The notes below the pieces were generated by a model. The model had not been told where the DNA came from. It saw only the letters and a program-made list of their open reading frames with translations, and ran no database searches. Below are positions 1 to 64,000 of a DNA stretch of 64,000 nucleotides, piece by piece. The translations under genes were made by a program, and so were the position numbers. Source of the DNA: Dipetalonema caudispina (lineage: Eukaryota; Nematoda; Chromadorea; Rhabditida; Onchocercidae). How positions within the stretch are numbered: position 1 is the stretch's first letter; every line of letters starts with the position of its first letter. The stretch is taken from positions 682,001-746,000 of the forward strand of contig JABVXV010000007.1 of the NCBI GenBank assembly GCA_013365325.1, in the 5' to 3' direction.

Positions 1-2766
1 CTCATTTCCTCAAACCTTCCCTTATTCTACACATACATCCGTTGACATCTCCATGACAACAAAATTATGAGTGTTCCATACAAGATGATTTTCGTATGAA
101 TAAATAAATTGCTTTTTTGAATGAAATTATGCTTGAATTAAGGGTTCTTTTATAGGTTTAAAGTGAATTTTAACAATAACAAAAGAATAAATGAATCATC
201 AAAAAGCAAACATATCCTGTGACCCCGTTAATGATGAATGGATGATTGAAGCCTGACCTCTTTTTATAATAAATAAAAATGTGCCCATATAACATAAAAA
301 ACGGAAAAATGTCTTACATCAATTCTTTCCACACAAATTATTTTTCAATATGAGTGTATGTTATAGGACAGGTTATTTCAATATGCAAATAGGTACGATA
401 GCCTTATTTTAATCACATTTTCCGTCGTTCAAATTGGAAAAAAAGGGCAAAATGAATAATGTCAACTTTTTCTCACATATATTTTATGATTCATTGTCCT
501 TAAAATTTATATATTTCAGCAATTAAGCAAATTTAATTGGGATATTTATTGAATGCAATTTTCTATCATATTAAAAACAACAATAGGTTTCGGCAATTGT
601 TTGTGTAATGAAAACTAGTTGTAATTATTCGTGGTTCGGTTCACTTACAGCCCATTAGTTGAATGCATAATTTCTTTTTAAATCATTTCTTCTTCTGGAA
701 TAACATTTTGCTGTACCGAAGATGACAACGGAGGTTGTTCAATGTGCTTTCAAACATTCATTTGAATTCTTTATAGCTTTGTTATTGAGATAAAGAATGA
801 AGAAATGATCAGTCTGACAATTAAATCTGTTGATTTTCAGTCTCTTTTTTCGAAATTTTATCAATTTGAAAATTCAAGATAAATATTTAAAGGGTAATGA
901 AATGTTAATAGAACTATAAAGATGATGAATTGATCTTCGTACTAAATTTTGCCTTCCAGAAGAGGTAGTCTTTACTAAATGTCAATCAGAAATATTATCA
1001 ATTCTTACTTGATAAGTATTGATTTCTCAATCTTTCGTTCAAAAAAAAAAAGAAAATTTATGATTAGGCAAATGATGATTTCCTCAATTCAAAAATCTCA
1101 TCAAAGAGTATAAGTTGATTATACTTTCCCTCAAGAAAAATTCAATTTTACTTTTGAAATAAACAACAACAAATAAATTTTTCTCACTGATTGACCTCTT
1201 GCCTTGTTCTCAGCAATCTAATTGCCCTTTCCATCCCTTTCACCAAATCTTAACAACTCCTAATTTGATGTGGCTATTATTTTCATACATACACCCAAAT
1301 TTCTGAATGATGACAAATGTGATTATAGTAAGCAGACAAATATGCAGACATGTTGAATATGCAGATATCATGTTGAAGTTAGAGGTCAGAATTATCTTAA
1401 ATTATTCTCATAGATGATTAGAGCATTTGGTTGTCAACAAGAAACAAATTGACATGTGAAAAAAGGAAACATAGTTTAATAACACAGCGTTCCTATATTG
1501 TCATTATTTCTGAGTGAAAAAAAAATTTAATTTCTTTTCTCTGATTCAATCAATTAAAATATTTATCAAGTTCGATTAGGAAAATTTTCAGTGATTGATC
1601 GGAGATAATAAAGTCTAAGGATTGAAGAGCAGATGAGACTGTGCTAAAGTTCAATAACACAAGGTACGACAAAAGAATTGAAATGTTACTTTTAATTTTA
1701 TCAATTACCTTAATTATAATTTTCCCCTTCACGATAAATTATTTCTCCCGAGGTGCTTCCACAACTAATACGATCAATATTAATTATTCCTTGAGAAAGA
1801 ATTGAACAATTTTAGACTATCAATAAAATTTCAAGTGAAATCTTCCTAAATAGAAATGGATAAAGTGAACGAAATATCCCACTGCTACCTGTTTCCTCTT
1901 CATCCTCCTAGAAATACGTCATTTTACAGTAATTCCACTTCTTTTCTATGCCATAATTACCTGAAGTATGTTATAAATCATTGTCAACTGTTACTGTTCA
2001 GAGAATTTTTGAGAACAAGATTTACCTGTTAATTTTTAACCTTAGTTTAGGTTTAAACTCAAAAGGTAAGAGATAACACTGAGAAATGACAAATGTGTAT
2101 TGGTAGCTTATCATAAGATGAATTTTATTTTAATGATGAAATAAGTTAAACCACTGATACTTTAAATTTCAGTAAGTTTTTTGCCAGAGTAAGACCCTCC
2201 GATCTGAAACACTTAACGATTTCTACAATTTATGACTCCCTTCTGTAATCTTATTTTGATATTAATGTGGCTAAATTTTCAGTATAGGTTTCGTACAGGT
2301 AATTTAAGATTAAATTCAACTTTATATCAAACTTTTCTAAGCTGCAAATTGGTATTATATTCTTACAATTAACAGCATTGTGTGCTTGAGTTAACATTAT
2401 AGAAATGGGATTGTCTTGCTATATAATTAGTGGACATAAAGCAAAATTAATCAGTCAAAAGCGCCGCTTTGCTTCTACGTAAAAACTTTCGCTAACACTC
2501 TTCCTCCTGAATTTTTCATTCTTTAGAGCTTCTGTGGTAAAGAGATTTTGTAGAATTACTCAGACAAAAAGGACTTCAAATTTAATAAATCATTTCTACC
2601 AGGTGCTTTAGATTTCACGGATGAATGATTCATGCGAACACCAAATAAAAGCGTCAAAGAAGACAATTGACGGAAGTGAGACCTACAATTAATCCTATCG
2701 TATCACTGTATCTTCCACACAAAGGATACGATTATCTTAAATCGCCAGAGGATTTCAAAAAATTCG
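1..2766. other. Largely non-coding AT-rich stretch
   Basis: I see no recognisable gene here. It is AT-rich with short poly-A/T runs. Two minus-strand open segments (2600-2682 and 2479-2531) have splice-like borders and matching phase, and a third open segment ends in a stop at about 679-747. They could be cytoplasmic exons of the neighbouring cadherin gene or chance; they are described as a finding. Confidence 0.5.
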
Positions 2767-3242
2767 GTGATGAAGCGAAATTCAAAATTAGTTACTGTAA
2801 TCTTCGTCTTACTATTAGCTTTTGTAGAACTTACAATTTTTATAACTTTCTTTTATATTTCAAAATTGGTATCAATTCAAATAGACTTCCATCTCCTAAA
2901 CCTCTCTTATTTCATTCAGACAGGTGCATATAATTTTTATTTATTCGAATTTTTTGTTCATTTCCATTACTACAAGTGTTAATGAACAAATGGTTTGATC
3001 AATAAGTGGACAAGTAATTATGAGGTCCATTTGGCTACTCCAATACAAGCAATTCATTGATGTATGTATACTTAACAAGATACTTCGTAGGTGAGCATAT
3101 TATTGTTGAATACGTTCTTGAACTAAATGTGAAAACTCTTCACCGTAATGTTAAAATTTTGTCAAAAAAAGAAGGGAAGACGGGGGATGATCATAATTAT
3201 TACGGAAAAGAAGTGAGCATGAAACAGGAAATTAGCACTTGA
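2767..3242 (+). CDS. Predicted two-exon small single-pass membrane protein, unrecognised
   Basis: I do not recognise this protein. Exon 1 (2767-2923) starts with two ATGs and encodes a basic N-terminus (MMKRNSK) followed by about 25 hydrophobic residues, a signal-anchor or signal-peptide pattern. A GT donor at 2924 and an AG acceptor ending at 3090 join phase 1 to phase 1. Exon 2 (3091-3242) then continues in frame to a TGA, giving 102 residues. The second exon is charged and lysine-rich (for example KKEGKTGDDHNYYGKE) with no cysteines or known motif. Support comes only from the matching phases, the start and the stop; no family similarity is visible. It could equally be two chance open stretches. 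The upstream frame that is open over 2650-2933 starts without an ATG and I did not use it. Confidence 0.35.
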
Positions 3243-3990
3243 AAATAATTGAACAAAGTTAAGTTGAGCAATCACTTCAAAATCGATTTTCTCAGTCATA
3301 AATTTTCCTTTTAGGGACTTATTTAAAAAGTTAATCGAAGTGTTTATTTTTAATCATAATATAAATTTAGAGACAATTTTATCAAAAATTCTATGAATTT
3401 GATTGTCTGTGTGTGGTAAATTAAATGACCCCCAAGAGAGCGGAAGTCTCTTGAGATATGTTAATATCTGTAAAAGGTTTATATCCATTCATCCTTCAAT
3501 ATTCAATATACCTATAAAGGTACGCTGTATAGGTTACCACCGAACAAATGATGCATGTTAACCTTCAGCACCTCAGTCATTCATCAGTTGTCCTCACATA
3601 CAATTGAACGATGACAAATACATCAAATGACAAAATCAACAAACTGCGCCTTGCAAACACATGCACGGTTGAACTGACAAACAATGGGTGACAAGACTGT
3701 AGCAAATTTTGCATTTGCATATAAATGATGCGCATCTGTGCTTTGAAATGCTTTCCACATGCTCATTACCGCGTATGTCGATCATAGCCAAGCTAAGGTA
3801 AACAAGGAAAGCCAAGATCGATCAAATAAATTAATATTGATCGTGAATACATGAGCGAAATGTGTTAAATTAATCATGCGATCAGAATTCTAATTTGTTA
3901 AAACATTATAATCATTCGAGAGAGACAGAGAGAGAGAGGGAGTAAAGAACTTTACTGGCCGATTTTGATGGTATCATTTCAATATTTATT
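3243..3990. other. Intergenic, no gene seen
   Basis: Short gap between the small + strand candidate and the 3' end of the cadherin gene. It contains only AT-rich sequence and a GA microsatellite. If the cadherin uses the splice donor just after 4174, further exons of it could lie here or further left, but I found no convincing cadherin linker motif (DxNDN) on the minus strand. Confidence 0.5.
3918..3940. repeat. GA-rich microsatellite
   Basis: Imperfect (GA)n tract with one C interruption, just past the apparent 3' end of the cadherin gene. Confidence 0.8.
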
Positions 3991-6900
3991 TCAGCAAACT
4001 CTCCTACAAGACATGAATATCGAGACCAAATTAGTATGAAGAAAAGTATAATCTGTCGTGAGCGATGAAACTCTTTTATTGCTACAATTATTCATCTTAC
4101 TATTCAATTTGAAATTTGTTTTACTACAGTTATTGGTATTTGCAAAAGGTTTATTTAACAAAAGTAAACATACTGTAATCGTCTTAGTGAATCCTTCTGA
4201 CAATAGAGTAATTTCCATGTTCACCAGATGATCATCCGGTTTCTGGTTAATTCGCAACTGTCCAGTTCGACGATCAATATCAGCCCACTGCACACTATTC
4301 ATATATAGTTCATTTTTAAACGAGGTTGTAAAATATTCAACTACAGCACCAGTTTTCGCTACTACGGTACCAAACACTGTGCCAAGTTGAATATCTCGGT
4401 CAAACCGATACTGCTTCTTGAATTCGATTGGTGCTTCAAGCCTCGGATTGATTGGAATCAAAATGTAGTGAAGCTCAGTAGTCTTCCGCAATTCATCGTC
4501 TTCTCGAAATCTAAACCAATTTTTTACTTAAGAAGAATTTGAAATAAAAAAGGCTCGACACATAGAGGGAAATTCAGAAGGATGCACTACTCAGCCAACA
4601 TCACTTCACTTCTCCCAAAATTCTTGAACATGAACTTACCCACTCTTAGTATTTCGATCATAAACCAACACTGAAAAATATTTTGGATCGCCTGTGAATG
4701 GATTAACTGTAAAACCGGTATCGTTTACTTTTGAAACAATTTCCGTACTTCTTATAACTTCATAACCAATTGTTCCATTCAAACCAGCATCTTTGTCTGA
4801 ACAATTCCATGATACGAACAATGACTCAGACCGAACTAGTACTGCTTTAGTTCCAAAGCATTCCGGAGAATTATCATTTTCATCATCCACTTGAACTGAA
4901 ATGATCCTTGACTTCAAACCATGCCTTTCAGCAATAACTAAACGGTAGAAGTTAATTTGTTCACGATCCAACAGTTCATCACAAATTAAATTCTGTTCTT
5001 GAAGGCGAAATGTTGTCCCGGATGGTATTTGACGTAACAACTGCAAATCTCTCCTCAATGTTTCAATTTTGCCACATATTTTACCAACACTATTGTTTTC
5101 CTGAAAATATTTAATTATTGTAAGATTTAGAAAGTTATGGTAAAAATTTTAAATCCTATGAGAAATTTATTGCATTAGTGGATATTGTGATAAAGGAAAT
5201 AAACAATGAAAGGAAGAGTTGAAACCACCTGAATATGAATTGTGATCGTATCCGTGCCGAAATTTCCATTCTTTCTGTCCACTACCGCAATTCCAAAAGT
5301 TGCACTGTTAGAAGTTAATGTTGTTTTAGCTTTAATTATTAATTCAATTCGCTGTCCAACATATGCATCCAGCCGTTTCGTTAAAAATATGCTCCCATCA
5401 GCAGAATTAATCCAAAATAATCCGAGATTGCTATGAGTTGAATGACCATAACTTAATGAATACAAAACTTCTGCTCCACATGCAACAGCATGTATTTGAG
5501 TGATCATTTGTCCGAGCAAGCTGTCATCAATTTTAATGTCGGTATTTGGATAACTTGTAAAATTAGGTGTGCAATCTTTTTCTATATCACTGTGAATGAA
5601 AACGAATGTGACATTAGAAAGTGGCTGAATGCCTTTGTCTGTTGCGATTATGGTGATATTATAGACGTGGTTTGGTGAAAGATGACCATTCTGTGTGATA
5701 TCACCGGTGCTTTCATTGATCTGAAAATAACAAGCATTTTAGATCAGGGAAAGATTGAAATTAAAACTTTTTCAGGTATACGATCAAATTCGAATTCTAA
5801 TTGGTTTAAGATTACAAATTAGTGAAGTTAAATATGAATCAAAAATGATTAGAGGTTGAGAAAAATATTGAAATTACAGTTAATAAAAACATAACTTAAA
5901 AAATCCTGAAAAATTTCAACTGATAATGTAACCTTAAAAGGCATCCATTTTTGCTGCAGTTTGTACCTAACTTCACCATTCAGTGCAGAATCCAGGTCTC
6001 GTGCTAATACTCTACCAACAAAACTATTTTCTGCACTTGGTGAAACATAGAAATGATAAAATTCCTGTTCCCAATACGGTATGTTATCGTTTGAATCTTG
6101 CACTTCAACCATTATCGCACAAGTTGTTTTTAATAAGCCTTCATCCGTAACAATTACGGTTAAATTGTAAAATTGAGCCAGTTCGAAATCCAACACCAAT
6201 AATGCTCGAATCTAATATTTTATAATTTTGAAAATCTTTGAAAATTTGATGACATTTGGCAGTAAAATATGCATAAAATAGTCTTATCAAAAGATACTGA
6301 AATTTTGTCAGAAATTCATTGTTACAATTTTGTGAATTATTATAAAAAAAAGTAAGAAAAACAACTTGGAAAAATGATAATTAACCTGGAAAACGACAAC
6401 AAGTTAACTGTAGTACTCAATTAAAAAACATACGATTCCACTATAGCGATCAATACTGAAGATTTTCTTGCTATTATCTAGCAGTTCATAAAATAATGTT
6501 CCATTTGGACCACTGTCATTATCAATACCATTAAAGAGTCCCACAATTGCACCAGGGATGTTATTCTCGAGAATGATGAATTTATTATTCTTGGGACATT
6601 GCGGTGCATTATCATTAATATCCTACAACTATGGATTTTCTTTTTCTTGAGCAAATGAACTATCATTTGGCAATCTCCCTTAAAAGTTCTATTTATTCGC
6701 TAATTTTAAAGCATCCTTAATTTTATCGAAATCGTTTATTATTTAGAAAAGATTTTCGTGTTTATTTTTTATCAATTTAAAAAAAAAAAATAGATTCAGA
6801 AAGAAGTATAAGAATTTTTTTGAGAGAAATAGGGAGAATTAAATCTCACCTCTATATAGAGCTGAAGAAGGAATTCATGCTTGTTCGGAATTAAATTTTT

Positions 6901-9900
6901 GTCTGAATTGAAAGCAGCAACAGAAATTGATATACAATTCATAATTTCATAATCGATCTTTGATATAACGAAAACTTCACCAGATGGAAAAATTTGAATT
7001 GGATAATTTCCCGCAACTCCGAATGTTTGAAATTCAAAACGTTGGGTTATATTTTTGGGAGCTAAGTTGGTTATAATTGTTCCCAAAGGTATATTTTCTG
7101 CTATCGATAATGCAATTACTGGGGGAAATGAATAGATCTGAAAAAAAAAAACTAACCATTTTTGGTTCATATTGATCTGATACAAATTGAAAATCTTACA
7201 ATCTTCAAGAAATGATAACGACAAGTAAAATTAAGAAGCTTATACTACTGCGAGAAGAAAATGTATGAGAAAAGATAGAAGATATCTTCATTGTTTAGCT
7301 GTAATCTTAACATTTTAACAATTTACCTACCATTAACTAATGAAATACAAACTTTTGGTTGTAATTTTAAAATTAATTAATACGAATTATAAATTCAAGT
7401 TAAAAGATGAATAATTTTAAGTTATGGTCAACTCATGGTCAGTCTGAGAAGAAATTAGCCTGTTTGGCATTAGTGAATGTGCACTTAGCATGGCATGCTT
7501 ACTAATTGTAGTGCAGCAACTGCAATAAAAAGATGAATAGTAATCTTTCATCAAGAAATTTGATGAAAATTACAAGTACCTTATGACGTAGAAAAATTAA
7601 ATTTGAAAAGATACTAAAGAAACTCACTGTTTCATCCTCCTTGATTTCTACCACAATTTTCATTGTACTATGTCTTGATTGTTCACCATTATCAGTTGCA
7701 GTTACATGAAATTGCAACTGATTCAAGCCATTAGGAAATTTTATCAGCCGTACAATGCCTGTTTCTGAATCAATGCCGAAAAAAGTACTGTTGATACTGT
7801 ATGTGATGTGACCGTTAGGACCATCATCTGGATCGTGACAGCGTAACCGAAATAATTCTGCACCAATCCCTATCCAGCGAGTATCAATAACAAACTGAGC
7901 TTTTCCATCAAGTTCAAAGATCGGAGAATTATCATTCTGGTCAAGGATAGTTAATGTTCCTTGGTGCATTGCAGTTGACCATTCACCATCCGCATAAACT
8001 GTGAAACCAATTCTAGGCTCTATTTCACGATCAAATGAACGACGAGCTCGTACTTCGCCCGTGATTTCATTGATCAGTAAATCAGTGGTATTGATACGAT
8101 AACGAATATTTTCCTGTAATTTTTTTTTTTTTAAATAAAATTTCTAATTAAATTAAAGTATTGCAACAATGAACCATATCTAAATTTCAAATGAATCAAA
8201 TACATTAAACACTTATTCAACCATTTTCATTCACCAGCAAATACATTACAATTAAACGTTAATGCAGAAGGGCTAGTTCACTGAATGGATGAAATATAAA
8301 ATAATTATTAACTTGTCTACTACTACATTGAGTTCAACTATAGCGGTAGGGAGTGGGAAGAATGAAATTTCCTTCTAATCGATACAATTTGATCTTTTTT
8401 TTTTTTTTAATGTAAGCAATCGTTATAATAACTCACAATTGATGGATACACAGAAAATGAGGCCAAGATTTTTTCAGGGGATGAATTTTCGCTGATTTCA
8501 ATGGACCAATTATTTGCTGTGTTGAATTTCGGCACTTGAAGCTTACTATCCAATAGCCATATATATACAGTAGCATTGTTACGTGACGAACGACCGCCGT
8601 TATCTTTTGCACCCACAACAATCTGAAGACACATCGTGCCATCACAACTATACGTTTCTCAATTGCACTGATTAAGAATAGTAATAAAACATGAAAAAAA
8701 AAAAAAAAGGTAAAAGCACTAACTTCCATTTTCCGTTTAAAGTTAAGTAAATCAGCATGTACGGCCAAGTGTATTCTTCCAGTTGCATGGTCCAATTTTA
8801 AGAAATTTGGAGTAGAATAATAAAATAAATATGATATTTGGGCAAATTTTGGACTATCGTCATCGAATGCTTCCAGTTGTACGAGATGAGTACCCGGTAA
8901 ATCGCGGTGCACAATATATCCATGATACTCAAGCTGTGCAAAATATGGATCGTTGTCGTTTACATCCTGAAAACAGGTATCGTATCACAGCTCTGCACTG
9001 AAGTATTAATAATTTTTGTAAACTATCAAAACTACTGGTTATTACTCTCTTTTAATTGTTGGTTTCATTGGTACTTATCATTTTCCAAAAAGTTAGATTT
9101 ATCGTTATGAAACAAGATAATATAAGAGTTTGATATATCAAATTAAGATTAATGTGAGAAATATATGGAAAAAACGAACTAAGACATTGATGATAAGAAG
9201 GGTTGAGGAACTCCGCGATGGACTGCCATGATCGGTAGCGGTAACAGTAATTTTATGTTGTTTTTTGGTTTCTCGATCAAGCTTTGTACGTAGCAATATT
9301 TCTCCGGAAAATTCCTTGACTATAAATATTTCCTCCTTAGGGGAGCCTTCTATGCTGTACGAAATAGCACTGTTATTCCCATGATCCTAAATATCGGCTA
9401 ATTTTAATAACTTGGAAAACGATTATTTCTTTATGAGAAATTTCTGCATATCACTTATTAACAGCTCTCCAACAATTTTCACAATTAATTCTGATACTGT
9501 TACATTTGACAGATTTAGTTGAGTAGGAAAAATCTTACCTCATCAGCTGCAAAAACTTTAAAGATGACGGTAAGTGGTGGAATATCTTCCAAAACTTCAA
9601 CTTCATAAAAAGGAGAGGAAAATTGCGGATCATGATCATTCACATCGATAATCGCTATTTGAATTGTGCATATCGAATATTTATCACTGGGAACAGCTTT
9701 TCGTACCATTATTTCAAAATCGTAATTCCATTTTGTATGATTTGGCCACGCTTTGGAAAGTGTTATGATACCTATTAATTATTTCGATTAATTTTCTCAG
9801 GTAACTGAAATGTTTCAAGATGCCTTTCCTTTTGTTTATTCACTTCCTCACTCTATTAATGATAAATGCAGGGAACCAGTATTTTAATTATTAAACATTG

Positions 9901-12900
9901 GCACTTAAAATCCAACATTTGGCTTCCAAATTCCGTATCCCTACTAGTGAACTAGAAAAAGGTTAAAATAGGAAAAATTAGACGCTGATTTATTCATTCA
10001 GTTAAATTTTAATGTTTTTATTCAGCGATCCGATTGAACAGAAAAGTTGAAGTCAGAATTTTACCCGTGTTTTTGTCAACCAAAAATAAGTCGTCATTTT
10101 TTTTGTCATCCTCAATAATTGAAAAGTGCAAATCTTCCTTAGCAGAGGCTCGAACCACCGTAACAAATGATCCAACTGGTGATGTTTCAAAAATATCAAC
10201 TTTTATGAATTTTTCCTCAAGTATTGGAGCAGTATCATTTAATTTCATAACAAAAACCTGAAAATTAATGAATTTTATCCGTTTTCCGAGTTCGATTTCT
10301 CACTTGCTGGCACCCTTTTGTCCTCCCTCACTAGGAGAAAGTAATCTTCTTGTTGGTTTACATAATCCCCAAAACACCGACCTTCAGATCGCGCTCCGAA
10401 GAACGTGGTGGTACGCCATCATCTGTTGCAAAAAATTTTAGCAAGAATTGCTCGACCCGCTTATCCACTATTCGGTTTTGTCTTAAAATACCGTAATTTT
10501 CGCCACCTTCTAATCGAAAATAATTCTCCTCGTTACCACCAACGATAGATATTCGTACATTTTGACCATCATCGCGATCACTTGCCGTTATCACAGCAAT
10601 TGTTGAGCCTACAGCTGTTTCTGAACTTATCGATGCAAATTCTGAATCGGTTGGATAGATCCTATAAAATAGTTGAAATTTGAAAGTAGAACCAAAACAA
10701 TTTTATAGTAGTAACCAGAATCTGAAATTAATTACCTGAAATTAATTTCTGGATCATGCAAATTGGTATTTGTAAGATGTATATAAACCAAAGTACGGCC
10801 AATTAATTTTGGTTCGCCTTGATCTTCTGCTTCCACCGTCAAAACACACATTCCCGAGCAGTCTTGCAAACAACCACCTTCTGAGCAGTTCAATGCAGCA
10901 TACTGTAAAGTATTAATTTTATTTTGTTATTCTCTTTTTGTAGATCCGGAAAAATGTATTGAAACAGAAGATAGAACAGCTAGAGTATCTGATACTTCAA
11001 ATAAATCGAATCAATGCTATCGAAACGGAGAAGGACAAATCAATTACTGCTCAGGATCGTTATTATATGGTTGGAAATTTGGATTCAATTTCCCACATGC
11101 TGCCATACATAAATATAGTCTATTGATTAATTAACCAAACATTAGATTTTTTTTTGAAAACTGAAATTTTCTTTGTAAAGCATAGAATTTGCAAACAGAA
11201 TTTGACTTTTTTCTTTACCTGAATAGTTATATCACCAGTATCGTGATCAATCTGGAAGTATTCGAAAGGATTCGTTCTGAGATAATAGCTGATACGGCCG
11301 TTATTACCGGCATCTGCATCTGTAGCTTCAACCCGTAATACTGTTGCATCCGACAATACTGATCCGTTCAGCTGGATATCATAACGTGGTTGACGAAATG
11401 TTGGTGGATTGTCATTTGCATCTAATACACTTACGTAAACAATGCAATACCCTGAGCTAAAACAAATCTTTAAACTAACGATATTAATTTTATTTAAATT
11501 ATAAGAATGGGATGGAATTGTTTTCCTCAGTATAATAAGTACATTCATTTCGCTCTAAATATTTGACTATAAATAACTTCCTAAAGATCAAAGAAATTTT
11601 CCATAACCTTAATTGTGATAATAAATATATAAACGAGCATTACAAAACTAAAAGTTGAACAGTAACCGAGGTGGATTGCCTCCATCATATGCAGAAATAT
11701 TGAGAATAAACAGATCTCTTGTCTCACGATCCAATTTTGCTAGTAATTCAAGTAGCAAGACATCTCCACCAGTACTATTCGAAGATCGTATTAATGTGAA
11801 AAATTCTTCTCCATTCTAAAAATAGTTCCTCTGAATTCCTGAATTTTTCAAAGTTTGTAATGATTTTTTAGCAAAAACTGACTGACTTTAAGCTCATAAT
11901 TTACAATTGTGCCATTTTCAGCTAAATCCGGATCGTTCGCTGGTTGTAAGCGTATCCGACTACCAATAACCGCTGATTCGACAATTGAAACATTCTAGAA
12001 AATAAATGAAATAGTTAGAATCTTAATTGTAACAACTTTTTTCGAAAGAATATCAGAGAAAATTCTTACTCTAAATTCAAATAACTGCAAAAATTTGTTT
12101 GATTTTGTACGGATTTCATTTGATTTATATTAAGATAGCAAGCGTAGTCAGATTTTTGAGAAGTAAAGCAATATGATAATGAAAATTAACAATGCACTAT
12201 AAATTCATGAATTCTGAACACCTGCAGCAGTAATCCATTGCTTGAATCCGTCATCATTCCCACTAATTACCCCTGTTTTAGATTCCCAACAATTACGAAG
12301 CTTTCTCCGTTGTGTTGATGAAGTGAAATATATAATTAATGCTTCCGATCAATGATCCTTCTCTAATATACACAGGAAAATTTACCACCCACAAATCATT
12401 CTGTGGAAAGTGGTTTAATCATAATATTTTCTTGCTTTTTAATTATGAAAAATTTTTGATAACGTTCTAAATTAAAATCATTTTGACAATGCAGAAAGTA
12501 AAATAGATTTTAGCTATTAAATTAGTATCTGATCTTTGGCGGAAAGTGTTGTTGAACTTCATAAAATTGCTGTTAAAATGCAACCAATCTTCATGGCTCG
12601 TTTCTAATTATACGAAAATTGAAAAATCATTAATGAAGTTTTCCTCCTTATCTTAAAATATAATCGATTTTCGTGAGTGAAAGGATTAAAAACTGATTAT
12701 TGAATAACATCTTTAAAAAAATCAGTTTTTTTTTTTCATTTCGATACCGCAAATGATTTTTGAAATCCGAAATTTTGATGATAGTGAATGCATAAATTAT
12801 AAAAAATAATGGCTATTAGTCAACTTTCGGCTCATTAGACATTCGACCACTAGTGGCGATTATTTCATGACATTCTGACTTGTCTTGAATGCGAAGATCC

Positions 12901-13551
12901 TTAGAATGAGAGAATTTATCAAGAAGAGATTTGCTAAATCTCAAACCAACCATATATTTTGAGGGGAACGTCGGGCTATTATCGTTGATATCGAGTACAT
13001 TGATTCGAACTGCAATGATTGTAGTCGGTTCAGCAGTTAAAATCAAAATAATTGTTCCATTGGGTGTAATTGCCTCCCGATTTAACGGTGCCGAAATGCG
13101 AACTTCACCAGTTTGAATATTCACCGATGCAAACTGGTTATGGCCATTTAGTCGATAGCTGAGATTTGGTTCTAATGCAACTTTGCCGATCAATGTACCT
13201 TCCGGGATATCTGGAAGAAATAGCAGGTTAAAGCATCTGAGAAATGAAGAATTGAAATTTTAAATTCAGCTTTAGTTCTAATCTAATCTTAGCACTAAAT
13301 CACATAATCGGATAACCTATGATTTACTGATACGTATTGCATGGCTTAAAGCAAAAAAAAAAAAAAAAAACAGTTAATAATGATGAAAGATGCCGCAATA
13401 ATTACTATATTAGTACGACAGGTGCACTTATATTGCCACTTTAAAAGAAAATTATACCTTCTGGGACTTCAAAGTCGAAATTTTGTTCTGAGAATAATCG
13501 GATGGAAATAACCAAATAGAACAACAGGGATATTTGAAAAGCACATCGCAT
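3991..13551 (-). CDS. Multi-repeat cadherin (extracellular region), 19 exons
   Basis: Calcium-dependent adhesion protein of the cadherin superfamily. Exons (descending): 13551-13458, 13210-12951, 11994-11887, 11815-11667, 11456-11219, 10902-10736, 10661-10382, 10257-10065, 9771-9539, 9386-9186, 8966-8724, 8622-8437, 8113-7628, 7137-6850, 6622-6434, 6211-5933, 5720-5229, 5100-4640, 4510-3991; every junction keeps phase, giving 1688 residues. The start ATG opens a signal peptide (MRCAFQISLLFYLVISIRL). About a dozen cadherin repeats are marked by calcium-binding linkers such as DINDNSP, DANDNPP, DVNDHDP, DVNDNDP, DQNDNSP, DINDNAP, DSNDNIP and DENDNSP, with LDRE-type motifs between them. No EGF or laminin G domains are seen. 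The odd point is the end: the last exon runs to a TGA at 3991 with AATAAA directly after it, but no membrane helix or catenin-binding tail is encoded. An in-phase donor (gtatgt after 4174) would instead skip this tail and continue to exons I could not identify. The particular cadherin cannot be assigned. Confidence 0.9.
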
Positions 13552-14450
13552 TCCACACACTCAATTGACATTAACATTTTGTATTGAAATAAACAAAAAA
13601 CACGGTGGAACAGATCACAAAATATAAATTTCTCTAATCAAAAGTGTTGAAAATTCATAGTTTGATAGTTCAGTGATTTAACGAAGATAATCTTTCGAGA
13701 TAAGACAACATTTCCCATACTTTTCTTTTACTTTCCTCATACTACAATAAGTTCTTGCATAACCGTGTCAGTAAGATTCTCATGTAGACTATTTGCAAAC
13801 TACTGAAGTGAGAAAATCTGAAAGTGTACTATCCGAGATGAACTTAGTGAATAAATTATTTATAGGCATAAATTCTAACTTTTGAAAGGTAATAACAAAA
13901 GCAAAAGTGCAAGAAAAGCACTGAAAGTCGAAGAATCTAAAGTGTAAAAATATGAATGAGAAATTTTGAGGACAAGAAGTCTTATTACTAACAAATTGAA
14001 AGATATTCGAAATGGCAACATTCAATGAATAATTCGAAGATAAAATTATAAACTACTGCAAAATGAGATTGTCAGAAAAAAAAAAAATGAATTTCTTTTC
14101 GGAAATGAATAATTTATAAGGAAATAATTATAAGCAATAATTAGATTTTTGTATTTGATGTGCTGCCGGAAGCGTTATCTGACAAATACTATTGAGAGAT
14201 AGTATATACTTGTGTTTAATTACTTCACACTTTAATTTTACTTAACAAGAGGAATTAATAAATAAGATAAATAGGCATTGAGTTATTATAGTATTTAGGC
14301 CTAATTTTCTATTGGAAATAGAAATGAATGAGAAAAAAAAAAATGAGCCAAACAAACTTTTCTTGTGACATCAAAATCGTATCGCCACACAAACAGTTGA
14401 ACTAATTCTTTTCATAAGTGAAGGGCCAAAAAAATGGCATTACTTTTTTT
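13552..14450. other. Intergenic, probable cadherin promoter region; no gene seen
   Basis: AT-rich sequence upstream of the cadherin start and downstream of the next minus-strand gene's stop. Short open frames here are T-rich and unlike coding sequence. No clear TATA box or other site is visible. Confidence 0.5.
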
Positions 14451-15212
14451 TTATTTTTTCTTCCGATGAGGAAAGACGAATGATTCTGGACGATAGGATG
14501 AAGACAGATAGATGTCCGCGGATAATGGCATGCAGATGTAATCTAATCGTATCATCATGGAACAAACCCAAATGACGTGTCAATGGACTATTTCAAACTA
14601 TTCGGAGGATGAAAAACGAAATAGTATAATTTTAACAAAAGTAAAATTACTCACCGTAGTTAGGCAGGTTTGCAAATGAGTTAGGCGTGCCTGTCAGTAT
14701 TAAAAGAATGAAGGTCAATCAATCTGTTAGCACAATTGTGATGAAGTAATCAGCTAATTAGTAACCATCATAATGGCCTGCTTGTTTGTGAAAATTCTTT
14801 AATAAGTAGTTCTGATTGAGAAATCACCTGAAGAATAAAATGGTACTAATTTGCTGCATTTGATCGAAGAATTGATAAGGAATTATAACATATCATAGTT
14901 CAATTCCATGTTACTCTTTTGATACAAATAATATTTAGAATGAATGTGAGATCAGAGAAGGTAGACTGATATTACCAGCATTGGTAGGCGGGTAAGCTGG
15001 CGGATCCGAGATAGGTGACCATTGGGCGTGGTTCCCTATCATCCACAGTAGGTGTCCTTTCTCTAGCTGTTAACAGAGGTCAGCGATATACTTTACATAG
15101 ATGGAAGACAGAAGAGAAATGTCACTTGCAAAGACGACCTTCGAACCGCTGCGGGAGATGCAGTATGAAACATTTCCGGTGTTGAACACTTGAGAGCACT
15201 TGATGCTACTCC
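14451..15212 (-). CDS. C-terminal exons of an unrecognised gene
   Basis: I cannot name this gene. Three exons have strong splice signals and consistent phase: 15066-14976, 14690-14655 (a 36-nt micro-exon) and 14542-14451, ending in TAA. A further upstream exon ends at 15126 (donor gtgaca) and is open back to about 15212. Read together they give roughly 100 residues, rich in Pro, Ser and Tyr (for example SDPPAYPPTNAG, then SFANLPNYDYICMP) and ending FVFPHRKKK; this resembles a cytoplasmic tail. The exons are visibly richer in G+C than their surroundings. A second frame through the two upstream exons is also protein-like (SRSGSKVVFAT, then RERTPTVDDREPRP) but meets a stop at once in the micro-exon, so I prefer the first. 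The 5' part is missing: no upstream exon could be joined with confidence, though 16528-16665 is a candidate. Confidence 0.45.
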
Positions 15213-18200
15213 TCATTATCATGGAAAAAATTTGCGAAAATCGAATTTGCATGAAAATTGAAAAGTTGAACTTGTTGAGTTTCTCGAGAACATTACAAAA
15301 TTTGAATTTCTACACATATCTTACTGCATCTCCACAAAACTTCGATGATTTCTGCTATTCAATTGTGTCGCAAATGTAATACAACAATTCTATCTATTAT
15401 CATCAGTATGGAGAGCTTGATGTAATCGTGAAATGAGAATGAAATTTGTAACAAAATTTATCTGCTTGGCGGATTAGTTTCTAGTCCAACTGTACGAATG
15501 ATTATTTTCAGAATTGCTATCAATTTTGTCAATAGTTGCTTAATTTGTATAACTCCTCTTTTCATGCTTCACTTCATAAATAAATATAAAATATTCTTTT
15601 GTTACTTAAGGAATAAATTTATTCTTTGCTTTTTAATGCTTAGGAATTCGATTCGAATTTTAACGAATAACTATTATCCGATACAGTGCTCTTATTTTTG
15701 CTTTTTTTTTTTTCAGTGAAATCATAGCATCACTTAGGATGATTTTTTGTTAGATAGATGGGTAATTTTCCTGCTTTTCAGTGAACCTTTTTTTTTAAAA
15801 AAAATTTCTACTATAATTCGCTCAACAAGATTGCTTCATTGAAACAGGCATAATGATTGAAAAAACTTTTTGAAATCATTTTTACATCGCACTGGTTACC
15901 AATGAAAATTGAAAACTTTAATCTGTCTAAATTTAATTCTCCCCAATCGCTAGAATTCAAAATACTGGTGTATCAGAAATGCTGTCACAAATAAAATTAA
16001 TTTATCATTCAATAATCGCCCATAGCTTTGCTTCCGAATATTCACATTAACCCAAATATTTTCGTAATCCCTTCTTTGAAATCAGTTTTTTGAAAAAGTT
16101 AGTCAAGAGTGAAAATGCTTTCTTTTTAGCCTGAAATAGAAGTAATCTGAGTAATTGTTCAATTATAAGTCGATAGGTAGGTTCAGAAAAAACAAATTAA
16201 TTATATCTTAACGAACCAATAAGAAAGAAGACTTTGAGAGATCTTAATTTGCATCAGGTGTTACAAAATTTATGGATTCCGAATCCAAAAAGAGCCTACA
16301 TAATTGAACAGAATGCTTTCAAAAAATACGAAAATATGGCTATCGAATGAAATATAATTTCAACCTGAAACGGTGTAGAAAAATATGAAATTTATTAATT
16401 CCTTGGAATGGAAGAGTAAAAAGGGAAAACAGGGAACGTAAAACTTCACAATTTTATCGAAAATTCAATCTGCAGATATTTAAATAAAATTCAAAAGTTT
16501 AGCCGTTTTCTTTCCTTCTTTCGCTACCAACAGGAATGCAGAAATCAACGTCCCATCGTTTTTATCGGTTGATTTTGCTGCTGCTGCTCGAATTGCCAAT
16601 TCGTTCCAATGATTCAACAAATCCAAGGACGAAAATTCATTTTTTTTTTTCCTCAGTATTTGTGGAATTCCTTTTCTTCCAACAGAAAAAATTGCGGACA
16701 TCAAAATGAAAAGAAGAAAGATACCACATATAGGAAAACATTGGAAATTTTCACTCAGAAATATCCTTTCACAATAAACTTCTCTTTCAATATTTGTACT
16801 ATTAGTTTTTTGTATGACAACGACAATGGATAATGTTTGTAGTATCTGTGATGGATGGAGAATAATATGCAAATAGAAGCATGGTGATACACATATATCA
16901 ACGAAATGCAATTAATGTTAAGCAAGATCGTCAATTAATATGATCACGTGAATTTACTTTTTCGGTTGGTGTAATTCTATCCCAATGAACCGATCTTTCT
17001 GTTACTGGTGATGATGCCCATTTCATTTGTATATATGAATCGAAATTCAAAAAAACAAGGAGCAAAATTCATTTCTTCATCAATTTGTGTAGAGAAATTT
17101 CTTGCCTTTTTTCTTGTCCATTACAGCATTTTATTGTTTTTAATTGGTCAATTCAAATATTCGACATCAACAATACCAAATATGAATTAAACTGTTTCTG
17201 AGGAATATAACCTTCAAATATGGGAATAAGCGGTGAGGAAAAAAAAAAAAAAAAAACAAATATATGATGCATTTGCAACTATCCTTAAAATTTTGATATG
17301 ATACACTCCTGAATTAGATCAATCTTTTTGCACTTCAAAATGATGAATGGCATATGTGTCGGGTATGAAAATGAAAATGTTAACTTTTATTACAACCATT
17401 TTGAAAACGATTATTTAAGAAAGACAATGTGAGAATTCGAAGAATGACGATAGTATGAGGTGGATAACCTGAATGACCAACATAGTTATTCTTCCAGATA
17501 TTTCAATGTTTCCAAATGATAAATTTTTTGATATCATGGATTCCTACAAATGACAGTTTTCTCTTAAATTTAAGAAAATTTTCAAATTATCGTCTTGTGC
17601 TTGAAACAAACGCAACAGGAAATCAGTATTGTGATGACCCGAACTTTTGGACAGTAATAGAACTGCAAACAAAAATATAGTGAATCTCTTAATATTTGCT
17701 TTCTACTAAATTTGCAACTTTCATTTTTCTGTTTTTATTTCTTGAATTACTACCCAAAACCTTGTTGAGCAGAAGTGAATAAAAACAAAACTTAAATAGG
17801 AGTGATAAGTGTACACAATCTTATTCTGATGTCAAAAGTGGAATACCAATAAGGTCAGCAAGGTCATATATTACTTGCTTTTGCCATAATTGTGTCATAT
17901 AAATATTAGCGGAGGTTCCATCTACAAATGTATACTTTTATACCATTTCCTGGAGATGCCCTTGGATTAGAAAATCGTAGAGATATATCAAATAATTATC
18001 ACCTACTGCTTCAGAAAACAAGTGTACATGGGAAAATCGAAAAAGTTCACAGGTTAAGAGTTCTTTATTTTCCTTAATCGAAGTCAAAGGAGAGCGTAGC
18101 ATTGTGAATTCAAAAATGCTTTATTTTTATTTATTTAAAAGATTTAAAAGCATAGCGATGTGCAAATCAAAGAAGAAAACCTGTCTACAATTAAATAATT

Positions 18201-19007
18201 ATATGGTCAGAGCAGCACTGATCATTTGTTGACAAGCAATTTGTACTAATTCAGTAAAGATGAACAACGGTACGGTCAATGTAAATGACTGTCAAGGAAA
18301 GTTGCCCAATCTCATTGTGTAGCACAACTTATTACTAATCAACCGCATGCACTTTTGCAAGTCAGCAAGAAGAGGATGATAGAGAGAAAAGGAACAGTGA
18401 AAGATAGATGGTATTTTGTTTCGAGATAGTTTAAGAACTCTCGAACTATACAGGAGGAAATGATCTCGATAATATCTTGGCTATCGTATCATATGGCCAA
18501 GGTTCCACACAACAAGGATTCTATTTCCCATGCTCTTTTCGTACACCTTCATGGTGACAACCCCGTTCACCAGTGTTCGCTCATTCTTTTAAACAAGCTC
18601 TCCTCCAGTCATTTCTCCTCAATATTACTTGTCCCACCAATATGTTACCTCTGCTATTTGTTCCGTGGATTACGTGGTATTCTCACGTATCCTATATCTT
18701 TCATTTGCATTACACGCATCGTTTTTTTTTTTTCCGCTTAATATAAGGCTAGACATAGGCATTGGTTTATCTTCCATTATGACAGATGGTAGATTCTTTC
18801 CCGAAACATATGGAAGGGAGACTAATGGTATGGCGCATAAAATTGCATGAAATGAGTCATTTCATGTTTCTAAGAGAGAGTTTATCCGTTATTATCCGTT
18901 ACAACTTTATTATTCCCGAGAAATCTCGGACTTACTATTTAATGTTGTATTGTTTGTTCATAGCATTGCTTTATTATCAAAGGACTACAGCAAGGTTATT
19001 AGAAATA
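15213..19007. other. Mostly non-coding; possible upstream exons of the minus-strand gene
   Basis: No confident gene. The best minus-strand candidate exon ends at 16528 (donor gtagcg) and reads FSSLDLLNHWNELAIRAAAAK and onward; the hydrophobic stretch before it may only be a T-rich acceptor tract. A less AT-rich segment (about 18460-18830) lies before the HSP70-like copy but shows no clean heat-shock element: only a two-unit TTCnnGAA is visible near 18797. Poly-A runs occur at about 17239-17256. Confidence 0.4.
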
Positions 19008-22917
<3,910 letters not shown>

Positions 22918-23748
22918 GATATCTGTTCTTGAAATGGTGATTTATGAACGAAAGATAATATTAATGAAGTTTTGACTGTTTGTAAAATCAATGAAAAGTA
23001 TAAATTTATTAAAGTAACGGATAAAATATGCAGAAAAAAGTATCAAAATAGTCTTTCAGTGTTTTGAGAACATTTCACCGTACAACTATCGGTTCCGCAA
23101 TGAATCCTCACAAACAAGTTGCATAATGTGCATTTACTCTAATTGGAATAAATGATAAATTACATGACCTGAAAAATATGAGAGGGAAATAATGATTCAG
23201 AGGACTAAATGATTCCACAAATTTGGGAAATTGTTTGGCCTTACCGGAAAGAAGAGAAATGTCATACTAGTTAAAATCTCAAGTCAGGTTTATTGAATTC
23301 CGAGATATCCTGTCCATGTTCTCACATCCTAACTTTACTGTTATTTTTTCGGCATGAACGATCGTCATATTTCAACAGGATAACCAGGATGGATAATATT
23401 CACATCAAATACACTTATAAACTTGTTCGGGGATACTATTCCGACTCTACCACTCCACCATAGAGTATTTCTAGACAGCAATAATAGTACACAACATTTC
23501 CCCTCTCGTTTATTCAGCAAATCGTTGAAAAGTAAAAGTTTAGAAGAAACTACGATCTGGCAATCATAACAATCAATTAAATTAGGACTGCATGGCTGCA
23601 TGCATGCAGGAAATTCTCACCAAATAATAACCCTCTGCTCCCTCCCCCCCCCCCCCTGCCAAGTACCATTAATTCAGATAGCACATCCCCCAACCATTAC
23701 CTTGAACGTCCCTTGATCTCCTACTCCTTATTGCAATCCTAAAAGACT
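22918..23748. other. Intergenic between the two HSP70 copies
   Basis: No gene seen. It holds a poly-C run at about 23646-23657 and otherwise mixed sequence leading into the HSP70 promoter. Confidence 0.6.
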
Positions 23749-23761
23749 TTCTAGAACATTC
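23749..23761. promoter_or_regulatory. Distal heat-shock element of hsp70
   Basis: TTCTAGAACATTC is a perfect three-unit heat-shock element (TTCnnGAAnnTTC), the binding site for trimeric HSF1. It lies about 380 bp upstream of the HSP70 start codon and is identical to the proximal element. Confidence 0.85.
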
Positions 23762-23897
23762 TCTTACCCTCCATGTCTGTCTCACCTCTAATGCACTCAT
23801 TCTCTCATTTTCGCTACAATCACTCATTATCTTTAACATACTGATACCGATATTTACATACTCTATCATCCCTTTGCACACCAAACATTCCCCAATG

Positions 23898-23910
23898 TTC
23901 TAGAACATTC
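23898..23910. promoter_or_regulatory. Proximal heat-shock element of hsp70
   Basis: A second identical TTCTAGAACATTC element (TTCnnGAAnnTTC), 149 bp from the first and 14 bp before the TATA box. This is the classic arrangement of a heat-inducible promoter. A further half-site (GTGTTCTAC) follows. Confidence 0.9.
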
Positions 23911-23923
23911 CATGTGTTCTACA

Positions 23924-23929
23924 TATAAA
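23924..23929 (+). promoter_or_regulatory. TATA box of hsp70
   Basis: TATAAA about 200 bp before the HSP70 start codon and just after the proximal heat-shock element. The spacing fits a transcription start near 23955, leaving a 5' leader of about 170 nt. Confidence 0.75.
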
Positions 23930-23993
23930 GGGACTGAACGATAACCGCTCGTTATTGGCGAATCGCTTCGGTATGCTCTTCGGTTGGGTCCTT

Positions 23994-24012
23994 GGTGGTG
24001 GTGGTGGTGGTG
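23994..24012. repeat. GGT trinucleotide tract in the hsp70 leader
   Basis: Six GGT units in the presumed 5' untranslated region of HSP70, followed by another G-rich stretch (gacgggggt). Confidence 0.8.
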
Positions 24013-24128
24013 ACGGGGGTGACGTGTAATGGTGTGTGGTAACGTGTACCTTCCACGTATTATTGATTGTAAAGTTGCAGAGTGAATCAACTGTTGATTT
24101 CTACAACACTTCTCTTCAAATAGCAAAC

Positions 24129-27100
24129 ATGTCAAAGAACGCAATTGGTATCGATCTTGGAACTACGTATTCATGCGTTGGTGTGTTTATGCATGGCAAA
24201 GTGGAAATTATTGCTAATGATCAAGGTTGTGATTGTTACTGATTTATTTTTCTTAAGATTGGTCGGTTTACCTTTAGTATTTCATTATTGCAGTGCTGAT
24301 TTTCTTTTAACAATATCGATTTGAAATGATTACATGGTCGTGCTAGCTGTAGTAATCGCACTGTATTTTAATCTCATCCGCTAAGTTAGGTGTTTCCAGT
24401 GAAAACTGGTGATTACGTCGACTTTGGCAGTATGTGTTAATGATCCCATGTAGTATGGTAGATTCCAGTAGTGTTTTGTAGGGCTGGAACTGTTTTAGTT
24501 ACTACTTGCCGACAGGTCACTGTGGGAGTTGACGTCATGCTGAAGTGTGGTGACCTGGCGAAAGGCACTGCTCTTTCGAACAATCAATTTTGTACTTTTC
24601 ATGTTGCATCTTTAATTAGAAATTCGGCATTTCAGGCAACCGAACAACACCATCCTATGTGGCGTTTACCGATACTGAACGTCTTATTGGTGATGCAGCC
24701 AAAAATCAAGTTGCAATGAATCCGCATAATACTGTTTTTGGTAAGTAAGCAGAGCTCATTTAGTATTTGTAGTTGTGTGACATGATAGTGGGAGGCAGTT
24801 GACCGCATTCCGTCATTTTCGAGTAAAATAACCTGGATTGAATAGTACACTTTATTATTAGGAAACCATCGTATACAGTGCTATCACTTTGCATTTATAA
24901 CATTGCAATACCAAGATCTGGTGTATGTATGTGTTAAATAACTGCAGCAAGCATCCGAATGCTGTCTATACACGGGTTGTGATTTCAGATGCTAAACGAC
25001 TAATCGGTCGTAAGTTTGATGATGGGTCAGTACAGTCAGATATGAAACACTGGCCATTCAAAGTAATGAATGCTGGTGGTGGTAAACCAAAAGTACAAGT
25101 TGAATACAAGGGCGAAACGAAAACTTTCACGCCAGAAGAAATTTCATCGATGGTTTTGGTTAAAATGAAGGAAACGGCCGAGGCATTTCTCGGTCATGCG
25201 GTCAAGGATGCTGTCATCACAGTCCCCGCGTACTTTAATGACTCACAGCGACAAGCGACTAAAGATTCTGGCGCAATTGCTGGTCTAAACGTCCTGCGTA
25301 TAATCAATGAACCGACAGCGGCTGCTATTGCTTATGGTTTGGACAAGAAGGTAACCCATATATAATGCATAAGAATATATGTATTAACAGCTTGAATCAA
25401 GTTGCTCATTAGCAGAAATATGTGCTTTTTTGTGTTGCAGGGCCATGGTGAACGCAACGTCCTCATCTTTGATCTTGGAGGTGGTACTTTTGATGTATCT
25501 ATCCTGACCATTGAAGATGGTATTTTCGAAGTCAAATCTACTGCTGGCGACACTCATCTTGGAGGTACGTTGGTTTCAAAAAGTTATATTTCTTCTAAGT
25601 TATTCTTCGAAGGCTTTTAGTGTGTTATAGATTGTGCATGTTAATCGTGCAAGTAGGTATTCTCGATTCATTTGCAGGCGAGGATTTCGATAATCGTATG
25701 GTGAATCACTTCGTTGCGGAATTCAAGCGTAAGCACAAAAAAGATCTTGCATCGAACCCTCGTGCGCTTCGTCGTTTACGTACGGCATGCGAAAGAGCGA
25801 AACGAACACTCTCTAGTTCATCTCAAGCGAGGTATATATTTTCAGTAGATGTGGAACGTCTTAGAAGTGTTCACTATAAGTTTTCTCCATATTTGTGTGA
25901 TGACAAATATTTCCTTTCCAGTATCGAAATTGATTCGTTGTTCGAGGGAATTGACTTCTACACCAATATTACGCGAGCTCGGTTTGAAGAACTCTGTGCT
26001 GATCTTTTCCGTTCAACCATGGATCCTGTTGAGAAAGCACTACGTGACGCTAAGATGGACAAGGCTCAAGTTCATGACATTGTATTAGTAGGTGGATCAA
26101 CTCGTATCCCGAAAGTGCAGAAGCTCCTGTCAGATTTCTTTTCTGGAAAGGAACTGAATAAGAGCATCAACCCAGATGAGGTTAGTTGTCACTTGAACCA
26201 GTCTGTGTTAAGAAGCAAAGTTTTGTGGGTTGCTGTGGAACATCACCAATTATTTCGCTTGTTTTGAATTTAACTGTTTAATTTTAAAGTAAAAAAAATT
26301 GTAGGCTGTAGCATATGGTGCCGCAGTGCAAGCAGCTATTCTTTCTGGCGATAAGTCAGAAGCCGTACAAGACTTGTTGTTACTCGACGTCGCACCACTT
26401 TCACTTGGTATTGAAACAGCTGGAGGTGTTATGACTGCTCTTATCAAACGAAATACCACCATCCCTACGAAGACATCTCAAACCTTTACAACATACTCTG
26501 ACAACCAGCCTGGTGTCCTTATTCAGGTTTGCTTTTCTAACTGTTGTATGCGCTAAAATTTTTCCTCTTGGAAAATCCTGGAGTATAACCTTGTAACTGC
26601 GATATAAAGGACTGAATTTTCAGGTTTACGAGGGCGAACGTGCTATGACTAAAGACAATAATTTGCTTGGTAAATTCGAGCTTTCTGGAATCCCGCCCGC
26701 TCCTCGTGGTGTGCCACAAATTGAAGTCACCTTTGATATCGATGCAAATGGTATTCTGAATGTCTCTGCACAGGATAAATCCACGGGCAAACAAAACAAG
26801 ATTACAATTACCAATGATAAGGGGCGTTTGTCAAAGGATGAGATCGAGCGGATGGTAGAGGAAGCCGAGAAATACAAGGCAGATGATGAAGCACAAAAAG
26901 ATCGTATTGCGGCGAAAAATGCTCTTGAATCCTACGCATTCAATATGAAGCAAACAATCGAAGACGAGAAGGTAGTGTAATGGACATTTTTTCTAGAGTA
27001 TGATAATATAATTTATGACTCATCACTTGAGGCGTTGGGTGTTTAATGGGAGGATTCATTTCCTTGTTTTCAGCTGAAAGACAAGATTTCGGAAGAGGAT

Positions 27101-27446
27101 AAGAAAAAGGTCCAAGAGAAATGCGACGAGACAGTTAGGTGGTTGGATGGTAATCAAACAGCTGAAAAAGATGAATTCGAGCATCGTCAAAAAGAACTGG
27201 AGGCTGTTTGCAATCCAATCATTACAAAACTCTACCAGAGCGCTGGTGGTATGCCTGGAGGTAATGCTTTGCGTAGCTGCATTGTTTGTCTCGATATTGA
27301 TTTGGTTTGGTATGCAATGCGGTATAAGCTATTCAGTAGAAATTGTCTAATGGGAGAATATTTTAGGAATGCCTGGTGGTATGCCTGGTGGAGCTCCAGG
27401 TGGTGGTTCAACGGGCGGTGGACCAACAATTGAAGAAGTTGATTAG
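24129..27446 (+). CDS. hsp70: Cytosolic heat shock protein 70
   Basis: ATP-driven chaperone of the cytosol and nucleus. Ten exons: 24129-24225, 24636-24740, 24989-25350, 25441-25564, 25678-25831, 25922-26180, 26305-26526, 26624-26971, 27074-27260, 27367-27446; all phases agree, giving 645 residues, the usual length. Nucleotide-binding domain: [14 protein letters not shown] near residue 6, DLGGGTFD at 199-206 and GGSTRIP at 338-344. The substrate-binding domain starts around [12 protein letters not shown]. The C-terminus has GGMP-type repeats ([14 protein letters not shown]) and ends EEVD, the docking tail for TPR co-chaperones that marks the cytosolic type. There is no signal or ER-retention sequence. 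Two perfect heat-shock elements and a TATA box upstream indicate heat induction. A polyadenylation signal AATAAA is at 27533-27538. The decayed copy just upstream shows a past tandem duplication. Confidence 0.97.
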
Positions 27447-27532
27447 ATGATTTGTTAATCGGGATTAACGATCTCATCTGGCTGAGTAACACATACCTCT
27501 TGTTACCCGTTTTTTATGTCATGAAATTCGAA

Positions 27533-27538
27533 AATAAA
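27533..27538 (+). terminator. Polyadenylation signal of hsp70
   Basis: AATAAA 87 bp after the HSP70 stop codon, followed by T-rich sequence. Confidence 0.6.
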
Positions 27539-27870
27539 TTTAGTTTCCTTTTAGCAACGTCGTTTTGATTGAGATGTGACCGAGCTGGATTGTACTTGGA
27601 TTATTCTTATTTCTGTGCTTGTTATTGTTTTTATTTTCTTTTGGTTTGTCAAGAACTTCCATGATTTGTAAGTAAATTTTAAACATCATAAATCTATATC
27701 AATATTGTCCAGTGAGGAACGCGGATTATATTGGGGGAGAATTTCTGCATTCGCTTACCAAAGAGGAAAAAATAAGTAGAAGTCAACTGAGGAGGTTCAG
27801 AGTTAGCTTACATCAAATGTGTTGGCACTGTTTCTGCAGCATCGAATAGTTTTAGTGGCAGTACTGATAA

Positions 27871-28253
27871 GCGTTGACAACAAAAATTTTAACATGAATG
27901 TAAACCGGAGGAAGAGTTACTTTCAGTTTTACTGAGAGGCCGTAAGTGGCGCCACCAAGATTTGGGAGTGCGGTATGATTTGCGTCGTAATATAAAGCGC
28001 TTTGCGCAAACTTCAAAGCAGAGTAAATCAAGAGGAGGGTCTTTTGTGGGATTGAAATTTTACTGTCTATTTTCTGAGGTTCCATACCATCTTTTTCGTT
28101 GATACATCTCAAGTCGGTAATTTTAATGCCATTAATGGGTTTTTTAGTGCTGTTAAATGATTTTACTGCCATTTAAAAATAACACAAATAGATGCTGACA
28201 ACAAGGATTTAAACATAAACGTAAACAAGTGCAGAAATTCCTTTCAGTTTTAC
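27871..28253. repeat. Pair of 62-bp imperfect direct repeats, 321 bp apart
   Basis: Copies at 27871-27932 and 28192-28253 share TGACAACAA, then AACAT, GTAAAC and TTTCAGTTTTAC with scattered mismatches and no obvious length change. They lie in the gap between the convergent HSP70 and CCT1 genes. The stretch 27852-28172 is open on the minus strand, and both copies give the same pattern of residues on that strand, but the second copy has a stop. It may be an old dispersed element; I do not recognise it. Confidence 0.55.
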
Positions 28254-28403
28254 CAGCTAACTGTTCAAAGCCCTTTTACGAAATTTTTTTTATCCATAAC
28301 TTTTGTAAAACAAGCTGCAAATTTGCTATCTCATCCTCACCAAAATAAAAAGCCATCTTGTTAATACATTTTCCGTGAATTATGCAAGTGAATCACGATC
28401 ACT

Positions 28404-31400
28404 CTACATATCATCATCATCGTCATCATTTCTTCGCTGCACCGGTTTTTCGAGCTTAATCAAATCATCAATACGAAGAATTGTTATGGCAGCTTCGGTC
28501 GCAAACTTTAAGCTCTTAACTTTACTCATCAGTGGTTCAAGAATGCCAGCTTCCTTGTTATCACGGATTTCGCCGTTTTCCAAATCCAGACCAGCCCTGA
28601 AAGAAAGTGGATTGGGTCAATAATGAAATAAGCTCTCTATGTCTTTCTCCCATTACTTTATTTCATTCCATATCCTTAGAAAGCACGCATGAAACCTATA
28701 CTGAGTCTAATCAGTATTTGGTTTAGCTAGGTTTAAGCAAAAATTTGTCGTATGATTTTCATAAAATTCATAAATACCATTTCAAATGAGCAAGTTCTTT
28801 CACTTGCTGTGCTTTGTTGTGGAATGCTCGCAACTTAGCGACCAATTCCGTTGAATCTTTGGCAGCATTCGAGGCGAGCACTTTTGGTATAACGAGCAAT
28901 GAATTAGCAAATTCAGCTACAGCAAGCTGTTCACGACTTGACTGCAGAAAAAAAAAAAAAATGATATTTCATATTAAAATTATTTCCATAACATTAGAGT
29001 CCTAGAAAATATTTAAAATGGAATTTATCAGAAAGTTGAGTATATGTTGCATGCATTTATGTACAGGTCCAAAATCAAAGCAACAATTCCAAATTCAGGT
29101 TTATAAAAAGCTGCCAAAATTATACTAATTAAAAGAATCGCAACTCACCAAAGTTGTGGCAAATGCTTCAAGATAAACATTCAACGACGCTTCTACCGCT
29201 CCACCACCAGTAACCAATTTTTTGCTCTCGAGTACTCGCTGGACAACACAAAGAGCATCGTGAAGTGAACGCTCCATTTCGTCAAGCATCACATCATTCG
29301 GTCCACTAAATACAAAAGCAGTTAAGAAAACAGCAGTGGAAGCATCAGAATGATCTGATTCATGGCAAAGCGGGAATCCGCCTTCATTTCCTTCTCTTTT
29401 AGTCAAACTTATGTTTATGTAAGGGAATTGTTAAGCAAAAAATCAACTAAGGTAAGCTTAAATGACTTCAACTGTACCAAGAAAAAGCTCACAGAACAGA
29501 AAATTAAATTTGATCAGAGACTAAGATACTACGAAAAAGGATGTTTCACCGAAGAATAATCGAGGACGAAGTTCGCGCCTTTGGTCCTTTGATGAGGATA
29601 AGTTCATCGTCCGAGATTCTTTCCTGAACTACTTCATCAGCTATACCGAGTTGGGATGTTTCAAATGCTTCTGCTCCTTCCAGGTTTGCCAAAGATGACA
29701 TTAACGTGGCTGAAACAGGATTTTTTCCTAAATTAAAAAAAAAAAAATGTTTCTTAAAAAACTCAAAGATACTTGAGTTGTCCCTATCTAATGTACTCAG
29801 CGTTTTATAACCCATAAAACCTTCAAGGCAATTCAGTGGCTCTCTCTGTTGGAGTAGTGACCCTTCCAGATTTTCAAATGCCCTTTAAACATTTTGTATG
29901 TTGCCAAAGATGCCTGAAGCAGATGAGATCTAGAATCAGCGACATTTCCTGTTCCATATTTCCTGATTCATATGCCTCATACCTCTTCATTAATTTACTA
30001 TGACAGCAAAACTTCAACTGTCACTGTCATATCAACCAAAAGAAAAAAAAATTCAAAGGCACTGCCGCATATTTTTATCAAATTACCTCCAGTTGCTTTA
30101 GCAATTCGTTTCAAATCAATCTTTTTGCATCGTCGAACTGCCATTGCACCTGCTTCCACAAACTGCTTTAAGCAGAGATCATCAATTCCACCCGTCGTCA
30201 ATACTACATTGGCTCCAGCTTTCAAAATTTTTTCAATTCTTCGTTTCGTTATTTCGTATTCTCTGCAATCAAGCATTTCAGGAAAACATCACAAAAATGT
30301 TACCAATCTCATAGTCAGGGAAGCAGATAGTGCATACTTCCTTTTGAATGTGGAATCCACGACTTCAACAAGTTGAAAGAATGAAAAAGCTCATAGAATG
30401 TAAAAATGACGTATGAAAATGTACGATGAAGATAATACTTTAATAAATAAATAAAATGAGAACTTACTCACGACGAAATGCTTCAAGCTTTACTGGGTCT
30501 TCAACTATTACCGATATTCCGAGATGCATTTTGACCTTCTGAAGCGAGAAGTCCAAACATGCAATCTTTGCATTATGAATAATGCGTGGCATAGCTAAAA
30601 CATAATCAAGTAGTCTGAGTGACGGGAGAACAATATTAATGTTTGTTATTCATTCCTCTATGAATACTGTTTCTCACGACAGAATTTATTGATGTCTGAG
30701 CAAAAGCATGACCACCGTTTCAAAATCTCCAGAAAACCCACCAAAACAGAATGACGGTGAGAAATGGAAATAGGAAGCATATGATGTGGAAAACAATTCA
30801 GGCGCTTTTGCCCAAATCGTGCACATAAGCTAAACATGATAACCAACCGCATAGAGGGGATGTGATAGGGAGGAAAAGAAGTAGCGTATGACTAAGATTG
30901 TAAAATCTCAACATAAAAATTACCTTGACTAGCAACAGTACAATTCAACGCATAGCCCTTAATCAGAAAACTTTCACGCACTGATTTTCCATGTGCTTTT
31001 AACACGTTGACAGCCTTGATTGGGTATGTAACCTTACCCTGGACATCAGTTACCTTAACTAGTTCTGCCGCTTCAACGACCATATCAGCAAAAAAGTCAG
31101 CATCTCTGCAAAAAACGAAGCATCCGAAACAAATTATCACAGAGAAGGATTAAAGGAATACATATAAACAGCTTCAGATTGATAATTATTGAAACACAAT
31201 TTCCAAAAAAAGTTGTGCTTTAAGGCACTCATTCAAATGATAGATTCCTATTCGAAGGGAACAGGGAAAATTGAGATATGGAAGAAAACATGAAGCGGTT
31301 TGGTGATCATAGTCTAAACCTTAAAATCCCATCAACGTCATATGCTAAAAACACTGAGTATTGAAAAAAGGAATGAAGATCTGAACCTCAACTAATCCTA

Positions 31401-32887
31401 TAATATGCAGAATTGAACCAAACTGTCCAACCTCATATCCCTGAACAGTATGAAATTACAAAAAAAAAAAAAGAAAAAAACATACGGCCCAATGACTTTT
31501 GAAGACATCGCTGTCTTTGCAGCTTCAGTAACTGAATGTCGACCCAACTCCTGAGATCCAAATGACAAATTGTCCTGCAGAAAAAATTTAAAAGCATAGG
31601 ATATTATCACTGACTAACTAACCCGAACCACTACATGTTTTTGCTTATTCATCAAATTTCCACAGATTAGACATGAAATTCTTCTATATGCCACTAATTA
31701 CACTAATCCTGGAATGCAAAACCTTTGTTGCTCTGTAATAGAGAAAGGACGGTGCTAAATTACTAACAGCTGATGAAAATACAAAGTGGTACCAATTTCC
31801 CGAATATATACAACTACTTTCAATCTTTGAACTCAATGTATAGATAGACATGTGAATAACGCCATAAAATGAGCAGATAAACACCAGCGAATTTTAAGAT
31901 ATCACTAGAATACCTACCTGCATGTAACGCACAGACTCTTTGCAAGCCAACCGATAACCGTTGATCACAGTTGTGGGATGAACTTGCTGTTTAACTAATT
32001 CATCAGCAGACTTAAGTAACTCGGCTGCCACAATAACTACCGACGTTGTTCCATCACCAACCTTAACACAAATTTATTTGAAATTATCGCAAAGAAGCAA
32101 TTTCTGGATGCATACAAATCTGGATATAATTTACAAGAAAAGAAAAAAAAAAAAAAAAAAAACAATAATGTGCGATCGGATACCTCTTCATCTTGTAACT
32201 GAGCCAATTCAACAAGAACCTTCGCGGCCGGATGTTCAACTTCTATTTGTTTAAGAATTGTCGCACCATCATTTGTCACTATTGCATCCTAAAATCAGAC
32301 ACATGATGTTTTCCGAAAACTCTACTGTAGACAGAACTGCATGAATTCCTAAAATGCGATTTTTGATCTAACCTTCAGGACCATCCCTTACAAGCCTAAA
32401 TGCCGCAGAAAAGTACTGTAAGTACATGAAAAATGCTCAGTGCTACACAAACACTGGTATTGCAAAAGGATGTATTCTTATAACAAAAAACGAAAGATTC
32501 TTAATATGTTTATATTATCAGATCCTATGTTTTGTGGATATATTTGTATGTGTATAACTTACTCCGACATCGTCCACAAGCATTTTATCGAGTCCAACCG
32601 GTCCAAGTGAAGATTTAACAATGTTAGCTATCGCTGATGCTGCCATAACTGAAATTGCGACAGTAAGCTTAGAATGAATTTTTATCAAATCTGCCTGTCC
32701 CAAAAGATTATACTGCACACATAGCAATGTATAAAGAGGTTGGTATTCCAATTAAATATGCATAGATATAGTAATATAAGCAAATAGACTGTTATCAAAG
32801 TAAAATGATACCATTTTGTGTTCGGACAGATTGACCCGAAGTACGTTTGCCCGTAACAGCAAGGAGTCTTTCACCACCAGATGCCAT
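28404..32887 (-). CDS. cct-1: Chaperonin CCT subunit 1 (TCP-1 alpha)
   Basis: One of eight subunits of the cytosolic ring chaperonin that folds actin, tubulin and others. Twelve exons (descending): 32887-32812, 32648-32563, 32288-32184, 32061-31918, 31574-31486, 31105-30924, 30594-30468, 30262-30087, 29727-29550, 29305-29149, 28941-28778, 28596-28404; all in phase, 558 residues. Alpha-subunit identity is clear from [46 protein letters not shown] and [11 protein letters not shown]-site motifs: NDGATIL and GDGTT in the equatorial domain, GGGAVEA near the C-terminal part. The protein ends in an aspartate run (NDDDDDDM), a longer acidic tail than in many relatives. It is divergent from the transporter gene at 33248 and convergent with HSP70. 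Confidence 0.97.
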
Positions 32888-33247
32888 ATTTCCTGAACAA
32901 ATAATCATAACTATACTATCTAAATAATGGATATTAACATGAAAGATCCCTTTCCTGTATCTTTGCAACTATCCCGCATATAAATTACCCTCACCCGCCG
33001 CACGATATCTATCTCTCTATACCCATTTGACTCATATATTCTACGGCACTCGGATCCAAGCAAGGACTCGCTATGAAAAATCTCTTCTCCATGTGAATGA
33101 ACTGTTCAGGGTCAGGTTTGTTGAAGTGTTCTTTTAGTCCATACATTCTTCAAATCGTCAAGAATTTTGAGATGTGACACGATGACGTCATTGTTATTCC
33201 GTATGATACCGAAACGCGACGGATTCTTGTACCACAAGTGGGATTCA
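32888..33247. promoter_or_regulatory. Divergent promoter region between cct-1 and the PQ-loop gene
   Basis: The start codons of the two divergent genes are only about 360 bp apart, so both promoters must lie here unless leaders are trans-spliced. No TATA box is obvious. Two further in-frame ATGs of the + strand gene (33182 and 33203) fall inside. Confidence 0.5.
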
Positions 33248-35918
33248 ATGGTACTTAATGATAGCGAATTCCATAAGTTGCCGAATTGTACGGATGGAAT
33301 CGGATGGGTTTTGAATGTAATGCTTTTCTTGTATTTATTTGAATTTCATTATAATCGCTTATGAATTGCTCGACTCATTTTTTGTCGAAAATTTCTAGAC
33401 AAAGGTCGGACTATCAAGTCCGATTCAGTTCGCGTCAATATCTGAAAAGGTTAGTTCCCGGAATGATATGTGCAAAGTGATTCGTGTATTTCGAACGTGA
33501 AAGTTTAAATTGCACATTAGACGCATTTACTAAGTCTTATTGCAGATATGAAATAAAGGACAGAGGAAATTGTGATGTTTACTTGCGTTCACATAGAATT
33601 CAGCATGTATTTCAGGTTTTCGGGGATTGTGTCGACACGAACTTAAAATTAATTGGCTTTATCATTGGATTTATATCACTATTCCTGTGGCTTCTACCAT
33701 TAATTCCGCAGCTTCTGCATAATTATCGTACTAAGCGATGTGATGGTCTTTCCATTTATTTTATACTTTTTTGGTATGTTCTGCAAACCAGAATACATTA
33801 TTTATTGAGGAAGAAAATTTAATATTTTGATTGGCTTTGCTTTCGACTGTAAGAGTTAATTAAAAGTTCTAGTAGTTAGGTATGAATGGTTATTTGCTAC
33901 AAAACAACTTTTCCACTGGTTTGCATTGTACTTTGGATGTAATGCTTTTATCAGTGTCATTTGTTTATTGCAAAAATTGTTGCTAAATAAGATAGCATGA
34001 GAAGTTCAGACTAACATCTTCTGGACAGGTATTTGGATCATTTGATTTCGTTTTTTAATTTTGAGGATTGTTGGTGATTCGTGCAATACGGCTGGAGCAG
34101 TACTTACAAATCAACAACCTCTTCAAAAAATTATTGGTGTTTACTACATAATGCAGGTATGCAACTCCAAAGATTATAAGGTGTTATACCTAGTCTTGAG
34201 AAAGCATCCCTTTTTCCAAAAACAATTTTAGTTTCATGAATATTTTCAGGATGTAGTCGTTCTAACTCAGTATTTTTATTATAGTCGCATCTATCCTCAT
34301 CGACTGCGAGGTATCTCTTCAAATTAAGTTTTGAATTTTTGATTTTTTATTGTTTTACATGTATTTCAGTGGTTAGGAAATACTGTGGAAAAAAGTTGTA
34401 ATTGCCTTTAGAATTCTTGGGAAACAATTAATTTCAGTAAGACCAGTGCTTTATTGGTAATGCAGTTTTCATCAGTTACGGTTAGATCGCCTTCATTAAT
34501 TTGGTTGAGTGAAAGCTTTGAGCTTTCTTTTGCTTTATGTCTCGTTCTCATTGATGTTAGTCTATTTCATATGAACTGATTATTAGTTTCGGCACGAAGT
34601 AATCCAATAACAAGTCCAACAGCAATCGTACCTGGAATTTTTGTTGGATTATTCATGGGTGGAACATTGCTTTCAAGTGGTCGTATATCGAATAAATTTG
34701 ATTACCAAGCCTATGAAATGCCACTCGGGAAAAGAAAGTTACTTTCTGTTGAAGCACTCGGTGGACCACCATTTTTCTACGGTTACTACGATTTGGTTGG
34801 CATTATTTCATATGCTATATCTTTTATATTTTAAGAAATTCGAAATTAAAAAAAAAAAGAAAAGAAACTAAACTTTATATGTTTCCTTGTTAGCGGAGAA
34901 GAAAAGATTATTCAGTCGCATACAAGAAATTGCTTTGTTTTTTTAGCTTGGCTATATAATTGGTTCTGTAGCTGCAACTTGCTACTTTGCCGGTCGAATT
35001 CCACAACTGTTGAAGAATTATTACCGTCAATCTTGTGAAGGTATTATATCATAGAAACAAATTAATTTATCTTCCTTGCATGCAAGCTCAAATTGAAACA
35101 GCTAAAAGATGCGTATTTTTGCAGAAGGGGATGAACTATAGTGGTATTCTGAATGAAAAATTGATTGAACAGAATTTTCAACGAATAGTGATATTATTTT
35201 CTGGTGTTATTCTGTTGTATATTCTAAAGTGACGAAAAGTTACATATCTACACAACACTGAATAGTAATTTAATAGAGAATATAGAAAAATTGAACTTCT
35301 ATTAATCATATAAAAATTAGTTACGACTTTCATGCATAAAAATTTATCTCGAAATAGAAATTTGTGATACTGTTTTTTGCAGGTCTCTCTCTGATTATGT
35401 TCTACATAATTATAGCAGCAAATGCTACATATGGATTATCTGTAAGTTTTCAGCTTTAAAATTGTTATTGTTAAATTTGAAACACTAAATAATTGGAAGC
35501 AAAAATTCTGTCATGAAAGCTGAAAACTCATGTAGAATAATATCCGAGAAATTAAACGAAGAAGTTCATTTTGCTATGAATGTCAAAGGGCGGCTCTTGC
35601 ACAGATCTTGTACTTATTGATGTTTCACGTTTATATGTCACAAGTATAACTTTCTTTTAAAAGCAGGAAGAAGGGATTGAAGAATGCAGTGTTTTATCTC
35701 TTGATCTTTTATGTTTATTTTTGAATTTTCATAAATTTTAGGTTTTATTGGAAGCAACTAATTGGCATTATATTTTGCGTCATTTGCCGTGGTTGGCAGG
35801 TAGTTTAGGTTGTTGTATAATCGACGTTGTTATGGTTCTACAGTATTTCTATTATGATCGGTTGAGTCATCAGAAAGATGCAATGGAGCGTGAGGCATTA
35901 CTGGAAGATGCAGAATGA
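33248..35918 (+). CDS. laat-1: Lysosomal cationic amino acid transporter, PQ-loop family (LAAT-1/PQLC2 type)
   Basis: Membrane protein that exports lysine and arginine from lysosomes in relatives. Eight exons: 33248-33316, 33616-33773, 34066-34156, 34250-34310, 34587-34795, 34947-35040, 35383-35441, 35742-35918; all in phase, 305 residues. Both PQ-loop repeats are present: LPLIPQLLHNYRTKRCDGLS in the first and FAGRIPQLLKNYYRQSCEGLS in the second, each next to hydrophobic helices; about seven helices in all. The N-terminal PNCTDG carries a likely glycosylation site, as in family members. The C-terminus ends EREALLEDAE; its ALLED segment resembles a dileucine lysosomal sorting signal. I chose the ATG at 33248 because it leaves 13 residues before the conserved Cys, as in the human protein; 33182 and 33203 are in-frame alternatives. 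Confidence 0.92.
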
Positions 35919-36679
35919 TGTTTTTATATTAGTCTTATGTGCATATATCCCTGTGATCCATTCTTAGATTACGGATGGGTACTTTTTCATAGATTATTGA
36001 TTTTTGAGAAAATTTCTAGAAAAATTACAAAAATTACAACAATAAAATAGTGAAAAATTTCCTTTCCACAGAATTTATTCACGACAGGAAAAATTACTTT
36101 GTTTTAGTTTTCATTTTTGCTATTGTTATATTTTGAGGCTGGCATCTTGTGAAAGCCATAAGAGGTATCTAACTAAGTGCTAACCTCAGCACTTATCTTC
36201 ATTTCGTCCCTTTTTTTACTTTTCCTTTTTCTGAGCTTGGTCTTGTAATTATCGGTTAATCATTTTCCTTGTCATGCATTGCAGTCTGCATTTTCCGAAT
36301 AGACTATTCTCGTTCACTGCTTCTGTATACAACGGACAAAGTCTGCTGAGTCTTGTGCTTTATTTCTCAGTGACTTAAGGTATTATTACAAATAATTAGG
36401 TAAGCTTCGACTTACTTTAAATAAATTCGTGGACTCTGTTTCAATCGTGTTCTTTCTATTTTACCTTATGTTCTACAATGCTTTATCGCATTTATGTGGT
36501 TTTTCCCTTTGATTTACTATTATTGGAAAGCTGGAGATAATAAGGGATCAGAAGATGTTTAAACAATGATGTCATTACAGGCTTAAGGTAATACTTAGAA
36601 GCGATCATGCCAACTATCTACAGATCAAAACAACACATATAAAAAACTGACAAAACATACCATTATTACAAAACCAGCA
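35919..36679. other. Intergenic, upstream of the viral remnant
   Basis: No gene seen. It contains an 8-bp perfect hairpin (stem TAAGTGCT/AGCACTTA, 36174-36195) and, at 36588-36596, the reverse complement of AAGTATTAC, a nonanucleotide found at replication origins of some circoviruses. Where viral sequence begins is not clear. Confidence 0.5.
36588..36596 (-). other. Possible remnant of a CRESS-virus origin nonanucleotide
   Basis: AAGTATTAC on the minus strand, 83 bp before the Rep-like start codon. In circoviruses such a nonamer sits in the loop of the origin hairpin next to rep. Here only a 4-bp flanking pair (GCTT/AAGC) can be drawn, so the stem is weak or lost. In AT-rich DNA one chance copy per window is expected; only the position makes it notable. 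Confidence 0.25.
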
Positions 36680-37531
36680 ATGAACGGCAGAGCAAAATCA
36701 TGGACCGTAACTATATTCAACACGGAAAACTTCACAACCAATTTGCTGAACAACATAGGCAATGGAATAGAATATGGAATAGTTGGAAAAGAAATGTGTC
36801 CTACAACCAACCGCCTCCACTACCAATGCTACTTCAAATACAATTCATCCGTCCGATTTTCAACTTTACAAGCAAAATTACCACAGGGATCGCACATAGA
36901 AAAGGCCAAAGGAGCTCCATATCAAAACTACCAATATTGTAGCAAAGAAACGATATTAGAAGAAATTGGACAACGACCAACTCCACCAAACAGAAAAAGA
37001 AAATCAACAGAAATACAATCCGACTTACTAAAAAAATACTGCAGTAACGAAATTAATTTGGAAGAAATGATAGAAGAAGACAATCTATTCGTCATGAAAT
37101 ATTTCCCCCGAATACAACAAATCAAATCCTATTTAACACCTGACAGAAAAGACATTACTGAACTATACTGAACTATCATTATAACTGGAGATCCCGGTGT
37201 CGGCAAAACATTCTTCGCAACCAAATTAAGCAAATCTTATTATATAAAAACTGCAAACACAGAAAAATGGTGGGATGGATATCACAACCAAGAAATTGTC
37301 ATACTGGACGACTTCTACGGATAGCTATCGCCTGCCGAACTATTCAATCTCGCTGATTCAAAACCACATTTAATTCAAATAAAAGGCGGTTTCGTCAAAT
37401 TCACCAGCAAAGCAATTATAATCACCAGTAATAAAATACCAGAAAACTGGTGGAAAAAGCAAACCATAGAAAAATATGATATGCGAGCCTTCGACAGGCG
37501 AGTCACATTAACATGCCAAATTCTGCAGTAG
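36680..37531 (+). pseudogene. Endogenous circovirus-like Rep gene (broken)
   Basis: An intronless 284-codon frame resembling the replication-initiator protein of CRESS-DNA viruses, closest in pattern to circovirus/cyclovirus Rep (usually about 280-310 residues). The rolling-circle endonuclease half shows motif I (WTVTIFN, residues 8-14), motif II (LHYQ, 46-49) and motif III with the tyrosine (YCSK, 86-89), preceded by HIEKAKG as in circoviruses. The superfamily 3 helicase half shows Walker A (GDPGVGKT, 170-177), Walker B (IVILDD, 206-211) and motif C (IIITSNK, 246-252). Two in-frame stop codons interrupt it, TGA at 37169-37171 and TAG at 37322-37324; there is no frameshift. Motif II lacks the second histidine expected in active enzymes. 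The coding strand is strikingly A-rich and T-poor, unlike the neighbouring genes. No capsid gene is seen on either strand. I infer an old germline integration; contamination or an assembly chimera is possible but less likely given the stops. Confidence 0.9.
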
Positions 37532-38762
37532 TTTCTGTTGCCCATGGTACGGATTGTGGTCGTAGTGGAGGGAAGTTACAGGTTTCTGCCACTTTGTATT
37601 GGTTGCGGCAACCGGATATAATTAGTTAATTTTTTTGCTTGTTGTACTAATGATTTTATTAATAAAGTTTTTATTAAAAAATGTTTGTTACAATATAATG
37701 AAGAAATAGAGATGTGTATGTTAATAAAAGTGAAGAAAAGTAAAGTAAAAATATGGCACTACACATCGCGGCCTGGGCCATGTACAGACGTAGGTGTCTG
37801 ATATCTAAGCGCATAAAATTTTGAAGTGTTTTCTAAATGTATCGGAGTGTGACGAGTTTGTGGTTGAATACAGAAAGTCAAAATACGATTAATTTGATTA
37901 TATTACGGATTGTGGCTGTCGTTGATACTGATGAACAGTAGTAAGAAGATTCGGGAAGCGATGAGAAATGCATGGACTGACTCATTCTCTATTACAGTTT
38001 CGTTTATTGATGATAAATATTCCCGTGATGTTATTGTAAAAGTCAAGTGGAAGATCGGTTGTTCAGTGAACTACTGAGCGATTAAGTAACTACCATAAGA
38101 GGAGAATAAATATTCCTACTTATTTTATATGCGATATCTTTAGTCACTTTATTTTTTGTATTTCTTTTTTTTTATTTTTGCGATATTTTTCCAGCATTGC
38201 AGAGATACAATACGAGATAGAGGAAATATTGCGGTATGAGAGTATGAATACCAGTAATAAGCCCTTCAAATCTCTATATTATAAATCTTTCCATCTTTAT
38301 CCTTGATTTGAACTTGCTAAAGGTAGTTGAATACCATAGACAATGGAATATCTAATAGGTGGGAGGATGTTGTTGCATAGTGGGCACATTTGATGGTACA
38401 AGGTGTTAGCTGGAGTGGGTATACTTCGATGTTGATGTAGTAGGTTGACATTATAGTGAGTGCATGGTAGATTGATTAAGGCGAAGGAGGGAAGTGCATA
38501 TTCAATGAGAGTAGTATCAGAGATGTTGGATTAAATTGTAGAATGAAAGATGGGGGAAGGTGAGAGTGGTGAGCTAATGAACTTCAGACTTATTTGGATT
38601 TCTTCTCTGCTTTTCATTCCACTTTTATGTTTATTGGAGTGAAATGAGGTTGGGAATTAGGAAAAAGAGTTAAGCTTTAGACAATTTCCTATTTTAAGCA
38701 CTCATTTGTTTCAGTTTCATTGAGCTGCTATCCATTGCTTAATTTGTATTCTCCTTTGAAAT
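37532..38762. other. Intergenic, downstream of the viral remnant
   Basis: No capsid-like gene. The 12-mer TACGGATTGTGG occurs at 37548-37559 and again at 37904-37915. A 48-codon open frame (37931-38077, +) reads MNSSKKIREAMRNAW and onward; it is too short to judge. The rest is T-rich sequence leading to NOP56. Confidence 0.45.
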
Positions 38763-41700
38763 ATGGGGGATGTTCCGCAGTGTGTATTGTATGAACATGC
38801 CATTGGATATGTCTTGTTTCGTGTTGCGGAATTCGAAGACATTGGAACGAGTATTCCTCAGGTTCGCATTTCTATTTTCAAATGAAAACATCTTTAGTTT
38901 TCATCCTTTTAGGCTTTTGTTTTCAAATTACACTAATTCTTGTTTCTTCAATTTTTCAATTCTTTCATCCTGTTTACTGATGACAACGTCGTTTCAGGTG
39001 GAAGAGTCTATCGCTGATGTGCAGCGATTTCATTCACTTGTTAAAGTAGAAGCTTTCGAGCCTTTTAAAAATACTGAATCAGCATTGGAAAATTGTAACA
39101 GTGTATCAGAAGGTAACTTATTTTTTACCACTGGCATTCGTGTAATGTATGAATTTAAGAATTTTATAAAACTACTGGTAGCAAATATATTCAGCGCTGT
39201 AATTTTCCAACTTCTTTCTTAGTTACTTTTACTGGTTTTCGTTTTCTTAGATTAATTCGTATTTAGTTCAAGCTTTTAACTGTATACAAAATATGAAAAT
39301 GTTGTCAAAGTTGCTAAAAGAAAAGCTGAGTGTGGTATTTTTTTAGGTCAGCTTCATCCAGATTTGCTTAATTTTCTGGAAGCAAATTTACCGAGAAAGA
39401 AAAAAAGAGTGGTGACACTTGCTGTTGGTGATTCGAGATTGGCTAGCGCCATAAGCGAACAAATTACTGGTGTGAAGTGTCAAATTTCTGGAGTTGTTCC
39501 GGAACTTATGCGTGGTATACGCATACATTTTGAATATCTTGTCAAAGACTTGTCTCATCACTCACTTTCAAAAGCCCAGCTTTCACTTGGTCATGGTTAT
39601 TCGCGGAAAAAGGTATGCATTAATATATATTGTTTAATTCCTTTTTGGACTGAAAAGAAGGAATGTCTCTAATTAATACTCGTTTCGTATTCCGCCGCAG
39701 ATTCTAACTCTATGAAATGTGGATTTCATATCTTATATTTTGAAGGTTAAATTCGATGTTCATCGAGTGGATAATATGGTAATTCAATCAATTGCTCTCT
39801 TGGATCAACTTGATAAGGATATTAATCTTTTCGGGATGAGAATTCGAGAATGGTGAGTCGAGTAAAAGATATAGTTTATGTAAAGAACTCTTCAAACCGA
39901 CGTAACAGGGCTGGATTATTGAGGATAAGGAATTTTTTTTTGGAGTGATGGAGAATTTGAAAAATTGGGCTTTCAGGTATTCATATCATTTTCCCGAGCT
40001 TTTCAAATTGGTTCCTGAGCAGTTCAAGTATATAAAATGTGCGTCCAGTATAATGGATCGAAAGAAACTTGATGACGATGTGGTCGAAAAATTGAACGGT
40101 TGGTGTTTGTGATTTATAATAAACTTAGAGCTGGTTTAAACAGTAGTCTATATGTAAGTGCTATATCGTGAACATTTCATCTTTTGTGTTCGATAGCTAG
40201 TCTTGGATGTTCAACCATGTTTTCAAATTCGACTCTCTCCACTTGACTAAGTGTATTTTAAGAAGACCTAGCATTACCTAATTTATGATCATTAAAGAAA
40301 GCCAAGGATTACCGAAGTATTTTATGATTGAGCATTATTTTGAGTACCGCTGAAATGAAGGTAATTTTCATTTACGAAAGGAAAATCAATAAAGCGGCTG
40401 AAATTTTTGGCATTTTTTGTTAGGATCAAAGTGGTAGGATTATGAACAGTCTCAAGTGCAACGAGGTATTATTTCCCAATAGCTCGAAGCAAGTCTGCTT
40501 ATATATCTTGAATCAAATCTGAGTGTTTGATTTCTCGATAAGTGTTGGGAATTTAGCAACAATTTAGCATTGCGACATGAATTCGAATGGTTGAACTGCT
40601 AGCAGTGTAGCTTTGGAAGAGAACATTAGCAGTGAATGTCGCAATGTTGGAGTCTTTAAAGAAATGTAGATTTCATAAGGAGTATTAATGTTTTCTTTGT
40701 TTCCAGAAGTCTTGGGGGATAATGATAAAGTAGCGGAAATAGTGGAAGCTGCACGAACATCGATGGGAATGGATATTTCTGACCTTGATTTATTTAATGT
40801 TGATCGTTTCGCGAAGCGTGTTGATGAACTAACAGTTTATCGCCAAAGACTTCATGCATATGTTAAAGAGCGTATGCATTCATGCGCGCCATCACTTTCG
40901 GCATTAATTGGAGAACAAGTAATGAAATTTGTGATTAATTTAAATTGAATTTGGATGAGGAGGGATTGCATATCATTTTAAGACAGTACAAGGTAATTAG
41001 TGGGTTCCATTTTTTCAGAATTATGGAATAAAATTCATTTCTGTTTCCTACAACTTGATGTCATAAAGTCTTAAATTCCAAGTCTTTGGAGTAATCTTTT
41101 AATTCTTTAGTGGTTATTTCTCAGGTTGGTGCTCGTCTGATTTCGCATGCAGGAAGTTTAACAAATTTAGCAAAATATCCAGCATCAACTGTGCAGATAT
41201 TGGGAGCTGAAAAAGCGCTTTTCCGTGCACTAAAAACTAGATGTTTGTCCTTTTCTTTCATTTAGATATGCATATGACAGTGATCGGCTCTTTCGTATTG
41301 CGTTTTTGAAATCATTTTGTCTACTGTTTGCCATTACTTTATTATGACAATTGCTCGATTTTGTTTTATTTTTATTTAAAATTAAAGTACCCTGTATATT
41401 TTGCAGCAAATACACCGAAATATGGCCTTCTCTTCCATTCTTCGTTTATTGGTCGTGCATCTACGAAAAACAAAGGTCGTATATCACGTTTTCTTGCAAA
41501 TAAATGCACAGTGGCTTCTCGTATTGACTGTTTCGCAGATGTACCAGTGGCTACATATGGTGAACACCTAAAACAGCAGGTTTGGCATGACGATGATAAT
41601 AATAATAACTATTTCAAAGATTTCATCAAGAGTTCGCGTTTCTGGAGATCTTCTAATGAAATTTTTGAAATCAAAATTTTCGAAATCAGACTTAAACTCA

Positions 41701-42930
41701 TATTTAATGTTATAGTTTTGTGGGTTGCTTTCTGTTTGCCAGATCAAAACGATTCGTTTCGATGCACTATCCGACATTTTTCTAATTTTTCCGAACTTTT
41801 TGGTATTTTAGGTAGAAGATCGTTTGAAGTTTCTAGAAAGTGGTGTAATTCCAAAAAAGAATTTGGATGTTATGAAGGAAGCGATAGAAGAAGCAGCTAC
41901 TGTAAAAATAAAGGTTAGGCACGTTTATTCACTGATAGAAAGATGTTGTTTAGAAAAATCACTGAAACAAATTTTTCTAAAATTGATTGTAGGAATTTAT
42001 TTGGCTTTTATTCATAGATTTTGAAAAAGAGGAAGAAAGAAGCGAAAAGAGCCAAAAGAGCAGCTGAACAGCAAATAACTGAAGATTTTGATACAACCCA
42101 AGGGTCGAAACCAGACGCCGATGCAGTGGAAGTAGATGAAAAAATTGAAGAGGTACAGAGAGATCTTGCTCTATTAGTGGCTTCAAGTTTCAAAGTTTTG
42201 TCTAATTCTTCAAGCGTAACTGTGAGTTGTAAGTTTCCAAAAATGACCCGATGTTTTGAGATCCGTTTGTATAGGTCGTTTCAAAGAATATCAGTTTCAA
42301 TTATCTTTTGGAGGATATTCAGTTGGAAATTAACTGTTTGGTGCATGGGAGACGATTATTATTCTAATTATACTTAAATTAGACAGTTTTAAGACCTCCA
42401 CGAATCATTTTTCAGAAAGCCAAGAGGCCGAAGTTGATGTTGCATGAAGAAGGTATGAATGATGAACAGGAAATGCATAATGGTGAGAACATCACAGACA
42501 GTGGGCATAAGAAGAAAAAGAAAAGAGAAATTTTGGACGTAACGGATGAGTCCAAGCACATGGAGGAAAACGGCGGTTAATTTTATCTTTCTATATATTT
42601 TTTAAAGTCTAAACTATATCTATTAATAAATTTTGTCGATACTTTTTGCTGTACATCAATGCTACAGCAGACAGTGAGAAATTAAATTTGTTCATCAGAT
42701 CTAATAGTACCATGTCAACATCCTCAGAGACGCTTTCAATTTTAATTTATTTAGAAGTAATATTGAATGGAAAAGGCAGTTCAAAGAAGAAAAAGAAATT
42801 AATGAAGAAAAATGGTTCAGAAATAACAGAAAGTGGTGATGATTTGCTTGGACGTCCTCAGGAAGCGCTTTCAACGTTAAATGAGGAAGGGGATCACAAA
42901 AAAAAGAAGAAGAAATATTCGATGGAGTAA
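38763..42930 (+). CDS. nop-56: Nucleolar protein NOP56, box C/D snoRNP core
   Basis: Core protein of box C/D snoRNPs, which guide 2'-O-methylation of rRNA in the nucleolus. Twelve exons: 38763-38861, 38998-39112, 39347-39612, 39746-39852, 39977-40098, 40707-40918, 41125-41242, 41407-41579, 41812-41913, 42018-42152, 42416-42575, 42755-42930; all in phase,  594 residues, the same as the human protein. The N-terminal NOP5 domain ([32 protein letters not shown]) is followed by a coiled coil and the Nop domain, with [19 protein letters not shown] and [34 protein letters not shown] follows. The tail is lysine-rich (KKKKK blocks), typical of NOP56/NOP58 nucleolar tails. The exon 7/8 junction (AGAT, then gtttgt) gives TRSNTPKYG where relatives have TRGNTPKYG. 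Confidence 0.96.
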
Positions 42931-45900
42931 ATGGAATCATATTGTGAATGCGCTGGTTTCTTTTTATATGTTACTTGTTAACTTTTTTTCTTTCGATGTT
43001 GATTTTTCCCAACTTTGGAGTTGTTCTTTTTGAATTTTAGAGGCGCAGATTTGTAAAATTTATTTTGTAAGAAAAACTGAAAGGGTTTAGTAATAAGATT
43101 TAAACTATTTGGGAATCGGAGTTTCTTCCCGGACAATTGATTTATTGGTGACAGGTTAGCCTTTTAGTTTATTCCGGGTTGTTTCAAGTTGATATTTGGA
43201 AAAATACTCTGTTATGATATTCAAGAAATTTAAAAAACTTGTTTGAAGTTTAGAAATGGTGCATCTTATTCAAAAAGCAATGTATTTTACAAACTCATGT
43301 TTTTTCATTTCAAGATTAAAAATTTGTTGAAGGTTATCTATTGACATTATATCCACTTTTGTGTTTGTCAGGAAAATAGGATAATATCATTTTATACGGA
43401 CCCTGTAAAACAGTGATTTTATGCTGTCTCTGATTTATGCCAGAGGGTTTCATTATTTAGCCACCGGATTTGGTGAAACAATGCAATGAGACTAACCAAA
43501 GAGAGATCTAAATACATTTACGTCTCGTTTTCTGTTAATTGCGTTTTGATCGATGTTAAGGCTTGACCAGAAACGTAAAATTATATCTGGTGGTCAGTGG
43601 TAAGGTGGAATTGCGCTTCTATACACTTTCATCCCATAAAATAACAAAGCAGATATATTGTATACAGACAAATGTTTTTCTCATGACAAATGGGAATTTG
43701 AATTGAAGGATCTTTGAAACTGGAGTGAACTACGGTCGTTTTTAGGTGTTCCTGATATCCTTTAGGGCGCACAGAATCGGCTGTTAATTCTAATGAGGTT
43801 AAAACATCAGACGCGGATAGTCTTTAATCTTGCAGATTTTATTTGTCTAATCTTACAACATACAATTTCATTTGACGCAGTACTTCGCTTCATTATCACT
43901 GGCATTGTTTCTTCATTGCGTGGTGTTTACACGTTTAGAGATTTAAGAGGTACAGTCACTTTGATGTAACATTTCTATGAAAGATGGGATGGGAATTTAT
44001 CAGTGGTGACGTATTCGGCATGTTGATTGTTGATCGTTCTCTAGCTGGATACGAATCTTTCCATGATGAGAGGTGTTATCCCAACAGAAATAAGTGACCA
44101 TTATCTGAATCTCTCTTAAAACTTCCAAATTATTTTTTGCTGCTCGTTTTACTATGAAGCGATTTAAGTGATTTTTATTGTGGTTTCTTATATGACGTAC
44201 AAGAGTTTTAAACTCCTCTCCTAGTTAAGATGATGGCTTGGAAGCTTATGGCCAATGGAACTCCGATAATGGTCGCTTTCTCTACGGCCACTTCTTGGGC
44301 TCATATACTAGAGATCGATACTGCAATGGCTTCTGATATTCAGCAAAACGCACATGCACAAATAAACATGCATGTATGCACAATCGCATCTGCAACAAAC
44401 TCAAAGACAAGAAAGTAAGTCTATTTTGATGACCAGTTTCTCCATCATCATCCACTATAGTTGTCTTTTTATTATTCTAATGATATTTTTTGTTAAATCT
44501 GTGCAACTGTTCAAAAATCGTGTTGGCCCAGATGAATAGTCATGTAATTTTGGTTTGTTTTCCTTCTGAAGGCGCACTTTGTGGATAGATGACAAATTTC
44601 TTCGATTCATTCGCCTTTTACTCTTTTACGAATGACTTCCATTTGGATTTTACATTTATTTGTGAATATTTTTAGTTGTTTACGTTCTTACTGTTGTATT
44701 TTACCCAATTATTTATTTCATTTAAAATTTATTGTTATGTGTTTTTTTTTTTGATGCTTCCTATCAATTGTAAGAATTTTAGAAGATGAGGGATTGAGAG
44801 AACAAGTCTGGTAAAGTATGCTTCACTGGCTAATCAATCATTTTTCAAAAGATCGAATTTAAGTTCTTGAAATTGGCTTATGATCCAGAAATACTGTCTG
44901 TCATGGTTACTGTTAAAACTGATCCATTGATTTCAAAAATTGGTTCACTAAACCGTGAGAATGATTCTCTGGAACCTAAATAGGCTTTTATTTAATCACA
45001 TGGCAATAAATTGGATACTGATGAAGCAGACTAGTCACAGAAGAACTAGCAAAGCTTTTTAGCTACCCCAGAGAGGTACAATCATGACATATTTAATAAT
45101 TTCGTAATCGGTATTTGGAATTAAAATGATATGCAATAAGAGATTTTATCATTAATATGATTACTTAATTCTAATTGCTGACATACAAGAATGGTAAATG
45201 TCAAGATTGAAACTGTGCCGTTTGAGTCAGAAAAGAAATAATGATAAGATTACCGATCAACAAAAAAATGATATGGATAGGAATTAGGCGTTGTGAATTG
45301 TGCAAGAATTTTATGGAACGCTGAACGCTAAACAATATTGAATAATCTGAGGAAATGACAAACTTATATTTGCAGTGAAAGAAGCTCGTTTGTAAAAAAG
45401 AAAACGATAGCTTGAACCTTCTGAGATCACCACAAAATATAAATCATCGTGGGAGGGCGTACAAGGGAGCAACCTCAGTTAGGTATACCTTCTATTTTTT
45501 TTCTAAATTCTTAATGAAATGCTTTTTCAATTTTATTTAAATATTTGGCCTATAATATTTTCACTATGAATTTCTCTGCCTTATTATTTGCATGAATTTC
45601 AAATTTGAACTAAAATTATGACCCTTAGGTGTTAAAAAATTTGTTTTTTCCTTCTATTATTGTTCGATTAAGTGTAACTCGAATTTCATGATATGCTGCT
45701 TTTCAGCGGTCAACGTTGACACATAAGCAGTACGATCGATCGAAGAGTAGCAGCATTTCGCAGTGATTAAAATTACAAATAAAACAAATAATTCTGGCCC
45801 AATCTGGACGATATGGCTGCCCAATCGGTAAATATGTGTTTGTTTCATGTGTTTTTGAGAATTCAATTCTTTCATTATTTGATTGCAAGTTACGAACGAA

Positions 45901-46318
45901 AGGACAATTCTGGATGCAAGCCTCACTTATTTGTTGTATTACTCAGTAATGCAAGTTGTGTAATGATACATGCAATGACATTGCAGTAGCTTCGGCATGG
46001 GCCTATAATAGTAGTAAGGAATGCGCAAATTGTACTGTTAGTTAAACAAGTGTAGTATTGGACCATTGTATGATCGTAGAAGTTATTTCTGTTCTTTCCA
46101 GTTAAAAGATTCCTTCGACTGATTCCTAGATTCTCAAATACCTTTGCTTTGAAAGATTCTTAATGAAACACAGAAATTAATCGATTGATACATTCCCAGT
46201 ATTGTTTACTTTTGTAGTCGAGAAAGTATTCCTGTAGTATTTCGCGCATTGCTGTAAATAGTAGTACAGTTTTAGTCATGTTTGGGGACATATTTTTAAA
46301 TTTGAATTAATTTTTGAG
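42931..46318. other. Long intergenic stretch with one orphan exon candidate
   Basis: No recognisable gene. Around 44230-44416 a less AT-rich segment lies between an acceptor-like tag and a perfect GTAAGT donor, open in one frame from an ATG (MMAWKLMANG and on); another frame there is also protein-like but has one TGA. A tiny candidate first exon of the GTPase gene is at 45813-45827. The rest is AT-rich and featureless. Confidence 0.4.
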
Positions 46319-48518
46319 AGCGGCCGAATACCAGAGCATACTTCGGATTATCGAGTTGCTGTATTTGGTGCCGGTGGCGTTGGCAAATCATCCATCGTGC
46401 TACGCTTTATCAAGGGAACATTTAATGAAAACTACATTCCAACTATCGAGGACACTTTCCGACAGGCTAGTTTTTTTGTAACTTGAGAATAGAAAATCAA
46501 TTTTATTTCACTTAAGTAAAATTCATGCAATTTCTATGATCCGATTTACGAGCTGAGTTGTGAAGAAGTTTTAGATACGTTAAGAGTAGAAGCTATACGT
46601 ATTAAAAAGAATTTTAATCGCAATATTGCTTTTTACTTACATTTAAGTACGTTTAGTTGGAACTCTGTCTTTGGAAGATGTTAGCTGTTCATTATTCTGC
46701 TTTATATCTAACTGTTGGTAGGTAGGATTGTCGGTGATAGTAGCATCATCTTTTTAACTAAATAACTAATATGGAAGCATCTTAACTTGCCTCAAAATTA
46801 TAGATTTAGCTTTAACTCCACTACTTTACTGCCATATCGTTCTCATTCATATGGCAGTAAGATGGACTGGTTGGACTTTGGAATGATGAATGAGCAATGA
46901 TGACCAATCTACTTTACTTTTTTAAACTACTTTACCTTCTTTAATACAAATATTTTAATTTAAGTAATGTTCGAAGCAAAATTTCTTTGTACAAAGCGGC
47001 AAACTAAAAAAGGGAAATCTTCTTTCTTGTTCATTCAGCAAAGAAAAAGGAATTAGAAATTGTTTCCTAAATGCAATTTGCAAAAAGAAGAGAAACTTTA
47101 GGGGTTATGTGCACGAATTTGCTCAAAGACGTAGGAAGGAAATGTCCGTTATTAGATGCATCCTTTTAATAAGATGGTTTAGATTAAATTAGCATTTTGA
47201 ACGTTCTAGCCCGACTTCCCAACTTATTGTGATTCAAGAAAAGGTGTAGATTGGAAAGATTTCATAATTTTTTTCTCATATTTAACATTCCCTGCCTATG
47301 TACAATGTTCATACAAATGGCTTTTAAAATTGCTGACCTGGTAAGCTTTTGCGATGTAAATAAGTGAAGAGATTGTATTTCGAGGAAGTGAAAAAATGTT
47401 CAACTTTGGGTAATATTTCTAAATTATTTCAGCTGAAATTATTTACCAATTAGGGATGTCATTTCAGGTGATAAGCTGTAATCATAAGAATGTATGTACA
47501 TTACAAATCACCGATACAACAGGTAGTCATCAATTTCCCGCTATGCAACGACTTTCGATTAGCAAAGGAAACGCTTTCATACTGGTGTATTCTATTACAA
47601 GGTTATTCCTATTTATTTTTAAATTGTAACTATCTGCTGTGATTGTACAGGAGTAGAGTGTTATTAGAACAAGTACTGTTTCAACTATCTGGCATTGAAT
47701 GAGGTATTGTAATTGCAAAAGCTTTTTGTGTTTACATGGCAATCTAAGACTATTTCGTATTTCAACATTTGAGTTTTTCAGCAAGCAAAGTTTAGAGGAG
47801 CTTGGACCCATAATATTGATGTTAAAGGAAGTGAAAGGTGAAAGCGTTACTGAAGTGCCTATTATGCTTGTTGGCAATAAAAAAGATGAAGATCAGGTAA
47901 TCCAACTTCTGTTTTTTCCGCTGGAATGATTCTGGAAAAAAGATTCACTCTATTTCTTATTTGTTTAAATTGCATACCTATGACTTAAGTGGGGAAATCG
48001 AAAGTAATATTGTATTAGGGTGGATTTGGGAATCAAAAATCGCTGAAAGCTCTCAGCTACTGCAATATACCTACTATTCAAGATAGAGATTAATTTGTGT
48101 CTAAAATTTATGCTCAAGTGAAAAAAGTTTGTAAGAGGACTTATTGAGGTTCTAGGTCAGCAGGAAGATCCCTAGCAATTCGTAGTTACACTGTTGTCAG
48201 CGAAAAAAAAGACAACTCATTGCAAGCTTGCATACGCTTCTATCAATCAATGATTAGAAAATTTTCGTTGAAATTTATTTCATTTTAATTCTAAATGAAG
48301 CGCACAATTTCCAGCGGCGTGAAGTGAGCTCCGAACTTGGACAAAAGTTGGCTACGAAATGGGGAACTGGTTTCATCGAAACGAGTGCCAAAGATAATGA
48401 AAATATAACCGAATTATTTCAACGCCTGCTGGCAATGGAAAAAAAAAGAATTTTGGCACTGACGATGGATGAAGAGAGCGGTAAAAGTAGCTCAAAAAGG
48501 AAATGCAGTCTAATGTAA
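46319..48518 (+). CDS. drn-1: Di-Ras type small GTPase (5' exon not certain)
   Basis: Ras-superfamily GTPase of the Di-Ras branch; the nematode orthologue acts in neurons. Exons: 46319-46465, 47468-47601, 47782-47896, 48315-48518, in phase. The P-loop is GAGGVGKSS (rather than GxxxxGKS with G12/G13 of Ras), switch [12 protein letters not shown], switch II region [13 protein letters not shown] (lacking the usual DxxGQE glutamine, as in Di-Ras), NKKD for guanine specificity and ETSAK. It ends CSLM, a CAAX box for prenylation and membrane attachment. The first coding exon seen has no in-frame ATG: the codon before PEHTSDYR is ATA and a stop lies further upstream. A separate first exon is therefore needed; ATG GCT GCC CAA TCG at 45813-45827 with a GT donor fits in phase but is a guess. 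The intron after 46465 has a GC donor. Confidence 0.92.
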
Positions 48519-50647
48519 CTATGTTAATTTTTTGGAACTTTTTAAATGACTTCAAATTTAAATATTTCCGAAGTCATTCTGTTGAGGAAGTGTAATTGTT
48601 ATTCTATAGTGGTGCCAGGCAAGAAGAATCACTTCTTTCTATATTCGTTCAGTCAAATGAAGCATATAGATTTCCTTTGGTGCTTGAAACCGCATTACTC
48701 TTCCGTCTTATATTTTTTACCCATTATCTGTTATTTTCGTTGACTTTACTTACAGATAGCTTTGTTTGTATTGTATTATTATTATATTGGTTATTTCTCC
48801 CGTTAGTTTTCCCGACATGATTAACATTCTCTTTAGTACCATGAAAATGAAGCCAATTATAACACATTTGTGATAATACCATTCCCTCAGTTACTTCTAA
48901 CTGAATTTAATGCATGTCTGGTTTGATAAATAATAAGGCCTGGTTCGGATGAACCAGTGATAACCATTTTGCGACAGTGTTCAGCATCACAACACTTATT
49001 ACCACCGGTGTGAATGTAGATTTATTTTTGTGGTAGATTTAATCTCTGAGAGTTCTGTAATGCAGTTGTTTGCCTCGTTTCTTTGTATTTTCATTACTTC
49101 AACTTGAGAAAACTGATCATAAAAATCGTTGTATTAAGCATAACAGGTTAAATCCATCTTGCATGGGTCTGTAGTGGGTCTTGTCCATTCTCGGTCTGTA
49201 GCTTCGGCCTAAAAATAAGCATGATAAATGACTTCCTGATCTTCGATTACATTACAGGTTCCTTATAATCAATCGCTGGCAAATCCCAAAAACCAGTTCA
49301 ATATGGATTTAGTAGTTAAGTCGAACCTGAGACGGTTCGGAGAAAGGCTATTTTTTTCCTGCATATTTCGTCTCTTTTGAATAGCAGACCTTCAGCTACT
49401 TTAACGATCTTTGATGTATTCAACAGCTAAACACTTCCCAATTTAACTGAAATTATTAAATCTGGAAATACTTCTTATTTTGTATATTTGAATCAGTCAA
49501 TACCAAGTGTGTGCCGCATAAATGTTATATTAAAGAACTAAACTTTCCAAACCGGAGGCAGTCTGCAATCTGCAGCGTCAAACCGTACTCGCAAATGTAT
49601 AACTTTATAGAATGACCCTTCGGGAATCTCTCAGACAACAGAAAATCTCGACAATAGTTCATCATTAAAATTGTAATTCTTTAGGAATTATATTTCATTC
49701 TCCTTTCTCTCGTCATGATTTACATACAGAATAAAAAGTAGATCTGGTAATGACAACATGTGAAAAGGAAAGACCAATGTTAGACAGAATGGGTAAAACA
49801 ATCAATTAAGCAATGACAAGCATTAAAGGGTGCATTCCACCGTAATCAAAATATGTCATGCGCAATTCATACAGCATTTCCAAATATTCCACATCTAATA
49901 ATTTCAAAATCATTTCCGAACTGGATTCAAAATTAAAAAATTACCGGAGCAAAAAGGAAATGAGAGTATGGACTGAGATCAATAGTCAAAAGTTTTGCAC
50001 AGTGGATTTGCAAATTATGGAAAAATATAATGGCAATCTTTCCTGAAAAATGAGATTGGATTGGACACAAAACCTGCAAAAATAATTCCACCAATTGAAA
50101 AGCAAGTGCAGATGTTTATTTTTCAGGAATTTGCTACTGAACAGGACTACGATACAGAAGAAAAATAAATGTGTATACACTTCTATATATATATCCCATT
50201 TTAAAGTACAACTCGCTTATAGCTTCGCTACGTGAAGTTTTTAACTGATCGAACAATTTTCTTGTGTTTTCAATTGCTAGGCAGGAAATAGAGTGGCATT
50301 TCTTGCGCTAGGGAATTTCACTTCCTTAAGACTTTTAAAGTCAAGTCAAAAAACGGTAAATCGAAAGCAGTTGAGACAAAGGAACAAACTCACTGTTATA
50401 AGGATTTCAAACTCAAGACTTACTGATTTTTGTGGCACAAGACTTTTCCTGCCGATTTAAAATTCTAAGATAAACAAAATAATTTAAATCTTAAATTTAG
50501 ATTTAGAATCCGGAGAAAATTAACACTCAAAAGATATCAGAAGACTTGAAAAATAATATGGCTAATTGGCACTAATTTGCAAAATACATAAAGACCCTAC
50601 CAAATGCTTAGAAGGGCGGAGAAATACGCATTATTCGCGCAAGTTGA
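48519..50647. other. Intergenic, no gene seen
   Basis: AT-rich gap between the 3' ends of the GTPase and the RNF170-like gene. Open frames here are short, hydrophobic by T-richness or lack starts. No repeat or RNA gene recognised. Confidence 0.55.
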
Positions 50648-52492
50648 TTATTCACCTTGAATGTCCCTTTCTCTTTCTCGTTCACCATTTCCATTACCAG
50701 CAGCACCGCCAAAACGTAACCGTCCTCCAGCTAACAGTTGTCGAAAAAGAATTGTAGCATACACCAAAACAACAAATGCGATAAAAATATCATCCACCAT
50801 ACCAAGTATACCGAACGCTGCTTCCGGTAGTATATCAAACGGACTTAAAATATAGACAGCCATGCCAAAAAGACATAAAAAGACGCGAATTCGAAACATG
50901 AACATTAATCCATTGACTGAAACTACGGCACGAAACATGTACGGAACTAGTACAGGCAAATCCCGAATGTAATCGATAATCTGAAAAGGTGGCCAGTGAA
51001 TCGATGGTAACCTTAGAAGCAATAGTATGTTAAGAAATGTTGGCAATGATGGAAGCAACTTTATCTTACAATATGTTATAAGCAAAAGGAGGTTTATTAT
51101 ATTTGCTGATTACACCGTAAATTTGTGATTCTCATTGTTTCCATGGAAGAATTGAAACCGGTAAATGCAATTTGGTAAAATGGTTCGTATGAGGTGAATT
51201 ATTCAAGAAGTAGAAAATCTTATAAGTAATAATGTCTCCATTCATATGTAAAAATGAGCCAGAAAGTAATATGGTTAAATCGTACAGTACTAACAGCATG
51301 ATGTATTGCTGATATATACTTCGTGCATCGCTCCAAAAAACACTTTAATTCTTTCAATGCCACAAACAAAATCAAGCTTAGAACAATATGAAACAAACTC
51401 ACAGGTCGTCTTTCATTGGAAAATCTCCGATTATAGTCAGTTAGCCTTTCATCACATCGTAGTGCTTCATCAATACTATTTTCTCTTTCACCTTCTACTG
51501 GTAGGGGTATCAGCAAATTAACCTGTAATGAAACTAGAATTCCAGAAATGATCAAGAAGTAATTTACTTCACAAAACAGCTAGTTCTCTATAAAATTCTT
51601 AGTATGGAAATGAAAACATTGTACTGTAAATAAAACTGCCGAAACGTACAATTTCTCTACACACTGCACATTTTACAGGTGTAATTAACGAAGCACTGTA
51701 CTGCCAGTATCCATAAATGCAACTACCTACAAAAAACTTTGAAACTTTTATCAATTTTCATATTTCACTTGGATAACAAGTACAAAATCAAAATCAAACC
51801 ATGCTTTCCATATAATACACAATCACTAATTCAGAACTCTATCTATCTATAAAAAATGATTTGATGAATAAAGAGCACATGTCTAGGAACTCACAACAAA
51901 ATAGATGGCCACAGTTTGTAACAACAGCAAATGAAGCTTGGCTAAAACATATTGGACAAGTACGATCATCTCCAAACCTTCGCAACGTTCTCGGCCTATT
52001 CTAAAACCCGAAAAATAAAGTGATGAAAGCTATTATAACTGTCTCGACAGATAGTGTAATTTTGTTGTAATTATGTAATCTGTCGTAATTACCGGAACCT
52101 GTGTCAGCAAAATTAAAACATTTTAAAAGAAGCTACAAAAACATACGCCACTTGTATTAGATTGCGATTCTTCTGCTTGAGTACCACCCGAAAATGCACG
52201 TCTGAATTCAGCTACAGACGCTTCCTGAGTGGGATGTATATTCCTTTCCTGACGCCTAAAAATTGGTTAAAATTGTATTAAGATTAGCCAGTAACCAGCT
52301 TTGTTCCCTGTAAAATACAAAAGCAAGAATTCTATAAAAAGAATGACTTAAACACCGAAAGTAAGAAGATGTAAGGGAAACATAACGTGCACTATTAAAA
52401 TTGTGATAAAAATTTGTAAAAGAAACTTACTCTTGCCGACAGTATGCAAAACAGGCTACCCCAATGACAGCACATAAAAACGTGAATATCAT
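50648..52492 (-). CDS. RNF170-like ER membrane RING E3 ubiquitin ligase
   Basis: Relative of RNF170, an ER ubiquitin ligase that in vertebrates targets activated IP3 receptors. Exons (descending): 52492-52431, 52255-52147, 52000-51895, 51726-51650, 51522-51403, 50980-50648; all in phase, 268 residues (human 258). The N-terminal helix is [18 protein letters not shown]. The RING finger runs [27 protein letters not shown], then CAVCREI: a C3HC4 pattern split over two exons. The linker has DYNRRFS, conserved in RNF170. The C-terminal DUF1232 region has two membrane segments around [19 protein letters not shown] and [13 protein letters not shown]. The tail is Gly/Arg/Glu-rich ([10 protein letters not shown]). 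The start is the first in-frame ATG of its exon; an in-frame stop lies upstream and no acceptor is seen, so this start is likely but the leader is unknown. Confidence 0.92.
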
Positions 52493-55480
52493 AATGATTT
52501 CATTGTCAAAACCGAAAAAAGCACATATTACGCAAAGTTGAAATTAATTTCCATTCAACTATAGAAACCTTCACATTTCAAGTTTCGACAAAAAGGTTAA
52601 CTTCTCTCAAATAATTCTCAACAAACATACATTGCATATAAAGTATCCTTACACTCACCCTTACCCCAAAGCAGAGAGAATACATGATAGCAGCATTATA
52701 GATCTGCAACAAAGAGTGGAGTTCTCTTGAAGTATGACTTACAGACTTACGTGACTTGACTTCTATATCTAACTACACGCTGAACAAAAGATTTACCTTC
52801 AATAAGCTGAAGTTCGGCAAAACTGGCATGCACCATCACCACTTTCATCAATTTCAATACGATAGCGTTTCGGTGATACATTGGTGGAATGGAATAATTG
52901 TCATGACGAATATCAATTTTTTATTCACCTACAAATTTCCTGCAAATAATCTGATAAAATTTTTCATACTTCCGATATTTGCACTTTTCTGCCCCTTAAT
53001 GTGTAAATATGCTCTTAAAATATTAATGATTAAGTGTTGGTCGCAGTTTGATGCTAGTTTATATCATTTTGGATCACTCGGAACTAAACAAAAAAATAGC
53101 AAAAAAAAAAAAAAAAAAAAAATACCAAAAGCGATCAACACAAAAAACTCAACACCTTCTAATGATGTAGACATTTATTTCGAATTTTCTTTTCCATTTC
53201 GATGAACTTCATCCTAAACATTATCTTCTCACAGTTTCATTAGATAAACCCTAAAAGTCTATCCTAGAACACGTAAATCACGCAACGTATCGATCATCTG
53301 AATCATCAACACCTACAGGCCAAACATAGTATGTAAGATATTCCATCGCTACACACTATTTCCACTCTTCTCTTGTTCTCTTTACAATTCTATCGCTGTT
53401 TTTATTCTACGCACTATACACACTCTCCCACTAACTATCAAAAAGGAAAAAAAAACTTAATAAATGGGATATTAACGGATTTATAGAATGGAATGCTCCT
53501 TCAACCGGAAGTCTTTATATAACGGAACCGACCTATCTTTCTCTTATTTCATTCATAGTTCCGCAAGGAGTCATAGTCGTTTGAAATAGTATTTAATTTC
53601 AATTAGATTAAAAAGAATCATTGAATTGGATGATTGGTATAATTATTAGGAATTGATAGAAATTCAAAATTTATAATGATTTGTCAATTCTTATCAGAAT
53701 TGTAATAAGCTGTTGCTGTTCTGACAACTAGAAATTACGCTTTTTGAGAAAGAAATGACGAAGAATTGGTAAAAAAAATCCGTTAAAATGACCACTTTAT
53801 CCAGTGAAATCTGATGATATGCAATTTACAATAATTTAATAACTTAATTTTATTTATTAATAATGTTAATTACTCAACATTTTCTCTACAGACAAATTAC
53901 CCTTCATACATGGCTTCAAGAAGAAGATAATTATGTTCTTTTCTTACCCATCAAGAGAAGTATAATTATTTGGAAATTTTTTCAACTTTTAGTCATCAAG
54001 TTATGCACTATCACCGATACCACTAAACGCTTCCGGAAGCAATTTTGATACTCTGCTCCGGCTATAGCCAATTCTGGATGTCATTTCACGATGAATTTAA
54101 TTTTAGAAAGTCCGCAGTACTCATAAGTAAATTAAAGGATTATTGTTAGGATTTAATAACCTATATCTATGCAACTTAATTCCTTTAACTTAAGCATTAC
54201 TAGTTATAACATTATTTCCCTAACGAAAACTGATAATTGAAAGAAAAAGTTAAGCAATCGAAAATGGAATATATCTTTTCATTTCCCTACTTTTATATGA
54301 TCTTTCTATCACTTAACCTATCTTATTTTGTTACCATTATCACTATTACTGTACATTCACCCATATTTCAATCTTACCCTATCTCGTAATCTTTTCTGTT
54401 TTTTTGTTCTATCTTACTTATTCATTTGAAACAAACGAAACTCACCTCTCATAGATCAGGAACAAATGACAAATGTTCCTGCTAAGTAAATCAATGTTGC
54501 CTCTTTTTATTATACTTTAAACTGCAGCATATTCAACCAAAATTCATTCATACCAACTAAAAATAAATTTTATTTCAGATCCATAAATACCAACTAAGTC
54601 AGGCTTATTTCTCTAGCAAATTAATAAATATTAACTCTTCTTGCATTCTGTTTCAGTTGAACAAAGATAATTGTTCCCCTTCTCCTTATTAATCCCAGAC
54701 TATATAAAGGTAAATGTAGCGAAGTTTTTAAGTAAATTTGAATTTAGCTAGAAGGTTTTGATCTCATTATTTCTTTATGATGATTTAATTTATTCCACTG
54801 TTTGAAGCGGATGTTCATCCAATGATCATAATGGCGCTTATCAATAAAAAATGAATAATGAGAAGCATTTCCACATTTAATGGTAGTAAACGAGTAAGCA
54901 GAGACTGCCGCCAACTGACAAATGTTTTATTTCTGAATTGTTATACCTGTATGAAAGTTACAATACGGAAAAGCAACTTAAATATGAACAAAATTGATTT
55001 GGCTAGATTTATGAACAATTCATTTCGCACATTTCGATATCATTTAAAGTACAACGATAAAATTCCTGAATGAAAAACGGAAATTTACCAATAATTGACA
55101 AAAATTCCTTAAGAAAGGTTAATCTAAAACTAATAGTAACTAAAGAACAGCAAATATAAGCAAACCAGACTGCTAGTATCAGCTAACATGCTCATAGAAG
55201 CATAAATTCTGGATGACTTCACATTTTTTCTTTTTATAAAGCGAAAAATTCTTCCGGAGTGAAACTGTAGCAAAAATAATATCAATGACCTTCTCTGACC
55301 TTGCCAACTAAGCTCTCTTTGTCCTAGGTATAGAACACAATACTGAAATGATTGCTTTCGATTGATAATGTTTCACTGTTCCAAATCATAATCTTCTACA
55401 GAGTAAATTTCGTTTATGTTAATCTATGGTCGATATTAACACAACAAATCACTAACACAAAATATAAATCCTAACCAAAA
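52493..55480. other. Intergenic, no gene seen
   Basis: AT-rich with a long A run (about 53101-53122). A + strand frame over 52756-53205 lacks an ATG start and reads through the poly-A as polylysine, so I do not accept it. Nothing else recognised. Confidence 0.55.
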
Positions 55481-55819
55481 TCAGTCGTGTCTTGTTGATT
55501 CCAATTTATCTTTTGCTTCGTTAATTTTCGCAGCCAAATAGGGTGAACCACCACGATCAGGATGATTAGCAATCATTATACGTTTATGCGCTTCCTTCAC
55601 TTTCGATGTTGGAGCACTAGGTGATACACCAAGGACAAGCGCCGCTTCACGTCGTGTCATAACGGGCTCGAAACCACCACGATAGTATTTCGACATACTA
55701 TTTGCGACCGGTAGTGCTTTGGCCATCTTCAGGAATGCCACACGATTTCGCAGCATCATGCGTCCAACCAGTCCAATGGCTACCATACTAACGCCACCAA
55801 TGATGACCGCAGATGACAT
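55481..55819 (-). CDS. dnj-21: TIM14/DNAJC19-type J protein of the mitochondrial import motor
   Basis: Inner-membrane J protein that stimulates mitochondrial Hsp70 in the presequence translocase motor. A single exon encodes 112 residues, the family length. The N-terminus is a membrane anchor (SSAVIIGGVSMVAIGLVG) with no cleavable presequence, then YYRGGFEPVMTRREAALVLGV, typical of TIM14. The compact C-terminal J domain has the catalytic HPD motif within ANHPDRGGSPYLAAKINEAK. Unlike every other conserved gene fully inside the window it has no introns in its coding region. The full-length intact frame argues for a functional gene, although a retrocopy origin cannot be excluded. Confidence 0.95.
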   Translation of the reverse strand: MSSAVIIGGVSMVAIGLVGRMMLRNRVAFLKMAKALPVANSMSKYYRGGFEPVMTRREAALVLGVSPSAPTSKVKEAHKRIMIANHPDRGGSPYLAAKINEAKDKLESTRHD

Positions 55820-57214
55820 CCTTAGATCCCGTCAAATTTTAAAATCATACAATGATTTTCCCTAAAAATATGCCCCATTTTTCTAAACTATTAAAATTGA
55901 TTTAGTTTATAATAATAGTCTCTAAAACCACATAATACTTATCGGAAAATGAAATATCGATATATCTTCGCTATTTGCCGCTGGAAAGAAATCTTCCTGC
56001 TGCTATCACTTAAAAATTTAGCGAATTGAATTTCGGAACTTGATCTACCCAAGGATAATTCGAGATTCACTATTCCACAGTCATCACATATAGACTCTAA
56101 TTTAACATACGACATCAAAGAACCGACCTCCGTTTACTTTTTTTTTTAGAAACAGTAATATTACAGTTTATGCAGAGTGAAACTACTGTCGTCAAAAATT
56201 CAAATTTCGGATAAAATAATTTATTTTTAAAGCTTATTACAGAGAACAGTAAATAACAAAAGCTGAAAATATGCACAGATCACAGTAAATGAAAGAACCG
56301 GCACAAGTATGATAATGAATAAATTGAAGAGACCCAGATCTTCTAAAAAATACTAAATTAAAATGAAAAATATGAAGTAAATCTAGACAAACATTATCAA
56401 GGAATATTTGGAAAGGACTTCTTTAGGTTCATTGTTCTCATGGATTATCCATTAATTTGATATTGAATGAAGTATTCTTCGACTGACTGGAATTTTATAA
56501 AAATTACATAAGAGACTATAAGTAGAAGAAAAAAGTATACAAAGAGAAAAATGTGGGATTCCTTAACAAAAGTTCAGCTCAACTAAACTCCTTGCCATAA
56601 TTAACCAAATTATTTGACAGTTGCTAGAATGCTAAAAAACTTACTAATCTCCTTCGCACCCTATCTTCTTCCCTCGCCCTATTCTCCTTTTAATGGGCAA
56701 TATAAATTCCTTGGCTTTCCTTTTTTTCATTCTTTCCCTCCACCTCTCCGAATTTTTTGATGCTTCCAAAAATTTTTGCATCATTTTACTACAAAATCTA
56801 GACGTTTTTGAGATTCTATTTCCGCCACTTTCATAATACCTCAGAAAATTTTGACAAACCACCCATTTCCCATTGTCTCCTCTTTTTCAGCAATTTTTTC
56901 CCCAAAAATTTTGTGATTTTTTTCAAAAATAAACAGTGTATCGCTATTATTTCCATTCTTAGTCGCATATTTGCTTTCATTCCTCAATTTTATCTCCTAA
57001 CAGCTACAAATCTTTTTCTAACAAAACCGTTGTTTTTGCTAGCCGCTTTCTTCATTGATTGCTACTTTCACCCTATTTCCCACGTTTCCCGTTAACTAGC
57101 AATCATTCAATTGGACATTACAGAATATTCAAAACATCAGATTTCGCTTCACTTTATTCCTTCTGTCTCGTTTCATTTGGTACACACTGCGTTTCGGTTC
57201 CACTCTTAAAATTG
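55820..57214. other. Intergenic, no gene seen
   Basis: AT-rich gap between the TIM14 start and the 3' end of the TMCO4-like gene. Pyrimidine-rich from about 56640 to 57250. No conserved coding signal found. Confidence 0.55.
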
Positions 57215-60200
57215 TTAGGAGAGTTTTCTCTCCTCTGTCACATCAAAATTACTAGTATCGGTGACCAGTTCTTGCGTAACTTCATCCACACTTAGCATGG
57301 ATTCACCACAACGCGGTGTAACTCGAACCCCAACTGCTTCCAATACTTCCGTTAACTTTCGGGAGTAATCTAGGTGGCCTTTTATCTACAACAGAGAATG
57401 AATTTAAAAAGTTACAATAACTTATTATATGTAATATTTAACAATGTGTTTTTTAATCAAGTGCTTTACGTAAAGAAAACTATACTAAATTATGTTTTGG
57501 GAAAAGTAAACGAACTAAATGAGAAAGATTGAAATTGACAATTTTCTTTTCCATTTTGCATGTTACAGGACCTGTACCAGCGATCGTAAATTGTACACTC
57601 ATTGTACGGTAAATAAACCTGTAAAGTTAACAGTTACCCCGAATATAGAACTCAGAAATAAATATGAGATCTATATCCATTTTAGGAGATTTTGCCAAAC
57701 TCATATTAAGAAAATCTGTGTGATTTTGTTACAAAAAGTAAATTAATTAAAAGACTCAAATTCAAAATAGTGTTTTAGTTCTTGTACCCTAAAGAACTAA
57801 AAAAATACGGAGGAATAAAAAAATTGAAGTATAAAAACCCAACCTCAATAACCAGTCACTGTTACAATAACCATTTATAATCCGTCCTCCAACAACTTGA
57901 CTTATCTGTTGCCATTGATTAGGTGAAGCTGTTACAGGTGCGCCAAGAAGCACCACATCATTAATTATTCCTGGATCAACACAATTATAAATAAAGAAAA
58001 ACTACGGTGATAAGAAAAAGTTTTCCAATCGACAGTTTATAATATCAGTATCGTTTAGAGAGTATTGATTCTCTAAATTTATGACTCATTTTATCTACAA
58101 AAATTTACCGTAACATGTGCTCCGTTTGGTCATGGCCGTTAAACAATGGAAAATTACACGTGCTCCAAGTGAAAATCCTATCAAGGTAATGGGACGGTTA
58201 CCATGTGCACGCCTCAGCAATACTTCAGCTAATTGTTCGCCGACCTGAAAACTATACCAGTTCCTGGTAACTGATTCCGAATATTTCAGAAATTGTGGGC
58301 TATTTCCCCTCAGTGATTCCATACGGAATTTTAAAACAAACTGTGGTTTTTCAAAGTGTGGTCCAAAATAATGAAAAGAATAATTATCTTCCTCCGAAAA
58401 ATGTAAACTGTAGAAATTCATGCCTCGGTAGCTCGCGTTACACAAACATTCCATGGGTTATCGATTACACTCGATGCAGAAAGAAGTGCCACTGGCCAAG
58501 CAACTGCAGTAACTAAACCTGAAATAGTTCTTTATGTAAGGGGAAAATTAAAGACCACGTAATGCAACTTGAAAAATTCTGACAGAGGACAAAGCATCCT
58601 TTTATAAATCGAATGTCAAAAATAAAATCAGTGTAGAGAAGTTACCAGCAAAGGCAGTTTCCAAAAGCGTATGTTGAATAGCAAGTGATACTGCAAAAGA
58701 CGTCAAATAATCAATTGCTCGTCCTAATTCTGCTAAATATTTACTTTCGTAACGCAAAACATACTGTTCGCGCGACATCCACAAATGCCTCCATTGTTGT
58801 TGAAAAACACGTTCCCCTTGCTAAAATAAACAAATTATTCAAAACTTTACTGAAATATGATCCCAAAAGTATCTAAACTATAACTGTAGCAATCTCTACC
58901 AATTAATTAATTTTAAAGAGCATCAATCAGCAATACCTTGTATTAAAGTCAATTTTCAGCAGTTCAGAATAAGATCAGCTGTTTCAAAACGAAATCATTT
59001 GTGAACTCAGTTCCAGCCATCTAAAAAACTGTGACTATTTGAAGAAAAAGTTACAAATTTACATCTTCAATCCATCCACTGATTGCCAAAACACAATGCA
59101 AACTTCGTCCCTCAGAGATCGGCTGAATTACAAATTCTTCGATTGCACCTACTCGTTTCTGCATTTTGTAACCTGAGAGACAAAACGATTACACCATAGT
59201 GAAATCTACTGAATCAAATTTTCAAAATAATATGATATCACTGGAAATTTCGTTATTTCGAGGTTCGAAGAAAATCGGGAATAATATGCGGGAGGTTTCG
59301 ATTTTTTTTCGATTTTTCTGAAACACGAATAAAGTCACAAGTCACTTTTTCCAATAAATTTTGACTTGTAAATCGATTAGACCTGTTAGCACATGAAGGA
59401 TACAGAAAAATTAAAAAACCTGCCGGTGAAACGAGCATTTTATATGTTGTACAGATCAAGGAAACTCATAACTGAAAACGATGGGCGTTGGCAATGAACA
59501 CATCCATAACATAATAACTTCTCTAATTATCTTTGTATCTTGGAAAAAAAAACTACGATCTACAGACTTTCTCAATTCATTTTAATCGACTTGCCTGTTA
59601 ATCCCGCGCCGGCTACTCCAAATAACGACCCAAGTACAGTAGCGCCCGCTGCTGTTCCAATACCTGCTGCTGCTCCAGCACCAATTACGGTCCCTGCACC
59701 AATTGCTACCAATGGCGCTGCTAAGCCACCTGTCAATCCTGAAAACCGAAAATTATAATACAACATGAGAAAGCTAGCAGACATTGTAAGATATGAAGAT
59801 AATGCCACTTGAAATCTCACCTATTAAGACACCACCGACACTACTCGCTGCTCCAATCATGACATATCGTTTAATTTTTTTCAATTTCGCAGCTTTAGCT
59901 CTTACCATCCTTTGTTCTCTGGAAAAAAAAAAAAGAATTTCACGTCCTTTGATCCAAATAAAACAATATTATTCATCATGCGACATATAATTTTACAATA
60001 CACTATGCTTTTCTTATCTCAAATATACAACATTCCAGGACTGCTTTTGATCATTTTTTTAAAATAATGTCATCATTGTAAACAAATAGAACATTAAGTC
60101 TTACTTATGCATGTGCAATTTTCTAATCATGAAAGACGCCCATGCATTACAATCATCAATTTTAAAAATCACTATTCACAGTGCTTCTAACCATCATGAC

Positions 60201-62645
60201 CACAGTATAGATGTGATATACTAACAATAATAGACAAACAACATCAATGTGTGGAATGAAATGGGCTTAACTTTTTCTTAAAAGACTGATACATCAAAGA
60301 GGCCCAGAAAGAAATATAAGGGAGTGACGTAAGGTAACAAAAAGATTTTTTTTTTTTCATTATTTCTACTGTAACTTTCACAATGCATGAATAAAATATT
60401 TTGTAGAAGCTTGTGTTCTGGAAAAGTTAAGCACACATAAATTTTACATGCAGAAAGCAGTATAAAATCTAACCCATTGATTTCGTCCGTGCTAATCATC
60501 ACTTCGTGAAGAGATGAATAATCAACAAATAAACAAATAACAATGTCTTTTAAATGATTGAAAATTTTCAAAATATCAAAATATATAACAATAAGTCATT
60601 TCAATAGTACTTACTCACTTTCTTTGTAATGATATCCAGTGATTGTATCAACTAGTACATCTTCTATCTAAAATGGAGTTTTAGTAAAACAAAATTTTCT
60701 TTTATTTTATTTAAAAATCTGAAGAACCAATACTACTTTTTTTATATTTTAAATTAAATATTTTATAACGGCAAATTAATAAACAAACATCCTCAAAATC
60801 GTCCCATCCTACAGCCAAAAGTGCACAAATATGACGCAACAAAACACGATAACGGCAATCGTAAGTACCTGAAAAGGCGGCGTTTAATTATTTACTTGAT
60901 ATTCTGTTTGAAAAAAAGAAATGTTTTTGTTTCTTTAAGACATAAATTTCTGAGCATGAAGCATCGAAAAAGATAGATTTCTCTTGTTAAAAAGTCAAAA
61001 TTCATTCTTTACCATTTCATCTTTTCATCAGGACGATAAGATCTCAAAACCTTTGAAGATCATTTTGTCCCTTCTGTACATCCAGATGGGACTTCAACAG
61101 AATGAAAAATGAACGAACCATGTTCAGTGAAAATGGATAAGAGACAGGCGAGAATAGTTAAGGCACCTTTCTGCTCTACGAATGGATCCTTCTTGATAAG
61201 AGTCACAAACGTTGCGATATCGTCTGTTGCACCTTCACCCTAAAAAATGGGTCATATATAAAAAATATATAAATTAGCTTGGCAGCTGATGCTAAACAAC
61301 TAACCCTGCATATTTTGTCTCCGGAGAAAAATGGAGAATAAGATTTAATATGACAGATACTAATAATGATGGTAAATTTAAGCTGAAACAAGGCATTATT
61401 GAATATGAAGTGGTTAATGTAAGTCTTCTGATTTCAGCAATTTATGTTGACTACATTTAACTCAGAGAAAGGAAATAACTGAAACAAAAAAGATGTTGCA
61501 ATCCGAACATAATGCGAAATAAAAATAACCATAAGGTGATGTCGCACGGTTGTGTTCGTCCGCTCTGGCAATGCGGTACACTTGAGTACTTTTTCTAATG
61601 CTTGCGTGCAAAATTCACTAAAACTCGAATTAATTTACGCCCAAACAGGACAATTAAATTTAATATTATGAGATTTTTCAATTATTTCTCACAGAGACGA
61701 TTGCCGGCGTAATTGCTTTTATGAAATATAAATGTCATAATGTTAAATTCAATTCTAACTTCTGCTAATGGTAACTCCTCCTATCACTTCATCTCAGGAT
61801 GATCATACTTTATAGTCTGCTCTACATCATCATATATTTAGTCGGAGAACTCACATATCGTTCAGGTGGTCATTGTTTTGCCAGAAATCAAGCCTCAGTA
61901 CTGAAGCAATCAAATCAACTAGAGCGAACGATGCAGCACTGCTTAATTGGTCATGTAAAATAACCGATGGATTTACAAATATTAACGCATTTACACTGTC
62001 ACTGCTTTCGAGAGATGTACCTGAAACAGATTATGACTCGAAGTGTACCATAGTTAGCACACGATTTCTTCATCCCTTTTGTCAAGATCATTTATAATTA
62101 TGGACAAAAAACTCTGTTAATTTACAGTTATCCTAAAATTAACAAAAATTATCAAGGTTCCCTAGCTATTCTTTCAACACAACAACACAGTACTTAGCAT
62201 CAAAAAATAATGTATTATTTGAAATGAGTTTGTAACCAGCAAAAAACTGTAATATGAAGTCAAATTCAAGAAAATTTAACGTACGAAACTGAGAGCTGTC
62301 ATGGCTACAACAACAAGTGGGAACGTCTTTCATCAAAATCATGTCTTTCATTTTTATTTAGTAAAATAAAATCATAATTATAAGCAGTGAAAACTGAACA
62401 GGTGAAAGGGCCAAAGTTAGCATTTCTTGTCTTGGTTAAAAACAAAAGTTCAGATGAACTTGCATTTCAGTAAAAATGGTCATTTGTAACATAAGCCCAT
62501 AACTATAATACCCAACCTATTTTAATTGATTAACCTTATTTAAAAAACTGTTTCATCAACACGAAAACAAACCCGAAAAGCTCCTTTTTGGAAATAGTGA
62601 GTCGAATGCATCTTCTTGTAAATCATCTCCTTCTGCACTGGTCAT
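57215..62645 (-). CDS. TMCO4-like DUF726 membrane protein with hydrolase fold
   Basis: Relative of TMCO4 (DUF726 family); the biochemical role is not established. Fifteen exons (descending): 62645-62573, 62020-61855, 61617-61530, 61239-61119, 60868-60789, 60667-60615, 59918-59821, 59738-59595, 59172-59063, 58820-58646, 58518-58424, 58244-58109, 57970-57844, 57618-57516, 57385-57215; all in phase, 579 residues. A basic segment (EEQRMVRAKAAKLKKIKRY) leads into glycine-rich hydrophobic membrane segments (IGAGTVIGAGAAAGIG; FGVAGAGLTGYKM). The DUF726 core follows: KRVGAIEEF, VIDNPWNVC, then TLIGFSLGARVIFHCL with the GxSxG nucleophile elbow, DVVLLGAPV and INGYCNSDWLL. It ends after KGHLDYSRKL with an acidic tail. 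Two introns have GC donors, after 59595 (gcaagt) and after 58424 (gcatga); without the second, an in-frame TGA would follow. Confidence 0.93.
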
Positions 62646-63567
62646 TGTCAATGATGACAATCTCTCTTCACTATAATATTACTTTAAATTTTACGAAATA
62701 TCCTAGCTCTTAAAAGGATTGCGGGTGATAATGAACTAAAATCCCCTCGTCTAACAACTTTTACTCGGAATATTCAATTTTTCATTTCATTCTGCAATCG
62801 ACAAAAAAAAAAAAAAAAAAAAAGAAAAGAAAAACAGCATCCAGCTAAAATGAACAGAACCCATCTATTACACTGTTACTTCAGCTTCATAATCAATTAG
62901 AAAAGTGCAGATAGGACCAAAAATCCTGGTAAATCGATGTTGTGAGACTCTCCATTAAACGAGAAATATAACTTCCATCATCAAATGGATAAGTGGTGTG
63001 GAAAAACTACTGCAGTTCATCACTGTTACAAACCGGAAATATCATAATGGTTACAGCTACACTTGAAGGTACAAAAGCAACCACAATTTTTTATTTTTAC
63101 CCGAATAAAACAATCCAAACAGCCACAAATTACAATCATGAGTAGGTCACCAAAAAAACAAAAAACTCTTAGTGTGAAACAATAGTATATACTTTGTGCC
63201 ACTGAACACTTAATTTAAAATTTCAAAACAACAAGTAGTAAGTTGATGAAAAGTTGAAAAAGGAAAAATAAGCAATCTTAAATCTCATATTTTGAACGTT
63301 TTAAAACAATTATGTATAGGACTTCTCCATAAATGGCATATTAAAATATGAATGCAAAGTGTACAGTGAATATAAAACGTGTAACAACTTTCTTTTCTAG
63401 TTAACAAAATATCGGGAAGATAACAACGTTACTGGTAAAGCAAGACTTCTCCAGTTATATATCTTCTTATTCTCTAGCATTCTTATTAGTAATGAGTAAT
63501 TATGGGATCGAAATAAATTGAAAGTAATTTAGAAGATGCTTTGACTGAAAGGATTAGAAGCATCTTT
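62646..63567. other. Intergenic, no gene seen
   Basis: Gap of about 0.9 kb between the TMCO4-like start and the 3' end of the eIF3F gene, both on the minus strand. It contains an A run at about 62804-62823 and no recognised site; the promoter of the TMCO4-like gene presumably lies here. Confidence 0.55.
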
Positions 63568-63924
63568 TCATAGCGCTACTAAGCGTTCCTGCAGTGAAAG
63601 CTGTGTTTTCGCTAAGCTTGCCAAATATGAAATCATCATATAATCCTGTAAAGGAGAAAAATTTGTACAATATAAAAACATATCTTCATAGATAAGCAAT
63701 AACTCTTGATGTAGCAAGAAAAAACAAAACAAAACAGAAATGAAAAGTTTAAATGAATAATAAATGACTTTACGAAACTCACAAAAAGAAAGACTCACCC
63801 TTAAACTTGTTTTAACTAATGTATCCAACTTTTCATCGGACATGTGAGTTGCGGCGGTACTGACAATATCCATCATGCGTCGTCCGAACGACGAATCAAC
63901 AGGGAGTTCCGGTTTTTCAAGCAC
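63568..63924 (-). CDS. eif-3.F: Translation initiation factor eIF3 subunit F, C-terminal part
   Basis: Partial: the gene continues past the right edge of the window. Two exons are visible, 63924-63799 and 63645-63568, joined in phase (68 codons with the stop). The last exon reads DYMMISYLASLAKTQLSLQE and ends RLVAL, matching the conserved eIF3F C-terminus (in human, [21 protein letters not shown]). The previous exon (PELPVDSSFGRRMMDIVS and on) is the helical region after the MPN domain; the MPN domain itself lies outside. eIF3F is a structural subunit of the eIF3 complex that binds the 40S ribosome. Confidence 0.85.
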   Translation of the reverse strand: MLEKPELPVDSSFGRRMMDIVSTAATHMSDEKLDTLVKTSLRVSLSFCEFRKVIYYSFKLFISVLFCFFLLHQELLLIYEDMFLYCTNFSPLQDYMMISYLASLAKTQLSLQERLVAL

Positions 63925-64000
63925 CTAAAGCACAACAAATTACAAGTACGTTGTTATAAGTGGGAAACTCAAAAGATATTCTTATAACGGGAAAAAGAAT

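Follow-up and report, generated by a model that had tools for sequence, protein, structure and literature searches.

Circovirus-like Rep sequences have been known in filarial worms since 2011, when Liu et al. described one in Brugia malayi, ten in Loa loa, three in Wuchereria bancrofti and five in Onchocerca volvulus (PMC3198968). In the accessible text of that report the worm copies cluster, ESTs related to roundworm copies are recorded, so that some nematode copies may be expressed, and the only capsid-like sequences are three from tobacco and sloth. Rosario et al. (2018) found that, of four nematode Rep elements, three group together, and proposed a lineage that infects nematodes; the accessible sections of their paper also describe several copies of one nematode that could not be used and extrachromosomal Rep elements of one free-living nematode (PMC6186406). 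According to the same sections, a cyclovirus element of Hymenolepis microstoma, a flatworm (tapeworm), consists of Rep joined to a partial capsid. Dennis et al. (2018) screened 675 animal genomes, and the accessible part of their report gives no new capsid-derived element (PMC6069186).

What is added to this picture by the locus described here, in the genome of Dipetalonema caudispina, is a selection pattern among the Rep copies and a capsid-like gene. As in the filarial worms of Liu et al. (PMC3198968), the genome holds several circovirus-like copies, mostly degraded; compared by description, the accessible text of that study contains no worm capsid-like sequence, whereas a capsid-like gene and dN/dS values are available here. 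The likeness to the nematode lineage of Rosario et al. (PMC6186406) is likewise one of description, and differs in that several copies of one nematode are used here and, as far as the accessible sections go, not there. The Hymenolepis microstoma element (PMC6186406) is similar in lying in a helminth genome and in joining Rep to capsid, but its accessible description places both in one frame, whereas the capsid-like tail here is inverted and in another frame. Within the accessible portions of the open-licence literature we found no publication that describes a capsid-like element from a nematode or compares dN/dS between the copies of a single worm genome, so novelty is unproven. The same portions gave no description of a free circovirus of a parasitic nematode, which makes fossils of this kind the main evidence.

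The window, the whole stretch of DNA that was analysed, comprises 64,000 nucleotides (C742:682001-746000) of an assembly of 78.06 Mb in 764 contigs. On its plus strand a single frame runs from an ATG at 36680 to a terminal stop at 37529-37531 and is interrupted by in-frame stops at 37169-37171 and 37322-37324, and the three pieces between stops (163, 50 and 68 aa) were searched apart. Piece 1, the rolling-circle endonuclease part (36680..37168), matches the Viral_Rep family (PF02407, 3.3e-9) and Rep chains in the PDB, led by 5xor (7e-7, 33 bits) in an alignment that extends through HIEKAKG...YCSKE. Piece 2 (37172..37321) is the helicase part and matches RNA_helicase (PF00910, 5.4e-11). Piece 3, the remaining helicase up to a junction discussed below (37325..37512, its 68 aa including codons past that point), gave no meaningful match in a Pfam search and is 80-84% identical to eight other places in the genome. 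We take HYQ and YCSK (36935-36946) in piece 1 to be motifs II and III, 37187-37210 and 37298-37315 in piece 2 to be Walker A and Walker B, and ITSN (37421-37432) in piece 3 to be motif C. A profile of six copies again retrieved Rep chains from the PDB (5xor, 6.9e-9), with unrelated weak matches only from 0.028 up, and a helicase profile from five other copies retrieved 8xms (1.6e-23) and 7lar (7e-23). The best PDB matches of both domains are solved circovirus Reps, 5xor and 7lar being, we presume, structures of porcine circovirus 2 Rep, where the PDB tables give just Rep. Similarity to 5xor is low, at 33 bits for piece 1, and motif II reads HYQC here versus HLQG in 5xor. Four stop-free frames of at least 190 codons occur in the window, the Rep frame among them; because a bare frame of that length is unremarkable, the evidence for Rep is homology. 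Judged by that homology, the locus is a homologue of a CRESS virus Rep with endonuclease and SF3 helicase, and the similarity to CRESS Rep that the initial annotation had proposed from motifs alone is borne out by the family profiles.

The relic is embedded in host chromosomal DNA as judged from the assembly, on a 764-kb contig with host genes on both sides. Upstream lies a gene region (33481..35918, plus strand) with a PQ-loop domain at 33481-33819 (PF04193, 1.5e-14), whose extent past that exon comes from open frames and the initial annotation only. Downstream is NOP56 (39280..40945, plus strand), with exons tested at 39280-39669, 39906-40109 and 40679-40945, the first matching solved Nop56 at 2.2e-23 and the last matching the Nop domain. 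Both features of the setting claimed at the outset are supported: a nematode chromosome carrying a circovirus-like Rep as an endogenous element, and the position of this Rep between two nematode genes on the same strand, with all three on the plus strand. When 1721 bases were searched against the assembly by a method that skips very common words, only 36679-37702 was found elsewhere, and the viral stretch is accordingly bounded by single-copy flanks. No target-site duplication was found, and among 20 of the 25 direct-repeat families, inspected by eye, none flanks both ends. Farther upstream of the PQ-loop gene, a TCP-1/cpn60 chaperonin exon lies on the minus strand at 32037-32285 (PF00118, 4.6e-14).

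The 3' end of the relic is a rearrangement. Rep homology ends at about 37512-37515, so that the Rep gene relic (36680..37512) reaches from the start codon to about 23 codons before the end seen in other copies, and 37516-37702 corresponds, in inverted orientation, to the 3' portion of a capsid-like gene in one of those copies, at C22:353345. The inverted tail of that gene occupies 37513..37629 (plus strand), with 38 codons and a stop in a frame that differs from Rep and 89% identity over 37 residues to C22; a non-coding stretch follows (37630..37702), at the end of which DNA homology to the C22 copy ceases. By eye, three bases are common to the Rep and capsid-like strands where they meet near 37512, an overlap compatible with end joining or template switching. 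An extension of the Rep frame to 37531 was considered and rejected, its end being capsid-like DNA read out of frame. The 284-codon frame reported in the initial annotation accordingly keeps its start, its two internal stops and its end, but the five codons that precede 37529 lie outside Rep. Decay by stops only was also rejected: the first stop sits in a perfect 10-bp tandem repeat (37156..37176, plus strand), and the statement that both lesions are stops without any indel therefore fails. With the 3' end and the first stop both misread, the argument drawn from that statement, that the integration was recent or the frame was preserved for a time, loses its basis. Of 152 codons that are unchanged across five or more other copies, 9 are altered in the window copy; for the remaining fragments the corresponding counts lie between 0 of 84 and 7 of 104. 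An upper-type estimate of drift in the window copy is 0.026 per site (0.012-0.049), and because such counts include viral change no date is given.

At the 5' end, DNA homology between the window and the C459 copy starts one base ahead of the start codon, as might be expected if the viral DNA had been opened close to an origin lying immediately ahead of Rep. A nonamer-like string, CATTATTAC, does occur at 36661-36669, upstream of Rep. No hairpin occurs at that site, and none of the other copies that were scanned has a string like CATTATTAC just upstream of Rep; we therefore claim no origin.

The copy at C22:353345 carries the capsid-like frame in a more complete form. It is convergent with Rep, tail to tail, and has 145 codons, with 40% Arg+Lys in the first 30 residues and a pI of 10.2. 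A stop removes the last 15 codons, and counting the broken tail the gene would have about 160 codons, which is short for a circovirus capsid. Searches of the frame found no Pfam family at E ≤ 1, a best PDB match at E 0.79 that is unrelated, no support in NCBIfam and, in PHROGs, only a match of 0.093 to a single-strand-binding family; homology to a circovirus capsid was thus absent from Pfam and PDB. The circovirus layout, according to the accessible part of Dennis et al., has Rep forward and capsid on the complementary strand (PMC6069186). It is the match between this layout and the convergent arrangement in C22 that leads us to read the arginine-rich frame as a candidate capsid, and if the frame is a capsid gene, Rep and capsid lie convergent on opposite strands in this copy as in Circoviridae. 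The convergent frame would then be a candidate capsid gene that homology searches miss. In the capsid-like gene the window copy and C22 differ by 9.5 synonymous against 3.5 non-synonymous changes over 21 codons, and by 5 against 0 over a further 15; C22 and C90 differ by 10.5 against 12.5 over 45 codons, a sign of weak constraint.

In the assembly as a whole, Rep is present as nine fragments at eight loci, that is, the window and seven more clear loci, all on contigs of at least 25.7 kb. Searched against the assembly, piece 1 has 11 matches (E ≤ 10) and piece 3 has 9 (E ≤ 1), and all six places returned by a Viral_Rep family search fall within these loci. Long open frames of 251-293 codons persist in four copies, and none of the eight loci has a complete, uninterrupted Rep. 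There is a frame change in the C459 copy; in C576 the Rep start is replaced by a duplicated inner piece; C22:353345 has a stop and no ATG before the conserved part of the frame; C11 is without about the first 38 codons (window numbering); C22:30965 has an inverted start and one stop; C524 has a frame change and is cut off by the contig end; and C90 is fragmented into two Rep fragments, one with a stop. Ends and internal rearrangements vary between copies, and the DNA of the window copy differs by 22-27% from the others. In a neighbour-joining tree of amino-acid differences, without support values, the window copy lies on a long branch, C459, C22:30965 and one C90 fragment form a group, and the other fragments make up the rest.

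Several of these loci have features of their own. On C90 (C90:43001-53000, local 4383-5440) a capsid-like fragment and two Rep fragments, which belong to different groups and show 76% and 90% identity to the C576 copy, share one strand over about 1.1 kb, and the capsid-like piece leads almost straight into Rep; the cluster could be one recombinant insert or could result from two captures in the same place. The C459 (C459:1-9000) and C11 (contig end, local 9646-9968) copies adjoin the same repeat family, whose units reach up to 98-100% identity between the two contigs and might belong to a satellite or a subtelomeric array. Just before the Rep start codon of C459 (local ~580-630) two near-identical 20-bp direct repeats were seen by eye and are perhaps Rep-binding repeats. 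An open frame of 192 codons, single-copy, at C22:30032-30607 (local 568-1146, plus strand) ends about 0.3 kb before a Rep relic and has no family in Pfam or PHROGs and no relative in the viral contig collection. The frame beginning 'GSGVGLLLDMF...' beside the C22:30965 copy was rejected as a second viral protein, as it overlaps the inverted Rep start. A weaker Rep-like stretch with stops (C189:56501-66500, local 4890-5060; 37-55% identity), excluded from the locus and fragment counts, is perhaps an older or different relic.

The pattern of change among the copies bears most directly on how they arose. Codon comparison of all 36 pairs among the nine fragments gave a finite dN/dS in 30, the six others being synonymously saturated and yielding no ratio. 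Ratios for 29 of the 30 fall between 0.018 and 0.126, with many synonymous distances close to saturation and with bootstrap lower bounds that cannot be relied on, since resamples that reached saturation were scored as 0. Constraint is also seen in close pairs: C11 and C524 give 0.053 (over 127 codons, 17 differences are synonymous and 4 non-synonymous), and C22:353345 and C11 give 0.063. The exception is C459 versus C22:30965, at 0.36 (0.18-0.69), and these two also have DNA in common beyond the Rep end; they may represent one insertion that was duplicated. Duplicates of a dead insert are expected to approach a ratio of 1, so the low values point to strong selection on Rep during the divergence of the copies, and the simplest setting for this is replicating viruses that were captured again and again. 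With one possible duplicate subtracted from the eight loci, this reasoning gives at least seven captures.

Taken together, low dN/dS between copies and damage in each locus are best accounted for by divergence before insertion and repeated capture. We consider it very probable that a circovirus-like virus left 36680-37702 in the germline as a rearranged relic, and that this locus and the seven others with Rep stem from repeated capture of related viruses. Viral DNA would have been rearranged before or on joining and would have entered at an intergenic site between the PQ-loop gene and NOP56, the insert consisting of Rep from its start codon to about 23 codons before the end, fused to the inverted capsid-like 3' tail. 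Joining may have been by end joining or template switching, after which the inserted copy would have decayed to its present state, in which it can make no complete Rep. Divergence itself would have taken place in the replicating viruses, with at least seven separate captures. Repeated capture of one lineage suggests that the virus infected the worm line itself; a vector or host tissue as source is possible and not needed. The earlier picture of one encounter and one decaying copy gives way here to several damaged relics that form a family and whose sources were related yet not identical, and the nine fragments with their pre-insertion selection signal shift the account from one past virus contact to repeated infection of the worm line by related viruses. 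If the lineage still circulates in worms, it should be directly searchable in worm or vector sequencing data.

A virus-derived mobile element would account for some of the same observations. Here a germline lineage with Rep and capsid would seed copies by its own rolling-circle activity, the active lineage being selected while its copies decay, and low dN/dS between copies would be expected as well; two Rep fragments of different groups lying together with a capsid-like piece on C90 agree with this, and such behaviour is proposed for integrated Reps in the accessible text of Liu et al. (PMC3198968). We regard it as unlikely, since none of the eight loci has an intact copy, ends are non-uniform, internal rearrangements differ and a transposon has no need of a capsid-like gene; of the marks of a virus-derived transposon, uniform ends or intact copies, the eight loci show neither. 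Similarly improbable, in our estimate, is the broader proposal of a lineage like the circoviruses, possessing Rep and a capsid that has escaped recognition, living long in close germline association, possibly as a vertical or semi-autonomous rolling-circle element, and repeatedly leaving rearranged copies, the genome then being a time series of one virus family without known living members. Less credible again is that the worm took over Rep as a working gene family, its conservation reflecting host use, as low dN/dS, the frames of 251-293 codons and the roundworm-related ESTs noted in the accessible text of Liu et al. (PMC3198968) might suggest; stops, frame changes, lost starts or inversions at each locus, with no complete Rep at any of the eight, speak against it. 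Damage in each locus and differing ends weigh against both a working host gene and an active mobile element as the source, though the mobile element keeps a small probability. The idea that one captured copy was later duplicated within the genome has very little in its favour beyond the DNA common to C459 and C22:30965 past Rep, the dN/dS of 0.36 between these two, and the repeat adjoined by both C11 and C459; one insertion with later duplication is rejected for the other 29 finite pairs on ratios of at most 0.126, where dead duplicates should approach 1. Contamination or misassembly, in which free viral DNA was joined to worm contigs, is hardly conceivable for a window copy that has lesions, differs by 22-27% from the other copies and lies within a 764-kb contig between host genes, even though junctions are known from the assembly rather than reads and the C459, C11 and C524 copies sit near contig ends.

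Exogenous relatives were sought in the viral contig collection, where patterns matched 12, 4, 108 and 100 stretches, none of them confirmed. Rfam and tRNA scans of the window gave nothing useful. In the assembly, a search for ftsZ found none, and so no Wolbachia was detected. The canonical SL1 leader occurs as one exact 22-mer (C176:90197-90218), a single site even allowing one mismatch and perhaps a collapsed array; the exact match speaks for a nematode source, and a backwards control contained no exact 22-mer; the best Rfam SL1 match fell under the cut-off, its sequence being without the canonical leader. Finally, a GST exon in the assembly has as its nearest solved chains 5d73 and 1tu7, which we take to be filarial GSTs.
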